From Haloterrigena salifodinae (lineage in GTDB: Archaea; Halobacteriota; Halobacteria; Halobacteriales; Natrialbaceae): a stretch of 64,000 nucleotides of DNA. The stretch covers positions 620,001 through 684,000 of the forward strand of contig NZ_RQWN01000002.1 in NCBI RefSeq assembly GCF_003977755.1. Direction: 5' to 3'. Positions 1-64,000 of the stretch are shown here, piece by piece. Below the pieces are notes generated by a model that was not told the DNA's origin, made no database searches, and saw nothing but the letters and a program-made list of their open reading frames with translations. Every line of letters begins with the position of its first letter. The stretch's first letter is position 1. Position numbers and translations under genes: made by a program.

Positions 1-708
1 GAGATCGAGTCCCGCCGCGACCAGCGTCGCACCTATGAGGAGCAACTCGAGGTCGCCCGCGAGGAGGGCGACCAGGTCGCCATCGCGCAACTCGAGTCAC
101 GGACCCAGCGGCTGACGCCGACGATCCAGGAGACCAGCCGCGAACTGCTCCGACGGCTCGACGTCCCGATCGTCGAGGCGCCCGCGGAGGGGGAAGCTCA
201 GGCGGCCCACATGGTCCGCCGCGGCGACGCCGACTACGTGGGGTCGGAGGACTACGACGCCCTGCTGTTCGGCTCCCCGCTCACGCTGCGCCAACTGACG
301 AGCAAGGGCGATCCCGAACTGATGGACCTCGAGGCGACCCTCGAGCACCACGACCTCACCTTAGAACAACTAATCGACGCGGCGATCCTCATCGGGACGG
401 ACTTCAACGAGGGCGTCTCGGGGATCGGTCCGAAGACGGCGATCAAAGCCATCACCGAGCACGGCGACCTCTGGAGTGTCCTCGAGGAGCGGGGCGCCCA
501 CATCGAGTACGGCGACCGGGTCAGACAGCTGTTCCGCGACCCCGACGTGACCGACGACTACGAGTTCGACACCGACCTCGATCCGGATCTCGAGGCCGCC
601 CGCGAGTTCGTCTGCGAGGAGTGGCGCGTCGCGGAAGACGAGGTCGATCGCGGCTTCGAGCGCATCGAGGAGAGCGCCGCGCAGACGGGGCTGGATCGCT
701 GGACCTGA
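1..708 (+). CDS. fen: Flap endonuclease FEN-1, C-terminal part (start lies before the window)
   Basis: The open frame runs from the first base of the window, so only the C-terminal 235 residues are present. FEN-1 is a structure-specific 5' nuclease that removes 5' flaps during Okazaki-fragment maturation and long-patch repair. The visible part contains the acidic metal-binding signature ([11 protein letters not shown], then [16 protein letters not shown]) and the helix-hairpin-helix-like loop [16 protein letters not shown], all characteristic of the XPG/FEN-1 family. The end QTGLDRWT is a degenerate PCNA-interacting peptide (Q-x-x-L-x-x-W-T). The methionine at 211 is internal and not the start. 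Confidence 0.93.
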
Positions 709-792
709 CGCCGGTCGATCCCTCACCCGTATCGCGGTATGCTCCGGATAATAAATGCCGACGCCGGGCTACGACGAAACGGGTGATATCCC

Positions 793-1089
793 ATGTCACG
801 ACAGCCCGATGGCGACCGATCCCGAGGTAGCGATCGATCGACGCGGACGGGTGAGACCGCACCCCCATCAGGACGATGGCTGCTGTCGACCGTACTGCAG
901 ACCGTCGTCGCCGTCGTCGGTCTCGCCGTCGTCCTGTACGCGCTGAGTCGAGCGTTCGGCATCGACCTCCTCGGCATGACCGCCGCCGCGCTTGCGACCC
1001 AGACCGGCCAGTGGATCGCGATCGCCGTGGTCGCGCTCATTGCCATGAGCGCGGCGATGCGAGCGGTACGCTCCGTTCGAGCGCCGTGA
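793..1089 (+). CDS. Small membrane protein of unknown function
   Basis: This 98-residue protein has a charged, Arg/Asp-rich N-terminus of about 30 residues, then two hydrophobic segments at roughly residues 34-55 and 68-88 that should span the membrane. No catalytic motif or family is recognised. It lies 84 bp after fen on the same strand. The in-frame start ATG at 793 is preceded by a TATA-like AT-rich patch around 747-756. Existence as a gene is supported by the two clean hydrophobic segments and high third-position GC; its role is unknown. Confidence 0.6.
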   Translation: MSRQPDGDRSRGSDRSTRTGETAPPSGRWLLSTVLQTVVAVVGLAVVLYALSRAFGIDLLGMTAAALATQTGQWIAIAVVALIAMSAAMRAVRSVRAP

Positions 1090-1165
1090 CGTGTCGCGGG
1101 ACGAATCGCTCCTCGCGTTCGTCCCCTGAACCCGATTTTACCCGTTTCGCCGACCGATCGTCGCT

Positions 1166-4087
1166 TCACTCGAGGTTTCGTTTCGGGAGCGTGATGTAGA
1201 ACGTCGACCCCGCGTCGGGTTCGGACTCGACGCGAATATCGCCGCCGTGATTCTCGGCGATCTCCTGGCACAGCGAGAGGCCGATCCCGGTGCCCGGATA
1301 CTCGTCGTCGTGGTGGAGGCGCTTGAACACCTCGAAGATGCGCTCGGTCTTCTCCGGCTCGATGCCGATTCCGTTGTCGGCGACCGCGAACTCCCAGCGG
1401 TCGTCCCGGTCCGCGGCGCTCACCTCGACCCGGGGCACCGCGCTCTCGTTGTACTTGATCCCATTCGAAACGAGGTTGCTGAACAGTTGCTCGAGTTGGT
1501 CGACGTCAGCGCGGACCGTCGGCAGCGAGTCGACGAGGATCTCGACGTCGTTCTCTGCGATCCGTAGCTGCAGATCGTCCTGGACGCGATCCAACACTTC
1601 GGTACAGTCGACCGGCTCGAACTCGCCGTCGGCGTGTTCGACCCGCGAGAAGGCCAGCAGATCGTCGATCATCTCGCGCATGCGGTCGGCGCCGTCGACC
1701 GCGAAATCGATAAACTCCCGGGCCTCGACGTCGAGGTCGTCCTTATATCGGTTCTCGAGCAGTTGCAGGTAGCTCGAGATCATCCGCAGGGGCTCCTGGA
1801 GGTCGTGGGAGGCGGCGTAGGCGAACTGCTTGAGCCGATCGTTGGACTGCTGGAGCCGGTCGACCGTCTCCTCGAGGTCCCGTTCGTACTGCTGGCGGTC
1901 AAGTTCGTACTTCACCCACTGGCCCATCAGGTGGTGTAACGTGCGTTCGGCCTCCGAGAACTCCTCGCGGGGCTCGGTCGAGACGAACCAGAAGGTCCGG
2001 TCGGGACTCCCCTCGATCTCGAGGTGGGTGCCGAGATACGCCCGGATTCCGAAGCGCTCGTAGCACAGTTTGCCGTCGAATCCCGTCTCGACGGGATCGG
2101 TAATCGTACGGGTTCCTTCCTCGTCGATGGGCGCCTCGCAATACGTCTGGGAGAGGGGGTACGGCTCGCCCGGCGTGAGGTACTCGTGGTCGCCGTTCGT
2201 GGTCTCGACCTCGAACCGATCGGCCGCCGGGTCGACCGTCGCGACCCCGCCCAGTTCCATGTCGAATCGCTCGCAGCCCAGGTCCAGGACCGCCTGGAGT
2301 TGCTGGTCGAACGATCGGTCCGGATCGGCGGTGATCTCGTACAGTTCCCGCTGGGTTCGCTCGTCTCGCCGGCGCTCGAGTTCGGTGCTGACCCACTGGC
2401 TGATCAGGTCGATGAACGTGTACTCCGTCTCGGTGAACGGCCCCTCTCGGGGCGTTTCCGAACCGAAACACAGCGTTCCGTACTGTTCGCCGTCGACCTC
2501 CAGCGTCGTCCCGAGGAAGGCGTCGAGCCCGTACGTGTCGTAGGCGGGACCGCCCTCCCAGCCCGCGTCGACGGCGTCGTGGACGCCCACCGACTCGCCC
2601 GCGTCGACGACCTTCTTGCAGTACGTTCCCGACAGCGAACCGCCGCCGCTCGTCCGGATCCGGTCGTGGGAGCCGACCGCCTCGACAATCTCGAAGCGAT
2701 CGGTCTCGGTGTCGACGGCGGTGAAGTAGCCGACGTCGCAGCCGAACCACTCGCGGCCGTGCTCGAGCAGTCGCTCGATCTTCGCCGCGAAGGCGAGATC
2801 GGGATCCGACGTGATCTCGTAGCTCGTGCGGAGAAACTCCTCGCGCCGGCGGCGCTCGAGTTCGGTGCTGATCCACTGTCCTATCAACTCGAGGAACGTC
2901 CGTTCGGCGTCGGTAAACGGCCGGTCGCGCGGCTCCGTATCGTAGAACCAGAACGTGCCGTAGGGTTCGGTGCCGGCGGTGACGCGGATGCCGAAGTAGG
3001 TCGCGAAGCCGAACTCCTCGAAGACGGGGTCGTCGTCCCAGCCGGCGGCGACGACGTCGGGGACGGCGGTCGGCTCGTCCCAGTCGATGGCCTTCCGGCA
3101 GAAGTTTCCCTCGGTGGGCTGGATCGGTAACTCCCCTTCGAGGTCGCCCATGTCGGGGCCGACCGTCACTTCCGCCCGGAAGTTATCGTCCCAGGTTGGG
3201 AGGTGAGCCAGCGCGCCGCCCCTGAGGTCGAATCGCTCGCAGCCCAGTTCCAGCAGTCGCTCGACCCGTTCCTCGAAGGAGAGATCGGCGTCGGCCGTCG
3301 TCTCGTAGAGTTCGCGGAGGTAGTTCCGGTGTTCGCGGACCGCCGTCTTCGCGTCGGTGCGCTCGTGTACGGTCCGGATCATCCGGTCGACCGTCGCCGC
3401 CGGTTTCTCGCCGTCGAAGAACGCCTCGGGGGGCGTGTAGTAGAAATTCTCCGAAACCTTCCCGTCGGAGACGAGCCGGGGATGCGTCTTGATGACGTCT
3501 TCGAGGACGGGCGCGGGGAACCGCTCGCGGTCGTACTGACAGAGAAGGGTACAGTTCTCGCCGCGGAGGCGGTCGTTCACCCGCGCTTCCAGCGCCACGA
3601 ACTCGTCGGCGTCCTCGATCGCTCGCAACAGCCACGTCTCCTCGGCGGTCACCCGTGCCCCCTCGAAATCGACGGTCGACTCCGCGACGAACGTCTCGAG
3701 CAGCTCCAGCGACGCCTCGAGATCGAACGAGCCGTCCCGCAGATAGGCGTCTTCGACGTCGGAGATCACCAGCGCGTCGGATTCCAGCGCCTCGTCGACG
3801 TCGACGCCGGCGTCGCGAAGCGAGTCGCAAATCTCGTCTCGGCCGGTCTCGTCGGCGAGGTACAGACACCGCTCGCCGTCCTCCAGTCCACGCCGGACGA
3901 ACGGAATCGCGGCGTCGAACTGCTCGTCGCGGCTCTCGTAGAGCAGCGCGAGGTGGTCGTGCGAGCGGGCGCGACCGTCAGTCGACCCGACCGGCCCGCG
4001 AAACGCGGACCCCAGATTCGGCGCCTCGAGTCTCGTTTCCCGATCCGAAGCGCGTCGCCGGTCGGTTCGTTCAACCTCGTCGCTCAT
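1166..4087 (-). CDS. Soluble sensor histidine kinase: MEDS domain, three GAF domains, HisKA and HATPase
   Basis: A 973-residue cytoplasmic signalling kinase with no membrane segment. Residues about 40-215 match a MEDS-type sensor module (HDHLALLYESRDEQF, later CLYLADE), as found in the DcmR family. Three tandem GAF-like domains of about 165 residues follow (about 255-415, 420-585, 590-740), each closing with a similar G/SQW-hydrophobic-ELxRR helix. The HisKA phospho-acceptor is the histidine in FAYAASHDLQEPLR (about residue 763). The ATPase domain shows the N box (NLVSNGIKYN), G1 (DNGIGIE) and G2 (GTGIGLSL). It has no receiver domain and no partner regulator is adjacent, a common haloarchaeal arrangement. 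The repeated GAF units suggest internal duplication. The ligand is unknown. Confidence 0.9.
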   Translation of the reverse strand: MSDEVERTDRRRASDRETRLEAPNLGSAFRGPVGSTDGRARSHDHLALLYESRDEQFDAAIPFVRRGLEDGERCLYLADETGRDEICDSLRDAGVDVDEALESDALVISDVEDAYLRDGSFDLEASLELLETFVAESTVDFEGARVTAEETWLLRAIEDADEFVALEARVNDRLRGENCTLLCQYDRERFPAPVLEDVIKTHPRLVSDGKVSENFYYTPPEAFFDGEKPAATVDRMIRTVHERTDAKTAVREHRNYLRELYETTADADLSFEERVERLLELGCERFDLRGGALAHLPTWDDNFRAEVTVGPDMGDLEGELPIQPTEGNFCRKAIDWDEPTAVPDVVAAGWDDDPVFEEFGFATYFGIRVTAGTEPYGTFWFYDTEPRDRPFTDAERTFLELIGQWISTELERRRREEFLRTSYEITSDPDLAFAAKIERLLEHGREWFGCDVGYFTAVDTETDRFEIVEAVGSHDRIRTSGGGSLSGTYCKKVVDAGESVGVHDAVDAGWEGGPAYDTYGLDAFLGTTLEVDGEQYGTLCFGSETPREGPFTETEYTFIDLISQWVSTELERRRDERTQRELYEITADPDRSFDQQLQAVLDLGCERFDMELGGVATVDPAADRFEVETTNGDHEYLTPGEPYPLSQTYCEAPIDEEGTRTITDPVETGFDGKLCYERFGIRAYLGTHLEIEGSPDRTFWFVSTEPREEFSEAERTLHHLMGQWVKYELDRQQYERDLEETVDRLQQSNDRLKQFAYAASHDLQEPLRMISSYLQLLENRYKDDLDVEAREFIDFAVDGADRMREMIDDLLAFSRVEHADGEFEPVDCTEVLDRVQDDLQLRIAENDVEILVDSLPTVRADVDQLEQLFSNLVSNGIKYNESAVPRVEVSAADRDDRWEFAVADNGIGIEPEKTERIFEVFKRLHHDDEYPGTGIGLSLCQEIAENHGGDIRVESEPDAGSTFYITLPKRNLE

Positions 4088-4111
4088 CGCTCCCCTCTAC
4101 TTGGCCGACGA

Positions 4112-4118
4112 CTAAAAG
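4112..4118 (-). promoter_or_regulatory. Probable TATA box of the histidine kinase gene
   Basis: Read on the minus strand the site is CTTTTAG, lying about 25-30 nt before the start codon at 4087. That spacing puts transcription initiation at or next to the ATG, a leaderless arrangement common in haloarchaea. Inferred from sequence and spacing only. Confidence 0.45.
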
Positions 4119-4246
4119 GTCTGGACCACCGAGCGGCTCCCGCCGACGGCCGGCGATCACCCGTTTCGATTGCCGGTAGCACCCAGTTGCGGTAACACGG
4201 TCGCCGGGCGCAGGACCGAAGGCTCGAGAGCGCCTCGGCTCGAGCG

Positions 4247-5266
4247 ATGCGAGCCTACGAAGTCCAGACCGCCACGAGCGATTACGAGGGAGTCGTGCAG
4301 GTCGACCGCGAGCGTCCCGAACCGGACGCCAACGAGGCGCTCGTTCGCCTTCGGGCGGCCTCGCTCAACTACCGCGATCTGGCGATCGCGAACGCCGACC
4401 TCGCCTATCCGGGCGCCTCGCTTCCGGTCGTCCCGCTTTCCGACGGCGCCGGCGAGGTCGTCGCGGTCGGCGACGACGTCGATCGCCTCGCCGAGGACGA
4501 TCGCGTCGCGACGCCCTTCGCGCCCGACTGGATCGCGGGGGAGGGCACGCGCGAGAAGATGGCCCGAACCACCGGCGGCAACGTCGACGGCGCGCTCGCC
4601 GAGTACGCCGTCTTCCCGGCCGAGAGCCTCGCCGTCCTGCCCGACCACCTCTCTTACGAGCAGGGGGCGACGCTGTCGTGTGCCGGCCTCACGGCGTGGC
4701 GCGCGCTCGTCGAGGACGGCAGCCTCACCGCCGGCGAAACCGTCCTCGCGCTCGGCACCGGCGGCGTCTCCACCTTCGCCCTCCAGTTCGCGACGCTGCA
4801 GGGTGCCGACGTCTTCGTCACCTCCTCGAGCGACGAGAAACTCGAGGTCGCCCGCGATCTGGGCGCCGAGTGGACGCTCAACTACGAGGAGACGCCCGAC
4901 TGGGGCGAGGCCGTCCGCGAGCGAACGGACGGCGGCGTCGACCACGTGATCGAGGTCGGCGGGCCCGGTACGCTCGAGCGCTCGCTCGAGGCCGCGGCGG
5001 TCAACGGCCACGTCCACCTCATCGGCGTTCTCAGCGGCCAGGACGGGCGGATCCAGCCCGGACCGATGCTCCACAAAGCGCTGACCGTCGAGGGCGTGAT
5101 GGGGGTCGGCAGCCGCGCGATGTTCGACCGGATGAACCGCGCGATGGCCGCCGCGGAGATGGAGCCGGTCGTCGATCGCGTCTTCGGGTTCGACGAAGTC
5201 CGCGAGGCCTACCGCTACCTTGAGGCCGGCGAGCACCAGGGGAAGATCGCGATCTCGATCGAGTGA
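4247..5266 (+). CDS. Zinc-independent medium-chain NAD(P)H-dependent oxidoreductase (quinone-reductase/alcohol-dehydrogenase-like)
   Basis: A 339-residue member of the medium-chain dehydrogenase/reductase superfamily. The GroES-like N-terminal domain has the stretch LNYRDLAIAN where zinc alcohol dehydrogenases carry their catalytic cysteine, so this is a zinc-less type such as quinone oxidoreductases or enoyl reductases. The Rossmann fold carries ALGTGGVSTFALQFA for NAD(P)H and the C-terminus ends in the family-typical GKIAISIE. The substrate cannot be told from sequence. It is convergent with the next gene; the two stop codons directly abut at 5266/5267. Confidence 0.85.
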   Translation: MRAYEVQTATSDYEGVVQVDRERPEPDANEALVRLRAASLNYRDLAIANADLAYPGASLPVVPLSDGAGEVVAVGDDVDRLAEDDRVATPFAPDWIAGEGTREKMARTTGGNVDGALAEYAVFPAESLAVLPDHLSYEQGATLSCAGLTAWRALVEDGSLTAGETVLALGTGGVSTFALQFATLQGADVFVTSSSDEKLEVARDLGAEWTLNYEETPDWGEAVRERTDGGVDHVIEVGGPGTLERSLEAAAVNGHVHLIGVLSGQDGRIQPGPMLHKALTVEGVMGVGSRAMFDRMNRAMAAAEMEPVVDRVFGFDEVREAYRYLEAGEHQGKIAISIE

Positions 5267-6421
5267 TCAACGGCGGCGAAACCGTTCCGGAACGAATTCC
5301 CGATAGGCGAACCGTCCGGCGCTGCCGGCGTCGCCGACGTCTGAGAGGTAGCCGACGCCGACGCTCGCCTTCAGCGCCTTCGCCGCCCGTCCCGTAAGGA
5401 CCCGCGAGCCGACCGTCGCGACGGCGTCGTCGCCGACGCTGACGACCCAGCCTGGCGATTCGAATCGGAACGACTCGAGGTCGGGATCGAATGTCTCGAC
5501 GCCGTCGCGACGGGCCTCGACGAGCCGTTCGATATTCTCGGCCGCCGTCCGAGCCTCGCGGACGGCCGCCTGCGCGCTCGCCGGCACCGCCTCCCCGTCG
5601 GCGTCGACGACCCGCGCAGCGTCGCCGAGGGCAACCGTTCGATCGCCGAGTCGCAGGTCCGCTTCGACGGTCGGCCGCTCGCCCTCGAGGGCGTCCGCGC
5701 CGCGAATGCCGCCGGTCCAGACGAACAGGTCGAACGGAACTCGCTCGCCCGACTCGAGCCGAACGCCGTCCGCGTCGGCTCCGGTGACGGCCGTCCCCGT
5801 TCGGATCTCGATTCCGTAGTCCTCGAGCGCGCGCTCGACCGCTCGCCCGAACTGCTCGGGAAAGTCCGGCGCGACCCGCGCTCGTTGCTCGAGGAGCGTG
5901 ATCGACGCCGAGCCGTACTCCTCGCGGGCCAGCGCGGCGAGTTCGCCCGCGACCTGCACGCCGGAGAGGCCGGCTCCGCCGACGACGATTCGACTTCCGT
6001 CGTCCGCCCGCAGCGCTTCGCGGGCTCGCTTTCGGATCCGGCGCGCGTGCGGGAGACGCTTTAGCGGAATTCCGTGTTCAGAGACCCCCTCGAGCCCGTA
6101 GTACGCCGTCCGCGCGCCGAGACAGATTGCCGCGATATCGTACTCGAGGCGACCGTCCGAGAGCGACACGATGCGTTCGTCCCGGTCGATCGCCTCGACG
6201 CGCGCGACGCGAACCGTCGCCCGCTCTACGGCGCCGGGCAACGAGAGCCGGATCTCGTTGGCCACGCCGGGCCGGCGGATCACCCGGTGGAGTTCGTGCT
6301 GGACGAGGTGGTCCGGCGACTCGTCGACCAGCGTGAGGTCGACGTCGGACGGGAGCGACGACTCGAGTCGCTTCGTCAGGGTCAGCCCCGCGTAGCCCGC
6401 GCCGCAGACGACGACGTGCAT
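5267..6421 (-). CDS. FAD-dependent pyridine nucleotide-disulphide oxidoreductase, NDH-2-like
   Basis: A 384-residue flavoprotein. The start at 6421 gives an immediate N-terminal FAD Rossmann motif, MHVVVCGAGYAGLTLTKRL. A second dinucleotide motif (IVVGGAGLSGVQVAGELA, residues about 155-172) binds NAD(P)H, and VALGDAARV near the C-terminal third is the second FAD-contacting motif. The layout matches type II NADH dehydrogenases and sulphide-quinone-reductase relatives, which pass electrons to quinone at the membrane; no redox-active CxxC pair is seen, favouring NDH-2. The frame stays open upstream to 6787, but that extension is low-complexity Arg/Ser sequence overlapping the HalOD1 gene and was rejected. 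Confidence 0.85.
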   Translation of the reverse strand: MHVVVCGAGYAGLTLTKRLESSLPSDVDLTLVDESPDHLVQHELHRVIRRPGVANEIRLSLPGAVERATVRVARVEAIDRDERIVSLSDGRLEYDIAAICLGARTAYYGLEGVSEHGIPLKRLPHARRIRKRAREALRADDGSRIVVGGAGLSGVQVAGELAALAREEYGSASITLLEQRARVAPDFPEQFGRAVERALEDYGIEIRTGTAVTGADADGVRLESGERVPFDLFVWTGGIRGADALEGERPTVEADLRLGDRTVALGDAARVVDADGEAVPASAQAAVREARTAAENIERLVEARRDGVETFDPDLESFRFESPGWVVSVGDDAVATVGSRVLTGRAAKALKASVGVGYLSDVGDAGSAGRFAYREFVPERFRRR

Positions 6422-6479
6422 GGCGGCGGCTACGGCTTCGAGCGGGATAGGTGCACGGCGGGTGCTCGCGAGAACTGCG

Positions 6480-6767
6480 TCACTCGTCGAAGACGATCCA
6501 CTCGCTCGAGGGATCGTCCTCGCTCGGTGCCGAGACGTCGACGCGGCCGTTTCCGGTAATGTGGACGGAGCGGCCGCCGTATCGGAATTGGATCCGGAGC
6601 TCGTCCGACCCGGATCGAACGAGCGAATCGAGCGCCTCGGGGTCGACCGCGTCGTAGAGCGTCGGTTCGAAATCCAGCGGGGACGTCCCGGACGCAGTCG
6701 CCACCGCTTCGACGACTCTCTCGCTCGGCGGACGACGGTCGTCGGGAGAACCAACTTGATCAGACAT
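6480..6767 (-). CDS. HalOD1-type haloarchaeal output-domain protein
   Basis: A 95-residue acidic protein with the features of the haloarchaeal output domain HalOD1: SERVVEAVATASG, then the motif DFEPTLYDAVDPEALDSLV, then RIQFRYGGRSVHITGNGRV. In this family the domain is found alone or attached to signalling receivers and its molecular role is unproven. It sits 58 bp upstream of the NDH-2-like gene on the same strand and may be co-transcribed with it. A TATA-like CTTTAGG (minus strand, near 6795-6801) lies about 30 nt before the ATG. Confidence 0.8.
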   Translation of the reverse strand: MSDQVGSPDDRRPPSERVVEAVATASGTSPLDFEPTLYDAVDPEALDSLVRSGSDELRIQFRYGGRSVHITGNGRVDVSAPSEDDPSSEWIVFDE

Positions 6768-6891
6768 CGCATCAGGCTATCGGTCACCGATCCTAAAGCA
6801 CGTTGCAGATCGGACGATTTTCCGCGGCGCCTTCAACCCCGCGCGACACTCGTCGGGAAACGGTCCCGTTTCGGAACGAACGTGCCGAAAT

Positions 6892-7377
6892 TCAGCCGTC
6901 GGTCGTATACTTCTTCCCGAACTGGTCAAACGGCCGCGTACGCTCCTCGACGATAACGTTCGTCCGCACGATTTCGACACCGAGTTCGTGGAGTTCGTCG
7001 GTGGCCGCCTCCACCCGCTGTTGGGTGTCGGTCAGGAGTTCAACGTGGAGGTCGGTCTCATCGGCCAGCAACCGCCTGACGCTGACGACGTTCTCCACCT
7101 CGCTTACGTCCCCGACGATCGCCGCCTCGTTGGCTTCGTCGGAGATCGTGCCGACGAGCAACGTTCGCTGTTCGAACCCGGCTTTCTCGTAATCGATCGC
7201 GGGCCGATACCCCGTGATGACGCCGCGGTCCTCAAGGCCGTTGATCCGCGACGCGACGGTGCTCGCCGCGAGGCCGACTTCCGCGCCGATCTCTTCGGTC
7301 GTCGCGTTCCGGGCGTCGTCTTGCAGGACGTGAAGGATCGCTAGATCGTCTCTGTCGAGGTCGACCATAGGTGTCAC
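6892..7377 (-). CDS. Lrp/AsnC-family transcriptional regulator
   Basis: A 161-residue two-domain regulator. The N-terminal winged helix covers residues 6-60 (LDRDDLAILHVLQDDARNAT, then VGLAASTVASRINGLEDRGVI, the recognition helix). The C-terminal alpha/beta ligand-binding (RAM-type) domain contains VENVVSVRRLLADETDLHVEL. Proteins of this family form dimers and octamers and respond to amino acids or related metabolites. A second in-frame ATG at 7368 is possible, but the TATA-like box at 7402-7409 fits initiation at 7377. Targets cannot be read from the sequence; neighbouring mvaD is separately promoted. Confidence 0.88.
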   Translation of the reverse strand: MTPMVDLDRDDLAILHVLQDDARNATTEEIGAEVGLAASTVASRINGLEDRGVITGYRPAIDYEKAGFEQRTLLVGTISDEANEAAIVGDVSEVENVVSVRRLLADETDLHVELLTDTQQRVEAATDELHELGVEIVRTNVIVEERTRPFDQFGKKYTTDG

Positions 7378-7401
7378 TACCGACGTACTACCTCGACGCA
7401 G

Positions 7402-7409
7402 TATATGAC
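7402..7409 (-). promoter_or_regulatory. Probable TATA box and possible autoregulatory site of the Lrp gene
   Basis: The minus-strand sequence GTCATATA lies about 25 nt before the Lrp start codon at 7377, favouring leaderless transcription. Next to it (about 7387-7404) is a TACT-(10 nt)-AGTA dyad, which could be an operator; Lrp proteins commonly autoregulate through such dyads. The operator part is inference. Confidence 0.4.
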
Positions 7410-7490
7410 TCTTTCAACGCCGTTCGCTCGAGGAAACGCTCGATCACCCGGCACCACGCAAATCGCGGGCGCCGCCGCGGATCGCCGCGC

Positions 7491-8474
7491 CTAGAACAGG
7501 TGCTTTTCCTCGTCCAGCAGCTTCGCGGGCCCGCCGACGTCCCAGACGGTAGTGGAGACGCCGCAGTCCGAGACGGCCTCCTCGACTTCGTCGACGTGCT
7601 CTTCGGTGGTGTTGACGTAGACGCTGGCGCCGGTGTCGGTCGAGAAGTAGACGGGGATGTCCTCCTCCTCGCGGAGCTCCCGCACTGTATTGAAAATCTT
7701 CAGGGTGGCGGGCTGCCAGTAGACCCACCCGGAGGGGCCGGTCATCGTCGTCGCGGCCAGCGAGAGGGAGTCCTGTTCGGCGAGTTCGAAGGTGCGGTCG
7801 AACTCGTTGTTTCGCAGGGCGTCGCGCATCTCGGCGATCTGGCCGTGGATGTGGGCGTTGCGAGCCTGGAACATGTGGCTATCGGCGGCCTCCTCGTGGG
7901 CGTCCTCTGTCTCCTTATGGTATGGGACGAGGCCGACGACGATCTTCAGGTCCTCGTGGAGGTCGCTCGGAATGCGCCGCGATCGACAGTCCTCGTCGTT
8001 CAGACCCGTGTGCAACTGCGAGAACGCGCCGGTGACCGCGCGGGCGGCCGACGCGGAGCCGACGCGGGCAATCGTCGAAACCTCCTGGCGCGAGGCGTCG
8101 AGTTCGGCGGCCTCGGCCAGCGCCATCGCGGCGGCGGCGAAGCCCGAGGAAGAGGATCCCAGTCCGACGTTAGAGGGGAAGCTGTTCTCGCTCTCGAGGC
8201 GAACCGGGTAGACGGTGTGGGCCGCGTCGGACCTCGAGCGGGCCTTCTCGACGACGGCCTCGACGCGCTCGTAGGCCCGTCCGTCGAGTTCCTCGCCGTC
8301 GACGACGAAGGTGTCCTCCTCGTAGTCCATCGAGAACTCGACGGTCGTGCGGGTGTGACTGGGCGCCGTACAGAGGCTGATACTGTCGTGATACGGGAGC
8401 CGTTCGATTTCGTCTCGCATCCCGTGATACTTGACCAACCCCTGAATCGGGTGGGCCATGGCGGTGGCTTTCAT
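7491..8474 (-). CDS. mvaD: Phosphomevalonate decarboxylase (diphosphomevalonate decarboxylase family)
   Basis: A 327-residue GHMP-kinase-superfamily enzyme of the mevalonate route to isopentenyl units for archaeal ether lipids. The N-terminus MKATAMAHPIQGLVKYHGMRD and the glycine/serine loop NVGLGSSSSGFAAAAM (ATP binding) match the haloarchaeal enzyme, which in Haloferax volcanii has been shown to decarboxylate mevalonate phosphate to isopentenyl phosphate rather than act on the diphosphate. A conserved STDTGASVYV segment follows near the C-terminus. The start at 8474 was chosen over the upstream frame (to 8510) because it keeps the family N-terminus and follows a TATA-like box by about 27 nt. 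Confidence 0.88.
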   Translation of the reverse strand: MKATAMAHPIQGLVKYHGMRDEIERLPYHDSISLCTAPSHTRTTVEFSMDYEEDTFVVDGEELDGRAYERVEAVVEKARSRSDAAHTVYPVRLESENSFPSNVGLGSSSSGFAAAAMALAEAAELDASRQEVSTIARVGSASAARAVTGAFSQLHTGLNDEDCRSRRIPSDLHEDLKIVVGLVPYHKETEDAHEEAADSHMFQARNAHIHGQIAEMRDALRNNEFDRTFELAEQDSLSLAATTMTGPSGWVYWQPATLKIFNTVRELREEEDIPVYFSTDTGASVYVNTTEEHVDEVEEAVSDCGVSTTVWDVGGPAKLLDEEKHLF

Positions 8475-8497
8475 ACCCAGATAGGCGGATGAAGACC

Positions 8498-8506
8498 GCT
8501 TAAAGG
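8498..8506 (-). promoter_or_regulatory. Probable TATA box of mvaD
   Basis: Minus-strand CCTTTAAGC centred about 27 nt before the chosen mvaD ATG at 8474; consistent with a leaderless transcript and with that start rather than 8510. Confidence 0.5.
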
Positions 8507-8584
8507 TCACGGCATCCGATCGGAGACGCGCGACGGGTCGACGTCGGCGGGGATCGACAGTTCGCCGCTATCCGGACGAACGCC

Positions 8585-9451
8585 TCACTGAGACGTCTCT
8601 TGCATCGACCGGCGCCACTCCCGGAGGGCCTCGAGGTCCCGCTCGAGGGCCTCCAGTTGCGTCTCGAGCGCATCGACATCGGTCGACAGCGTCTCCACAT
8701 CGTCGTCGATCGTCGAGCGGAGCGTCCGCAGGTTGCGCTCGATGGACGCCGTCACTGCCTCGAATCGCTCGTCGACCGACTCTTCGAGGGCCGCGACGTC
8801 GTCGTCGACGCGATCGACCTCCTTCGAGAGCCGCGAGCGGAGCAGAACGGTCTCGCGGTCGAGACGGGCTACGAGACCGTCGATTCGCTCCTCTAGCTCC
8901 GCGGCCCGGTCGTCGAGACTCGTCTCGACGGTCTCGAGGCGCGCCTCCACGTCAGTCAGTCGATCGTCCGTGCGCTCGAGGCGCGCGTCGTGGTCGTCGA
9001 CACGCGACTCGACCGAGTTGCGTACCGAGTGGAACTCGCTTCGAATCCCCTCCGTCTCGGTTCGCTGCTCGGCCAGTCGCTCGTCGAGGTCCGTGAGCCG
9101 GCGGGAGAGTTCCTCGAGGCGGGGCTCGATAGTGTTCTCGAGGCGGGTCCGCAGGTCCGCCGTCGACTCGGCGGCGTCGAGCTCCGTCCGCAACGCGTCG
9201 ACCTCCGCGGCGGTCTCCGCGATGTCGGCCCGCAGCTCCGACAGCGCGGTCTCCGCGGCCGGTGGCGCATCGGAAACGGCATCCGGATCGACGTCGAGCT
9301 CGCCCTCCTCGAGCGCGAGCGCCTCGCGGAGCGCCACCGTCCGGCGACCGGACTCGTCGGCCCAGAGGTCGAGCAACAGCGCTTCGAGGACGTCGGTCTC
9401 GGCTTCGTCCGTCGACTCGACGGAACTGGTGGAATCGTTTTGCGATGGCAT
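8585..9451 (-). CDS. Long coiled-coil protein of unknown function
   Basis: A 288-residue, very acidic, cysteine-free protein. Residues 1-30 are Ser/Thr/Glu-rich; residues about 22-50 (LEALLLDLWADESGRRTVALREALAL) look like a small globular helical segment. From about residue 65 to 280 the sequence is almost continuous heptad-like repeats with hydrophobic residues alternating with E, R and D (for example DLRTRLENTIEPRLEELSRR), predicting a long coiled coil. No membrane segment or enzymatic motif is seen. It is divergent from nth. Such proteins may be structural or scaffolding; no function is claimed. Confidence 0.75.
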   Translation of the reverse strand: MPSQNDSTSSVESTDEAETDVLEALLLDLWADESGRRTVALREALALEEGELDVDPDAVSDAPPAAETALSELRADIAETAAEVDALRTELDAAESTADLRTRLENTIEPRLEELSRRLTDLDERLAEQRTETEGIRSEFHSVRNSVESRVDDHDARLERTDDRLTDVEARLETVETSLDDRAAELEERIDGLVARLDRETVLLRSRLSKEVDRVDDDVAALEESVDERFEAVTASIERNLRTLRSTIDDDVETLSTDVDALETQLEALERDLEALREWRRSMQETSQ

Positions 9452-9576
9452 TGTGAGCCCGTGGTGCGGTTCCAGACGACGGCGAGCGCCTTCCCCGGTT
9501 GGCGTAGCGCGTCGGCCGCAGTTCGACCGTCCGCGTTTGACGTTAGGCTTCTCTCGGATAGGTATACGAATAATAG

Positions 9577-9591
9577 TTTCGTTCTGCGAAA
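9577..9591. promoter_or_regulatory. Palindromic operator-like site between divergent genes
   Basis: TTTCG-TTCTG-CGAAA is a perfect 5+5 inverted repeat sitting near the middle of the 258-bp gap between the coiled-coil gene (minus, start 9451) and nth (plus, start 9710). AT-rich TATA-like stretches flank it on both sides (9565-9575 and 9587-9596). It resembles haloarchaeal operator half-sites of the TTTCG/CGAAA type, but no regulator is assigned. Confidence 0.35.
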
Positions 9592-9709
9592 TAAAACGGC
9601 CGGCCGGCGTCGGTTCGCCGTCGTCGGCAGGCGTCGTCGGTCGTCGATCCGCGGACCCGACCGGCGCGAACCGAACACCTCAAATGGACGCTCTCGCAAC
9701 GAACGCTCG

Positions 9710-10393
9710 ATGGGAACCCCACTCGAGAGCCGCGAGGCGCAGGCCGAAGAGGTCGTCGACCGCCTCGAGGAGGCGTATCCGGACTCGACGATCTCGCTGC
9801 GGTACTCGAACCGGCTGGAGTTGCTGATCGCGGTGATCCTCTCTGCACAGTGTACCGACGAGCGCGTCAACACGGAAACGGAACACCTCTTCGAGAAGTA
9901 CGACGGCGCCGAGGACTACGCCAACGCGCCGGAGGAAGAACTCGCGGAGGACCTGAACTCGATCACCTACTACAACAGCAAGGCGGGCTACATCAAGAGT
10001 TCCTGCCAGACGATCCTCGAGGAGCACGACGGCGAGGTGCCGGACACGATGGACGAGCTGACGGAGCTGTCGGGCGTCGGCCGGAAGACGGCCAACGTGG
10101 TCCTCCAGCACGGCCACGACGTGGTCGAGGGGATCGTCGTCGACACGCACGTCCAGCGGCTCTCGCGCCGGCTCGGCCTAACCGAGGAGAAGCGCCCGGA
10201 GGCGATCGAGCAGGATCTGATGGGGATCGTCCCCGAGGGCTACTGGCAGCAGTTCACCCACCTCTGTATCGACCACGGCCGCGCGACCTGCACCGCCCGC
10301 AACCCCGACTGCAGCGACTGTGTGCTGGCCGATATCTGTCCCTCGGAGAAGGGCGACAGCGAGATCGATCTCGCTTCCGGCGAGCCGTGGTAG
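9710..10393 (+). CDS. nth: Endonuclease III, DNA glycosylase/AP lyase
   Basis: A 227-residue base-excision repair enzyme that removes oxidised pyrimidines and cleaves the abasic site. It has the helix-hairpin-helix LSGVGRKTANVVL with the catalytic lysine, and the catalytic aspartate in VDTHVQRLSRRLGL. The C-terminal 4Fe-4S loop has the exact spacing C-x6-C-x2-C-x5-C (CTARNPDCSDC then VLADIC). The frame is open upstream to 8990, but MGTPLESREAQAEEVV at 9710 is the natural family start. Length is close to that of bacterial and archaeal Nth. Confidence 0.93.
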   Translation: MGTPLESREAQAEEVVDRLEEAYPDSTISLRYSNRLELLIAVILSAQCTDERVNTETEHLFEKYDGAEDYANAPEEELAEDLNSITYYNSKAGYIKSSCQTILEEHDGEVPDTMDELTELSGVGRKTANVVLQHGHDVVEGIVVDTHVQRLSRRLGLTEEKRPEAIEQDLMGIVPEGYWQQFTHLCIDHGRATCTARNPDCSDCVLADICPSEKGDSEIDLASGEPW

Positions 10394-10451
10394 GATCTCG
10401 AGTTGGATTGCGATCTGAGCCGACTTCTCGCCATGCGGTGGCGCGCGCTGG

Positions 10452-10553
10452 CGGCTGGTCGAGTACTCACGAGACCAGCCGATAACTCCGTGCGAGGTCT
10501 TCGTGAACAAAGTGAACGAAGGCTTGTCAGAGCTTGCTCTGACAGTGGATGAG
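10452..10553. repeat. Tandem hairpins, candidate dispersed intergenic repeat
   Basis: The 375-bp gap after nth holds three inverted repeats in a row: CGGCTGGTC...GACCAGCCG (10452-10481), CTTCGT...ACGAAG (10499-10521) and the perfect TGTCAGAGC-TT-GCTCTGACA (10525-10544). They are followed by GTGAGCGAATCGG and GGTTGGGGAGGGTG motifs of the kind I associate with haloarchaeal intergenic repeats. The first hairpin could also serve as nth 3' end structure. The rest of the gap (10554-10768) shows no gene. Confidence 0.4.
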
Positions 10554-10768
10554 TGAACGACCGTAGGGAGTGAGCGAATCGGTTGGGGAGGGTGTGGAAA
10601 TCCCCGTTGCCACGATAGCAGAGCGTCCGTTACTCTTGGACCCCCCTTCACTCGCTCCGTCGCATGTGTGACGGTCTGAACACCATCGAACGAGGTGAAT
10701 TCATCTAGCCGACCTTCGCAAGCCCAACGCCTTTTCGCGGTTCGACGGTAGCCTCAGTCGGGATCAGT

Positions 10769-11014
10769 ATGTCCGACAACACTGACGAGACCGGCAAAGA
10801 CGAGCACGGGCGGGACGTCGAACTGGCTCACGAGGACACGGAGGACGAAGACGAGGAAGAGGAACTCACCGAGGAGGAGAAGGAGGCCCGCGAACGACAG
10901 GACGAAGAGCAACGACGCCAGGACATCGAACACAAGTCCGACGACCGGGTCGACGACGCCCTCGAGCAGGAGAACCCGGACAACCACCGGGACGAAGAGC
11001 CGTACAACAGCTAG
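10769..11014 (+). CDS. Short, extremely acidic protein of unknown function
   Basis: An 81-residue protein made almost entirely of charged and polar residues, with more than 40 percent Asp plus Glu (for example EDEDEEEELTEEEKEA) and virtually no hydrophobic core. It is probably intrinsically disordered or partly helical in salt. The ATG at 10769 opens the frame. No family or partner is recognised; the following gene is 263 bp away. Composition could reflect a small haloadaptive or nucleic-acid-mimic protein, but nothing proves this. Confidence 0.6.
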   Translation: MSDNTDETGKDEHGRDVELAHEDTEDEDEEEELTEEEKEARERQDEEQRRQDIEHKSDDRVDDALEQENPDNHRDEEPYNS

Positions 11015-11277
11015 TCCGACCGGCCGCGAGCGCATCGCGCCGTTTCCGACCGCTCGAGACGAGACAGCTCAGAACGACCCGCCGTCACCGCCGGTACTCA
11101 CACGTTTTTCGCTCGCTCGTCGCTGAGAGCCGTCCTCGAACGCCCTCGAGTGGCATCTCGGCTGCGCTGAACCGGCGTCTCCGGGACGTCTCGATCGATG
11201 ACTGGTTGGTATCCGTGATTACCGACAACCGCAGGCACGGCCGCTTTGCACGGGTATCGGCTACTGCCGGTGGAGAC

Positions 11278-11724
11278 ATGAGCGACACACCAACCGATAC
11301 GAACCGGGACAGTACCGCAGCCGAGCGAGCCGGCCACCGAAACACCCTGAACACGGACACGATGCAGTGGCTGAGCGCCCTCGTCGCGATCATCGGGCTC
11401 TACGTCGTCGCCTCGCCGTTCATCTTCGAGGCGACGGACCAGGCGATCTGGAACGACACGCTCGTCGGGACGGGGATTTTCCTGCTGGCGGGCTATAACT
11501 TCGTCCGCCTCTCGCGGGATCGGCTGGCGAGCGTCGGCGTCGCGTCGCTGGCCGTCCTGCTCGGCCTCTGGCTGCTCGTCTCGCCCGCCGTAATCGACAT
11601 GGGGAGCAGTACGCTGGCGGCCGGGACCGCGGCTTCCGGGCTGGCTACCGCCGTTCTCTCGGCGTACAACGCGTACGCGAACAACAAGGCTGACGCACCC
11701 GACCGAGTCGGCGCGCGTGCCTGA
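11278..11724 (+). CDS. SPW-repeat membrane protein
   Basis: A 148-residue membrane protein. After a hydrophilic 30-residue head come four hydrophobic segments (about residues 36-55, 66-80, 87-106, 117-135). Two units carry the SPW-type pattern: ALVAIIGLYVVASPFIF and LAVLLGLWLLVSPAVI, in which the usual W is replaced by F or A. SPW-family proteins are small integral membrane proteins of unknown function common in haloarchaea. The frame opens earlier at 11206, but MSDTPTDTNRDS at 11278 is the more natural start. Confidence 0.75.
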   Translation: MSDTPTDTNRDSTAAERAGHRNTLNTDTMQWLSALVAIIGLYVVASPFIFEATDQAIWNDTLVGTGIFLLAGYNFVRLSRDRLASVGVASLAVLLGLWLLVSPAVIDMGSSTLAAGTAASGLATAVLSAYNAYANNKADAPDRVGARA

Positions 11725-11749
11725 AACCGGCCGCTTTTTCTCAACCCGT

Positions 11750-12700
11750 TTATCGCCCCTCGAGTGCCTCGCCGGGAACGGAGAGCGTCTCGAGCGAGTC
11801 CGCGACCGAGACGGCGATCCGCGCGTCGACGCCGACCGACGTCACGCGCCGGCCGTCGGCGACGAGCGCGATCGGGCCTTCGTCGCGTTCGACCGTGAGC
11901 TCGAGCCGATCGTCGGGAAGCACCCAGCGGCGCGTGTCAGTGACGAAGGGCGCGACGGGCGCGACGGCGACCGCATCGACGGCGGTCGAGAGGTGGGGCG
12001 CGTCGACGGCGCCGGCGTAGCCGTCGCTACCGGCCGCCGTCGCAACCACGACGCCGTCGGCCCGGAACCTCGCGACGGAGTCGCCGCGGCTCGCGACGCC
12101 GTACTCGGAGATCCGCGCCGGTTCGTCGGTCACGAGCGTGACGTCGAACAGCGCGCGGTCGCGGACTGCGTCGGCTCCGGCGTCGACACTATCCGCGTTC
12201 GTCTCAGCGCCGTTGCCGTCAGCATCGCCACCGCTGGCGTCGAACTCGGCGCCGTCGGAATCGCTGTCGGCGTCGACGTCCACACCATCGTATCCGACGG
12301 CATCGCCGCGACGGCCGCGATCGGCGACCTCGAGTTCCAAAATCGCGTGTCGACGGACGGTCGCCTCGCCATCGAGGACGGCCTCGAGCGCCGCCGGCGC
12401 CCGCGCCCGGTCGACGGCGTCGATACCGGTGACGTCGCCGACCGGCAGGGCGGGAGCGTCGGCGCCGGCGCGACCGATCGCCGAGAGTTCCTCCTCGCTG
12501 GCCGCCACGAGAACCGAGGGCGCCGCTGCGAGAACGTCGTTTACGTCGCCGCTGACGGTCGTCGCGTCGCGATTCGCGACGGTCGGTCGGAGCGCGTCTG
12601 CGAGCGAGTCGTCGGCGGCGTCGGCTCTCGATCCCGTGTCGGCGTTCGCGTCGACGATACCGACGACCGGCTCCTCGTCAACGAACCACGCGGCGTCCAT
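11750..12700 (-). CDS. NAD kinase-like protein lacking the catalytic motifs
   Basis: A 316-residue protein with the overall plan of ATP-NAD/NADH kinases: an N-terminal alpha/beta half, the linker AALEAVLDGEATVRRHAIL, and a C-terminal beta half with VVVATAAGSDGYAGAVDAP at the place of the TPTGSTAYSLSAGGP loop, followed by VAPVAPF. The nucleotide-binding GGDGT motif is absent (VAASEEELSA occupies the position) and the NE pair after ALF is FD. It carries an acidic insert of about 35 residues (about 175-210). This looks like a non-catalytic or repurposed paralogue. Start 12700 (MDAAWFVDEEPVVGIVDAN) preserves the first beta strand. Confidence 0.7.
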   Translation of the reverse strand: MDAAWFVDEEPVVGIVDANADTGSRADAADDSLADALRPTVANRDATTVSGDVNDVLAAAPSVLVAASEEELSAIGRAGADAPALPVGDVTGIDAVDRARAPAALEAVLDGEATVRRHAILELEVADRGRRGDAVGYDGVDVDADSDSDGAEFDASGGDADGNGAETNADSVDAGADAVRDRALFDVTLVTDEPARISEYGVASRGDSVARFRADGVVVATAAGSDGYAGAVDAPHLSTAVDAVAVAPVAPFVTDTRRWVLPDDRLELTVERDEGPIALVADGRRVTSVGVDARIAVSVADSLETLSVPGEALEGR

Positions 12701-12814
12701 GTCGGGCCGTTGGCGCGGGTGCGAAAAAAGACGTGGGGTTCTCTCGTCGCCGCCGACCGTCACCGCCGCCCGATCGAACGGCCGTCGTGCGACCGGGGCG
12801 TCGGCGCGAATCGG

Positions 12815-14134
12815 TCAGTCGGAACGCTCGTCGTAGGGCCAGTCGCCCGTGACCCGCATTCCGTCCGCGAGGTCCTGGGCCTCGAGGTCGGCGGCGATCG
12901 CGTCGGGATCGCGGTGCTCGACGGTCGCGTCCTCGCGAGCGAGTTCGACGACGAGGTCTGTCAGCAGGATCGCCTGCTCGCGGAGCGTCCGCGGCTCGAG
13001 TTTCTCGATCGTGTCGGCGAACGTGTGGCCCCAGCCGCGGCCGACCTCGTCCGATGTCGATTTGACGTGGTAGCCGGGGACGCCCCACTGGACGAACGGC
13101 CAGTGATCGCTGTGGGGGCCGAGCTTCGGCACCGTCTCGATCGGGTGGTCGTAGCGGTCGGCGATCTCGTCGGCGGCCGACTCGAGGCCGTCGAAACCGT
13201 GTGTCGTCAACGACAGCGTCCGATCGCTGACGACGCCGTCGTTGTTGACGACGGCTTTGATTGCGTCATAGTCCGCCCGCTCGGCGTGGTAATTCGAACC
13301 GACCAGCCCCACTTCCTCGGCGCCGTAGGCGACGAACTCGACGCGGGTCTCGAGGTCGTCCTCGCGGGCGGCAAGCGCGTTCGCGAGTTCAACGACCATC
13401 GCGGTCCCGGCGCCGTTGTCCGCGGCGCCCTCCGCGATGTCGTGGGCGTCGACGTGGCTCGTCACCAGCACGCACTCGTCGGTGTCGGGCCCCAGTTCGG
13501 CGTGGACGTTCTGACTCGTCGCTGGGCTGATGTCGGCCTCGACGGTCAGTTCGATCTCCTCGCCGTCGAACCGGCGGGCCAGTCGCGCGCCGACCTCGCT
13601 CGAGACGCCGACGGCCGGAATCTCGCCGATGGGGTCCTCGTCGGTTCCCACACTCCCGGTCGGCGGCAGACAGCCCTCGACGTGGTTTCGGTAGACGAAC
13701 CCCACCGCGCCGTTCTCGACGGCGTGGTAGTACTTCTCTCGGCGGTGGAGGTAGCGATCGTAGTAGTCCGGGATATCGCTGCGAACCATGACGATCGCTC
13801 CCTCGAGGTCGGTCGCCTCGAAGTCCGCGGGGAGCCCGTAGCCGAGGTCGACCAGCGGCGCCGTCGCGCGGTCGGCGGGGCTGCGCGGCAGGGCGATGCA
13901 ATTCTGGCTCGTCTCGCCCGCGGTGATCTCGCTCCCCTCGCGCGTCCAGCCCTGAATGTCGAAGGACTCGAGGCGGGCGTTTCGGGCCCCGGCGTCGGCC
14001 AGCGCGTCGCGGGTCAGTTCGGCGGCCTCGCGCTCGCCGTCGCTGCCGGCCATCCGAGTTCCGATATCGACGAGGCGCTCGAGGTGGGTCCACCCGACAT
14101 CGCTCGTGAAGACGTTGCCGATCCAGTCGGTCAT
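12815..14134 (-). CDS. M28-family zinc metallopeptidase (aminopeptidase-like)
   Basis: A 439-residue di-zinc peptidase. The M28 metal ligands are visible: LVTSHVDAHDIAEGAADNGAG (H-x-D then the bridging D), VEFVAYGAEEVGLVGS (E-E, base and ligand), VVNNDGV, and a late GPHSDHWPF/GWGHTFADT histidine segment. A PA-like insertion (about residues 110-190) lies between the N-terminal helices and the catalytic fold, as in larger M28 members. No signal peptide is evident, so it is probably cytoplasmic and acts on peptides. The frame extends to 14311 but the family-like start is MTDWIGNVF at 14134. Confidence 0.88.
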   Translation of the reverse strand: MTDWIGNVFTSDVGWTHLERLVDIGTRMAGSDGEREAAELTRDALADAGARNARLESFDIQGWTREGSEITAGETSQNCIALPRSPADRATAPLVDLGYGLPADFEATDLEGAIVMVRSDIPDYYDRYLHRREKYYHAVENGAVGFVYRNHVEGCLPPTGSVGTDEDPIGEIPAVGVSSEVGARLARRFDGEEIELTVEADISPATSQNVHAELGPDTDECVLVTSHVDAHDIAEGAADNGAGTAMVVELANALAAREDDLETRVEFVAYGAEEVGLVGSNYHAERADYDAIKAVVNNDGVVSDRTLSLTTHGFDGLESAADEIADRYDHPIETVPKLGPHSDHWPFVQWGVPGYHVKSTSDEVGRGWGHTFADTIEKLEPRTLREQAILLTDLVVELAREDATVEHRDPDAIAADLEAQDLADGMRVTGDWPYDERSD

Positions 14135-14276
14135 ACCTCCGCTGTGGAGTGCCGGCCGGGAAACTGTACCGCTCGAGTCCCGACCCATGCCGAGAGCGAA
14201 CGAGAGCGGTTCATCCTTTCGAAGTTGACAAGACAAACTGCGAATCTTTTTCACGCCACTCCCTCTCGGAACGAGT

Positions 14277-15341
14277 ATGCGGGAGACGCTTGCCGAGTGG
14301 CGGCCGGCCATCGACGAGGCGATCGCCGATCTGGTCCCACGCGAAATCGACGCCGACTACCTCGCATCGTTCTTCGGCGATCCGACCTACGAGTACGATC
14401 CCGACGCCATCCAGCGGGCGCTGTCGACGCCGCTGTGGGACCTCCTCGACCGCGGCGGGAAACGGTGGCGCGCGGTGCTCTTTCTCGTCTTCGTCGAGGG
14501 GTTCGGCGAGGATCCGGCGGCGTACGTCGACTACGCCTGTATCCCGGAGATCCTCCACAACGGGACGATCATCGTCGACGACGTCGAGGACGAGGCGACG
14601 ATCCGCCGCGGCGAACGCGCACTCCACCGCGTCTACGGGCGGGATATCGCTCTCAACGCCGGCAACGCGATGTACTTCCTGCCGCTGAAGATCCTGACCG
14701 AGAACCCCGCCGACCTCCCGGCGGAGCGACGGCTCGCCGCCTACGAGATGCTGGTGGCGGAACTCAACCGCACGCACCTCGGCCAGGGGATGGACATCCG
14801 CTGGCACAACGAGGACGACGTGCGGGTTACCACCGACGAGTACCTCGAGATGTGCGCGTGCAAGACGGGCTGTCTCGCCCGGATCGTGGCCCGACTTGCG
14901 GCGATCATCACCGACCAACCCGACGACGTCGAGGCGGCCGTCGCGCGGTACGCGGAGCTGACCGCCGTCGCCTTCCAGATCGGCGACGACATCTTGGACG
15001 TCGAGCACTCGCTGGGCCGGGCCGGCGACTTCGGCAAGGCGTTCGGCAACGACATCCGCGAGGGCAAGCAGACGCTGCTGGTCATCCACGCGATCCAGGA
15101 GAGCGATCCCGAGCGGGCCCGACGACTGCAGGAGATCCTCGCCGCGGAGTCCAACACCGACGCGGAGATCGCCGAGGCCCTCGCGATCATCGAGGACGCC
15201 GGCAGCCTCGAGTACGCCCGCGAGCGCGCCCTCGAGCTAGCCGCCCGGGCCCGGGAGGCGGTCGATCGCCTCGAGTTCGACGCGGAGACGACCCGGGAAC
15301 TCCACGAGTTTACCGAGTTCGTCATCGAGCGCGAGGAGTGA
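14277..15341 (+). CDS. Polyprenyl diphosphate synthase (geranylgeranyl diphosphate synthase-like)
   Basis: A 354-residue trans-isoprenyl chain synthase that condenses isopentenyl diphosphate onto allylic diphosphates for lipid or quinone chains. It has the first aspartate-rich motif in HNGTIIVDDVEDEATIRRG and the second in FQIGDDILDVE, with the KTG substrate-binding segment (CACKTGCLARI). Product length cannot be fixed from the motif alone. Haloarchaea usually have several such paralogues; this one is not in a mevalonate operon. The start ATG at 14277 has no strong alternative. Confidence 0.87.
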   Translation: MRETLAEWRPAIDEAIADLVPREIDADYLASFFGDPTYEYDPDAIQRALSTPLWDLLDRGGKRWRAVLFLVFVEGFGEDPAAYVDYACIPEILHNGTIIVDDVEDEATIRRGERALHRVYGRDIALNAGNAMYFLPLKILTENPADLPAERRLAAYEMLVAELNRTHLGQGMDIRWHNEDDVRVTTDEYLEMCACKTGCLARIVARLAAIITDQPDDVEAAVARYAELTAVAFQIGDDILDVEHSLGRAGDFGKAFGNDIREGKQTLLVIHAIQESDPERARRLQEILAAESNTDAEIAEALAIIEDAGSLEYARERALELAARAREAVDRLEFDAETTRELHEFTEFVIEREE

Positions 15342-15495
15342 GCGGCGAGGGCAGCGCGAATCGACGGCGTCTCGCTCCGGCCCGTCCCAATCGCAGCATC
15401 GTCTCGAGTGTCTCGTTCTATCGGCTCCGGTGACTGTCTTCGATTCCGACGGGCAACCCTAGCTACTACTAGCGGGACGTGGTAGCCGTTCGTCG

Positions 15496-15897
15496 ATGGT
15501 CGATCACTCGAGTGCGAACGACCGCGGCGAGCGCGATCGCGAGCGGCCGACGGCGAGTCCGTGGCCCGTGCTGGTCGCGATCGGACTCGCGGGATCGGAG
15601 GTCGGCATCGTCGTCGACCTCCTCCCGGTCGCGGTCGGCGGACTCGTGCTGTTCGCTGCCAGCGTCGCGGGGATCCTCGCCGAGTCGGACCACGTCGCTG
15701 ACCCCTTGCCGGTCGCGATGGGTTTCGGCGCGGTCTTCGCGCTCGGCGGCGGCATGCTGTACGCGCTCGGAACCGACACCGTCGCCCCCGCAGCGACCGA
15801 CGGACTGACCGGGCTCACCACCCGCGGCCTCGCGATCGCGATCGCCGGCATCGTGACGGTCGTTGGAACGGTGATCGTCCACTACCGACGCCGCTAA
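15496..15897 (+). CDS. Four-span membrane protein, cox-cluster type
   Basis: A 133-residue protein with a hydrophilic head of 22 residues and four hydrophobic spans (about 23-40, 44-62, 70-90, 110-128). It resembles the small conserved membrane proteins that accompany cytochrome-oxidase (cox) genes in haloarchaea, although no oxidase gene is present here. It lies 18 bp upstream of the next small membrane-protein gene and probably shares a transcript. Function unknown. Confidence 0.6.
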   Translation: MVDHSSANDRGERDRERPTASPWPVLVAIGLAGSEVGIVVDLLPVAVGGLVLFAASVAGILAESDHVADPLPVAMGFGAVFALGGGMLYALGTDTVAPAATDGLTGLTTRGLAIAIAGIVTVVGTVIVHYRRR

Positions 15898-15915
15898 CGC
15901 CGCTAACAGATATCC

Positions 15916-16179
15916 ATGAGCCGACGCGCATTCGACGCCGAAATCACGCTCGATCTCGCGGTCAACCTGATTCCCCTCGCGATTATGGTGTTCTTCGTCG
16001 CGCTCTTCGCGGTGTTCAACCCGTGGGGGGTCGAACCGCTGCAGTCGACGATCCAGTTCGCAATCCTGCTGTCGATGATCGCGACGCTGGGCTTCGTCAC
16101 CTACTACGCGGCGCGTGTGATCGAACGGGACGACCGTACGTATCACGATACGACGACGATAAATCAAGAGAAGGACTGA
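15916..16179 (+). CDS. Two-span membrane protein (DUF6684-like), cox-cluster type
   Basis: An 87-residue protein with two hydrophobic spans (about 16-36, including LIPLAIMVFFVALFAVFNPW, and 47-65) and a short charged tail ending in NQEKD. Sequence style matches the small DUF6684-type proteins found beside haloarchaeal cytochrome-oxidase genes. It follows the four-span protein by 18 bp. Assignment rests on size, topology and context, not on a database search. Confidence 0.6.
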   Translation: MSRRAFDAEITLDLAVNLIPLAIMVFFVALFAVFNPWGVEPLQSTIQFAILLSMIATLGFVTYYAARVIERDDRTYHDTTTINQEKD

Positions 16180-16226
16180 GCCCGACGGCCGATATCGGCC
16201 TGCGGCCGCCGTTCTCGACGCGAACC

Positions 16227-16382
16227 TCAGGTGACGATGAGCACAAATCCCAGCAGCGCCATCAGGAGGGCGATACCGACGAGTAGCAACAGGAACAGTT
16301 CCTTCTCGGCGAGCCGTCGGTGCGACTCGTCGGTGTCAGCAGTGGCGTCGGGGCCGGTAGCGTCGGTTGGTTCGGAGTCCAC
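16227..16382 (-). CDS. Single-span tail-anchored mini-protein
   Basis: Reading the minus strand from a GTG at 16382 gives 51 residues: an acidic N-terminal half (DSEPTDATGPDATADTDESH) and a C-terminal hydrophobic helix (ELFLLLLVGIALLMALLGFV). This is a plausible tail-anchored or single-span membrane protein, convergent with the two cox-cluster-type genes. A purine-rich GAAGGAA lies about 10 nt before the GTG. No ATG start is available, which lowers confidence. Confidence 0.5.
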   Translation of the reverse strand: MDSEPTDATGPDATADTDESHRRLAEKELFLLLLVGIALLMALLGFVLIVT

Positions 16383-16470
16383 GGCTACGTTCCTTCGAGA
16401 GTACGACGACGCCGGGTAAAAAACGAGTGGTGGCGCGCGAACGCGCTGACGTCGTTCGCGCGGATCGGCG

Positions 16471-16580
16471 GTGTCGCGCCGACCGCTGCCGGCGCGACAC
16501 GGGCAGTGGGGATGGGGATGGGAGTGGGAATGCGACGGCAGGGCGCGACACGGGGAGTCCAGTGTCGACGACCCTGCCGT
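16471..16580. other. Double-hairpin element with a five-tract G-run (possible G-quadruplex)
   Basis: GTGTCGCGCC (16471-16480) pairs perfectly with GGCGCGACAC (16491-16500). Immediately after come five runs of three or four G separated by 2-4 nt (16501-16528). A second hairpin follows: ACGGCAGGG (16535-16543) pairs with CCCTGCCGT (16572-16580), enclosing a further CGACAC/GTGTCG pair (16546-16551 with 16562-16567). GGCGCGACACGGG occurs twice (16491 and 16542). No gene overlaps it. It could be a structured RNA, a protein-binding element or a mobile-repeat relic. Confidence 0.5.
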
Positions 16581-16730
16581 ACTCGTTCGTACGACGACAT
16601 CGACGAAACAAGTGCGGCCAAATAATTTTGGGGCTCGCGAGACCGACGGACCCGAGGTGACGATCGAACGCGCTCGCGCTGCTCGAGACGAAGCGCAAGG
16701 ACCTCGGGGACGCGCCGCGAACGGGCGACC

Positions 16731-16997
16731 GTGACTGCCGATCGACGACTGGGCGGTCGCCGCGTGGTCGGCGGCCTCTGTCTCGTACTGATCGCCGCCA
16801 CCGCCACCTTCGGCGCCATCCTCGGCTACGCCCTGCCGATTGTGACGGACCTCGAGGAGATCACTGTCCTCGAGACGGTCGTTCCCGTTACACCGGTCAC
16901 GTTCGCCCTCTACGGCGGCGTGACCGTCGGCGTCTTTCTGGTGACGTTCCTCTTGATCGTCCAGTTCGTCTCGCGGTTCGACGAAAACGCGGTGTGA
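16731..16997 (+). CDS. Two-span membrane protein, cox-cluster type
   Basis: An 88-residue protein beginning at a GTG (16731), with hydrophobic segments at about residues 12-32 and 52-78 separated by a short loop containing EEITVLETVVPVTP. The end RFDENAV is typical of short haloarchaeal membrane proteins. It is transcribed away from the structured element and convergent with acs, whose stop lies 18 bp beyond. Function unknown; grouped with the preceding small membrane proteins by style and location. Confidence 0.55.
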   Translation: MTADRRLGGRRVVGGLCLVLIAATATFGAILGYALPIVTDLEEITVLETVVPVTPVTFALYGGVTVGVFLVTFLLIVQFVSRFDENAV

Positions 16998-17014
16998 CGA
17001 CGGCCGCGATTCGC

Positions 17015-19210
<2,196 letters not shown>

Positions 19211-19365
19211 AAACACTGCTACCATCGGACAAGATCGGGATAAACGTTCCCCTGTCGGCGTCCCGTCCGGCGGTTTCTCGGGTTCGCCATCCCCTCAGAC
19301 TCCGCGCGTGGTGTGAGAGCCGACGGGTCGCGGGTATTATCCATCCAGATCCGCAATCGACCGAT

Positions 19366-20184
19366 ATGCCGCCGACGAATCTGCTCGTCATGAGCGGAGC
19401 GCTCCTGATCGGACTGGCGATTCTCGGGGCCGGGCTGTTCATCGCCTCGATCGGCGTCGGCCGCGTCCGCCTCGCGCGACGGCTCCGGCAGGCCGGACCG
19501 ACCCCGCTCGGCGAGGTTCCCGACGCGACCGGACTCATCGCGTTCGACGGAATCGCGCGAGCGGGCGCCGAGGGGGCCCTCGAGGCGCCGCTCTCCGAAA
19601 CCGACTGTCTGGCCTACGCGGTGCAGTCTCGCTCCCGGACTCGCGTCGACGCGGACGCGGATGAGACGTGGACCCACGACGGACGCGTCTCGGCCGGCAT
19701 CCCTTTCGTGGTCGCCGACGGCGGCGATCGCGTCGCAGTCGACCCGAGCAACGCCGTCCTCTCGCTCGCCGACTGGGAACCGGACGCGACGGCGTGGACG
19801 GACCGCGCCGACCTCTCCGCTCGAGCGCGCGATCGGCTCGCGGCGGTCGGTCTCCCCAGCACGGACGCCAAGCCGACGGACGATCCGTCCGCCTCGAGCG
19901 ACGCGGTCACCCAGTACCGCGAGCTTCGCCTCGAGCACGGAACCAACGTCCACGTCTTCGGCGGCTCCGTCGTCGACGATGCTCGAGGTCGCCCGGACGA
20001 CGCTCCCGTCACCGTCGGCGGCGACGACTGGTTCGAGGTGTCGGCCGGCGAGCGGTCGATGGTGATCCCCGACCGACACCGATCGGGCTCGCTCTACGTG
20101 ATCTTCGGCGGGCTGCTCGCGATCCCGGGACTGGGCTTTACGCTAGCCGGGATCGTCGGTCTGGTGTCGACGTTCGTGCTCTGA
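19366..20184 (+). CDS. Membrane protein with a GIDE/BAM-like domain
   Basis: A 272-residue protein with an N-terminal hydrophobic span (about 8-28), a large soluble middle, and two closely spaced C-terminal spans (about 237-270). The middle segment GLIAFDGIARAGAEGALEAP followed by TDCLAYAV resembles the BAM domain of GIDE-like proteins, which pairs with flanking membrane helices. No RING finger is present, so it is not a ubiquitin ligase. Function in archaea is unknown. It diverges from acs. Confidence 0.6.
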   Translation: MPPTNLLVMSGALLIGLAILGAGLFIASIGVGRVRLARRLRQAGPTPLGEVPDATGLIAFDGIARAGAEGALEAPLSETDCLAYAVQSRSRTRVDADADETWTHDGRVSAGIPFVVADGGDRVAVDPSNAVLSLADWEPDATAWTDRADLSARARDRLAAVGLPSTDAKPTDDPSASSDAVTQYRELRLEHGTNVHVFGGSVVDDARGRPDDAPVTVGGDDWFEVSAGERSMVIPDRHRSGSLYVIFGGLLAIPGLGFTLAGIVGLVSTFVL

Positions 20185-20220
20185 GGGCCGCCGCGACCTG
20201 ACTCCCGGTTCGAGCGCCGC

Positions 20221-21921
20221 TCACGCCAGTCCGATCTCCTCGCTGTAGGCGCCGTGTTGCGCTTCGAAGACCTGCATGATCTCGCCCATCGTCGCATACG
20301 CTTTCACCGCGTCGACGATGTACGGTATCGTGTTCTCGCCGCGTTCGCTCGCCTCGCTGAGATCCTCGAGCGCGTCCTCGACGGCCGCGTCGTCGCGGTC
20401 GGCCTTGACGTCCTCGAGGCGCGCGAGTTGCCGTTCGGCCGTCGTCTCGTCGATCTGGAGGGTGTCCGGGCTGGTGTCTTCCTTCAAGGTGTACTTGTTG
20501 ACGCCGACGACGACCTCCTCGCCGCGCTCGACGCGCTCCTGGTACTCGTAGGAGGCGTCCTGGATCTCTCGCAGGAAGTAGCCGTCCTCGATGCCCTTCA
20601 GGATGCCGTCGCGGACGGAGCCGTCCCCCATCCCGCGGATCTCCTCGATGTAGCGCATGGCTCGCTGCTCGGTCTCGTCGGTCAGCGCCTCGACGGCGAA
20701 GCTGCCGCCCATCGGGTCGACGATGTCAGCCGCACCGGACTCCTCGGCGATGATCTGCTGGGTGCGCAGGGCGACCCGGACCGCCTTCTCGCTCGGCAGG
20801 GCCAGCGCCTCGTCGAAGCTGTTGGTGTGCAGGGACTGCGTGCCGCCCAGTACCCCCGCCAGCGCCTGAATCGTTACTCGAACGACGTTGTTCAGCGGCT
20901 GCTGGGCCGTCAGCGACTGGCCCGCGGTCTGGGTGTGGAACTTGAGCCGTTTGGACTCGTCCCTCTCCGCACCGTACCAGTCGTCCATCACCCGCGAGTA
21001 GATCCGTCTGGCCGCCCGATACTTCGCGATTTCCTCGAAGAAGGAGTTGTGGCAGTTGAAGAAAAAGGAGAGCCGCGGCGCGAACTCGTCGACGTCGAGT
21101 CCTCGCTCCATCGCGTCCTCGACGTAGGCGAAGCCGTCCGCGAGTGTAAAGGCCAGTTCCTGCACGGCGGTCGAGCCGGCTTCGCGGATGTGGTAGCCCG
21201 AGACCGAGATGGGGTGGAACTTCGGCGTCTCCTCGGTGCTGAACTCGACGACGTCCGTGACGAGATCGAGCGACGGCTCCGGGGGGATCACCCACTCCTT
21301 CTGGGCGATGAACTCCTTGAACATATCGTTCTGGAGAGTCCCGCGCAGTTTCTCCCGGGGGACCCCCCGCTGGTCGGCCAGCGCGACGTACATCGCGTAG
21401 ATCACCGGCGCGGAGGGGTTGATCGTAAACGAGGTCGAAATCTCCGCCAGGTCGATCCCGTCGAAGAGGATCTCCATATCCCGGAGCGTGTCGACCGCGA
21501 CCCCTTCCCTGCCGATCTCGCCCTCGCTCATCGGGTCGTCCGAGTCCAGTCCCATCAGGGAGGGCATGTCGAACGCCGTCGAGAGGCCGGTCTGGCCCTC
21601 GTCGATCAGGTAGTGAAAGCGCTCGTTGGTCTCCTCGGCCGTCCCGAAACCCGCGAACTGCCGCATCGTCCACGTTCGGCCGCGGTACATCGTCGGGTAC
21701 GGGCCGCGAGTGTACGGCTCCTCGCCCGGAAAGCCGAGGTCCTCGAGGTAGTCGAGGTCGGCGACGTCTGCGGGCGTGTAGAGCCGGTCGACCTCAAGGT
21801 TCGAGACGGTCGCGAACCGGTCGCTGCGCTCCCCGTGGGCGTCGAGGGCTGGCTCGAGCGTCTCCTGTTCCCACTCGTCTGTGGCCTCCCGGATCGACTC
21901 GAGGTCCTCCTCGTCGTACAT
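20221..21921 (-). CDS. mcmA: Methylmalonyl-CoA mutase, catalytic (large) subunit
   Basis: A 566-residue B12-dependent mutase subunit interconverting succinyl-CoA and methylmalonyl-CoA, used in propionate metabolism and possibly the methylaspartate cycle. Diagnostic segments are GPYPTMYRGRTWTMRQFAGF (substrate channel), GQTGLSTAFDMPSLMG, ISVSGYHIREAGSTA, the HTQTAGQSLTAQQP stretch and LHTNSFDEALALPSEKAVR. It ends near residue 566 without a cobalamin-binding domain; as in other archaea, that domain (with the DxHxxG motif) should be a separate small subunit, not found here. Start 21921 follows a TATA-like box by about 27 nt. Confidence 0.93.
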   Translation of the reverse strand: MYDEEDLESIREATDEWEQETLEPALDAHGERSDRFATVSNLEVDRLYTPADVADLDYLEDLGFPGEEPYTRGPYPTMYRGRTWTMRQFAGFGTAEETNERFHYLIDEGQTGLSTAFDMPSLMGLDSDDPMSEGEIGREGVAVDTLRDMEILFDGIDLAEISTSFTINPSAPVIYAMYVALADQRGVPREKLRGTLQNDMFKEFIAQKEWVIPPEPSLDLVTDVVEFSTEETPKFHPISVSGYHIREAGSTAVQELAFTLADGFAYVEDAMERGLDVDEFAPRLSFFFNCHNSFFEEIAKYRAARRIYSRVMDDWYGAERDESKRLKFHTQTAGQSLTAQQPLNNVVRVTIQALAGVLGGTQSLHTNSFDEALALPSEKAVRVALRTQQIIAEESGAADIVDPMGGSFAVEALTDETEQRAMRYIEEIRGMGDGSVRDGILKGIEDGYFLREIQDASYEYQERVERGEEVVVGVNKYTLKEDTSPDTLQIDETTAERQLARLEDVKADRDDAAVEDALEDLSEASERGENTIPYIVDAVKAYATMGEIMQVFEAQHGAYSEEIGLA

Positions 21922-21944
21922 ACGCACACGATTTGCCGGACGCG

Positions 21945-21953
21945 GCATTAAGG
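21945..21953 (-). promoter_or_regulatory. Probable TATA box of the methylmalonyl-CoA mutase gene
   Basis: Minus-strand CCTTAATGC lies about 27 nt before the ATG at 21921, consistent with leaderless transcription and with choosing this start over the longer frame. Confidence 0.45.
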
Positions 21954-22033
21954 ATTCCGGGGAATGGTATCGTGTGACGAATGCGGTCGCGAGAGCGACC
22001 GTTGACGGCCCCGTCCGGCTCCGAACGGGACGA

Positions 22034-22189
22034 TCAGGCGAAACTCGAGAATTCGGTGCCACCACAGCCACAGCGGTCGCCCATCCCGATCAGGAAGACC
22101 GCACCGTCGTCTTCGATTTCGGCCGTGAAGATGGACTGACAGTCGCCACACCGGACGGCGGTCTTCCGCTGGACGTTTGCGCGTTTCAT
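22034..22189 (-). CDS. 51-residue zinc-finger mini-protein
   Basis: The minus strand encodes 51 residues starting MKRANVQRKTAVRCGDCQSI and ending GDRCGCGGTEFSSFA. The two cysteine pairs (C14-x2-C17 and C40-x-C42) form a plausible single zinc site of the zinc-ribbon mini-protein kind common in haloarchaea. The basic N-terminus could contact nucleic acid. It was found by reading the 220-bp gap; there is no overlapping gene. The Cys spacing and clean termini argue for a real gene. Confidence 0.68.
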   Translation of the reverse strand: MKRANVQRKTAVRCGDCQSIFTAEIEDDGAVFLIGMGDRCGCGGTEFSSFA

Positions 22190-22298
22190 CGTATCCGCTC
22201 GAAGGGTCTAGGCAGGGTTGAACCCGTCTCCAAAATACAGTGGGTCTGCGCTCGACGGGCCGGGACTCGAAGCGACTCGGTCGGCAGCCGGACGTCCG

Positions 22299-22706
22299 CT
22301 ACTGCTCGGCCAGCCACGCCAGTGCGTCCGCATCGCTCGTGAACGTACGGTACTTGAATCGGGGATCGATCTCGTTCAACGCCGTCTCGATGCGTCGCTT
22401 CTCGAGCGACGCGACGGCCGAGTCCGCGTGTACGCCGGCACCCACCCGAACGCCGAGGTCGAGCAGTTTCGGGATCCAGGTCTCCCCGAGCCACTCCTTA
22501 TCCTCGTCTTTGTGCGCCATGAACTCCGCCGTGTTCACGACGTAGCGGTCGGCGCCCTCCGCCTCGATAACCTCGGCCCACCTGAGCGCGGCCTCCCGTA
22601 ACTCCTCGCCCGTGACGAACCGGTTGTACGTGAAAACGGGGATGCCGAGCTCCGGCTCCAGTTCCACGGTGTAGTCGTCCGTCCGCTCTACTACTTTCGT
22701 TGTCAT
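22299..22706 (-). CDS. STAS/SpoIIAA-like protein of unknown function
   Basis: A 135-residue soluble protein. The order of strands and helices (YTVELEPELGIPVFTYNRFV, LREAALRWAEVIE, ADRYVVNTAEFM, WIPKLLDLGV, FTSDADALAWLAEQ) resembles SpoIIAA/STAS-like proteins that bind lipids or act as anti-sigma antagonist-type modules. No phosphorylatable serine motif is obvious. It is divergent from nothing nearby and has its own upstream AT-rich region (22707-22745). The assignment is by fold-like pattern only. Confidence 0.55.
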   Translation of the reverse strand: MTTKVVERTDDYTVELEPELGIPVFTYNRFVTGEELREAALRWAEVIEAEGADRYVVNTAEFMAHKDEDKEWLGETWIPKLLDLGVRVGAGVHADSAVASLEKRRIETALNEIDPRFKYRTFTSDADALAWLAEQ

Positions 22707-22805
22707 ATATTGCGGTCTTTTCCCACGGTACTTGTAACTATTCAGCCACGGCTATCAGATCTGATACGCTGATTGGACCCGTCGCCGGCGAGCCGTCGGC
22801 TCCCC

Positions 22806-23612
22806 TCAGTTGTTGGACTGCAGCCGCTCGGTTGTCTGGACGAGCGGGTGGTGTGCGTAGTCGACGACCTCGATGTCGTCGATCCGCTCTAGATTCTCCT
22901 TCTCCGCGGTCTTGGCCATCCCGAGCTCGATCGTCTGATCGACGACGATAACGTAGGCGTCCATCTCGTCGATCCCCAGCCGATCGGCCGCGAGCACGCG
23001 GTGGTGGCCGTCGGCCAGCAACAGCGTGCCGCCGTTGTCGATGACCACCAGCGGCTCGGCCAGCCCGTGCTCGAGTTCGTATCGCCGCCCCTCGAGTTCG
23101 TCGGCGTAGACCCGGCCCTGCGTGGGCGTCAGCTCCGCCAGGGCGACGGTTCGACGCTCCTGCTCAAGGTGGGTATCGTGGATCTCCTCTAGGGTCCGGA
23201 CGAGTTTCCCCACTTTCTCGGGCGTGGCGCGCTCGATCTGGCTGCGGATGACGTCGGCGTTCGAGATGATTCCCACGAGGTTGCCGGCGTCGTCGACGAC
23301 GGGGAGCTTCTGGATGCCCGACCGGAGAATGACGCGGGCGGCGTCGGTTACCTTCATATCCGGGTGGGCCACGAGCAGATCGGTGGCCATCACCTTGAAT
23401 ATCGGATCGTCATCGTCGGCCAGCAACAGATCGCGGGCGCTGATAAATCCCTCCACGCGGCGCCGCTCGCAGACGGGAAAGCCGCTGTGCTCGTCGCTCT
23501 CGGCGATCCGCGTGGCGACGTCGCCGACGGTTTCGTCGGGAGCGACCGTCGCGACGTCGCGCGTCATGTACTCCTTGACCTTCGGCTTACTCCGGTCCGA
23601 CAGGACCTCCAT
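22806..23612 (-). CDS. CBS-pair protein with a ParB/sulfiredoxin-like domain
   Basis: A 268-residue protein. Two CBS motifs form an adenosine-nucleotide sensing pair (residues about 10-70 with YMTRDVATVAPDETVGDVA, and about 75-130 with KLPVVDDAGNLVGIISNAD). The C-terminal 120 residues contain LLLADGHHRVLAADRLG, a ParB/Srx-type nucleotide-binding loop. The same fold family includes the archaeal free-serine kinase SerK, so a small-molecule kinase role controlled by the CBS pair is possible; a partition role is unlikely here. Start 23612 (MEVLSDRSKPKVKEYM) is chosen over 23669 because it leads straight into the CBS domain. Confidence 0.78.
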   Translation of the reverse strand: MEVLSDRSKPKVKEYMTRDVATVAPDETVGDVATRIAESDEHSGFPVCERRRVEGFISARDLLLADDDDPIFKVMATDLLVAHPDMKVTDAARVILRSGIQKLPVVDDAGNLVGIISNADVIRSQIERATPEKVGKLVRTLEEIHDTHLEQERRTVALAELTPTQGRVYADELEGRRYELEHGLAEPLVVIDNGGTLLLADGHHRVLAADRLGIDEMDAYVIVVDQTIELGMAKTAEKENLERIDDIEVVDYAHHPLVQTTERLQSNN

Positions 23613-23704
23613 AGGCGGGTCAACGGGCCCCGCGCGCAAAAACGTGTCTTCCGCGACCGCTCGGACCACTCGCGGGGTGCGGGTCTCGAGACGACCCCTG
23701 ATCC

Positions 23705-25246
23705 CTAGACCGACTCTCCATTCTCGTCGGCCGACGTTCGGTTCCTCGAGGGAGCCTCGGACTCGTCGTCGACCGAGAACAGTCGCTCGCTGGTCTGGGT
23801 GTACGCCCCGACGGACGTTCCCGGCCCGGCGTCGATCGCCTCGAGGAATCGATTCGTGATGACCTCCTCGACGACGCTGACGATCGATTCGACCTCGTCG
23901 GCGTCGTCGACGTTACCGAGGATGCCGAGCTCGAGCTGGGCGCCGGCCATATCGGCGTGGCCGCCGGCGCTGCCGATCCGATCGAACGCGTCCCGGACCG
24001 TCTCGCCCAAGTCGACGTCGGCCGCTCGCGAGCGCGCGGAGACGAAGACCATCTCGTCGCGAAAGCCGAAGACGAGCGTCGTTTCGATGCCCTCCATCGA
24101 CAGCAGCTGCTCGGCCGCCTGGGGGAGGGCGTCGCGGTTGGTAATCTCGCCGACGCTCGCGACGGCGACCGAGTTCCGCTGGATGCGGTTCTTGATCGCC
24201 CGGGCGATCGTCTCGAGCGTGTCGCCTTCGACCGTCGGCTGCTCGATCTGCTCGAGAATCGACGTGTCGGCGTGGGGCCACAGCACCGAGGCGGCGTTGA
24301 AATCCGCCGGGGAGACCTCGCGGGTGAAGTCGTTCGTGTCGATCCGAATCCCGTACAGCAACGCGGTCGCCGTCGGCCGCCGCGGTTCGAGATTGAACCG
24401 GTCGAGATACTCCGTCAGCACCGAGCTGGTCGCTCCGGCTCCCTCGCGCAGATCGACGAACTCGCCGGGCACCGGACCCCGGGGCGGGTGGTGGTCGATG
24501 ACGATGTCGATGTGGAGCCCCTCGGGTAGTTGGTCGTTGATGCCGGGTCGGGAGTGATCAACCAGCGCGAAGGCCGAGTAGTCGTCGAGGGAATCAGACG
24601 ACGAGAGATTTCGCAGGTCGAGATCGAGCAGGTTGACCATCGCGCGGTTCTCCTGGTGGGAGATCTCGCCGAAGTAGCAGGCGTCGGCGTCGACGCTCAT
24701 CTCCGCGGCGATGTCGACCAGCGCGACGGCGCTTGCGATCGCGTCCGGATCGGGGTTGTCGTGCATCACTACCGCTAACTGATCGTCGATTTCCGCCAGC
24801 TGTTTCCGGAGTCCGATCGCGGCGCCGGCCGACGGACTCACGGCCCCCTCGAGGATGTGATCGACCATCGACTGCCGGGCGTCGACGACCCAATCCGCGA
24901 GTTCCTCGAACCGCGTTCGGTCCGCTTCGGTCGCGTTCCCGCCCATGTAGGCGACGATCGAACTCGTCGGAAACCGCTCCCGGGCCCGGGCGAGCGCGAG
25001 CCGGTTCCGATCGGTCCGGTCGCCGGCGACGAAGATCACGTCCGGCGTCTCGAGGTTCGCGATCACGGATGGGTCGGTCGGGTCGGCCCGCCGCGCCGGG
25101 AGGCTCTCGTCGCGAAGCGTTTCGGCGACGCTCTCGTTGTCGGTGACAACGAGCAGACGATCGCCGGTGCGTGCGTCGCGCTCGGGGAACCGTTCGACGA
25201 CCTGTCGGCCGACCGTTCCACAGCCGAGCACGAGCCGGAAAACCAT
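23705..25246 (-). CDS. TrkA-N domain fused to a DHH/DHHA1 phosphoesterase
   Basis: A 513-residue fusion. Residues 1-140 form a RCK/TrkA-N Rossmann domain (FRLVLGCGTVGRQVVERF, then VIFVAGDRTDRNRLAL) that should bind a nucleotide. The rest is a DHH-family phosphoesterase with MHDNPDPDAIASAV (motif I), FALVDHSRP, and the signature IDHHPPRGP, then the DHHA1 domain with SVGEITNRD and the late GSAGGHADMAGAQ glycine-histidine motif. Relatives hydrolyse nanoRNA, pAp or cyclic dinucleotides; the substrate here is not known. The C-terminal 40 residues are acidic and variable. Confidence 0.85.
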   Translation of the reverse strand: MVFRLVLGCGTVGRQVVERFPERDARTGDRLLVVTDNESVAETLRDESLPARRADPTDPSVIANLETPDVIFVAGDRTDRNRLALARARERFPTSSIVAYMGGNATEADRTRFEELADWVVDARQSMVDHILEGAVSPSAGAAIGLRKQLAEIDDQLAVVMHDNPDPDAIASAVALVDIAAEMSVDADACYFGEISHQENRAMVNLLDLDLRNLSSSDSLDDYSAFALVDHSRPGINDQLPEGLHIDIVIDHHPPRGPVPGEFVDLREGAGATSSVLTEYLDRFNLEPRRPTATALLYGIRIDTNDFTREVSPADFNAASVLWPHADTSILEQIEQPTVEGDTLETIARAIKNRIQRNSVAVASVGEITNRDALPQAAEQLLSMEGIETTLVFGFRDEMVFVSARSRAADVDLGETVRDAFDRIGSAGGHADMAGAQLELGILGNVDDADEVESIVSVVEEVITNRFLEAIDAGPGTSVGAYTQTSERLFSVDDESEAPSRNRTSADENGESV

Positions 25247-25306
25247 GTATCGCAGTTGCGATTCCGAGCGGGAAAAGCTACCGGGTCGCCAGCGACGGCC
25301 CGGCGA

Positions 25307-26842
25307 TCAGTTGACGAGGGCCTCCGCGGCGCCGGTGGCGGCCTCGGCGACCGGACCGAAGCCGGGCAGGATGACGATCGTCATCACGGCCGCGACGACG
25401 ATCGCCGCGTAGAGCCCGGTCGGCTGGCTGAGTCGGTCGCGGGTCGCCGGCGGGTCCTCGATCCACAGCGCCTTGACCAGCCGCGAGTAGTAGTACAGCG
25501 AGAGCGCGCTGTTGACCACGAGCGCGGCCGCCACGGCCAGCATCGCCGTGTTCGCCGTCGCTGCCTCGAGGGCGCCGGTGAAGAGGAAGTACTTGCTGAA
25601 GAAGCCACCAAGCGGCGGGAACCCGGCGAGGCTGAACAGGAAGACGGCCATCGCGGCGCAGGCGACCGGCGCCTGCGACGAGAGGCCGTTGTAGTCCTCG
25701 AAGGTGCGGCCGACGCCCCAGTGCTCGGCCAGCGCGACGAAGAGGAACGCGCCCGTGTTCATGAAGCCGTAGACCAGCAGGTGCATCAGCGCCGCGCTCA
25801 TGACGAGTTCGCCGCCGTCGGCTGAGAGACCCGCAAGCCCGATCAGGGCGTAGCCGGCGTGGCCGATCGACGAGTAGGCGAGCATCCGCTTGACGTTCTC
25901 CTGGGTCGCCGCCGCGAAGTTCCCGACCGTCATAGTGACGATCGCGAGCACGATGAAGGCGACCGTCCAGTCGAAGCCGATCACGCTCCCGATCTCGCCG
26001 AGCGGGAAGGCCACGTTGAACACGCGGAACGCGATCACGAAGCCGGCGGCCTTCGAGGCCGACGAGAGGAATGCGCTGATCGGCGCGGGCGCGCCCTCGT
26101 AGGCCTCGGGCGCCCAGAAGTGGAACGGCACGCTGGCGGTCTTGAACGCTATCCCGCCGAGCAACATGAGGATGCCCAGTCCGAGCAGGCCGCCGAAGCC
26201 GTCGGCGCCGCCGTCGGCGATGACCTCCGCGATGCTGTTCAGTTGCAGGTAGCCGGTCGCGCCGTAGACCAGCGAGATCCCGTAAACGAAGATCGCCGAG
26301 GAGAGCGCGCCGATCAGGAAGTACTTCAGCCCGGCCTCGACGCTGCCGCGGTTGTCCTTCAAGATCGCCACGAGGGCGTAAGACGGCAGGCTCGTCAGCT
26401 CGAGGGCGATGAAGATCGTCACGAGGCTGTTGGCGGCCGCGACGGTTGCCATCCCGGTCGCCGCGAGGACGACCAGCGAGTAGTACTCGGCCTGGTAGGT
26501 GTGGCCCGCCAGGTAGTCGTAGCTGGCGACGACGATCAGCGCCGTCACGATGGTGACGACGATCATGAAGTACAGCGCCAACTGATCGACGACGAATTGG
26601 CCGTCGAAGATCTCGATGACGCCCTCGCCGCCGTCAATGGTCGGCGTGCCGACGCCAGCGGCGGTAAACCAGACGGCGACGGCCAGCGAGGCCAGCGCGC
26701 CGACGGCGGCGGTGCCGGCCAGCAGCGTTCGATCGGTCGACCGCGGTGAGATGCTGTCCACGAGGAACAACACCAGCCCAGTCAGCGCCAAGATTAGCGC
26801 CGGGGCCAGTGCGGCCCACTGCGGGAGTTGGTAGGCCGCCAT
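25307..26842 (-). CDS. nuoN: NADH dehydrogenase-like complex subunit N
   Basis: The 511-residue distal gene of the nuo operon. It is an antiporter-like, roughly 14-span subunit of the complex I membrane arm that takes part in proton translocation coupled to quinone reduction. Family features are LTSLPSYALVAILKDNRGSVEAGLKYFLIGALSS (read as two adjoining motifs, with the essential lysine in EAGLKYF) and KRMLAYSSIGHAGYALIG. It overlaps nuoM by one base (TAATG). The product is embedded in the cytoplasmic membrane. Confidence 0.93.
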   Translation of the reverse strand: MAAYQLPQWAALAPALILALTGLVLFLVDSISPRSTDRTLLAGTAAVGALASLAVAVWFTAAGVGTPTIDGGEGVIEIFDGQFVVDQLALYFMIVVTIVTALIVVASYDYLAGHTYQAEYYSLVVLAATGMATVAAANSLVTIFIALELTSLPSYALVAILKDNRGSVEAGLKYFLIGALSSAIFVYGISLVYGATGYLQLNSIAEVIADGGADGFGGLLGLGILMLLGGIAFKTASVPFHFWAPEAYEGAPAPISAFLSSASKAAGFVIAFRVFNVAFPLGEIGSVIGFDWTVAFIVLAIVTMTVGNFAAATQENVKRMLAYSSIGHAGYALIGLAGLSADGGELVMSAALMHLLVYGFMNTGAFLFVALAEHWGVGRTFEDYNGLSSQAPVACAAMAVFLFSLAGFPPLGGFFSKYFLFTGALEAATANTAMLAVAAALVVNSALSLYYYSRLVKALWIEDPPATRDRLSQPTGLYAAIVVAAVMTIVILPGFGPVAEAATGAAEALVN

Positions 26843-28370
26843 TACAGGTCACCTCCGTTCAGGATCGGATCGACTGCGTCGGTTATCATGTCGAATATCA
26901 GTTCGGGGGCTACGCCGAGGGCGATGATGAGCGCGAGCAACACGAACATCGGCGCAACGTCGTGCAGCGGCGCGCGGCCCACGTCGTAGTCAGTCTCGAG
27001 GCTGTACGGGCCGAAGACGGTCCGCTGGAGCGCAAACAGCAGGTAGCCGGCGACGATGACGATGCCGAACATCGCCAACGCCGTAAACAGCGGCGCGTAC
27101 GCGAAGTCGGCCTGGAAGGCGCCGAAGAAGATGGTGAACTCGCCGTGGAAGCCCGACATCAGCGGCAGCCCCATGTAGCCGAAGGCGCCGGCGACGAGGA
27201 TGCCGACGGCGATCGGCATCCGGTCGGCCAGTCCGGACATCTCCTCGACGCTGCGGGTGTGCGTGACGTTATAGATGACGCCGACCGACATGAACATCAG
27301 TCCGGAGATCAGCCCGTGGGAGACCATCTGGAACGTCGCCCCGCCGACCCCGAACTGGGTGTAGGCGATCAGTCCGAGGATCACGTACCCCATCGAGGAG
27401 ACCGAGGAGTAAGCGACGATCCGCTTTAGGTCCGTCTGAGCCAACGCCAGCATCGCGCCGTAGATGACGCTGATGACCGCGACGGCCGCGATTGGCACGG
27501 CGAAGGTCTCGACCTGCTCCGGGAACATCGTGAAGTTGAACCGCAGCAGGGCGTAGGTCCCCATCTTCAGGAGCACGCCCGCGAGCAGCACGGAGGCGGG
27601 TGTCGGGGCCTGCACGTGGGCGTCGGGCAGCCACGTGTGGAACGGAACCACCGGAACCTTCACGGCGAAGCCGAGGAACAGCGCGATGAATACGAGCGCC
27701 GTGAACGTGCCCGGATCGATGCCGAAGACGCTCGACTGGACGCCGCCGCCGTTGACCATCGCGTCGGCGACGTCCGGTAGCGCGAAGCTCGTCACGGCGT
27801 CGCCGAGGCCGAAGACGAGTGCGATGAACGATCCGAACATCAGCAGCGACGCTACGTTCGTGTAGACGAAGAACTTGATCGCGGCGTACTTCCGGTCCGG
27901 ACCGCCCCAGACCCCGATCAGCAGGTACATCGGGATGAGGACGGCCTCCCAGAAGATGAACCAGACGAAGAAGTCCAGCGCCGAGAAGACGCCGATCAGG
28001 TTCGCCTCGATGAACAGCACGAGCCCGTAGAACTGGGACTCGCGGCTGTCGATCGGCGTCCACGAGCTCAGGATCGCCAGCGAGCAGAGGATCGTCGTCA
28101 TCACCACGAGCGGCAGGCTGATGCCGTCGAGGCCGACGAACCACTCGATCGAGTAGTCGCCGAACTGGATCCACTCGAGGTGGGACTCGAAGGCGAGGCT
28201 GCCGTCGAGCAGGGCGTTACCGCTGCCGTCGAAGGCGGTGAACATCCACAGGCTAAGCGCGGCCGGCACGAGGCTGATGGCGAAGGCCAGTTTGCCGGCG
28301 ACGCGATTCGGCGCGACGAACGTGACGAGCGCGCCGATCAGTGCGACCGCGATCAGTGCTTCGATCATCA

Positions 28371-28371
<1 letters not shown>
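26842..28371 (-). CDS. nuoM: NADH dehydrogenase-like complex subunit M
   Basis: A 509-residue multi-span antiporter-like subunit of complex I. Landmarks are FWEAVLIPMYLLIGVWGG (conserved glutamate), AIKFFVYTN, KVPVVPFHTWLPDAHVQAP and LKRIVAYSSVSSMGYVILG. The longest frame starts at a GTG at 28380, but the ATG at 28371 overlaps the nuoL stop by one base (TGATG), the usual translational-coupling arrangement, so it is preferred. Confidence 0.93.
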
Positions 28372-30416
<2,045 letters not shown>

Positions 30417-30417
30417 C

Positions 30418-30723
30418 TTACCACCTCATCGTCGTTGGAACCGTGACGTCGACGTCACGGAAGTTGCGATACAGCACCAGGATGATCCCGAGTCCGACGG
30501 CGACCTCCGCGGCGGCCAGCGCCATGGTAAACAGCGCGAACACCTGTCCGGTGAGATTGCCGTGGTAGAACGCGAACGCGATCAGATTGATGTTCGCCGC
30601 GTTCAGCATGAGTTCGACGGACATCAGGAACAGCAGTGCGTTCCGACGCGTCAGGACTCCCATGAGTCCGATACAGAAGACGGCCATCGACAGCAAGACG
30701 TAGTACTCGACGGCGACCGTCAC
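30418..30723 (-). CDS. nuoK: NADH dehydrogenase-like complex subunit K
   Basis: A 101-residue three-span subunit with the expected pattern: YYVLLSMAVFCIGLMGVLTRRNALLFLM (two adjoining parts) and the conserved glutamates in SVELMLNAANINLIAF and AAAEVAVGLGIIL, which line the proton path in complex I. It overlaps nuoJ2 by four bases (ATGA), indicating translational coupling. Confidence 0.93.
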   Translation of the reverse strand: MTVAVEYYVLLSMAVFCIGLMGVLTRRNALLFLMSVELMLNAANINLIAFAFYHGNLTGQVFALFTMALAAAEVAVGLGIILVLYRNFRDVDVTVPTTMRW

Positions 30724-31190
30724 TGACGGTCACCTCCGTTCGAGTCGTCGCCTGCCGCAGTCTCGGATCGGCCGCCGTCGGTCGCCGTCGGCTCCGCGCC
30801 GCCGAACCCGTTCGAGTCAGTTGCCGGACGGGCGCCGGTGCCGGCGTCGTCGGGGCTCGTACTCGAGAGCGGCGAGACGGGCTCGCCTGACTCCTCGCGT
30901 TTCGCGAGGACCAGGGAGGCGTCCAGCGCCGCGTCGAGCGCGACCGCGATCAGCAGGAAGGCCGCGAGGAACGATTCGGTTCCCACCACGCCCGCGTCCT
31001 GCTGGAGCGCCTCGAGGTCGAACAGCGCGTAGCCGATGGCGGCGGTGACCGATTCGACTTCGAAGCCGCCGTCGGCCATCGACTCGAACGGCGTGTTGAG
31101 GACGATCAGCGCCATCAGCGCGAACAGCCCGACGGCCAGCAGCCCGGGGACGAGCGTCTTCCCGAGTCGGAGCTTCGGCCGGTTCGTCAT
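30720..31190 (-). CDS. nuoJ2: NADH dehydrogenase-like complex subunit J, C-terminal half
   Basis: A 156-residue protein with two or three spans (about 14-32, 60-70, 75-90) and a long Gly/Asp/Thr-rich hydrophilic tail (about residues 95-156). In haloarchaea the J subunit is split into two genes; this is the distal part, lying directly after the proximal part with an ATGA overlap. The polar tail has no counterpart in bacterial NuoJ. Confidence 0.8.
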   Translation of the reverse strand: MTNRPKLRLGKTLVPGLLAVGLFALMALIVLNTPFESMADGGFEVESVTAAIGYALFDLEALQQDAGVVGTESFLAAFLLIAVALDAALDASLVLAKREESGEPVSPLSSTSPDDAGTGARPATDSNGFGGAEPTATDGGRSETAAGDDSNGGDRQ

Positions 31191-31468
31191 GTCCGCACCA
31201 CCTCCTCGGAGTCTGAGTCAGACGCCGTTTCCTCGCGCTGGGTGAGCATCACGGCGAACGTGATGAGGACCAGCACCCCGCCGACGTAGACGAGGATCTG
31301 CATCATCGCGACGAACTCGGCGGCGAGCATCACGAAGTGGACCGCGATGCTCATCAGCGCGACGCCGAGTAACAACGCCGCGTGCCAGGGCTCCTCGAGG
31401 AGGACCACGCCCAGCGCGCTGGCGATCGTCACGAACGCGAAGGCCACGAAGGCGATCGTTTCCAACAT
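31187..31468 (-). CDS. nuoJ1: NADH dehydrogenase-like complex subunit J, N-terminal half
   Basis: A 93-residue three-span protein. The segment MISAHRGPLRD-equivalent here reads SIAVHFVMLAAEFVAMMQIL followed by YVGGVLVLITFAVML, the core of NuoJ (the conserved VYVGAIxVLxxFxVML motif). The frame ends right after that helix where bacterial NuoJ continues; the rest is supplied by nuoJ2. Two bases separate it from nuoI. Confidence 0.88.
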   Translation of the reverse strand: MLETIAFVAFAFVTIASALGVVLLEEPWHAALLLGVALMSIAVHFVMLAAEFVAMMQILVYVGGVLVLITFAVMLTQREETASDSDSEEVVRT

Positions 31469-31470
31469 GG

Positions 31471-31932
31471 TTACTGGTAGTCGACCTCTCCTTCACCCTC
31501 GCCGATCCACGCGCCCCGGTCGGGTTCGCGTGACTCGAGCGGGTCGATATCCTTGTACCACGGTACTGCTTTCAGCTGCTCCTTGTTGTAGACGAAGTCG
31601 TGTTTCGTGTCCGCTGTGAACTCGAAGTTCTGGGTCAGCAGGATGGCGTCGACGGGGCAGACCTCCTCGCAGAGTCGGCAGTAGACGCACTGCCCGATGT
31701 GAAGGTTGTACTGTTCGCCCTGTCGCTGGTCGTTCGTCACGATCTGGATCGTGTCGTTCGGGCAGACGTTCTCACACTGCCGACACCAGATACACCGCTC
31801 CTGGCTGAACTTGTGGACGCCCCTGAACCGCGGGGAGACGTCCGGTGCTGTCTCGGGATACTCGACCGTGAAGGTCGACCCGTCCAGTGCGTGCTTCATC
31901 GTCGTGGCCATTGATTTGAGAATTCCGATCAT
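31471..31932 (-). CDS. nuoI: NADH dehydrogenase-like complex subunit I (two 4Fe-4S ferredoxin)
   Basis: A 153-residue iron-sulphur subunit that relays electrons toward quinone. It contains two complete CxxCxxCxxxCP motifs, CIWCRQCENVCP and CVYCRLCEEVCP, each supplying ligands to the N6a/N6b-type clusters. The frame runs on upstream to 32055 within nuoH, but the ATG at 31932 (MIGILKSMATTMKHALDG) overlaps the nuoH stop by four bases and matches the family length. Confidence 0.94.
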   Translation of the reverse strand: MIGILKSMATTMKHALDGSTFTVEYPETAPDVSPRFRGVHKFSQERCIWCRQCENVCPNDTIQIVTNDQRQGEQYNLHIGQCVYCRLCEEVCPVDAILLTQNFEFTADTKHDFVYNKEQLKAVPWYKDIDPLESREPDRGAWIGEGEGEVDYQ

Positions 31933-33023
31933 GCTAGGACCCCCACGATCACTGCGGTGAGGATGAGGTTCGCAAAGGAAAGGACGAGCAGTCCCTTCCA
32001 GCCGATCTCGATCAGTTGGTCGATCCGGACCCGGGGCACCGCCGAGCGGAGCCACTGGGTCAGGAGGAATATCGCCCAGATCTTGACGATGAACCAGACG
32101 ATGCCGAGTTCCGCCGGCCCGGGTCCGGCCGGACCGCCGAGGAAGATCGTCGCGATGATCCCGCCCCCGAGGAAGATGTGGAGGAACTCCCCGAGGTAGA
32201 TCAGCACGAAGTAGACCGAGGAGTACTCGGTCTGGTATCCGGCGACGATCTCGGTCGGCGCTTCCGGCGTGTCGAACGGGTTACGGCCGACTTCCGCGAA
32301 GTTCGCGACCAGGAAGAGGACGAACGCGAACGGGTTGACCAGCGCGTACCACCGCGGGATGTCCAGGCCGGCGAACGAAACCAGCGGCTCGGCCTGGGCC
32401 GCGACGATCTCGCTCATCTGGAGGGTGCCGGCGAAGATCACGACCGACATCCCGGTGACGACCAGCGGGATCTCGTAGGCGATGTTCTGTGCCACCGCAC
32501 GGAGGCCGCCGATCAGCGAGTACTTGTTCGCCGAGGAGTAGCCGGCCATCACCAGTCCGAGGCTCGCGATCCCCGAGACGGCGAAGACGTACGCCAGCCC
32601 GACCTCGGGATCGGCGAGGTGGACGCCGCTTCCCATCGGGATCACGGCGAAGCCGAGCAGGGCCGAGCCCGCGACGACGATCGGCGCGAGGTCGTAGGCC
32701 GGTCGGTCGGCGTTCTCGGGAACGACCAACTCCTTCGACAGGAGGCGAACGGCGTCGGCGAGGATGATGAAGATCCCGCCCGGTCCGAGCCGGTTGACTG
32801 CGATCCGGTCGGTAAAGGCGGCGGTAATCTTTCGCTTCGCCCACGGACCGGCGACGCCGGTCATCGCCAGCATCAGGTTCCCGATGACGAACGCGGCGAG
32901 AAACGTCGCGAGCAGTTCGCCCCCGACGCCGAAGCCGTCAAGCCCCGTTAGCTCCCCGATCCGCTCGGGGAGCAAGATCGTGTCGCCGTTCTGGAGCGGC
33001 GCCGTCGCGTATCCTCCCACCAT
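31929..33023 (-). CDS. nuoH: NADH dehydrogenase-like complex subunit H
   Basis: A 364-residue eight-span subunit that forms the quinone-binding chamber with the B/CD module. Family landmarks are AVNRLGPGGIFIILADAVRLLSKE (as adjoining motifs; the second usually reads QxxADxxK), YSSANKYSLIGGLRAVAQ (the loop bearing conserved E/S/R residues) and NPFDTPEAPTEIVAGYQTEYS. It overlaps nuoI by four bases and follows nuoCD after two. Confidence 0.93.
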   Translation of the reverse strand: MVGGYATAPLQNGDTILLPERIGELTGLDGFGVGGELLATFLAAFVIGNLMLAMTGVAGPWAKRKITAAFTDRIAVNRLGPGGIFIILADAVRLLSKELVVPENADRPAYDLAPIVVAGSALLGFAVIPMGSGVHLADPEVGLAYVFAVSGIASLGLVMAGYSSANKYSLIGGLRAVAQNIAYEIPLVVTGMSVVIFAGTLQMSEIVAAQAEPLVSFAGLDIPRWYALVNPFAFVLFLVANFAEVGRNPFDTPEAPTEIVAGYQTEYSSVYFVLIYLGEFLHIFLGGGIIATIFLGGPAGPGPAELGIVWFIVKIWAIFLLTQWLRSAVPRVRIDQLIEIGWKGLLVLSFANLILTAVIVGVLA

Positions 33024-33025
33024 GG

Positions 33026-34684
33026 TTATCGATCCACCTCCCCGAGAACGATGTCCAAGCTACCGAGCGACGCGATCAGGTCTGGGACGTACTCGCCGTT
33101 TGCCATCTCCGGCAGCGCGGAAAGGTTGTGGAAACACGGGCTGCGGATCTTGAATCGGGCCGGCTTGTCGGTGCCGTCGGCCCGGATGTAGATGCCGAGT
33201 TCGCCCTTCGCGCCTTCGACGGCGCGGTACACTTCGGTGTCGGCGTCCGGCTTCAGCGTCCGCGGCACGTTGGCCTGGATCTCTCGCTCGTCTTCGGGCC
33301 AGTCCTCGAGCAGGTCGAGACACTGCTCGATGATCTTGGCCGACTCCTCGACCTCCTGCATGCGCACGAGGACGCGGCTGTAGTTGTCACAGCCGGGCTC
33401 GGTGACGACGTCCCACTCGAGTTCGTCGTAGTAGCCGTAGGGGTCGTCGCGCCGGAGGTCGTAGTCGATGCCCGAACCGCGGGCGACGGGCCCCGTACAG
33501 CCGTAGTCTTTCGCCACATCGGGCTCGAGAACCCCGGTGTCGTGGGTCCGGACCTGGAAGATCTCGTTGCTGGTGAGCAGGTCGTGGTACTCGTCGACCT
33601 TGGCCGGCAGTTCGTCGAGGAAGTCCCGCGTCTTCGCGACGAACTCGTCGCGGGGTTCCGGCAGATCCCAGGCGACCCCGCCCAGCCGGAAGTAGTTGAA
33701 CATGAGTCGCTGGCCGGTGAGGTCCTCTAAGATGTCCTGTACGACCTCCCGATCGCGCATGCCGTACTGGAAGATGGCGGTGAAGTCGCCGTAGACGTCC
33801 AGTGCGAACGTCGCCAGCGCGAGCATGTGGGAGGCGATCCGACAGAGTTCGGCGCCCATGGTTCGGATGACCTGGGCGTAGTCGGGCACCTCGATGTCAG
33901 CCAGATCCTCCGCGACGCGCGCGTAGGCCCACTCGTTCAACAGCCCCGCCGAGACGTAGTCCCAGCGGTCCGGGTAGGGCATGATCTGGTGGCGGTACGT
34001 GCCGTTCTGGCACATCTGCTCCTCGCAGCGGTGGAGGTAGCCGATGTCGGGGTCGACATCAACGACCGTCTCGCCATCGAGTACCGTCTCGAGGTGGAGC
34101 ACGCCGTGGGTCGCCGGATGATGGGGACCGATGTTCAGAAACATCGTGTCGCTCTCGGCGTCGTGGTGGTCCGGCTGGATCGGATTGGCGTGGTCCGTGA
34201 GGGTGACCAGCTGCGGTTTCTCCTGGTCGTAATCCTGCGAGAGCGGGTGTCCCTGCCAGGTTTCCGGCAGGAGGATCCGTCGTGGATCCGGATGGCCCTC
34301 GTAGTCGATGCCGACGAGGTCGAAGGCCTCCCGCTCGTGCCAGTCGGCCGTCGAGAACACCGGCGCGGCGGACTCGCTGACCGGGTCGTCGATCGGCGTC
34401 GGAACGACGATCGAGACCTCCTGGGTGGGATCGGCGTACTTCTTGAGGTGGTAGATCGACTCGTACCGATCCTCGTACTGCTGGGCGGTCAGATTCGAGA
34501 GATGATCGAACCCGCCCCGCTCTTTCAGATCTGAGAGGACGTCCTGGACGTCGTCCGGGCGGACGACGAATCCGGGCGCGTTCAGATGATCGTCGCGCGC
34601 GAGCGCGCGATTGCCGACGATCGCCTCGAGGTCGTCCTCGGAGACCTCGACCGGCACTCGGTCGCGTTCGAGTCCCGTGCTCAT
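33026..34684 (-). CDS. nuoCD: Fused NADH dehydrogenase-like complex subunits C and D
   Basis: A 552-residue fusion of the 30-kDa (C, residues about 1-165, with the signature EREAFDLVGIDYEGHPDPRR) and 49-kDa (D, about 175-552) subunits. In the D part, NIGPHHPATHGVLHL is the quinone-site histidine loop, and GYLHRCEEQMCQN and the end SLDIVLGEVDR are the usual landmarks. The nickel-ligand cysteines of related hydrogenases are absent, as expected. It overlaps nuoB by four bases. Confidence 0.94.
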   Translation of the reverse strand: MSTGLERDRVPVEVSEDDLEAIVGNRALARDDHLNAPGFVVRPDDVQDVLSDLKERGGFDHLSNLTAQQYEDRYESIYHLKKYADPTQEVSIVVPTPIDDPVSESAAPVFSTADWHEREAFDLVGIDYEGHPDPRRILLPETWQGHPLSQDYDQEKPQLVTLTDHANPIQPDHHDAESDTMFLNIGPHHPATHGVLHLETVLDGETVVDVDPDIGYLHRCEEQMCQNGTYRHQIMPYPDRWDYVSAGLLNEWAYARVAEDLADIEVPDYAQVIRTMGAELCRIASHMLALATFALDVYGDFTAIFQYGMRDREVVQDILEDLTGQRLMFNYFRLGGVAWDLPEPRDEFVAKTRDFLDELPAKVDEYHDLLTSNEIFQVRTHDTGVLEPDVAKDYGCTGPVARGSGIDYDLRRDDPYGYYDELEWDVVTEPGCDNYSRVLVRMQEVEESAKIIEQCLDLLEDWPEDEREIQANVPRTLKPDADTEVYRAVEGAKGELGIYIRADGTDKPARFKIRSPCFHNLSALPEMANGEYVPDLIASLGSLDIVLGEVDR

Positions 34685-35388
34685 GGCGAATCAGCCCAGT
34701 TGTAGCGCATGACGAGGTCCTCCTCGTCGATCTCGCTCGCGAGTTTCTGGACGAGTTCGTCCTTCGGCAGGTCGCCGAACTGCTCGAGTTCGTATGGTTT
34801 GACGACGACGGGCGTCGACTCGCCGTTCCGGATCCGCTCTTGGAGTTTGGCGACGCCGTAGACCAGCGCCTCCGGCCGGGGCGGACAGCCCGGGACGTGG
34901 ATGTCGACCGGGATGATCTCCTCGGCGCCCTTGACGACGTTGTACCCTTCCTGGAAGGGGCCGCCGGAGATCGTACACGAGCCCATGCCGACGACGAACT
35001 TCGGTTCCGGCATCTGGTCGTAGACCCGCTTCATGCGGGGACCGAACTTCGAGACGATCGTTCCCGGAACGATCATCACGTCGGCCTGTCGCGGCGAGGC
35101 GCGGGGGACGCCGGCGCCGAAGCGATCCAGGTCGTGTTTGATCGCGTAGGTGTGCATCATCTCGATGCTGCAGCAAGCGATCCCGAACTGCAGCATGAAC
35201 ATCGAGTTGCCCCGCACCCAGTTCATGAACTTGTCGAACTTGGTGAGGATGAACGGCGTCGAACCGAACGCCTCCCGAAGCTTCGAGTTGAACCGGTCGT
35301 CGGGCCCCTCGCCGATCCGCGAGTCGCGGGTGTCCGTCGACGGTGCGGTGCTGCCGTGGATCTGTTGCCGTGGATTGTTGCTACTCAT
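34681..35388 (-). CDS. nuoB: NADH dehydrogenase-like complex subunit B
   Basis: A 235-residue subunit holding the N2 4Fe-4S cluster, the last electron carrier before quinone. The four cluster cysteines are in [11 protein letters not shown] (adjacent pair), [11 protein letters not shown] and [12 protein letters not shown]. The N-terminal 45 residues are an acidic haloarchaeal extension. It overlaps nuoA and nuoCD by four bases each. Confidence 0.94.
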
Positions 35389-35798
35389 TGTCGGTCAGAG
35401 TCGGCCGCTGCCTGACGGGGTGTCTGTGCCCACTGTACTGCGCCGTTGCGCCACGCCCACGCGAGTCCGACCAACAGGATGGCGACGAACAGCAACATTG
35501 GCCCGAGAATCTCGAGCAACGAGACGGAGTCCGATTCGACGGCATCCAGGTACACGACCGCCCAGGGGAACAGAAGGACGGTCTCGATATCGAAGACGAG
35601 GAACAGAAGTGCAACCGTGTAGTACTGGATGTTGAACCGGACGCGCGTCCCGCCGGTGGGGATCTCGCCACTCTCGTAGGTGGCGCGTTTGCTCGTTTCG
35701 GGAACGGTCGGCCGCAGGAGGTAGGATACCGCCATCATTCCGAGCGGTATCAACAGTCCCACGAGCGCCAGCGCCCCGATAGCGATCCAGTCATTCAT
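35385..35798 (-). CDS. nuoA: NADH dehydrogenase-like complex subunit A
   Basis: A 137-residue three-span subunit and the first gene of the operon. Diagnostic sequences are YESGEIPTGGTRVRFNIQYY and ALLFLVFDIETVLLFPWA, with the conserved acid residues in FDIE. Start 35798 (MNDWIAIGALALVG) is chosen over 35861 since it begins at the first helix and lies about 35 nt after the TATA box. The operon lacks nuoE, F and G, so the electron donor is probably not NADH via the usual flavoprotein module. Confidence 0.93.
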   Translation of the reverse strand: MNDWIAIGALALVGLLIPLGMMAVSYLLRPTVPETSKRATYESGEIPTGGTRVRFNIQYYTVALLFLVFDIETVLLFPWAVVYLDAVESDSVSLLEILGPMLLFVAILLVGLAWAWRNGAVQWAQTPRQAAADSDRQ

Positions 35799-35829
35799 CT
35801 CCGTAACGTTCGAGGGTTCCAACCGCACG

Positions 35830-35838
35830 CATATAAGG
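35830..35838 (-). promoter_or_regulatory. Probable TATA box of the nuo operon
   Basis: Minus-strand CCTTATATG precedes the nuoA ATG by about 35 nt, giving a short leader of roughly 5-10 nt. It is the only good promoter seen before the operon, and all eleven genes overlap or abut, suggesting one transcript. Confidence 0.55.
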
Positions 35839-36147
35839 GTTGATTGTTCGTTTTTCGGCAAAATCAGGTATCTTCCACCGACGTTCGTGATGAACTGCGA
35901 CGACGAATCGGAATCGAATGTGATAGTTCTGCATATGAAGGCTGTACGAATCGGTAGTAACTGATTACGACAGATCGCACTCGAGAGACGGGACGGTCGT
36001 TTTCGACGGTATCACCGGCTGACGATCGACTCCAAAGTCGACCGAACGGTCACTATTCCGGCACCCAATCTGCTATCAGAATGATAATTTGGCGGAAAAA
36101 CGAACGGCGTCCCGTCCGTAATGACGGCTGTACGATTCGGCGGCCGA
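35839..36147. other. Intergenic region between the nuo promoter and purE
   Basis: No gene is seen. The stretch is AT-rich for this genome. GGCTGTACGAATCGG (about 35939-35953) recurs with one mismatch at about 36125-36139, just beyond the purE stop. A small hairpin, TCGACT-ccaa-AGTCGA, lies at 36026-36041. Confidence 0.5.
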
Positions 36148-36780
36148 TTACTCGCTCGAGAAGTTCGCGGTTCCTTGGTCGTGAAGCCGTCGCGACACGT
36201 CGCCGACCCCCTCTCGGAGTCCGTCGTGGTAGTCCACGAGTCGCTCGCGGACGGCCTCGTGCTGGCGGGCGAGAATCTGGGCCGCCGACAGCGCGGCGTT
36301 GAACGATTTGCCGGCGTCGACCGCCACGAGCGGCGCGCCGGTCGGCATGCCGATGACGCTGTCGACCGACTTCTCCTGGACGGGAACGCCGATCACCGGC
36401 AGGGGGTAGGCGATGGAGGCAGTCATGTTCGGCAGGTCCGCGGACTTCCCGCCCGCGCCCGCGATGATGACCTCGAGGCCGCGGTCCGCCGCCGTCTCGG
36501 CGTAAGCGGTCATTAAGTCCGGCGTCCGGTGGGCCGAAGTGACGTAGGTTTCGAAGGTGAAGCGCTCTTCGGGCGGTTCCTCGTAATCGGTCTGCTCGGC
36601 GAAGCCGAGTTCGTCGACGAAGGCGTCGTAGGCGCCGCGACGCCGGCCGCCGGTCATCATCGTCTCGAGGTCCGAGTCGCTGCCCATGACGATGCCGACG
36701 TCTGGCGTCTCCGCGTCCGGGCGGTCCTGGTCGGCCTCGCGGTGCAGGCGGTCGATGAGGTCGCTGACGCTATCGCTCAT
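36148..36780 (-). CDS. purE: N5-carboxyaminoimidazole ribonucleotide mutase
   Basis: A 210-residue purine-synthesis enzyme that moves the carboxyl group of N5-CAIR to C4, working after PurK. It has the signature VGIVMGSDSDLETM, the active-site histidine in YVTSAHRTPDLM, and IIAGAGGKSADLPNM. A linker of about 30 residues (SDLETMMTGGRRRG to EPPEERFTF) is longer than in bacteria. Start 36780 (MSDSVSDLIDRL) is favoured over 36810. It sits downstream of purK in the same direction with a 62-bp gap, consistent with an operon. Confidence 0.93.
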   Translation of the reverse strand: MSDSVSDLIDRLHREADQDRPDAETPDVGIVMGSDSDLETMMTGGRRRGAYDAFVDELGFAEQTDYEEPPEERFTFETYVTSAHRTPDLMTAYAETAADRGLEVIIAGAGGKSADLPNMTASIAYPLPVIGVPVQEKSVDSVIGMPTGAPLVAVDAGKSFNAALSAAQILARQHEAVRERLVDYHDGLREGVGDVSRRLHDQGTANFSSE

Positions 36781-36842
36781 GGGTGGAGGTGGTCGCGCCG
36801 GTGACTTCAAACGGTGGTAAATGAGCCGAGAGGGGCGGCGGC

Positions 36843-38006
36843 TCAGTTCCGGAACGTTACCGCGTCCTCGAGTTCGCGCGCGGTCTCCAGGAGCGCCTCG
36901 ACATCGGCGTCCTCGTCTTCGGCCGACACCGTCACGTGGCCCATCTTGCGCAGCGGGCGGACCTGGCGCTTGCCGTACCAGTGGAGGTTCGCGCCGGGCG
37001 TCTCGAGAAGACGGTCGATATCGCCCAGCTCCGCGCGCTGTTCCTCGTCGACGTCGCCGAGCAGATTCGTCAGCACGGTCGGCGACCGCAGCTCCGTCGA
37101 GCCGAGCGGCCAGCCAAGCACGGCGCGGGTGTGCTGTTCGAACTGCGAGCTCTGGGCGCCCTCGATCGTCCAGTGGCCGGAGTTGTGCGGGCGCGGCGCG
37201 ATCTCGTTGAGCAGGATTTCGCCGTCGGGCGTTTCGAACAACTCGATACCGTACACCCCGCGTCCGTCCATCACCTCGAGGACGTCCCGCGCGACGTCAT
37301 AGGCGCGTTCGGCTGCAGCTTCGCTCGAGCGCGCGGGGACGATCGTCTCCCGGAGGATTTCGTCGACGTGGACGTTCTCGCCCAGCGGGAAGGTCGCGAC
37401 CTCGTCGTCTCCCTTGACGGCGATGACCGAGACCTCGCGCTCGAAGTCGACGAACGACTCGACCATCGCGGGGCCGGCGACCGACTCGAGGGCCTCGTCA
37501 GCGTCGGCTTTCGACTCGACCGGGACGTTGCCGCGGCCGTCGTAGCCGCCCGTACGAGCCTTCAACATTACCGGCGCGCCGTAGTCGTCGATGGCGTCGC
37601 GAATGTCGTCGGCGTCCTCGACCTCACGGAACGGCGGCACCGGAACGCCCGCGTCCTCGAGTTCGCGCTTCTGGACGAGTTTGTCGTGGATCGTCCGCAG
37701 CGTCGACGGCTTCGGGTGGACCGGCGTCCCGGAGTCCTCACTGACGCGTTCGAGGACGTCCTGATCGGCGAGTTCGATCTCGAAGGTGAGCACGTCCGCG
37801 CGCGCAGCGAGTTCGCGGATCCCCGCCTCGTCGTCGAAGTCGGCGACGATCTGGTCGCGGGCGACCGGCGCCGCCGGACAGTCCGGCGTCGGATCGAGCA
37901 CGACGACCTCGACCCCCAGCGGCGATGCCGCCTCGGCGAGCATCCGTCCGAGCTGTCCGCCGCCGACGACCCCGAGCGTCGGTCCCGGCGTCCGTAGCGT
38001 TGTCAT
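36843..38006 (-). CDS. purK: N5-carboxyaminoimidazole ribonucleotide synthase
   Basis: A 387-residue ATP-grasp enzyme that carboxylates AIR with ATP and bicarbonate. It starts MTTLRTPGPTLGVVGGGQLG, the family pre-ATP-grasp fold, with GGYDGRGN and VEIAVI-type strands in the ATP-grasp domain and LLNEIAPRPHNSGHWT near the C-terminal third. Located upstream of purE and co-directional; together they perform the two-step PurK/PurE route rather than the single-step class II one. Confidence 0.93.
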   Translation of the reverse strand: MTTLRTPGPTLGVVGGGQLGRMLAEAASPLGVEVVVLDPTPDCPAAPVARDQIVADFDDEAGIRELAARADVLTFEIELADQDVLERVSEDSGTPVHPKPSTLRTIHDKLVQKRELEDAGVPVPPFREVEDADDIRDAIDDYGAPVMLKARTGGYDGRGNVPVESKADADEALESVAGPAMVESFVDFEREVSVIAVKGDDEVATFPLGENVHVDEILRETIVPARSSEAAAERAYDVARDVLEVMDGRGVYGIELFETPDGEILLNEIAPRPHNSGHWTIEGAQSSQFEQHTRAVLGWPLGSTELRSPTVLTNLLGDVDEEQRAELGDIDRLLETPGANLHWYGKRQVRPLRKMGHVTVSAEDEDADVEALLETARELEDAVTFRN

Positions 38007-38188
38007 TGCGCGGCGGTTGACGTTCGCTCCGCTTAAGGGTTCTTACTCCACTACCCGCGGTCCTGACCGTCCGGTCGCAGCTCCGTCGATGCATCCGGCG
38101 GTGCCCGGCGAATCGACGGGTTCTCGAGACATGTCACTTGGCGGCCAATAACAAATTTACAGAGGGGTGCTTTGGTCCGCCAACCCAC

Positions 38189-40216
38189 ATGGCACAGCGG
38201 ATCTCTCGAGATGAACCCGGAGTATCGAGGACTGAGTCGGCCGAACGACGGGTCGAGTACACGTCCGAGACGATCGATCGACTCGAATCGTTCGCCGACG
38301 AGACGGAATCTCCGACGCTCGACGTCACCGCGACCGATCTCGAGGCTGCATACGCCGCGGACGACGGCGACACCGACGGCGAGGCGACGGCCGTACCGGT
38401 ACCGGACTCCCTCGTCGCGACACAGGCCGATCTCACGGCCGGGCTACTCAATCCCACCGCGTCGGACCGGGCGGCAGACGTCGCAGCGGCCGCCAGGGAC
38501 CACGCCGATCGCGAGATCGCCCCGTCGGCGTACGTCGCGACGTACGCGCCCGCGATCGATCGGCTGATCGACGACGCGTTCGCGTCGATCGACGGCGAAG
38601 ACGAATCGGACGCCGGCCTCGAGACCGTCCGGGAGACGCTTCGCGCCGGTCTCAAGTCGACGCTGGTCGACGTCCAGATCGGCGTCGACGAGTTCGCCGC
38701 GACGGAGCCCGAGTCGGATCCGGACGAGGCGTCGGACGAGAACGCCGATAACGAACACCTCGAGTCGGTCGGCCTCGAGACGGTGTTCGACGCGATTCCG
38801 AACCCGGCCTTCCTCATCGACGACGAGAACACGGTACTGTACTACAATCGGCCCTACAGGCGACTGCTCAATCTGGACGCCGATCACCGCGACTTCCTCG
38901 GCGACGACTGCCGCGAGACCCTGGCCGCGGCGACGTATTCGGACGGACGACGCCACCATACCCTCGCGGACAAGGTCGCGGAGAACCCGCGGGACGCGGA
39001 CGCGGCCTGGGACGTCGAGCGCGTCGACGACGACTACGGGTTCGCGGATCGCATCGTCTACGGGGACCAGAGCACGATGAAAGACCACACGGGCGCGGAG
39101 ACCCACATCGAGTTCCTCGCGATGCCGCTGTTCGATGCCGACGGCGAACTAGCGACCGTCCTGGAACTCATCTACGACCGGACCGACGCGGTGCGCCGCC
39201 AGCAATCGGTCGAGCAGTTGATCGGCGAAGTGACCGGCACGCTCCGCAGCATCGGCGACGGCGACCTGTCCGCTCGAGCCGACTTCCACGACCAGTACGG
39301 GGTCGTCGATCCGACGCTCCTCGAGTTGACCGGCGAGGTCAACGACATGGCCCACGACTTCGAGGAGCTCGTCGAACGCGTCAACCGGCAGACCGACGGG
39401 CTCGCGGCCTCGATCGAGCGCACGACCGAGTCCGCCCACGAGATCGACGGCCAGGTGACCAGCCAGAACCAGTCCCTCGAGGCCGTCGCCACGGAACTCG
39501 AGGAGTTCTCCGCGACGATGGAGGAGGTGGCGGCGTCCTCGGGCGAAGTCGCCGACGCCGCCGACGAGGCGCTTTCGGAGGCCGATCGAGGCGTCGCGGC
39601 TATCGAAGACGCCACGGACGTCACCGACGAGATCCTCGAGAGCAGCGCGGAACTGGTCGAGACCGTCGAGACGCTAGACGAGTCGGTCGACGAGATCGGC
39701 GACGTCGCCGAGGTCATCGCCGACGTCGCCGACCAGACGAACCTGCTCGCGCTCAACGCCAACATCGAGGCGGCCAAGGCCAGCGACGACGGAGCCGGCT
39801 TCGCCGTCGTCGCCAACGAGGTGAAACGCCTCGCGGAGGAGACCCAAGAGCACACGGAGGAGATCGCGACGCGGATCGAACACGTCCAGCAGCAGGCCCG
39901 CAAGACCGTCGACGAGGTCGAAACCTCCCACGAACAGGTTCGCACCGCCGAGTCGGAGATTCGGGACGTGGTCCAATCGTTTAGCACCATCTCCGATAGC
40001 GTCCAGACCGCCGCCGACGGCATTCAGGAGGTCTCCAACGCGAACGACGATCAAGCGGCGACGGTCGAAGAGGTGATGGCCACTGTCAAGGAGGTCCAAC
40101 GGCACGCCGACACGGTCGCGGAAACGACGGACGAGATCGTCGTCGAGTTCGAGAAACAGGAGCAGGCCGTCATCGAACTCACCGATCGCATCCACGAACT
40201 GTCGGCCGGCCAGTAG
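38189..40216 (+). CDS. Soluble methyl-accepting chemotaxis transducer with a PAS-like sensor
   Basis: A 675-residue cytoplasmic transducer with no membrane span. An N-terminal helical region (about residues 15-180, with the four-helix-like YVATYAPAIDRLIDDAF) precedes a PAS-type domain (about 205-345, with FDAIPNPAFLIDDENTVLYY), then a HAMP-like linker and a long coiled coil. The signalling tip reads DQTNLLALNANIEAA, and flanking Glu/Gln/Ala pairs should be methylation sites. It would couple to CheW/CheA. Soluble Htr-like transducers sense internal cues such as oxygen, redox state or metabolites. Start 38189 (MAQRISRDEPG) follows an AT-rich patch near 38150. Confidence 0.9.
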   Translation: MAQRISRDEPGVSRTESAERRVEYTSETIDRLESFADETESPTLDVTATDLEAAYAADDGDTDGEATAVPVPDSLVATQADLTAGLLNPTASDRAADVAAAARDHADREIAPSAYVATYAPAIDRLIDDAFASIDGEDESDAGLETVRETLRAGLKSTLVDVQIGVDEFAATEPESDPDEASDENADNEHLESVGLETVFDAIPNPAFLIDDENTVLYYNRPYRRLLNLDADHRDFLGDDCRETLAAATYSDGRRHHTLADKVAENPRDADAAWDVERVDDDYGFADRIVYGDQSTMKDHTGAETHIEFLAMPLFDADGELATVLELIYDRTDAVRRQQSVEQLIGEVTGTLRSIGDGDLSARADFHDQYGVVDPTLLELTGEVNDMAHDFEELVERVNRQTDGLAASIERTTESAHEIDGQVTSQNQSLEAVATELEEFSATMEEVAASSGEVADAADEALSEADRGVAAIEDATDVTDEILESSAELVETVETLDESVDEIGDVAEVIADVADQTNLLALNANIEAAKASDDGAGFAVVANEVKRLAEETQEHTEEIATRIEHVQQQARKTVDEVETSHEQVRTAESEIRDVVQSFSTISDSVQTAADGIQEVSNANDDQAATVEEVMATVKEVQRHADTVAETTDEIVVEFEKQEQAVIELTDRIHELSAGQ

Positions 40217-40316
40217 GATCGACCGTGGGAGACGCGACAGTCCGCTCACATCGGGTCGCCGTTCGACAGCGGGCGACGTCGAACGCTACGTCGCGGAGCG
40301 GTCGAGAACGGTACCT

Positions 40317-40324
40317 CTTTTACC
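40317..40324 (+). promoter_or_regulatory. Probable TATA box of ribH
   Basis: CTTTTACC lies about 25 nt before the ATG at 40346, predicting a leaderless ribH transcript that could also cover the aminotransferase 8 bp further on. Confidence 0.45.
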
Positions 40325-40345
40325 TACCCTCTCTACCGCTGGCGT

Positions 40346-40777
40346 ATGACCACGCTCGGACTGGTGGTCGCGGAGTTCAACCGGCCGATCACCGAGCAGA
40401 TGGAGCAAGAAGCCCTCGAGGCGGCCCAGGCCGCGGGCGCCGAGGTGTACGAGACGGTCCGCGTCCCGGGCGCGTACGACGCGCCGCTGGCCGCGGATCG
40501 GCTCGCCCGCCGCGACGCGGTCGACGCCGTGGCCGTCATCGGGACGGTCATCACCGGCGACACCGACCACGATCAGGTGATCACCGACGCGACCGCACAG
40601 CGGCTCTCCGACGTCAGTCTCGAGCGTGATACACCCGTAACGCTCGGCGTGACGGGCCCCGGGATGTCCGCTGCCGAAGCGCGCGAACGCGTCGAGAACG
40701 CGGGCAAAGCCGTCGACGGCGCGCTCGACCTCGTCGACCAGCTTCCCGGTTCCGATCCGACTGCAGATTCAGCGTAA
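40346..40777 (+). CDS. ribH: 6,7-dimethyl-8-ribityllumazine synthase
   Basis: A 143-residue riboflavin-synthesis enzyme that condenses 5-amino-6-ribitylaminouracil with 3,4-dihydroxy-2-butanone 4-phosphate; it forms pentamers or 60-mer shells. The N-terminal strand TTLGLVVAEFNRPITEQM, the substrate loop VPGAYDAPLAADRL, and the segment IGTVITGDTDHDQVITDA are characteristic. Co-directional with the next gene at 8 bp, so the two are probably one transcript. Confidence 0.9.
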   Translation: MTTLGLVVAEFNRPITEQMEQEALEAAQAAGAEVYETVRVPGAYDAPLAADRLARRDAVDAVAVIGTVITGDTDHDQVITDATAQRLSDVSLERDTPVTLGVTGPGMSAAEARERVENAGKAVDGALDLVDQLPGSDPTADSA

Positions 40778-40785
40778 TACCAGCG

Positions 40786-41931
40786 ATGACCATGGAATTC
40801 ACCGACCGCCTGACCCGAGTCGAACCGTCCGCAACGCTTGCCATCTCCGCGCTCGCCACCGAACTCGAGAACGACGGCGTCGACGTCGTCGACCTCTCCG
40901 TCGGCGAGCCCGACTTCCCGACCCCCGAGAACATCGTCGAAGCGGGCAAGGACGCGATGGACGCCGGCCATACCGGCTACACCACCTCCGCGGGGATCAT
41001 CGACCTCCGTGAGGCCATCTCGGAGAAACTCGCCGACGACGGCCTCGACCACGGCCCCGAGGAGATCATCGTCACGCCCGGCGCAAAGCAGGCGCTGTAC
41101 GAAATCGTCCAGGCGCTGATCGCCGACGGCGACGAAGTCGCGCTGCTCGACCCCGCGTGGGTTTCCTACGAAGCGATGGTCAAGATGGCCGGCGGCGACC
41201 TGACCCGCGTCAACCTCTCCGAGACCGACTTCCAGCTCGAGCCCGCGCTCGACGACCTCGAAGCCGCCGTCTCCGACGAGACCGAACTGCTGATCGTCAA
41301 CTCGCCGTCGAACCCCACCGGCGCCGTCTACTCCGACGCCGCCCTCGAGGGCGTCCGCGATCTGGCCGTCGAACACGACATCACCGTAATCTCCGACGAG
41401 ATCTACAAGGAGATCACCTACGGCGTCGAGCCGACCAGCCTGGGCACGCTCGAGGGGATGGCCGACCGTACCGTCACGGTCAACGGCTTCTCGAAGGCCT
41501 ACTCGATGACCGGCTGGCGGCTGGGCTACTTCGCCGGCCCCGAGGACCTGATCGACCAGGCCGGCAAACTCCACAGCCACTCGGTTTCTTCGGCTGTGAA
41601 CTTCGTTCAGCACGCCGGTCTCGAGGCCCTCGAGACCGAGGAACCGGTCGCCGAGATGGTCGACGCCTTCGAGGACCGCCGCGACCTCGTCATCGACCTG
41701 CTCGAAGAGCACGACGTCGACGTCGCCGAACCCGAGGGGGCCTTCTACATGATGGTCCCCGTCGACGACGACGATCAGGCTTGGTGCGAGGGCGCGCTCG
41801 AGGACGCCCACGTCGCGACCGTCCCCGGCAGCGCGTTCGGCACCCCCGGCTACGCGCGAATCTCGTACGCGGCGAGCGAAGAGCGACTCGAGGAAGGCAT
41901 CGAGCGGCTGGCCGACGAAGGCTACTTCTAA
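40786..41931 (+). CDS. Class I/II pyridoxal-phosphate aminotransferase (aspartate aminotransferase-like)
   Basis: A 381-residue fold-type I aminotransferase. Visible are the N-terminal SVGEPDFPTPENI, the cofactor-site stretch TPGAKQALYEIV, NSPSNPTGAVY, VISDEIYKEITY (aspartate that contacts the pyridine nitrogen), the lysine-bearing motif NGFSKAYSMTGWRLGY and a C-terminal ARISYAASEE with the substrate arginine. Specificity for aspartate, aromatic or other amino acids cannot be fixed from this. The start could be the ATG at 40786 or 40792; the earlier is given. Confidence 0.9.
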   Translation: MTMEFTDRLTRVEPSATLAISALATELENDGVDVVDLSVGEPDFPTPENIVEAGKDAMDAGHTGYTTSAGIIDLREAISEKLADDGLDHGPEEIIVTPGAKQALYEIVQALIADGDEVALLDPAWVSYEAMVKMAGGDLTRVNLSETDFQLEPALDDLEAAVSDETELLIVNSPSNPTGAVYSDAALEGVRDLAVEHDITVISDEIYKEITYGVEPTSLGTLEGMADRTVTVNGFSKAYSMTGWRLGYFAGPEDLIDQAGKLHSHSVSSAVNFVQHAGLEALETEEPVAEMVDAFEDRRDLVIDLLEEHDVDVAEPEGAFYMMVPVDDDDQAWCEGALEDAHVATVPGSAFGTPGYARISYAASEERLEEGIERLADEGYF

Positions 41932-42082
41932 GCCGTCGGTTCGCCGAGTTCGATTTCGGTTTTGTTTTCGCGACTGGCTCGAGCGATTGTAGCGACAATT
42001 TCACTCACTTGCAGTCGTTCTGACGGATCGTGTGCGCGGCGACAGCCCCGAGTTTAGCAGCGAAGCCGCAGCCACCGCTCCC

Positions 42083-42816
42083 ATGGACTGTCCGACGTGC
42101 GGAAAATCGCTGGCGGCGGAGCGGGGCGTGTGCCAGCACCATACGAAGGTCCACGACGAACCGCTACCGAACCGAACGTGCAAGGGGTGTGCACGGGGTT
42201 TTACGATCCGAAATCCCGCCGATCGTACTGCGACGACTGCGATCCTAACGCCGGGGAACACAACGACAACTGGTCCGACGCGACCGAAACGACGACCTGC
42301 GACTGTTGTGGCGACTCGTTTTCGTACTATCCGTCGACCAAGGACGGAACGTACTGTTCGGACTGCGTCGCGTCGGCCGACGGCCTCTTACCTGAGAATC
42401 CAAGCGAGTGACCGTTGCCTGCCAGCACTCGAAGCGACCCTCGAGGTCGTTCCCTCTCGAGCGACCGACCGATCGTACGGCGTCTGCTGTACGCTCGAGT
42501 GCTACGGTGCGTGGCTCTCGTCGAACGTCGTCGGCCCGGACACCACCAGTGGGAAGGTGGGTCGTTCGACTACGGCCAAAAGTGGTGGCAGATTCGACGG
42601 CAAACCCTCGAGCGCGACGGCTACGCGTGCCAGCATTGCGGGGCAGACAGGGACGACCTCGGACGGAATCCGGACGTACATCATTGCCAGCCCGTTCGGT
42701 CGTTCGACCGACTCGAGGACGCCCACACGCTGGATAACGTCGTCACCCTTTGCCGAAGCTGTCATCGGCGGGCCGAAGCGGGGACAATAGCGGTGTCCGC
42801 CGAGGACGAAAAGTAA
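42083..42816 (+). pseudogene. HNH endonuclease with several frameshifts
   Basis: A zinc-knuckle HNH endonuclease can be followed through changing frames. MDCPTCGKSLAAERG opens at 42083; the frame changes near 42195 (then YDPKSRRSYCDDCDPN and CDCCGDSFSYYPS), near 42405 (TVACQH), near 42430 (EVVPSRATDRSYGVCC and LSSNVVG), and near 42535 (HHQWEGGSFDYG and the HNH core DVHHCQPVRSF with LDNVVTLCRSCH). Intact relatives in this class read all parts in one frame. Four frame changes in about 730 bp, with clean neighbours on both sides, indicate decay rather than sequencing error. Confidence 0.75.
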
Positions 42817-42867
42817 CACTATTGTGCGACGGTCCGTTACAACTCGAGTGACGTCCCGTGAAACCGA

Positions 42868-42936
42868 GCAGTTCCGTCGGAACTGCGAGGTACGCGTGAC
42901 GAGGAGTCCCGTGGCGGTGAGTGAATCCGGAGGATT
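42868..42936. other. Two short hairpins upstream of tRNA-Gln
   Basis: GCAGTTCC-gtc-GGAACTGC (42868-42886) and AATCC-gga-GGATT (42924-42936) lie between the HNH pseudogene and the tRNA. The second sits in a GTGAGTGAATCCGGAGG context that looks like haloarchaeal intergenic repeat sequence. They may mark the pseudogene end or a repeat insertion. Confidence 0.35.
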
Positions 42937-42969
42937 TACGAGTCACACGAGACTTGGAACGACGTGAGA

Positions 42970-43072
42970 AGTCCCGTGGTGTAGTGGCCAATCATATGGG
43001 CCTTTGGACGTGTTCGGTTCAGGCCGTCACGGAAGATAGCCCATGACGGCGGTTCGAATCCGCCCGGGACTA
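42970..43072 (+). tRNA. tRNA-Gln (anticodon UUG) with an intron
   Basis: The acceptor AGTCCCG (42970-42976) pairs with CGGGACT (43065-43071), followed by discriminator A. The T arm is GGCGG-TTCGAAT-CCGCC (43048-43064). The anticodon stem is TGGGC (42997-43001) with GCCCA (43039-43043); the loop CTTTGG/A has anticodon TTG at 43004-43006. A 30-nt insertion (43008-43037) after position 37 is the canonical archaeal intron place. Removing it leaves a 73-nt mature tRNA; CCA is not encoded. An intron in haloarchaeal tRNA-Gln(UUG) has precedent. Confidence 0.9.
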
Positions 43073-43173
43073 CTTTTGCGCCGAACAAACCGTGAGGCAC
43101 AAATATCCTCGGCGGTTCGTACCCAGAGGACGAGAGGATTCGAGTCCTCGCGGTTCGAATCCGCCCGGGACTA
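43049..43173 (+). repeat. Duplicated tRNA-Gln 3' end, attachment-site-like
   Basis: Twenty-four bases ending at the discriminator base of tRNA-Gln (43049-43072, beginning GCGGTTCGAATCC) are repeated exactly at 43150-43173, 101 bp downstream. The second copy lacks any anticodon arm or acceptor 5' strand, so it is not a second tRNA. Duplicated tRNA 3' ends are the usual product of integrase-mediated insertion. No integrase gene lies in the window. Confidence 0.65.
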
Positions 43174-43560
43174 TATAACTAATTTTGCACTTCGCGGCCG
43201 GCAATACGACATCACGAGTCCCAGTCCGAGATGGATCAGACACTACGAGACGACAAGCCCTGAACTCGAGCGTTTGTCCGACTCCCAACGGACGTCTCTC
43301 CTCGTAGGAGCATCGCCGTTCGCCTGCGGTCGCTGGAACTGCCGACGTACTCCCGTCATTCCAACGGTCTCACCCGTAAGAGACATGACGGGAATTCTCC
43401 GTATTTCGGGCGTCTCCGACCGTTTAACGGAACGATAATGAAGTGGCTGATCACTCTTTCAGTGAGTAGATAGCTGTGCCGTATCGACTGAAACCGCTGC
43501 CGGGAGGAAGTCGGCGGCGGTCGACTGAAGCGACCGACGACAACCAAATTTACTGCAACG
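43174..43560. other. Non-coding stretch after the tRNA 3'-end duplication
   Basis: No supportable gene is seen in these 387 bp. They contain AT-rich patches (43175-43187; 43540-43551) and open frames without any recognisable feature. Just before the next ATG (43561) AAATTTAC occurs, but only about 12 nt upstream, too near for a standard TATA box. The sequence may be the remains of an integrated element. Confidence 0.4.
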
Positions 43561-45249
43561 ATGACACGGACGTCTGACCGTGACGACACCACACCGGCCG
43601 AGCATACCGAGGGCGAAGCGGATGGGCTAGATACGCTCGTCATCGGGATCGATGCGGGGTGTCGACCGGTCTTTGAGCGACTCTTCGAGGAGAACCGGAT
43701 TCCGACCATCGAGCGGCTGTGTACCGAGGGCGCAACCGCGCCGTTAGAGTCCCAGATTCCGCCGTGGACGCCGAGCGCCTGGCCGTCGATCTACACGGGT
43801 GTCAACCCCGGCAAACACGGCGTGGTTGGCTTTGTCGGCTACGATGGATACGACTGGCACGTGACGAGCAACGACGACGTCCAGGCGCACCCGCTGTGGA
43901 CGCTATTGGACCGACACGACCGCTCGAGCGTCGTCGTCAACGCGCCGGTGACCCACCCGCCCGACGAGTTCGACGGCGCGGTGATCCCCGGCTTTCTGGG
44001 GCCGGAGGATCCGCCCTGCCACCCCGAGGGGCTCCTCGAGGAGGTTCGCGACGAAATCGGCGAGTACCGTGTCTATCCCGCCTATACGCGCGGCGACGAC
44101 TCGCTGTCCGACGACGAAAAGATCGCGGAGTACCGAAACCTGATCCGGATGCGCGGCGAGGCGTTTCGGTACCTCGCCGAGGAGTTCGATCCCGATCTCG
44201 GCTTTCTCCAGTTCCAGAAGACGGACACGGTCTTCCACGAGTTCGCCGGCGACGAGGAACTCGTCAATCGGGTCTACGAAGCGACCGACGATCAGCTCGC
44301 GACGGTGCTCGAGGACTGCGATCCGGATCGCGTCTTCCTCGTGAGCGATCACGGGATGGGGCCGTACGACGGCTACGAGTTCCGGATCAACGAGTTTCTG
44401 CGGGACGAAGGCTACCTCGAGACGACGACCGGCGGCAAGGGGATGCCGTCGTGGACACCGATGCGCAGGCGGCTCCGCGAGGGCGAGGAGTGCGAGTCCT
44501 GGGAACCCGGCATGACGGCGCGTGCGGCGTCGATCGCCGCCCGGTTCGGGATCACCGCCAGTCGCATCAGAGCCGCCCTCGAGCGGGTCGGCCTCGCCGA
44601 TCTCGCGAGGGAGTACGCGCCGAGTGGCGTCTCGCGGACGGCCAACGAGCAGGTCGATTTCGTTAATTCCGCGGCCTACGTCCGGGCCCGAACCGAACTT
44701 GGCGTCCGGATCAACCTCGAGGGGCGGGATCCGAACGGGGTCGTTCCGCCCGAGGAGTACGAGTCGCTTCGCGAGGAGCTGATCCGGCGCCTGCAGTCGG
44801 TCGAGACTCCCGACGGCGAGGCGCTGTTCGAGACGGTCGCGCCGCGCGAGCGGTACTTCCACGGTGACCGCGTCGAGGATACCGTCGACATCGTGACGAT
44901 CCCCAACGGATTCGACCACATGATCTCCGAACAGCTACTCGACGGGGAATACTTCAGCCCGGCCGAACCGTGGAACCACAAGCTCGACGGGATTTTCGCG
45001 GCCGCCGGCGAGGGGATCGACGAGGAGGCGGCGCTCGATCGCGTCCACATTTTTGATGTCGCACCGACGGTCCTGTCTTCGATGGGCGTCCCGTACAGCG
45101 ATCACATGGACGGAAGTGTCGCGCCCGTCGCCGATCCGGTCGACCCGATATCGTACGCAACCTACGAGGACGACGGCGACGGTTCTGATCGGTCGGAGCC
45201 CGACGAAGACGTGACAGACCGGCTGGCCGATCTGGGGTATCTGAACTGA
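43561..45249 (+). CDS. Alkaline phosphatase-superfamily phosphodiesterase/phosphotransferase
   Basis: A 562-residue enzyme of the type I phosphodiesterase / nucleotide pyrophosphatase group. Metal ligands and nucleophile are visible: VIGIDAGCRP (D31), PPWTPSAWPSIYTG (probable nucleophile T70) followed by NPGKHGVVGF, then FQKTDTVFHEF, VFLVSDHGMGPYDG (metal D and H) and later NPNGFDHMIS/PWNHKLDGIF. No membrane span or signal peptide is present, so it acts in the cytoplasm. In archaeal surface-glycan clusters such proteins may transfer or remove phosphoryl head groups; the substrate is unknown. First gene of the accessory region. Confidence 0.85.
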   Translation: MTRTSDRDDTTPAEHTEGEADGLDTLVIGIDAGCRPVFERLFEENRIPTIERLCTEGATAPLESQIPPWTPSAWPSIYTGVNPGKHGVVGFVGYDGYDWHVTSNDDVQAHPLWTLLDRHDRSSVVVNAPVTHPPDEFDGAVIPGFLGPEDPPCHPEGLLEEVRDEIGEYRVYPAYTRGDDSLSDDEKIAEYRNLIRMRGEAFRYLAEEFDPDLGFLQFQKTDTVFHEFAGDEELVNRVYEATDDQLATVLEDCDPDRVFLVSDHGMGPYDGYEFRINEFLRDEGYLETTTGGKGMPSWTPMRRRLREGEECESWEPGMTARAASIAARFGITASRIRAALERVGLADLAREYAPSGVSRTANEQVDFVNSAAYVRARTELGVRINLEGRDPNGVVPPEEYESLREELIRRLQSVETPDGEALFETVAPRERYFHGDRVEDTVDIVTIPNGFDHMISEQLLDGEYFSPAEPWNHKLDGIFAAAGEGIDEEAALDRVHIFDVAPTVLSSMGVPYSDHMDGSVAPVADPVDPISYATYEDDGDGSDRSEPDEDVTDRLADLGYLN

Positions 45250-45352
45250 GTCGCCGACCGGCTCGAGGTCGTCCCGGTTACTACAACGGTCGCTTAGCTT
45301 CCGTATAGGTTTGGACGCCGTTCCCGACCACGTGATAGGAAACGGGCATTGC

Positions 45353-46009
45353 ATGGGATTTATCGCTGAAGTTCATCTCGTTCACGACGAGCTCGCGTTG
45401 GCATCGACGATCGCAAACCATCCCGAGACGACGTTCCGGTACGAGTACGAGGCGTCGACCGACGACCGTCGATACCAGTTTGTCTCCGTGTTCAGCGACG
45501 ACGAGGCGGCCGTCAAGGATTCGATGGCGTCGGACCCGACGGTCTCGGACCCAACCCTCATCGCGACGTTCGAGAATCGGACGATCTTCCGCGTCGCACT
45601 CGAGACCGACCTCGCGGTCCTCCCCGACTGGGGCGGCGAGCACGGACTGTTCGTGTTCACGGTGACAAGTGGCGAACGCGGCTGGGTCGCTCGCATCTAC
45701 CTGCCGAACCGGGACGCGCTGATCGCGTTTCGAGCGCGGTGTCGCGACCGTGGAATCTCCTTTCGCGTGACTCAGCTGTACGATACGTCGGTCTCCGACA
45801 GCGGCACCTTCCACCTGACCGACCAGCAACACGAGATCCTCATGATGGCCTACTACGGCGGCTACTTCGATATTCCCCGCGGAATCACGCAGGACGATCT
45901 GGCCGAACGGCTCGGCATTTCGGACTCGGCGGTCTCCCAGCGGATCCGACGCGCTACCGCGGAACTGATCGCGGCGACGATCGAGAACGATCGGATGCCG
46001 AATCAGTAA
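45353..46009 (+). CDS. Bat-like HTH_10 transcriptional regulator
   Basis: A 218-residue regulator with an N-terminal sensor-like region of about 150 residues typical of bacterio-opsin-activator-related proteins and a C-terminal HTH_10 domain (LTDQQHEILMMAYYGGYFDIP, then LAERLGISDSAVSQRIRRA). Such proteins usually bind near their own cluster. The start MGFIAEVHLVHDELAL at 45353 matches the family N-terminus; the frame extends 42 bp further up. Placed between the phosphodiesterase and the beta-helix protein, it may regulate surface-polymer genes; that is inference. Confidence 0.86.
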   Translation: MGFIAEVHLVHDELALASTIANHPETTFRYEYEASTDDRRYQFVSVFSDDEAAVKDSMASDPTVSDPTLIATFENRTIFRVALETDLAVLPDWGGEHGLFVFTVTSGERGWVARIYLPNRDALIAFRARCRDRGISFRVTQLYDTSVSDSGTFHLTDQQHEILMMAYYGGYFDIPRGITQDDLAERLGISDSAVSQRIRRATAELIAATIENDRMPNQ

Positions 46010-46304
46010 CTGGAGTGAAACGAGCGGGCACTTGAGGGGGGTGTTCTATCGATGTCGGACGAGCGTCAGACGAAATATCGGACATATTATTGACATTAGC
46101 ACTGAACGAATTAGTAATTCAGAGAGACGCCGAATATCGCCACGAGTGCGCTTCAGACCGGAGATTATTATCCCGGCAATCAGTTGTGTCTGCTGCAAGT
46201 GTTGGTTAATCTACCACTACCCCATAGGGTTTCAAACTTAAAAGCTTGCTATCCGAAGCCATAGTTACTGGACCCCGTCATCACTCAGAAAGAAGTGAAT
46301 ATCA

Positions 46305-47960
46305 ATGGTGGAACGAAGCGATCTGCGGCATTCGGATGGGATGAACTCGCCGCAGTTTCAGTCGGATGGGAACGGTACCGATCGATCTACTGACGACGGA
46401 CGAACAGATGCAGGACAAACACGACGCACGGTGCTCGGTGGACTCGTGGCTGCAGGTGCAGCTGGTCTCGGTCTGTCGACGACCGCCGGCGCCTCGAGCG
46501 CGGCGGTCCCGTACGAGGAATACCACGACGAGTACGAGAACGTCGTCGACGTCGTCGAGGCCGGCGCGGACAACACTGGGACGGAATCGATCACGCCCGT
46601 CCTCGAGGACCTGCGCGCCGACGACACGCTGTTCGTCTTCCCGGAGGGGCGCTACTACATGGACGAGCAGTTCAGATACACGGGCTTCGAGAATATCGGC
46701 TTCGTCGGCGACGGCGCGACGCTCGTCCCGGCGGATTACCACGCCTTCGACGGCCCGCAGTTTCGGCTGTTCCGTCTCGGCGTCACCTACAACCCCGGCA
46801 GTCGCCTCCGATTCGAGGGGTTCGAGGTCGATCAGACGGCCCCCGATACCGGGATCCGAGCGATCGAAGCCTACGTCTCCGATCGGCTCGAGGTGCGCGA
46901 CATCACCGTTCGCGGCCAGCACGACAGCGGGACGTGGGGTCCGGGACTGTTCAACATCACCGATCCCGACGGGACGGGGCTCGTTGAGCGGTTTCGGGCG
47001 CCGGACGGCGGTGCGTGGGTCGAGAACACGCCGAACGCGGGCCAGCGCTGGCGTGGCCCGATCGGGATCGAGGCTAACCAGAACGCGGGTACCCTCGAGT
47101 TCAAACACTGCTGGCTTGGCGGCTTCCCGAACAACGGGCTCTACGCGGCGGGCAGCGAGGGACAGATCGTAGTCAGCGGCGGTCTCTACCGGAACAGTAA
47201 CGGAGCGAACATCCGCGTCGGCGGCGCGAACAGCGTGATCCAGTGGCCGACGGTCGAGGTTGACGAGTCGCGACCGGAGGATCGATCCCAGCGCGGGATC
47301 CGGATCGAGAAAGGTCGAGACATCGAAATCTACGGTGCACTCGTCGATATTACCTCGCCGATGCCGACGAGCCATGCGATCTCGGTGATGAACACCTGCG
47401 AAAAGGCTCGAATCAAAAACACCGAGGTTCGGATCCGCGGGTCGAGCGTCAACCACGGCATCGTCCTCTCGCCCGACTCCGGCGAGACGACGATCGCAGA
47501 CACGTCGATCAGCCACGAGACCGCGGGCGGGTATCCGCTGTGGATCCGCGACAGCGACAGATCCGATCGAATCCTCGCCGAACACCTCACGATCTCGGGC
47601 CGATCCGGCGACGCCAGTGGCTTCCGCGACGGGATCCGTTGTGAACGGGACAACTGCCGGTTCAGCCACATCTCGGTCACCCAAGAGGGTCGAGACGGGA
47701 CCGAACGGAATGCCATCGTCAACACGGGCGCGGACCTGACCGTCTACAAGAGCGAGCTGCGCGCCAGCCAGTATCCGTACCTCGACGTCGGGACCGACGC
47801 GCTCGTTCGCGACTCCGACCTCGAGTCGACGGGCGGTGAGGAAGCCGTCTGTCTCTACGCGTCCTCAGAGAACCCAACCTTCAAGAAGAATCGCCTCGCG
47901 GGCGGGATCCGCGACCTCGGCGCGAGTGGCGTCACGACCTGGGAGAACACGATCGAATAG
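46305..47960 (+). CDS. Tat-exported right-handed parallel beta-helix protein
   Basis: A 551-residue exported protein. A twin-arginine signal lies after an unusually long hydrophilic head: QTRRTVLGGLVAAGAAGLGL (residues about 39-58), cut near AGASSA. The mature part shows repeated short strands such as NIGFVGDGATLVPADYH, IGIEANQNAGTLEFKH, IRVGGANSVIQWPT and KNTEVRIRGSS, typical of pectate-lyase-like beta helices that bind or cleave polysaccharide. No catalytic triad is recognisable. The 295-bp upstream gap is AT-rich and holds a TATA-like ACTTAAAAGC at 46236-46245. Confidence 0.82.
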   Translation: MVERSDLRHSDGMNSPQFQSDGNGTDRSTDDGRTDAGQTRRTVLGGLVAAGAAGLGLSTTAGASSAAVPYEEYHDEYENVVDVVEAGADNTGTESITPVLEDLRADDTLFVFPEGRYYMDEQFRYTGFENIGFVGDGATLVPADYHAFDGPQFRLFRLGVTYNPGSRLRFEGFEVDQTAPDTGIRAIEAYVSDRLEVRDITVRGQHDSGTWGPGLFNITDPDGTGLVERFRAPDGGAWVENTPNAGQRWRGPIGIEANQNAGTLEFKHCWLGGFPNNGLYAAGSEGQIVVSGGLYRNSNGANIRVGGANSVIQWPTVEVDESRPEDRSQRGIRIEKGRDIEIYGALVDITSPMPTSHAISVMNTCEKARIKNTEVRIRGSSVNHGIVLSPDSGETTIADTSISHETAGGYPLWIRDSDRSDRILAEHLTISGRSGDASGFRDGIRCERDNCRFSHISVTQEGRDGTERNAIVNTGADLTVYKSELRASQYPYLDVGTDALVRDSDLESTGGEEAVCLYASSENPTFKKNRLAGGIRDLGASGVTTWENTIE

Positions 47961-48140
47961 TCGAGACGGTCCCCCTTGCGAGGACGGAGATCTACTGTAT
48001 CGGCCATTTACCGGGGTTTAACACCCGTATAATAAGTCTTCATCGTCGCCACGTCGCACTACTGTGAGCACGTTGGATGCTGAACGGGCGTCGGCGAGGG
48101 GAGCCGCCGATCCTCAGCACGGACGCTCCCCGGTGAGAGC

Positions 48141-49781
48141 GTGAATCGAAGTATCGCGAGCGGCGTCTTCTCGGTCGTCAGTGTGAAGGTCGTCGTGCAG
48201 CTCCTCACTGCCCTCTCGACGCCGCTCCTCTATCGGTTTCTCGGCCCGTCGAAGTACGGGGACTACGCGTTCCTGCTGTCCGTGTTCGCCATCTACATGA
48301 TCTTCGTGAGCTCCGGCGTCACCGACGGCGTCCGGAAGTTCCTCGCGGAGGATCGCAACGACGCGAACTGGAGCGAACACGTCGTCGGCTTCTACTTTCG
48401 GCTGGCCATCGGTCTCGCCGCCGTCGGCGCCTTCCTGTTGATACTCGCCGCCCGATTGGGAATCGTCGACCGCGCGTTCGGAGACGGGTTCGCGATCTAC
48501 TTCTATGCGCTCGCCGCCCTCGTCGTGACGGCCCAGTTTCGCGACTACGCCCGAAAGACGCTGATGGGCTTCGGCCTCGAGCGCTACTCGGAGCCGCTGA
48601 AGATCCTCGATACGGTCTCGTTCATCGTCGTCGCTATCCCGCTGGCGTACGTCGGGGTCGGCGTAATGGGGGTCCTCGCCGGCCATCTGGTCGCGAGTCT
48701 GCTCGTGGCCGTCGCCGGACTGGCCATCGTTAACCGCCGGGTTCCGCTGACGTGTCTCTCGAGTACGCCGACCGAACGGTTCCCGCGCAAGCAGATGCTC
48801 ACGTTCAACACGATGAGCATTGTGCTCGTGTTCCTGCTGATGTCGCTGTACCACATCGACATCGTGATGCTCCAGCGGTTCCGGACGAGCGCGGACGTGG
48901 GGAACTACAAGGCGGCGCTGACGCTGGCCGAGTTCCTCTGGTTCGTCCCGCTGGCGATCCAGACCGTCTTCGTCCACTCGACGTCGGAGCTGTGGTCCCA
49001 GAACCGCCGCCGAAAGATCTCGAAACTGGCGTCGCGGGCGACGCGGTACACGTTCCTCCTGACGGCCGTCATGGCGGTCGGGCTGGCGGCGCTGGCCGAC
49101 ATCGCCGTGCCGATTTACTTCGGCGACGAAGCCGTTCCGGCGATCGAACCCCTCCTGTTGTTGCTGCCGGGGGCGCTCGGATTCGCGCTCGCACGACCGA
49201 TCCTCGCGGTCTCGCAGGGCAAAGGGAACCTCCGGTATCCGATCGCGGCCACCGGCGTGGCGGCGCTGCTCAACGTCGTCCTCAACGCCGCGCTCATTCC
49301 GCGCTACGGCATGCACGGTGCGGCCGTCGCGACCAGTATCGGCTACGGAACGATGTTCGTCTGTCACTGCTGGAGCGCCCGTCGCGTCGGTTTCGATCCA
49401 CTCGCCGACGCGCGACTCGCTCGAGCGGCGTTGACGACCGTTCTCGCGGCCGCTCCCATCATCGCCCTCGCGACGGTAATCACGAATCCGTGGTTCGCGC
49501 TCGCGGTGGTCCCGCCGGTCGGGTTCGTGATCTTCGTCGGCTTCGCGCTGCTGGTCGGCGCGCTAGACCCGTCCGAACCGTTCGAGATCCTCTCGGTGTT
49601 TCCCGATCCGATCGGCTCCCGGGCGGCCGCGATACAGGTGTCGTTCGAGGGCGAGGGTGACGAGGACGGCGAAACGCGAAGTTGGCTTCAGAGCCTGCTG
49701 TTCGTCGCCGGGTTGTCGCTGTTCGTTTCCGGACTCGCGCTGGGCATCCTCGGCACCGGCATCCAGAGTCTCCTTCCCTGA
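48141..49781 (+). CDS. Polysaccharide flippase (Wzx/MATE-like, MOP superfamily)
   Basis: A 546-residue multi-span protein (about 14 helices) that should flip lipid-linked sugar units across the membrane. The N-terminus NRSIASGVFSVVSVKVVVQL and the stretch STPLLYRFLGPSKYGDYAFL are typical of the MOP/Wzx group, as is FRTSADVGNYKAALTLAEF in the middle. The start is a GTG at 48141. A TATA-like GTATAATAAG lies at about 48029-48038. The charged C-terminal segment (about residues 480-515) is cytoplasmic. Confidence 0.87.
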   Translation: MNRSIASGVFSVVSVKVVVQLLTALSTPLLYRFLGPSKYGDYAFLLSVFAIYMIFVSSGVTDGVRKFLAEDRNDANWSEHVVGFYFRLAIGLAAVGAFLLILAARLGIVDRAFGDGFAIYFYALAALVVTAQFRDYARKTLMGFGLERYSEPLKILDTVSFIVVAIPLAYVGVGVMGVLAGHLVASLLVAVAGLAIVNRRVPLTCLSSTPTERFPRKQMLTFNTMSIVLVFLLMSLYHIDIVMLQRFRTSADVGNYKAALTLAEFLWFVPLAIQTVFVHSTSELWSQNRRRKISKLASRATRYTFLLTAVMAVGLAALADIAVPIYFGDEAVPAIEPLLLLLPGALGFALARPILAVSQGKGNLRYPIAATGVAALLNVVLNAALIPRYGMHGAAVATSIGYGTMFVCHCWSARRVGFDPLADARLARAALTTVLAAAPIIALATVITNPWFALAVVPPVGFVIFVGFALLVGALDPSEPFEILSVFPDPIGSRAAAIQVSFEGEGDEDGETRSWLQSLLFVAGLSLFVSGLALGILGTGIQSLLP

Positions 49782-50106
49782 TCGATCGGCGGAGCGAATG
49801 CGACCGATCGGGTTCGATCCCGATTCGCGCGGAACGCCGTTGCTGTTCCTCGAACGAACCGCTCGAGAGGGCGCGGTCGATTGGTCGATTGTGACCGTCG
49901 AGTGCAGTATTCGGATATTCGCTCGAGTTGACTCTGACTCATAGGCCGATTGAGAACTGGTTACACTGCGGACTGACGAGTCGAAGCCTGACGCGAAGTG
50001 CACTCGAGAACGGCGAACAGTCGACGGAAGCAGAAACCGGACAGCTGGGCGAATCACGACAACGGAACCGGAGACACGACGAGCGATCTCGACGACGAAC
50101 GCGGGA
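49782..50106. other. Intergenic gap between convergent flippase and glycosyltransferase genes
   Basis: No gene or family match is recognisable in these 325 bp. The genes on either side converge here, so only transcription ends are expected. No clear long hairpin or repeat stands out. Confidence 0.5.
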
Positions 50107-51162
50107 CTAGCGGACCTGGCGCTCGAGGTGTTCGCTCTCGGCCATGTCGAACACCATCGCGAACAGGAGGAACGCGATGCCGGCGACGAGCAGGAACACG
50201 GTCGTCGACCCCTGCACCGACGGACCGACCGTCGCGAGCGTCGCGAACAGCGTCACGACGGTGGCGAGGATGCCAGTCGCGGCCAGCCCGGCGCCGACGA
50301 GGTAGAAGAACGCAAGCGGGTGGAAATCGAGCACGAGGTACTTCGTCTTCAGCCGCCACAGGAAGTTACGCAGGAGCATCGTCGACACCTTCGGGATGTA
50401 CTCCGAGTACGTGATGCTCGACTCCTCATCGCCGTAGACGGCCGGCATGGCCACGTCGGCAATGCGCATCCCGTGGACGTTCAGCTTCACCAATAGGTCG
50501 TTACAGTAGCCGTAGTACTCGTAGAGGTTCTCCAAGTCGATCGCCTCGAGGGCGTCGCCGGAGATGGCCGTGTAGCCGTTCTGGGGGTCCATCGTCTTCC
50601 AGTAGCCGGAGGCGATCTTGGTCAGGAACGAGAGGATCGCGTTCCCGACGAACCGAAACCGCGGCATCGCCGCGCGGTACTCCCGCGAGAGGAGGCGGTT
50701 CCCCTTCGCGTAGTCGGCCTCGTTCTCGACGAGCGGGTCGAGCAGCCGCGGCATCTGTGAGAGGTCCATCTGCCCGTCGGCGTCGACCGTTACGGTCGCG
50801 TCCACGCCGTCGGCGCGCGCGGCGAGATAGCCGGTTTTGATCGCTCCGCCGGCGCCGCGGTTCTCGCGGTGGCGGATCGGGACGACCCGTCCGATCGCGT
50901 CCCGGACGGACGCCCGTTCGGTCAGCATGGACGCGCCGCCGTCGGTCACGAGCGCCCCGTCGTCGGCCGCGTCGCGTCCCGCGTTCGCGTTGGCGTCGTC
51001 GCGGGCCGCCTCGAGGATCTCGTCCCAGGTCTCGTCGGTCGAGCGGTCGTCGATGGCGTAGATCCGATCGACGTAGTCGGGCATCTCGCAGATCACGTCG
51101 CCGACGAACCCCTCCTCGTCGTACGCCGGCACCACGACGCCGATCGAGGCTCCGCGGTACAT
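50107..51162 (-). CDS. Family 2 glycosyltransferase with two C-terminal membrane helices
   Basis: A 351-residue membrane-bound glycosyltransferase. The GT-A fold shows SIGVVVPAYDEEGFVGDVI, IYAIDDRSTDETWDEI, the donor-site ENRGAGGAIKTGYLAA and DATVTVDADGQMD. Two hydrophobic spans follow at about residues 280-310 and 318-340, as in dolichol-phosphate sugar synthases. An Asp/Ala-rich insertion of about 35 residues lies between the first two motifs. It overlaps the upstream deacetylase-like gene by one base (TGATG), so the two are translated together. Confidence 0.88.
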   Translation of the reverse strand: MYRGASIGVVVPAYDEEGFVGDVICEMPDYVDRIYAIDDRSTDETWDEILEAARDDANANAGRDAADDGALVTDGGASMLTERASVRDAIGRVVPIRHRENRGAGGAIKTGYLAARADGVDATVTVDADGQMDLSQMPRLLDPLVENEADYAKGNRLLSREYRAAMPRFRFVGNAILSFLTKIASGYWKTMDPQNGYTAISGDALEAIDLENLYEYYGYCNDLLVKLNVHGMRIADVAMPAVYGDEESSITYSEYIPKVSTMLLRNFLWRLKTKYLVLDFHPLAFFYLVGAGLAATGILATVVTLFATLATVGPSVQGSTTVFLLVAGIAFLLFAMVFDMAESEHLERQVR

Positions 51163-52418
51163 CAGTACCCCTCCAGCAGGTCTGACGGGGTAACGACGTC
51201 GACGTCGGCGGCATCGACGTGTGTGAGCAGGTCCGCGAACGCCGACTCGGAGATCCCGTCGTCACCGATGTGTTCGAAGTGCAGGACCGCCAACTGGCCG
51301 TATTCGGCCGCGTAGTCGACGTAGTCCCGCGTCGTCTGGCCAGCGGTTCCTGAGAAGAACCCGACATCGTGGAAGTCCGTCAGCGGGAGACCGTTCGGGG
51401 CGCTGCCGAACCGGAACGCCGTCTCGTGGTGCTCCCGGACGAGGTCGAGCGTCTCCGATCCGAGGATGTTCCGCGGCGTCATGAAGTGTCTCGCGCCGTC
51501 CGCGAAGCCGCGACTCTCGAGGAAGCGCTTCGTCCGCTGAATGCGTTCCGCCTGTTGTTCGCGGGGGAACTCGTGGAGGAACCGCGCGCCGGTCCGGGGG
51601 CGCGCAATGGCCTCCCAGCCGGCGTTGCCCAGCGTCTCGAGTTGCCCCATCGAGAGGCGACCGGACTCACCGAGGGCCTCCGGGATGACGGCCTCGACGC
51701 CCGCGAACTCGAACGCGTCCAGGTGCTTGAGCGCGCGTTTGTAGTGATCCTCGAGTGTGGCGTCGAACAGGAGCATCACTGCGCCGCGGTCGGGGCGGTC
51801 GACCGTTCGGAGGTCGTCGATCCGACAGTCGATCGGGCCGGTCTGGTCGCCTCGGCGGCGGGCGGTCAGTCGGATCTCGCGGACGTCGCTCAGGTCCGGC
51901 GTTCCGTCGACGCCAATCGTCCCGAAGTCGACGCGCACCCAGCGATCGGTCGGGCCGGTCAGCGTCCGGTGCATCCGTATGGCGCTGCGCGCGTCGGGCG
52001 CGAACAGCTCGAGTGACAGTCGCAACTGGTCGCGCTCCGAGAAGGAGACCGCCAGTGAGAGGTTTCGGTCACGGAGGTCCAGCCCGTCGGGGACGGACCG
52101 ATAGATCGACGCGGTCTCGGTGCCCTCGTCGGCCGTTAGCTGCGCCGACTGCGAGTCCGCGTAGGGGTCGTCCGCGGTGGCTTCAAGGTCGCCGGCGTCG
52201 ATCATCGCCGACCAGTCGTCGAGGGCTTCGAAATCGTCGATCGGTTCACCCGGCAGGTCGAGTCCGTCGGTCTCGGCGCCGCCACCGTTCTCCTCCTGTG
52301 ACGGCGCCGACTCGTCATCGTCGTCGTCGTCGCGCAGGCTCGAGAGACAGCCGGCGAGCCCGATCGCTCCGGCGGTGCCGATCGTCGTCAGGAACGTTCG
52401 TCGGTTCCGGTGGGTCAT
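51162..52418 (-). CDS. Lipoprotein with a degenerate polysaccharide-deacetylase domain
   Basis: A 418-residue exported protein. NRRTFLTTIGTAGAIGLAGC combines a twin-arginine signal with a lipobox (C24). Residues 30-50 are an acidic linker; residues 55-205 form a jelly-roll-like beta domain; residues 212-418 follow the NodB/polysaccharide-deacetylase plan. The catalytic motif is altered: the usual D-D-G reads LLFDATLED (only D219 remains) and the H-S/T-x-x-H metal motif reads IARPRTGARFLHE. It is therefore probably not a hydrolase and may bind glycan instead. It is diverged from a paralogue in the same region (start 57764). Confidence 0.78.
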   Translation of the reverse strand: MTHRNRRTFLTTIGTAGAIGLAGCLSSLRDDDDDDESAPSQEENGGGAETDGLDLPGEPIDDFEALDDWSAMIDAGDLEATADDPYADSQSAQLTADEGTETASIYRSVPDGLDLRDRNLSLAVSFSERDQLRLSLELFAPDARSAIRMHRTLTGPTDRWVRVDFGTIGVDGTPDLSDVREIRLTARRRGDQTGPIDCRIDDLRTVDRPDRGAVMLLFDATLEDHYKRALKHLDAFEFAGVEAVIPEALGESGRLSMGQLETLGNAGWEAIARPRTGARFLHEFPREQQAERIQRTKRFLESRGFADGARHFMTPRNILGSETLDLVREHHETAFRFGSAPNGLPLTDFHDVGFFSGTAGQTTRDYVDYAAEYGQLAVLHFEHIGDDGISESAFADLLTHVDAADVDVVTPSDLLEGY

Positions 52419-52600
52419 TGGTTGCGGGGACGAACCGTTCTACCTTTCTTATACAGCTATTAGCCGACGAGCGACCCCAGACCCAGGGTCGCGACCGGAG
52501 CCGCGCTCCGCGCCGGTCGCAGCCGGCGATCGATTCGTGTCGATCCCTCGCGGCGTCGTCCCCGGCGTTTAGCGACGCGATAATAATGGCTCGACCGTTC

Positions 52601-52606
52601 GGAGGT
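52601..52606 (+). promoter_or_regulatory. Strong Shine-Dalgarno sequence
   Basis: GGAGGT lies 7 nt before the ATG at 52614. Such a full Shine-Dalgarno site is unusual in this mostly leaderless genome and decides between the GTG at 52605 and the ATG. Confidence 0.6.
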
Positions 52607-52613
52607 GGGAAAA

Positions 52614-53612
52614 ATGCCACGAGTCAGCGTCGTGATCCCGACCTACGACAGAGCCGAGACGCTTCCGCGCGCGATCGACAGCGCGCTCGCGCAGACGGTC
52701 GACGACCTCGAGGTCGTCGTCGTCGACGACGGTTCGACCGACGAGACGCCGTCCGTGCTTGCCGACTACGACGATCCCCGGGTCCGTCCCGTCGTCCACG
52801 CGACCAACCAGGGGGCCAACGTGGCCCGGAACACCGGTATCGAGCACGCCCGCGGCGAGTACGTTGCCTTCCTCGATTCCGACGACGAGTGGCGCCCCGA
52901 GAAACTCGAGCGCCAACTCGACGCCCTCGAGGGACGATCCGAGGAGTGGGTCGGCGTCTACTGCGACTCGACCTACGAACTGTCGGGGGCAAACGACCGC
53001 CTCCGCGGGGTCGCCGCGTCCGCGCTCGCGCGGTCGGACGACGAACCCGTCCAGGAGGGTGGCGAGGAACTCATCGGGCCGATCCTGGCCGACGAGGTGC
53101 AGCCGGACGCCGGCTCGACCCTGCTCGTCCGGACTGACGTGGTCCGCGAGATCGGCGGTTTCGACGAGGAACTCGACCGGTTCCAGGACCCCGAATTCTG
53201 CCTGCGAGTGCTCAAGGCTGGCAAGCTCGCGTACGTCGACGAACCGCTGGTCGTCCGCGAGGAGACGGGCCAGCCGCCGGCGGCCGTCATCCGAACAGCC
53301 AGCGAGCAGTACCTTTCGATCTACGAGGACGAGGTCGAGCGGTTCGAAGCCGAGGGGTATGAGATCCGTGCCGCCCACCAGCTCGTCATCGCGAAGGCCT
53401 ACCTCTCCGAGGGGCGTCTCCTCCGCGGGCTGTGGTACCTGCGCGGCGCCGCCGCGTCCGCTCGGCAGTACCCCGGCCTCTGCTGGGCCGCCGGGAGCGG
53501 CGTCCGACGGCGTCCACTCCCGATCGTCGCAACGGTCGCGCTCGTCTTCGGCGTCCTCGCCGTGACGGCACTCGAGCGGACCGCGATCGTCCGTCGCGTA
53601 CTGACCGAGTAG
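52614..53612 (+). CDS. Family 2 glycosyltransferase
   Basis: A 332-residue glycosyltransferase of the surface-polymer region. The GT-A motifs are clear: PRVSVVIPTYDRAETLPRAI, EVVVVDDGSTDETP, ARNTGIEHARGEY, FLDSDDEWRPEKL, and DRFQDPEFCLRVLKAG late in the fold. Following it are a short helical region and one hydrophobic segment (about residues 298-315, PIVATVALVFGVLAV) that could anchor it. The start at 52614 has a strong ribosome-binding site. It diverges from the deacetylase-like gene. Confidence 0.86.
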   Translation: MPRVSVVIPTYDRAETLPRAIDSALAQTVDDLEVVVVDDGSTDETPSVLADYDDPRVRPVVHATNQGANVARNTGIEHARGEYVAFLDSDDEWRPEKLERQLDALEGRSEEWVGVYCDSTYELSGANDRLRGVAASALARSDDEPVQEGGEELIGPILADEVQPDAGSTLLVRTDVVREIGGFDEELDRFQDPEFCLRVLKAGKLAYVDEPLVVREETGQPPAAVIRTASEQYLSIYEDEVERFEAEGYEIRAAHQLVIAKAYLSEGRLLRGLWYLRGAAASARQYPGLCWAAGSGVRRRPLPIVATVALVFGVLAVTALERTAIVRRVLTE

Positions 53613-53626
53613 CTGTCTCCGTATTT

Positions 53627-53641
53627 CCGCTTCTCAAGCGG
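53627..53641. terminator. Small hairpin after the glycosyltransferase gene
   Basis: CCGCTT-ctc-AAGCGG lies 15 nt beyond the stop codon. There is no T-tract after it, so termination by this hairpin alone is unproven; it may mark the transcript end or be an RNA processing site. Confidence 0.3.
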
Positions 53642-53748
53642 CGAGTCCGCCCGGTTTGCACGATTTCTGTTGGTCATATCGTCCGCGCTCTGACTGCAAC
53701 TGTCTTGGTAGTTCGATAACTAACAGGATCCACGTGGCAGGCTCATCC

Positions 53749-54903
53749 GTGAACGTCAGAACGCTCTACAACACGGCCAGGGCGGTGCAGGGACTCGTCG
53801 GGTCCGAGTACGAGTCGGACGTCTCGCGACCGCTTCGCCGACGCCTCTGGCTCTGGCGGCGCGGCTTCCTGAGCAGATCCGACGCGGTCTATGACCTCGA
53901 CTCGGAGAACTACCGCGACTACGTGAGCGACTACGAGCGGTTCGTGCGCACGAAACGGATCAACGGAACGTGGTCGGTGGCCCTCTCGAACAAGCTCCTC
54001 TTTCACCGGCTCATGCAGCCGTTCGACGCCGAGCGGATGACCGTCTACGGGCTGCTCCGCGACGGGACCTACCACCCCGTCGACAGCCGACGCGGCCGCG
54101 AGATGGCCGATGGAGGGCCGACGGTCCCGGAGCCGATCGGCGTCGGCGGACCGGCGTCCGAGCCGGCCCGGTCGTCGCCACGGACGGAGACGAGAAACGC
54201 CGCCCAGCGAGTCGTCGATCGACTCGAGGTCGAGGGGCGGCTGGTCCTCAAGTGGGTCCACGGCGGCGGCGGAAACAACGTCATGCTGTGTTCGCGCGCC
54301 GACGACGGTTACCGGGTCGACGGCGACCACTACGCCGAGGCGGAGTTCCGATCGCTGGTCGCCGACCTCGAGGACTACCTCGTCTGCGAGTTCGTCGACC
54401 AGGGTACGTTCCCGGCCGCGCTGTACCCGGCGACGCCGAATACGATCCGACTGATCACGATGTACGACGACGTCCTCGACGAACCGTTCATCGCCGCGGC
54501 GATCCAGCGGATCGGCACGACGGACTCCGCGCCGCTGGACAATTTCACGCAGGGCGGCCTCTCCGCGTCGGTCGACCGCAGGACGGGCGAGCTCGGCCCA
54601 GGCGCGCGACCCCCTGACGGCGACGGTGTCGAGTGGCACTCGGAGCACCCGGATACCGGAATGGCGATCGAGGAGAAACAGATCCCCGGCTGGCAGCGGA
54701 TTCGATCGCGGGTCCTCGAGATGGCCGACGCTTGCTCGTTCCTTCCGTACGTCGGCTGGGACGTTATCGTAACCGACGACGACGGCGGCTTCACCGTCAT
54801 CGAAGCCAACAGCTATCCCGGTCTCAAATCCATTCAGGTCCACGGACCCTTGCTGACTGACGACCGCGTCCGGCGGTTCTACGAGCAACACGGTGTTCGG
54901 TAA
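53749..54903 (+). CDS. Sugar-transfer-associated ATP-grasp protein
   Basis: A 384-residue ATP-grasp ligase-like protein. After an N-terminal helical region (about 1-110) come typical ATP-grasp elements: RLVLKWVHGGGGNNVML (glycine-rich loop and lysine), DYLVCEFVDQG (hinge), TIRLITMYDD, and FTVIEANSYPGLKSIQ (metal-binding glutamate and asparagine). Members of this type occur in polysaccharide gene clusters and are thought to attach amino-acid-like or other acyl groups to a sugar or lipid, but no reaction is established. The frame opens at 53656; a GTG at 53749 (VNVRTLYNTARA) is the likelier start. Confidence 0.78.
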   Translation: MNVRTLYNTARAVQGLVGSEYESDVSRPLRRRLWLWRRGFLSRSDAVYDLDSENYRDYVSDYERFVRTKRINGTWSVALSNKLLFHRLMQPFDAERMTVYGLLRDGTYHPVDSRRGREMADGGPTVPEPIGVGGPASEPARSSPRTETRNAAQRVVDRLEVEGRLVLKWVHGGGGNNVMLCSRADDGYRVDGDHYAEAEFRSLVADLEDYLVCEFVDQGTFPAALYPATPNTIRLITMYDDVLDEPFIAAAIQRIGTTDSAPLDNFTQGGLSASVDRRTGELGPGARPPDGDGVEWHSEHPDTGMAIEEKQIPGWQRIRSRVLEMADACSFLPYVGWDVIVTDDDGGFTVIEANSYPGLKSIQVHGPLLTDDRVRRFYEQHGVR

Positions 54904-55055
54904 CGGCGTCGAACGGGGTCGCTAACTACCTCGAGTCTCCCGGATGGATTCGCTCTCTACAACCGTTTCACGACGGTTTCGAAGGAAGAAAAAGAATATC
55001 CGCTGACGTTATTCTCGCGATAGTAAACACATCCTATCCCGAATCGGGCGGTGGA

Positions 55056-56318
55056 ATGCAGCGGAATGCGCTTTCACGACGATCGGTACTGTCATTCGCG
55101 GGCGCCTGCGCGATCGCTGGCGCCGGCGCGACGGCAGTCGGTGGGGCACAGGCAGACGGAACATCCCGAGAGTCCTTCACGATTCGCAAGGGAACGGCTG
55201 AGGAGACGACGGTCTACGTCACGAGCGCGGACGTCGACGGCCCGACGGTCGTCATCATCGGCGGCGTCCACGGTAACGAGGTCGCGGGCTATACGGCAAC
55301 GGGTGCAATCGCCGACTGGGAGATCGGCGCCGGAACCCTTGTCACCATCCCCAAAGCGAACGCGGCCGCAGTCGAGAACGGGACGCGGACCGCCGACGAC
55401 GGTGTCGACCTCAATCGACAATTCCTGGAGGGGCGCGAGCCGGGGACCGACCTCGCCAGGGCGCTCTGGAGTGTCGTCGTCGAGTACGATCCGGACGTTG
55501 TGATCGACCTCCACGAGTCGACGGGCATCTACGCGAACGATCCCGTCGACGGCGTTGGGCAGGCGATCTTCCACTCCGACGGCGAAGCCGCCGCGGCCGC
55601 GACCGATGCGGCTGAGTACGTCACCCGGAACTACATCGACGACCGGGCGCTCGCGTTTCAGACCGGGCCGTTCTCCAGTCCCGACAACGACCCGAGGGGA
55701 CTGCTCGTCCACAAGGCAGCTCGCGACCTCGGCGCCGACGCGTTCCTCGCGGAGACGCTCTCGACCGACGTCCCACTCGAGACCCGCGTGCAGTGGCACT
55801 CGGCGATCGTCGAGCGGCTCCTGACGGACGATCTCCAACTCGAGGCGGCCGACGCGAATTCCGGTTCCGACGAGAACGAGACGGACGACGGCGCCGACGA
55901 GAGCGAGTCGGACGACAGTGCTGACGAGAATGAGACGGACGACAGTGCTAACGAGAATGAGTCGGACGATGGTGCCGACGAAAACGAGACGGACGACGGT
56001 GCCAACGGGAACGAGTCCGCCGAAGACGAGACGGCGGCAGAAGCGCCCGTCGCGTCCATCACCGCCTGTCCCCGGAACTTCGTCGGGTCGGCGCTCGAGT
56101 CCGGGCAGACGGTTCAACTCGACGCGTCGGGATCGGAGGCGCGCGGCGGCGAGATCGTCCGTTACGAGTGGGACGTCGGCCAGACGGCGCAGTTCGACAA
56201 GACCGGTGAGACGATCACGGTGACGGTCGGTACGAACGTCCGCGACACGATCGTGTTGCGCGTGACTACCGCTGACGGTGCGACCGATACCGATTCGATC
56301 ACGCTCTCGACGAACTGA
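55056..56318 (+). CDS. Tat-exported zinc deacylase (succinylglutamate desuccinylase/aspartoacylase-like) with a PKD-like domain
   Basis: A 420-residue exported enzyme. A twin-arginine signal (SRRSVLSFAGACAIAG, residues 8-23) leads the mature part. The M14-like amidohydrolase domain (about 40-262) shows GGVHGNEVAGY (H72, E75), DLNRQFL (R121), DLHESTG (H153) and LAETLST (E233), the usual zinc and catalytic set. Residues about 268-330 are an acidic linker of near-repeated 10-residue units. Residues about 331-420 are a PKD-like beta sandwich (YEWDVGQ, LRVTTADGATDTDS). It could remove acyl or amino-acid groups outside the cell; substrate unknown. Confidence 0.84.
   Translation: MQRNALSRRSVLSFAGACAIAGAGATAVGGAQADGTSRESFTIRKGTAEETTVYVTSADVDGPTVVIIGGVHGNEVAGYTATGAIADWEIGAGTLVTIPKANAAAVENGTRTADDGVDLNRQFLEGREPGTDLARALWSVVVEYDPDVVIDLHESTGIYANDPVDGVGQAIFHSDGEAAAAATDAAEYVTRNYIDDRALAFQTGPFSSPDNDPRGLLVHKAARDLGADAFLAETLSTDVPLETRVQWHSAIVERLLTDDLQLEAADANSGSDENETDDGADESESDDSADENETDDSANENESDDGADENETDDGANGNESAEDETAAEAPVASITACPRNFVGSALESGQTVQLDASGSEARGGEIVRYEWDVGQTAQFDKTGETITVTVGTNVRDTIVLRVTTADGATDTDSITLSTN
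55866..56015 (+). repeat. 30-bp tandem repeat encoding the acidic linker
   Basis: The linker of the zinc deacylase is built from about five copies of a 30-bp unit encoding the pattern D-E-N-E-T-D-D-(G/S)-A-D with small changes. Related copies such as ADENETDD and ANENESDD recur in register. Copy number may vary between strains, as in other phase-like linkers. Confidence 0.6.
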
Positions 56319-56417
56319 TCGGTCCGGAACTCGCGCTACTGCGGGCTTCCTCTCCGGACGAGGGATGGGATAGAACCGTTCGTTACCGCAAGAATGGAAT
56401 CAACAAACGACGCGAGC

Positions 56418-57764
56418 TCAGTAGAACTGTTCGGTCCGGTGCTTCCAGAGATCGTCGAACGTGATAACCTCGACGTTGGCGTTGTCTATGTGCTTGAGCA
56501 GCTTCGCGTAGTTGGTTTCGGACATCGTGTTCTGTTCGGAGAACGCGTGGAAGTTCAGAATCGTACACTGGCGGTGCTGGGCGGCGCGATTGACGCACCG
56601 TTTCGCGATGTTCAGGTCGTAGCCGATCGTCCGCGGTAACGCCAGCGGGTCGAAGCCATAGACGCTGGTCGTGTTGATGTTACCGGACTGGTTGAAGCCG
56701 CCGCAGTAGTGGTAGTCGGTCGCGATATCGAGGCTCGTCTTATCGTAGCTGTTGTGCGGGTAGACGATGTAGTCTGCGCCCTCGAACCCCTTGTTGATGA
56801 ACCACTGCTTGTCGTGCTCGAGGCGGTTCCGGATCCGCTCTTCGTCGTCGAGTTCGTGGATCGGACTGTGGGTCCCGTGGACGACGATCTGGTCGCCAGC
56901 GTCCTGACGTTCCTTAAGCTCCGCTACCGTTACGCTGCCACCGTCGTTTCGTTCGACCCAGCGCGGTACCGGGGCCTGAACGGCCGGGAACCCGTACTCG
57001 TCGTGCATCGGCGCGGCCGTCTCGTAATAGTCGCGGGTGCCGTCGTCCCAGGTCAGCATGACGTACCCCTGTTCGGGCTTGTCGTGGGTCCGCAGGTCGT
57101 CGATCCAGACCTCGGCCTGGTCCATGGTGTGCAAAACCTGAATCTCGAGGCGATCCAGGGCGTCGAGCGCGGGCTCGTAGTCGCTTTGTGAGAAGACGCC
57201 CGGACTCGAGCGGAACCAGGCGACGTCCGGGCTCCGGCAAGTGATCTCCCGCAGCGAGTACGCTTTCCAGCCGCCGAACTGGTCGACCAGCCGCAGGTTG
57301 ATCGTGATGCTTTGTGGAGTCGTCGTCCGGATCGCAAACGAGAAGTCCGTATCGGTGAAGTCCTTGTCCGACACGTCCAGTTGGGCGACGACGTTTTGCT
57401 CGCCGTTCGACTCCAGTTTGAAGCTCTGGTCGCCGTTGAAGACGGTCTCCTGGTCGGCGCTTCCCGATCCACGGGTGACCTCCCACTTGGAGAGGTCGCT
57501 GAAGTCGTCGAGCGACTCGCCGGGCTGGCTGTACTGCTCGCGGCTGTTGTACTCCGTCTCGAGCGACGGAACGCCGTCGGCTAGCGCCGCCGCCTGTCCG
57601 GAGGACTTGTTGTCCGTCTCTTCTTCCTCCGAATCTTCCTCCGAATCGTCGTCCGATCCGCCGAGGACCGAACTAAGCTGATCGGTACATCCCGCGAGGC
57701 CGGCGGCCGCGGCTGCACTCGAGAGGGCGAGAACTCGTCGGCGGGTTGGTCGCTGCTGTGACAT
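56418..57764 (-). CDS. Polysaccharide-deacetylase lipoprotein
   Basis: A 448-residue exported lipoprotein: RRRVLALSSAAAAAGLAGC gives twin arginines and lipobox C26, followed by an acidic linker (about residues 36-56). Residues about 65-228 form a beta-rich carbohydrate-binding-like domain. The NodB-type domain has the catalytic pair in MLTWDDGTRDY (D240, D241) and the metal histidines in VVHGTHSPIHEL (H299, H303), plus NFHAFSEQ near the end. It is therefore likely an active polysaccharide or amide deacetylase at the cell surface. A TATA-like AT-rich patch (57794-57804) lies about 35 nt upstream. Confidence 0.84.
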   Translation of the reverse strand: MSQQRPTRRRVLALSSAAAAAGLAGCTDQLSSVLGGSDDDSEEDSEEEETDNKSSGQAAALADGVPSLETEYNSREQYSQPGESLDDFSDLSKWEVTRGSGSADQETVFNGDQSFKLESNGEQNVVAQLDVSDKDFTDTDFSFAIRTTTPQSITINLRLVDQFGGWKAYSLREITCRSPDVAWFRSSPGVFSQSDYEPALDALDRLEIQVLHTMDQAEVWIDDLRTHDKPEQGYVMLTWDDGTRDYYETAAPMHDEYGFPAVQAPVPRWVERNDGGSVTVAELKERQDAGDQIVVHGTHSPIHELDDEERIRNRLEHDKQWFINKGFEGADYIVYPHNSYDKTSLDIATDYHYCGGFNQSGNINTTSVYGFDPLALPRTIGYDLNIAKRCVNRAAQHRQCTILNFHAFSEQNTMSETNYAKLLKHIDNANVEVITFDDLWKHRTEQFY

Positions 57765-58012
57765 TGTCGACCCGAAGTTACCGACAGTCAGCCCATTATT
57801 ATGGATCCGATAGGCCGAAAATCCGGTTGCCTAGATCGCCGCTATACGGGCGTTTCAGCCCTTAACAATGGCATAGTAATTGTCGTCTCGGTAGAAGAGA
57901 GGAGAGCCGCGTGCGCGGTCGGGGCAATGTGGACGAGTGAACCGCCGGTCGACCGCCGATCGGTCGACTCGGCGTCCGTCCCCTCGATCGTGCGTCGCGA
58001 CGGTGGTCTTCG

Positions 58013-59704
58013 ATGAACAGGGAACTCTTCGGCGTATTCGGCGACAGAGAGACGTTCGAGCGACACAGAGCGAGCGACGAATTCGATCGGGTACTGACGG
58101 GACCGTCCGTCACCGTCGGCATCAGAGACGATGCGCTCGGCGCGCCCGGTTGGACCGCCAGCTACGCGGACGGCGACGACCGGTGTGTCGTCTGGGGCGA
58201 GGCGTACGTCCCGGGCGACGAGTCAAACGCCGCGCGCTGGCTGCTCGAGCGCTACAAGAACGTGGGTCGCGATGCCTTGGACTTGCTCAACGGATCGTAT
58301 CTGGCCCTCGTCGACGCCGACAGGGGCGACACATTCGTCGCGACGGATCCCGTCCGGTCTCGCGAGTGCTTCTACACCGACGCGCCGGGAACTCGCGTCT
58401 TCGGAACCGACGCCGCCGAAGTCGGGCGCACGGTCCCCGAGCCGACGGTTAATCGAGACGGCGTTCTCGAATTCCTCCACCTCGGCGTGGCCCTCGGCGA
58501 GAAGACCGCCGTCTCGGAGCTGCGTCGACTGCCCATCGACAGCGTGCTCGTGGCCGACTCGATCGAACCCCTCAAGCGGTTCGTCTACCGTTCGGAGTCG
58601 TTCGATTACGTTGGCGAGCTCGCCGAGCGCCTCGAGCGGGCGTTTCGGCGGCGTTCGATGCTACCCGGAACCAAAGGTCTCCTCCTGTCGGCGGGCTACG
58701 ACTCGCGGGTCCTTCTCACGGGGATTCCCGAGATCGAGCAGAGTTTCACCGTCGGCGCGCCAGACGCCCGGGAAGTCGAGGTCGCGGGTCAGCTCGCCGA
58801 CCAGTACGGGGCGACACACACGGCGTTTCCGCCGGATGAACGGTATCTCCGTCCCGACGAATCGAAGGTCCGCTACTCGCAGGGAATCAAGGAATCACTG
58901 CACATCCACCACGCCGGTTACACCGACGAGATGGCCGTCGACACGATGCATCACGGACTGCTCTGTGATACGTTCCTTCGCGGTCACTTCACCGCCGAGA
59001 AGACAGTCGACGTCCTCGACAAGCGCATTCCGACCGGTCGGCTCGAACCCGATCCCGATCCGGTCGAGGAACTACTCGCGACCTTCGGCTACAGCCGAGA
59101 TGCCAGTCGCGACCTCGCCGAACGAACGTCGTTCGGCGTCGATCCAGAGACGTTCGTTAGGGACGCGGTCGCCGACGAACTCGACGCGCAGGACGCCCGC
59201 GCGGACTCCGTCCAGAACGCGCTGACCTGCGTCGGGATTTCGAACCAGCCCTCGATGCCGTTTCATACGCACTTGGCCGACCAGTTCGTGGCGTCGTTTC
59301 CCGCCATCGACCGCGAGCTACTCGACTGGCACCTTCGAGCGCCGCCGGAACACCGCACGACGGAGACGTTCCTCGAGGCCTGTACGCGGGTCGACAACGA
59401 CATCCTGCGACACAGACCGCCGGACCGGCCACACGACGAAACGATTCTCAACGAGGTCGAACGCTTCGTCCGTCGGAAGACGCCGCTTCTCGAGTCGTTC
59501 CAGCCGCCGTGGCCCGATCGCCAGACACTGTTCGATCGCTACGAGTTCGACCAGCGGTACCTGAACGACCTCGAGCACGTCCACGACCTGCCGGTCAGAC
59601 ACAAGCTGCGGCTCATCGATCTCCGAACGTGGCTCGAGTGCTGGACCGCGCCGTCCGAGGCGTCGCTTCCGTGGCTCGCCCCGCCGGAATTCGCGACTGT
59701 TTGA
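58013..59704 (+). CDS. Asparagine synthetase-like protein without the glutaminase cysteine
   Basis: A 563-residue protein with the two-domain plan of asparagine synthetase B. Residues 1-190 follow the Ntn amidotransferase fold (NRELFGVFGDRE, then GVALGEKTAVSELRRLPID) but the residue after Met is Asn, not the catalytic Cys, so no glutamine-derived ammonia is expected. The synthetase domain carries the ATP-pyrophosphatase loop LLLSAGYDSRVLLTG (residues about 223-237, SAGYDS) and later SQGIKESLHIHHAGYTDEM. Such proteins in glycan clusters can form amides or adenylates on other substrates. Co-directional and separated from neighbours by gaps. Confidence 0.82.
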   Translation: MNRELFGVFGDRETFERHRASDEFDRVLTGPSVTVGIRDDALGAPGWTASYADGDDRCVVWGEAYVPGDESNAARWLLERYKNVGRDALDLLNGSYLALVDADRGDTFVATDPVRSRECFYTDAPGTRVFGTDAAEVGRTVPEPTVNRDGVLEFLHLGVALGEKTAVSELRRLPIDSVLVADSIEPLKRFVYRSESFDYVGELAERLERAFRRRSMLPGTKGLLLSAGYDSRVLLTGIPEIEQSFTVGAPDAREVEVAGQLADQYGATHTAFPPDERYLRPDESKVRYSQGIKESLHIHHAGYTDEMAVDTMHHGLLCDTFLRGHFTAEKTVDVLDKRIPTGRLEPDPDPVEELLATFGYSRDASRDLAERTSFGVDPETFVRDAVADELDAQDARADSVQNALTCVGISNQPSMPFHTHLADQFVASFPAIDRELLDWHLRAPPEHRTTETFLEACTRVDNDILRHRPPDRPHDETILNEVERFVRRKTPLLESFQPPWPDRQTLFDRYEFDQRYLNDLEHVHDLPVRHKLRLIDLRTWLECWTAPSEASLPWLAPPEFATV

Positions 59705-59815
59705 CTGTTGGCACAGATTTCGGCCGCTGGGACCCTCACTTTTAACGACTCGAACAGTCGTTTCCACTCATTTAGGCCTACGACAAATCGTTTGCCCAGC
59801 TCAACCGTAACAATA

Positions 59816-59824
59816 CTTATATAC
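59816..59824 (+). promoter_or_regulatory. Probable TATA box of a DUF7344-like gene
   Basis: CTTATATAC is centred about 26 nt before the ATG at 59846, giving a leaderless transcript. This is the clearest TATA box on the plus strand in the accessory region. Confidence 0.55.
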
Positions 59825-59845
59825 CACGCAAGACTACCGCGGAAT

Positions 59846-60349
59846 ATGCGTCTGACGCCGTCTTGGTTGTGCGCGACACCGTCGGAGCCGTCCGAAGACG
59901 GGCCCGACGACGCCGAAGCCGAGACGGTTTCGGGTGTCACCATCTACCGGGACCCATCGACCAACCTCTCGAACGCCGACTCCGCGACCGAGTTCGTCCC
60001 GGACTCCAATACCGAATTGTTGTCCGTTCTGGACGGGATGGAGACGCCCGTCACCGTCGACGAAGTCGCCGACGAACTGATCCACCCGGCTCGGCCCTCA
60101 GTGGAAACGTGGGCGGCCGTGCACGAGCAACTCCACCAGTATCGCCTTCCGGAACTCGACGCGACAGGCCACGTCGAATTCGACGCGGAACAGGGGATCG
60201 TCGAGCGTCGAACGGTCCGATCGGACGCCGCTAACAGGAACGGCTCGAGCAGGCTGGGACTCCGGAGACTGGTTCGACTCGCGGGACTCACAGCACTGGT
60301 TACGTCAGGGCTGGCGGTTGCGCTCCTCGCGGTCGTACTGCTCGTCTGA
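59846..60349 (+). CDS. Membrane-anchored winged-helix protein, DUF7344 type
   Basis: A 167-residue protein with an N-terminal Ser/Glu/Asp-rich segment, a winged-helix-like domain of the DUF7344 kind (ELLSVLDGMETPVTVDEVADEL, then VHEQLHQYRLPELDATGHV, ending VEFDAEQGIVERR), and a C-terminal hydrophobic span (about residues 140-167). Such proteins are regarded as haloarchaeal transcription regulators tied to the membrane. The start at 59846 follows the TATA box. It is convergent with a second gene of the same family 47 bp away. Confidence 0.76.
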   Translation: MRLTPSWLCATPSEPSEDGPDDAEAETVSGVTIYRDPSTNLSNADSATEFVPDSNTELLSVLDGMETPVTVDEVADELIHPARPSVETWAAVHEQLHQYRLPELDATGHVEFDAEQGIVERRTVRSDAANRNGSSRLGLRRLVRLAGLTALVTSGLAVALLAVVLLV

Positions 60350-60396
60350 ACCGGCTCGAGAAACACGCCGTATCGCACTAGGGGCGACGTCAGGTA

Positions 60397-60999
60397 TTAC
60401 TCGAGAAGTCGTTTGATCGTCGATACCGTAAACAGCAGCAGGATACAGGCGCTCAGTGCGATTCCCGAGAGGAACGTCGTGAACGGCAGTTCGAGCACCG
60501 CGCCGAGCAGCAGCGCGAAGCCGAGGACTGTCGAGCCGACGTAGTAATCGTCCAGTCCCGCGTTGGACTCGTCCCCGTCGCTCGAGTCCGTCTCGGGGGC
60601 GTCCTGCAGGTACTGATCGACCATATCCGCGCGCGGTTGCCGTTCGACGATGCCGCGGTTCTTCTGGTAGTCGATGAGTCCCGCTTCGTCGAGCTTCGAG
60701 AGGTGAGACTGGTAGAGCGGAATGTAGACGCGCTGGCGTTGTTTCGACGTGAGTTCCTCGACGGTCGTATCGTGTTCCCACGCCGCGACCTGCTCGGCGA
60801 TATCCCGCATACGCACGGGCTCGGTAGTGTCGCGAAGGTACCTGAGAACCAGCCGACGGCGTTCGTTTTGCAGGAGGTGGAAGATCTCGTCCTTAGAGAG
60901 GTCCTCCTCGTCGGCGGACCGCTCGTCAGCGGACCGCTCGTCCGCGTCGGCCGTCTCCTCCGTAGTATCTCCTTCGGAGCTGATATGTGCTGCGTTCAT
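60397..60999 (-). CDS. Membrane-anchored winged-helix regulator, DUF7344 type
   Basis: A 200-residue regulator: an acidic N-terminus, then a winged-helix domain (DEIFHLLQNERRRLVLRYLR, VRMRDIAEQVAAWEHDTT, VYIPLYQSHLSKLDEAGLID), then two hydrophobic spans near the end (about 153-170 and 173-195). The DUF7344 pattern, with the HLxKLxxAG recognition region, is clear. A TATA-like CCTTTATTA on the minus strand (61029-61037) lies about 33 nt before the ATG. It converges with the other DUF7344-type gene, giving a paired arrangement. Confidence 0.8.
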   Translation of the reverse strand: MNAAHISSEGDTTEETADADERSADERSADEEDLSKDEIFHLLQNERRRLVLRYLRDTTEPVRMRDIAEQVAAWEHDTTVEELTSKQRQRVYIPLYQSHLSKLDEAGLIDYQKNRGIVERQPRADMVDQYLQDAPETDSSDGDESNAGLDDYYVGSTVLGFALLLGAVLELPFTTFLSGIALSACILLLFTVSTIKRLLE

Positions 61000-61389
61000 T
61001 GCGCCAATCTCCCCTAATCAGAAGTGTGTAATAAAGGGTGGAAACCGTATCTCTCAACCGAATTCGTTTTAACTATTTTCATATACGGGATCGATCTTTT
61101 TACGTTATTTTAAAACAGCAATATCGAGGGATTCAAGTCATAATTCGGGCCATTCACGAACAGACGATTATTTTGTTACTCGTATATAATTCCGTAAATA
61201 TATCTGGCGGGTTACGATAAATTTCTCACTGTTGTGTCGGTTGGGACGTTCTAGAACCGACGAAAGATACTTATTTCGAATTATTGTCCTACAGCTGGTA
61301 GGTCAGGGGGTGGAAACCACCCGATCGACCGGGTCAAAGCGGCTTATCGGGACGATAATAAACCGCACGACGGTCGAATAACGCCGGTA
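61000..61389. other. AT-rich intergenic region with a hairpin before the DUF1616 gene
   Basis: No gene is recognised. The first 230 bp are unusually AT-rich (for example around 61070-61210). A hairpin GGGTGG-aaa-CCACCC occurs at 61308-61322, with an outer GGTC/GACC pair (61301-61304 and 61327-61330). It contains the promoter of the minus-strand DUF7344-type gene at its left end and of the DUF1616 gene at its right end. Confidence 0.5.
61354..61363 (+). promoter_or_regulatory. Probable TATA box of the DUF1616 gene
   Basis: GATAATAAAC lies about 30 nt before the ATG at 61390, predicting a leader of only a few nucleotides. Confidence 0.45.
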
Positions 61390-62382
61390 ATGAGCGACAG
61401 TCAATGGTGGTTCCTCGACCTGGCAGCGGTGATTGCGTTCACCGGCGCCTTCACGTTCGGCATCGTTTCCGGAGTCGACGGCGTGATACGAACTGCGATA
61501 GCACTCCCAATGGTTCTCTGTTTTCCCGGGTATGCGTTCGTCTCGATCCTGTTTCCGTCCGAACCGAGCGACGAGTACCAGTCGTTCGATACGCTGAAAA
61601 GCGGGCTCGATACGCCGCGTCTGGTAACCGGCGGACTCGAGTCTGTCGAACGGTTCGTCCTGTCGATCGTCTTCAGTATCGCCCTCGTTCCGACGGTCAC
61701 CCTTTTCGCGTCCGTTACCCCACGGGGTATCACCCCGGAAACGGTGCTCCTCGGGCTTGCGTCGCTGACCGTCGTGCTGTCGCTGCTCGCGGTCGTGTCT
61801 CGCTACCGGTGTCCGGCGGAGCGACGGTTCGCGCCGTCGCTCTCGATCGGATCGCTGTTCTTCTCCCGGGAGCGACCGAACGTCTACGAGCGAGTCAATC
61901 CGCGGCCGTACAACGTCGCGATCGCCATCGGACTGGTAGTGCTGCTCGCGAGCGCCGGCTTCGCTGCCACCAACCCGCCACAGGGTGACGGCTTCACCGA
62001 ACTATCGGTCCAAACCGAGAACGTCACGGCCGAGACCAACACGATGTACAAATCGACGTACGCTGCCGGCGAGACCGAGCCGTTGACGCTGTCGATCACG
62101 AACCAAGAGAACGCCGAGCGCGACTACACGACGGTCGTCCTGCTCGAGCGAATCGAACAGGGGGACGGCGATGAGGTGAACGTTACGGACCGCGACGAAC
62201 TCGCTCGAGCATCCGCGACAGTCGCCGACGGCGAGACGCGCGAGCAGTCAATCGAGATTACGCCGACGATGTCCGGCGACGATCTTCGGATCACGGTGTT
62301 GCTCTATCAGGGGGAGGTGCCGTCGGAGCCCGCAGCCGAGAACGCCTACCAAACGATGCACCTCCCGGTCGTGGTTGAGTAG
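61390..62382 (+). CDS. DUF1616 membrane protein
   Basis: A 330-residue protein of the DUF1616 family. Four hydrophobic segments occupy about residues 8-27, 35-55, 90-112, 118-140, with a fifth at about 178-196. The C-terminal 125 residues are an extracytoplasmic beta-sandwich-like domain (GETEPLTLSITNQENAERDY, LRITVLLYQGEVP). This family accompanies archaeal surface glycan and glycosylation genes; its biochemical role is not known. It is separated from its neighbours by large non-coding regions. Confidence 0.8.
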   Translation: MSDSQWWFLDLAAVIAFTGAFTFGIVSGVDGVIRTAIALPMVLCFPGYAFVSILFPSEPSDEYQSFDTLKSGLDTPRLVTGGLESVERFVLSIVFSIALVPTVTLFASVTPRGITPETVLLGLASLTVVLSLLAVVSRYRCPAERRFAPSLSIGSLFFSRERPNVYERVNPRPYNVAIAIGLVVLLASAGFAATNPPQGDGFTELSVQTENVTAETNTMYKSTYAAGETEPLTLSITNQENAERDYTTVVLLERIEQGDGDEVNVTDRDELARASATVADGETREQSIEITPTMSGDDLRITVLLYQGEVPSEPAAENAYQTMHLPVVVE

Positions 62383-63348
62383 GTATAGCCCTGGGATCGC
62401 TCACCGTCGCGTACGCGCCATGAACAACGCGTGATCGATCGCCGTCGTCGCCGGACGATCGGTACCGTCGTCGCCGCTCTGCTACCCGTTCTCGTCGACA
62501 AACCGCCGTTCCGGACGGCCGGCGTCACAAGGAGACCGCCCACTTACTGTTCGTCGCGCCACTGTGTTAGTTCGTTCTCGCCGCCGTCGCCGACCGTCGT
62601 GGCGCTGAGAGCCGCGGCGCACGGGTGCGTTTGCACTCCACACCGTTCACCTGATTACTGGCGTGTACGGTCCGACGCGACCGGAACGGGGTCGTGGTTC
62701 GGGTCGTCCTGCTGGCGTTTGCCTCGGCACCACCGGCCAATTACGGCGGCTGTTTCGACCACGTTGTCATCTACCTCTTCGGAAGATCTGCCAGTCTTCA
62801 CGGGCGGACTGACGTCGCAGCTCTTCCATCAAATCGAGCTCGTGATCGCCTCACTGTGCTGTGGCTGTCCGAAGAGATCTTGGCCATCGCTGAATCTGGC
62901 GCTAGCTGCACGGCCATTTCGAGCTGTAACAGGCGCCTCGAACTGACGCCGAAACAGTCGTTCTCCGTCGATCGTCGACGAGCGCTGACCACGCTGCGAT
63001 CGCCGCGATTGGTTCGATCGGAGGGCTCCGTTTTCGAGAGTCCGCGACTCAGCGTAGTCGATCGCGACTCGAGTTAGACAACGGATCACCGGAACCGTAT
63101 CTGGTGGCCGCGTCCGGGAGACGCCACTCGCTCTCTCGAACGGATAGGAGCAAAGCGACCGGGGGATGGACGGACTCGAGGTCGCCGCTGGGTGCTCGTT
63201 ACGATCGAATCCCACCGACACCACGATGAGAGCGTCCGGTGTCGTCCGTCCTCGCTTGCCTCGAGATGCCGACGCTCGCTTCCGTTGCGACGTCGATGTC
63301 GGTTCGGTCGAAAAAATGGACGGCGAGAGTCGCGGTAACGTCGGTCGC
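62383..63348. other. 966-bp stretch without a recognisable gene
   Basis: Several open frames exist on both strands but none shows a recognisable motif, hydrophobic segment pattern or coding-like composition, and they overlap each other. The sequence is mixed in base composition and is out of character with the dense coding elsewhere. It may be decayed accessory or mobile DNA, but no terminal inverted repeats or transposase remnant were identified by reading. Confidence 0.4.
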
Positions 63349-64000
63349 CTACTCGGTGGCCGGCGAGGGCGTACACATCGTCACGTCGCCGTTCGTGTAC
63401 ACGGTGGCCTGGTCCGGGCGACAGAGGCGGTCCACGGTGGCCTGTTCGATCCGACCCTGCCCGTCGGCGTTATTGAAGTAGACCGCCTCGTTCGCGGCGG
63501 TCGTCCGATAGACCACGTAGTTGTGATCGGCGGTCCCGCCCGCTGGGACCGTCGCGATGTCCGTCGACGGATAGGCACCTGTGCGGCTGAACAGCGTCTG
63601 ATACGGATGGTCAGTGTACAGCCCCTGGTCGCGTCGGAGCTCGTCGCCGTCGGGCGAACCGGTCATCTCGCCGATCGAGCCAACCGCAGCTAGTTCCGAC
63701 TCCGTGTAGGCGAGTTGTTCTTGGTGGTCCTCGAAGACCGGGTTGTCGATGTTGCTCTCCGTCGCGAAGAGCATCGCGCCCGGATAGACGAGCGTGAACA
63801 GCAACAGGACGGCGACGACGAGCGCCGGCGCGAGTCCGCGGTCGAGGGTCCGCAGCCCGATCGCGCCGAGAATCGCCATCGGCGCGTAGAGGAACGCGAA
63901 CCAGCGGTTCGGGATGAACGAGTGGATCCCGAACATCGGGAAGCCCATGACGAACACGAGCATGAACGCCGTCGCCAGCAGCAGCGTGAACACCGACTGC
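63349..64000 (-). CDS. C-terminal part of a multi-pass membrane protein (gene continues beyond the window)
   Basis: About 216 residues are seen, truncated by the window edge. Three hydrophobic segments (about the first 20 residues, FLYAPMAILGAIGL, and APALVVAVLLLFTLVYP) are followed by a soluble domain of about 140 residues with EYF-type aromatic motifs, for example YVVYRTTAANEAVYF and a final VTMCTPSPATE. The layout resembles the C-terminus of large haloarchaeal membrane glycosyltransferase-like or oligosaccharyl-transferase-like proteins of surface-glycan clusters, but the part present is not enough for assignment. The methionine at 63993 (GTG) is internal. Confidence 0.65.
   Translation of the reverse strand, partial: QSVFTLLLATAFMLVFVMGFPMFGIHSFIPNRWFAFLYAPMAILGAIGLRTLDRGLAPALVVAVLLLFTLVYPGAMLFATESNIDNPVFEDHQEQLAYTESELAAVGSIGEMTGSPDGDELRRDQGLYTDHPYQTLFSRTGAYPSTDIATVPAGGTADHNYVVYRTTAANEAVYFNNADGQGRIEQATVDRLCRPDQATVYTNGDVTMCTPSPATE

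Follow-up and report, generated by a model that had tools for sequence, protein, structure and literature searches.

A 101-bp segment behind a tRNA-Gln gene of Haloterrigena salifodinae as one copy of a putative haloarchaeal family of repeats at tRNA 3' ends

The 101-bp segment that follows the tRNA-Gln(UUG) gene in the analysed stretch of the Haloterrigena salifodinae genome (64,000 nt, hereafter the window) has counterparts behind many other tRNA genes and in many haloarchaeal genera. According to the explanation favoured here, to which an even chance is given, the segment is one copy of a haloarchaeal family of tiny non-coding mobile repeats, which reside at tRNA 3' ends and are moved by a putative recombinase acting in trans. 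The anatomy of the unit, its matching to the host tRNA, the covariation of its hairpins, its turnover between relatives, precise empty sites and tandem arrays were all demonstrated.

The sequence GCGGTTCGAATCCGCCCGGGACTA, forming the tRNA-Gln 3' end at positions 43049-43072, was found unchanged at 43150-43173, 101 bp away from start to start, and the second copy lacked the remainder of a tRNA, exactly as the first-pass annotation of this DNA had read it. A search of the 64-kb window with the 25-base query GGCGGTTCGAATCCGCCCGGGACTA and up to three mismatches allowed gave two matches, with 0.00 obtained in shuffled sequences. The host gene occupies 42970..43072 on the + strand, on which all features of the element described below are also located. 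It was identified with the Rfam RF00005 model (50.7 bits) and encompasses a 30-nt intron at 43009..43038, placed by comparison with intronless orthologues, e.g., L013 and L176. Such an intron occurred in about half of the relatives and varied even inside one genus (present in G000, G003 and G005 and absent from G001, G002 and G004). ARAGORN at default settings missed the intron-containing gene at 42970-43072, so annotation pipelines may overlook this archaeal tRNA as well. In the Rfam scan of the window, the tRNA was the sole match and no other RNA family was detected.

The element (43073..43173) was delimited by its conservation in other genera and its precise absence from the L176 locus. A unit comprises a body of about 80 bp, which contains the 5' arm and the tip of hairpin B and usually hairpin A as well, followed by a tail of 21 bp. 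The tail, located at 43153..43173 and recognised by repeat match and identity profile, is a copy of tRNA positions 53-73, which correspond to the block 43052..43072 of the host gene. The profile obtained for 74 tRNA/tail pairs showed sharp edges of the copied 21-nt block, with identity at the background level by position 52 and past position 73; because tRNA positions 53-58 are near-universal, the 5' edge of the block may lie anywhere within 53-59. Fold and covariation defined two hairpins. The stem of hairpin A (43075..43103) is variable and covarying and encloses the conserved core GAACAA..CGTGA with tandem G.A mismatches, and hairpin B (about 43106-43170) consists of a 5' arm, a variable tip and a 3' arm, the last being the tRNA-end copy itself. 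The 5' arm of hairpin B at 43111..43123 is an inverted (antisense) copy of the host T-loop, as indicated by the permutation test of host fit described below. Folding of the window unit as RNA gave the two hairpins with a z of -4.35, and the same two were obtained in the DNA fold. Hairpin A is absent from some units: behind the tRNA-Gln of L191 (G044), short tandem units of about 69 bp were composed of hairpin B and the tRNA tail. Two known structures were dismissed on inspection, the K-turn as a model for hairpin A, since the three-base bulge is missing, and the integron attC site, considered for its conservation of structure over sequence, since its core boxes do not fit.

The hairpins were conserved as structures. 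Nine of the ten base pairs of hairpin A were changed on both sides, and in an alignment of 59 units such changes were noticed at 30 of 33 pairs. In this alignment, 92.4% of cells were paired in comparison with 74.6% in shuffles and 326 double-change cells were counted against 89, the size of the effect being an upper figure as the alignment had been fitted to the model and leans to its structure. Sliding of the pairing partners abolished the covariation signal.

A covariance model built from 13 units and applied to the genome with matches taken at E up to 1 detected 15 places, each of which either directly follows a tRNA gene or belongs to an array that follows one (Gln, Trp twice, His, Leu, Val twice, Met twice, Ser, Glu twice, Thr, Ile and Pro). 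No dispersed copies off tRNA sites were present among these 15 matches. All tRNAs were surveyed in this genome, in the congener G003 and in G058 from another family for a further occurrence of their own 3'-terminal 20 nt, with at most five mismatches and no more than 250 bp downstream. Such copies were found behind 27 of 46, 21 of 47 and 26 of 44 tRNAs, respectively, and none was found upstream of tRNAs in the three genomes. Unrelated tRNA pairs examined under the same criterion as a control gave 0.3%, 0.3% and 2%, and in four non-haloarchaeal genomes of the phylum only 1 of 44 tRNAs was followed by a copy of its own end. The first-pass annotation had regarded the repeat as marking the edge of an accessory polysaccharide region, which is not a special property of this site given that similar units follow 27 of the 46 tRNAs of the genome. 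The occurrence of units behind many tRNA types also eliminated a tandem repeat confined to a single locus. The inverted arm was matched to its host in the same manner as the tail, with a mean mismatch of 1.69 to its own tRNA and 2.90 +/- 0.10 in 5000 permutations, and the match extended to rarer T-loop types, e.g., TTCGAACC, TTCAATTC and TTCAACTC. A different kind of partial tRNA was encountered in G003 (C1, 490921-491005) on the 3' side of a tRNA-Leu gene, where the copy of the tail, at about 208 bp, comes after a longer, decayed sequence similar to the interior of tRNA-Leu.

When 60 relatives were searched at the DNA level, the tRNA-Gln with the following segment was identified in many of them, with identities of 94% over 214 bp in a congener and 86-92% in other genera and another family. 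A scar private to this genome was thereby ruled out. For a broader view, 84,980 species genomes were searched with a strict DNA pattern in which the hairpin A core is combined with the inverted T-loop. The pattern was found at 53 loci, of which 51 were haloarchaeal and two were chance matches in bacteria, and the genera included Natrialba, Natrinema, Natronorubrum, Haloterrigena, Halostagnicola, Haloarcula, Halorhabdus, Haladaptatus and others. For 45 of 54 pattern matches, ARAGORN detected a tRNA no more than 160 bp away; the remaining ones were mostly situated in an array or at the edge of a contig and visibly followed a tRNA end there. The covariance model matched 33 of 295 genomes of the phylum, a count that leaves room for divergent units in genomes without a match, and all 33 belonged to one order. 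Viral contigs gave no match to the strict pattern (a looser one returned too many unspecific matches to be used) and no similar DNA was detected in plasmid and phage collections, so that the search for a carrier was negative, a point against the mobile-repeat explanation.

Comparison of relatives revealed a rapid turnover of units. Among the tRNA-Gln loci of 49 haloarchaeal genomes, 22 had no unit, 20 had one and seven had two (27 of 49 occupied), which bears out the size variation for which the first-pass annotation had proposed to look. Pairs of tandem units, both with the tRNA 3' end as their last part, occurred in G003, G016, G026, G040 and others. In 11 genomes the bodies behind tRNA-Gln were 0.80-0.93 identical to that of the window, while the 100 bp past the tail and mostly also the 100 bp upstream were at the background of 0.5-0.7, i.e., the level of a forced global alignment. 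With an identity of 0.93, a body from another genus was closer to that in the window than was the body of a congener (0.85). In the congener G001 (L176), the tRNA-Gln gene directly joins the flank that follows the tail in the window, thus forming a clean empty site. A check for the absence of the segment in relatives had been proposed by the first reading, and the shared downstream flank indicates an insertion- or excision-like difference at the tRNA 3' end.

The same picture was obtained at other tRNAs. For 43 orthologous tRNA pairs of G000 and its congener G003, with upstream flanks mostly more than 90% identical, a unit was present in both genomes at 15 positions, in G000 only at 11, in G003 only at six and in neither at 11. 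At the 15 shared positions, six elements were at least 0.84 identical and nine were at 0.26-0.76, the latter values resembling what a replacement of one element by a different one would give. The alignments contained precise empty sites, e.g., a difference of 139 bp that has the duplicated tRNA end at its borders and lies between flanks about 97% identical. For 61 of 110 bodies, the best match in other genomes belonged to a tRNA of the same type, with 3% expected at random, indicating that tRNA-type lineages exist; for the other 49 of 110, it belonged to a different type, indicating that bodies also cross tRNA types.

Integration, excision and the enzyme are the steps we infer. The 21-bp tail would serve as the attachment or target site, and recombination between two 21-bp copies would excise the unit, leaving an intact tRNA and an empty site. 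A unit integrating into the same tRNA species of another genome would leave that tRNA intact, because the incoming copy brings the same 53-73 sequence. A putative trans-acting enzyme, either a tyrosine recombinase or one working on folded single strands, would read the hairpins, and it is proposed that such recognition explains why structure rather than sequence is kept. The 101-bp unit encodes no gene, that of an integrase included, and none of the five tyrosine recombinases of the genome is located at a surveyed tRNA, in agreement with the earlier remark that no integrase is visible; an association with an integrase was therefore dropped.

The weakest point of the mobile-repeat explanation is the adaptation of the tail and the inverted arm to a new tRNA. 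Strictly site-matched integration leaves the 49 of 110 best matches of other types unexplained, and the host-matched inverted T-loop copy can be explained only with a further process, either template switching or gene conversion. After a spread to another tRNA type, the tail and the arm would have to be adapted to the new host by gene conversion, and the simplest additions accounting for host fit may be palindrome correction and gene conversion in which the neighbouring tRNA takes part. Moreover, ordinary recombination between the 21-bp repeats, deleting precisely, would give identical empty sites. A more ambitious version of the mobile-repeat explanation, that these units constitute a new class of gene-free mobile element that works through folded DNA hairpins, acquires a sense and an antisense copy of its tRNA and forms small arrays at about half of tRNA genes across an archaeal order, is put forward only tentatively and with doubt.

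A functional 3' trailer RNA is an unlikely alternative, in which the unit would be co-transcribed with the tRNA, its hairpins would help to end transcription or to mature the 3' end, or would be released as a small RNA, and the tail would be a decoy for tRNA 3'-end enzymes. The constant position of units directly behind the tRNA and on its strand, the strong covariation of the hairpins and the stable RNA folds speak for such a role, as do the conserved loop and the tandem G.A, which were always on the tRNA-sense strand. Nevertheless, in stems kept as RNA, G.U mispairs are expected to far outnumber A.C mispairs, and the hairpin A stems showed no clear G.U excess. They contained 33 G.U and 21 A.C mispairs, which did not differ from parity (p = 0.13), whereas tRNA stems of the same genomes contained 35 and four, respectively (p = 0.002 for the difference from hairpin A), all these numbers being small. 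The near-parity of mispairs argues for upkeep at the DNA level or for template-switching correction, and RNA-type selection is thus not the obvious keeper of the hairpins. A trailer function also agrees poorly with the lack of a unit behind about half of tRNAs and at 22 of 49 tRNA-Gln loci, with the fast replacement of elements inside one genus and with Rfam, in which no family besides tRNA was matched.

The near-parity of G.U and A.C mispairs could equally be expected if the units were non-mobile by-products of DNA metabolism at tRNA 3' ends, an improbable explanation in which template switching would make inverted triplications, gene conversion and quasi-palindrome correction would keep the match and repeat recombination would remove the units. 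The sense-antisense-sense order of the T-loop copies, the fit of the arms to each other and to the host tRNA and the high turnover are in accordance with it. Template switching would not, however, make a shared hairpin A core or recurrent tips behind unrelated tRNAs, and it explains neither the bodies conserved between genera beside unalignable flanks nor the restriction to haloarchaea.

The original interpretation, an attachment site left duplicated as the scar or remnant of a lost larger integrated element, is very improbable: duplication of tRNA 3' ends by integrative elements is indeed established for haloarchaea (PMC7921747, PMC7230728 and PMC8371274), but the same 101-bp body is encountered in numerous genera, as tandem copies and at many different tRNAs, and scars of unrelated elements would not have structure in common. 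The 101 bp is the element itself, common to many genera and other tRNAs, so that from the integration idea the insertion- or excision-like difference at the tRNA 3' end was retained and the lost larger element was abandoned. Polysaccharide-type genes are located downstream of the unit, where the stretch 43561-51162 codes for a type I phosphodiesterase, a bat-like HTH regulator, a right-handed beta-helix protein, a polysaccharide flippase and a glycosyltransferase. The HNH endonuclease gene upstream (42032-42816) is probably decayed, as had been supposed, its zinc-ribbon parts being in different frames, apparently by a frameshift, with a 133-aa frame at 42415-42816 still scoring as an HNH domain.

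If the favoured explanation is true, about half of haloarchaeal tRNA genes bear a previously unrecognised, fast-changing element, which would account for the partial tRNA genes annotated beside full copies in haloarchaeal genomes, would affect the calling of integration sites and proviruses and would offer a natural test system for archaeal recombination at folded DNA. If the units act as RNA instead, they would represent a widespread family of tRNA-linked RNAs that Rfam does not contain. No paper describing this hairpin-tRNA repeat family was found in the literature searched, which lay mostly outside subscription journals.

The nearest known analogue is the set of repeats downstream of Escherichia coli tyrT, connected with the rtT RNA, in which tandem units behind a tRNA each end in a copy of the tRNA 3' end. 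These repeats are known from one locus and one tRNA and have longer units, in contrast to the haloarchaeal units, which occur at many tRNAs with a copy of each one's own end, possess the inverted T-loop arm and extend over a whole archaeal order. Archaeal integrases favour tRNA genes, often at the 3' end or the T stem-loop (PMC8371274), and in haloarchaea partly duplicated tRNAs result from proviruses and integrative elements (PMC7230728, PMC7921747). The haloarchaeal units resemble tRNA-targeting integrative elements with tyrosine recombinases, as portrayed in PMC8371274 and, for haloarchaea, PMC7921747 and PMC7230728, in that both borders bear the tRNA 3' end as a direct repeat, the tRNA is kept intact and tandem insertion is possible. 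They differ from them in the unit size of about 100 bp, the lack of genes and integrase and a body shared across many tRNA types. Eleven partial tRNAs, several of them directly beside a full copy, were mentioned for Haloferax gibbonsii LR2-5 and are possibly the same phenomenon; the main text of that paper treats them as remnants and describes no structure, family or host matching (PMC7921747). The SMR and PATE of Haloquadratum are transposase-free mobile repeats (about 110 bp for SMR-A) and, like the present units, are small, gene-free haloarchaeal repeats with inverted repeats or palindromes; unlike them, they target other mobile elements without target duplication (PMC3119063), whereas the element described here sits at tRNA genes with a 21-bp tRNA copy.
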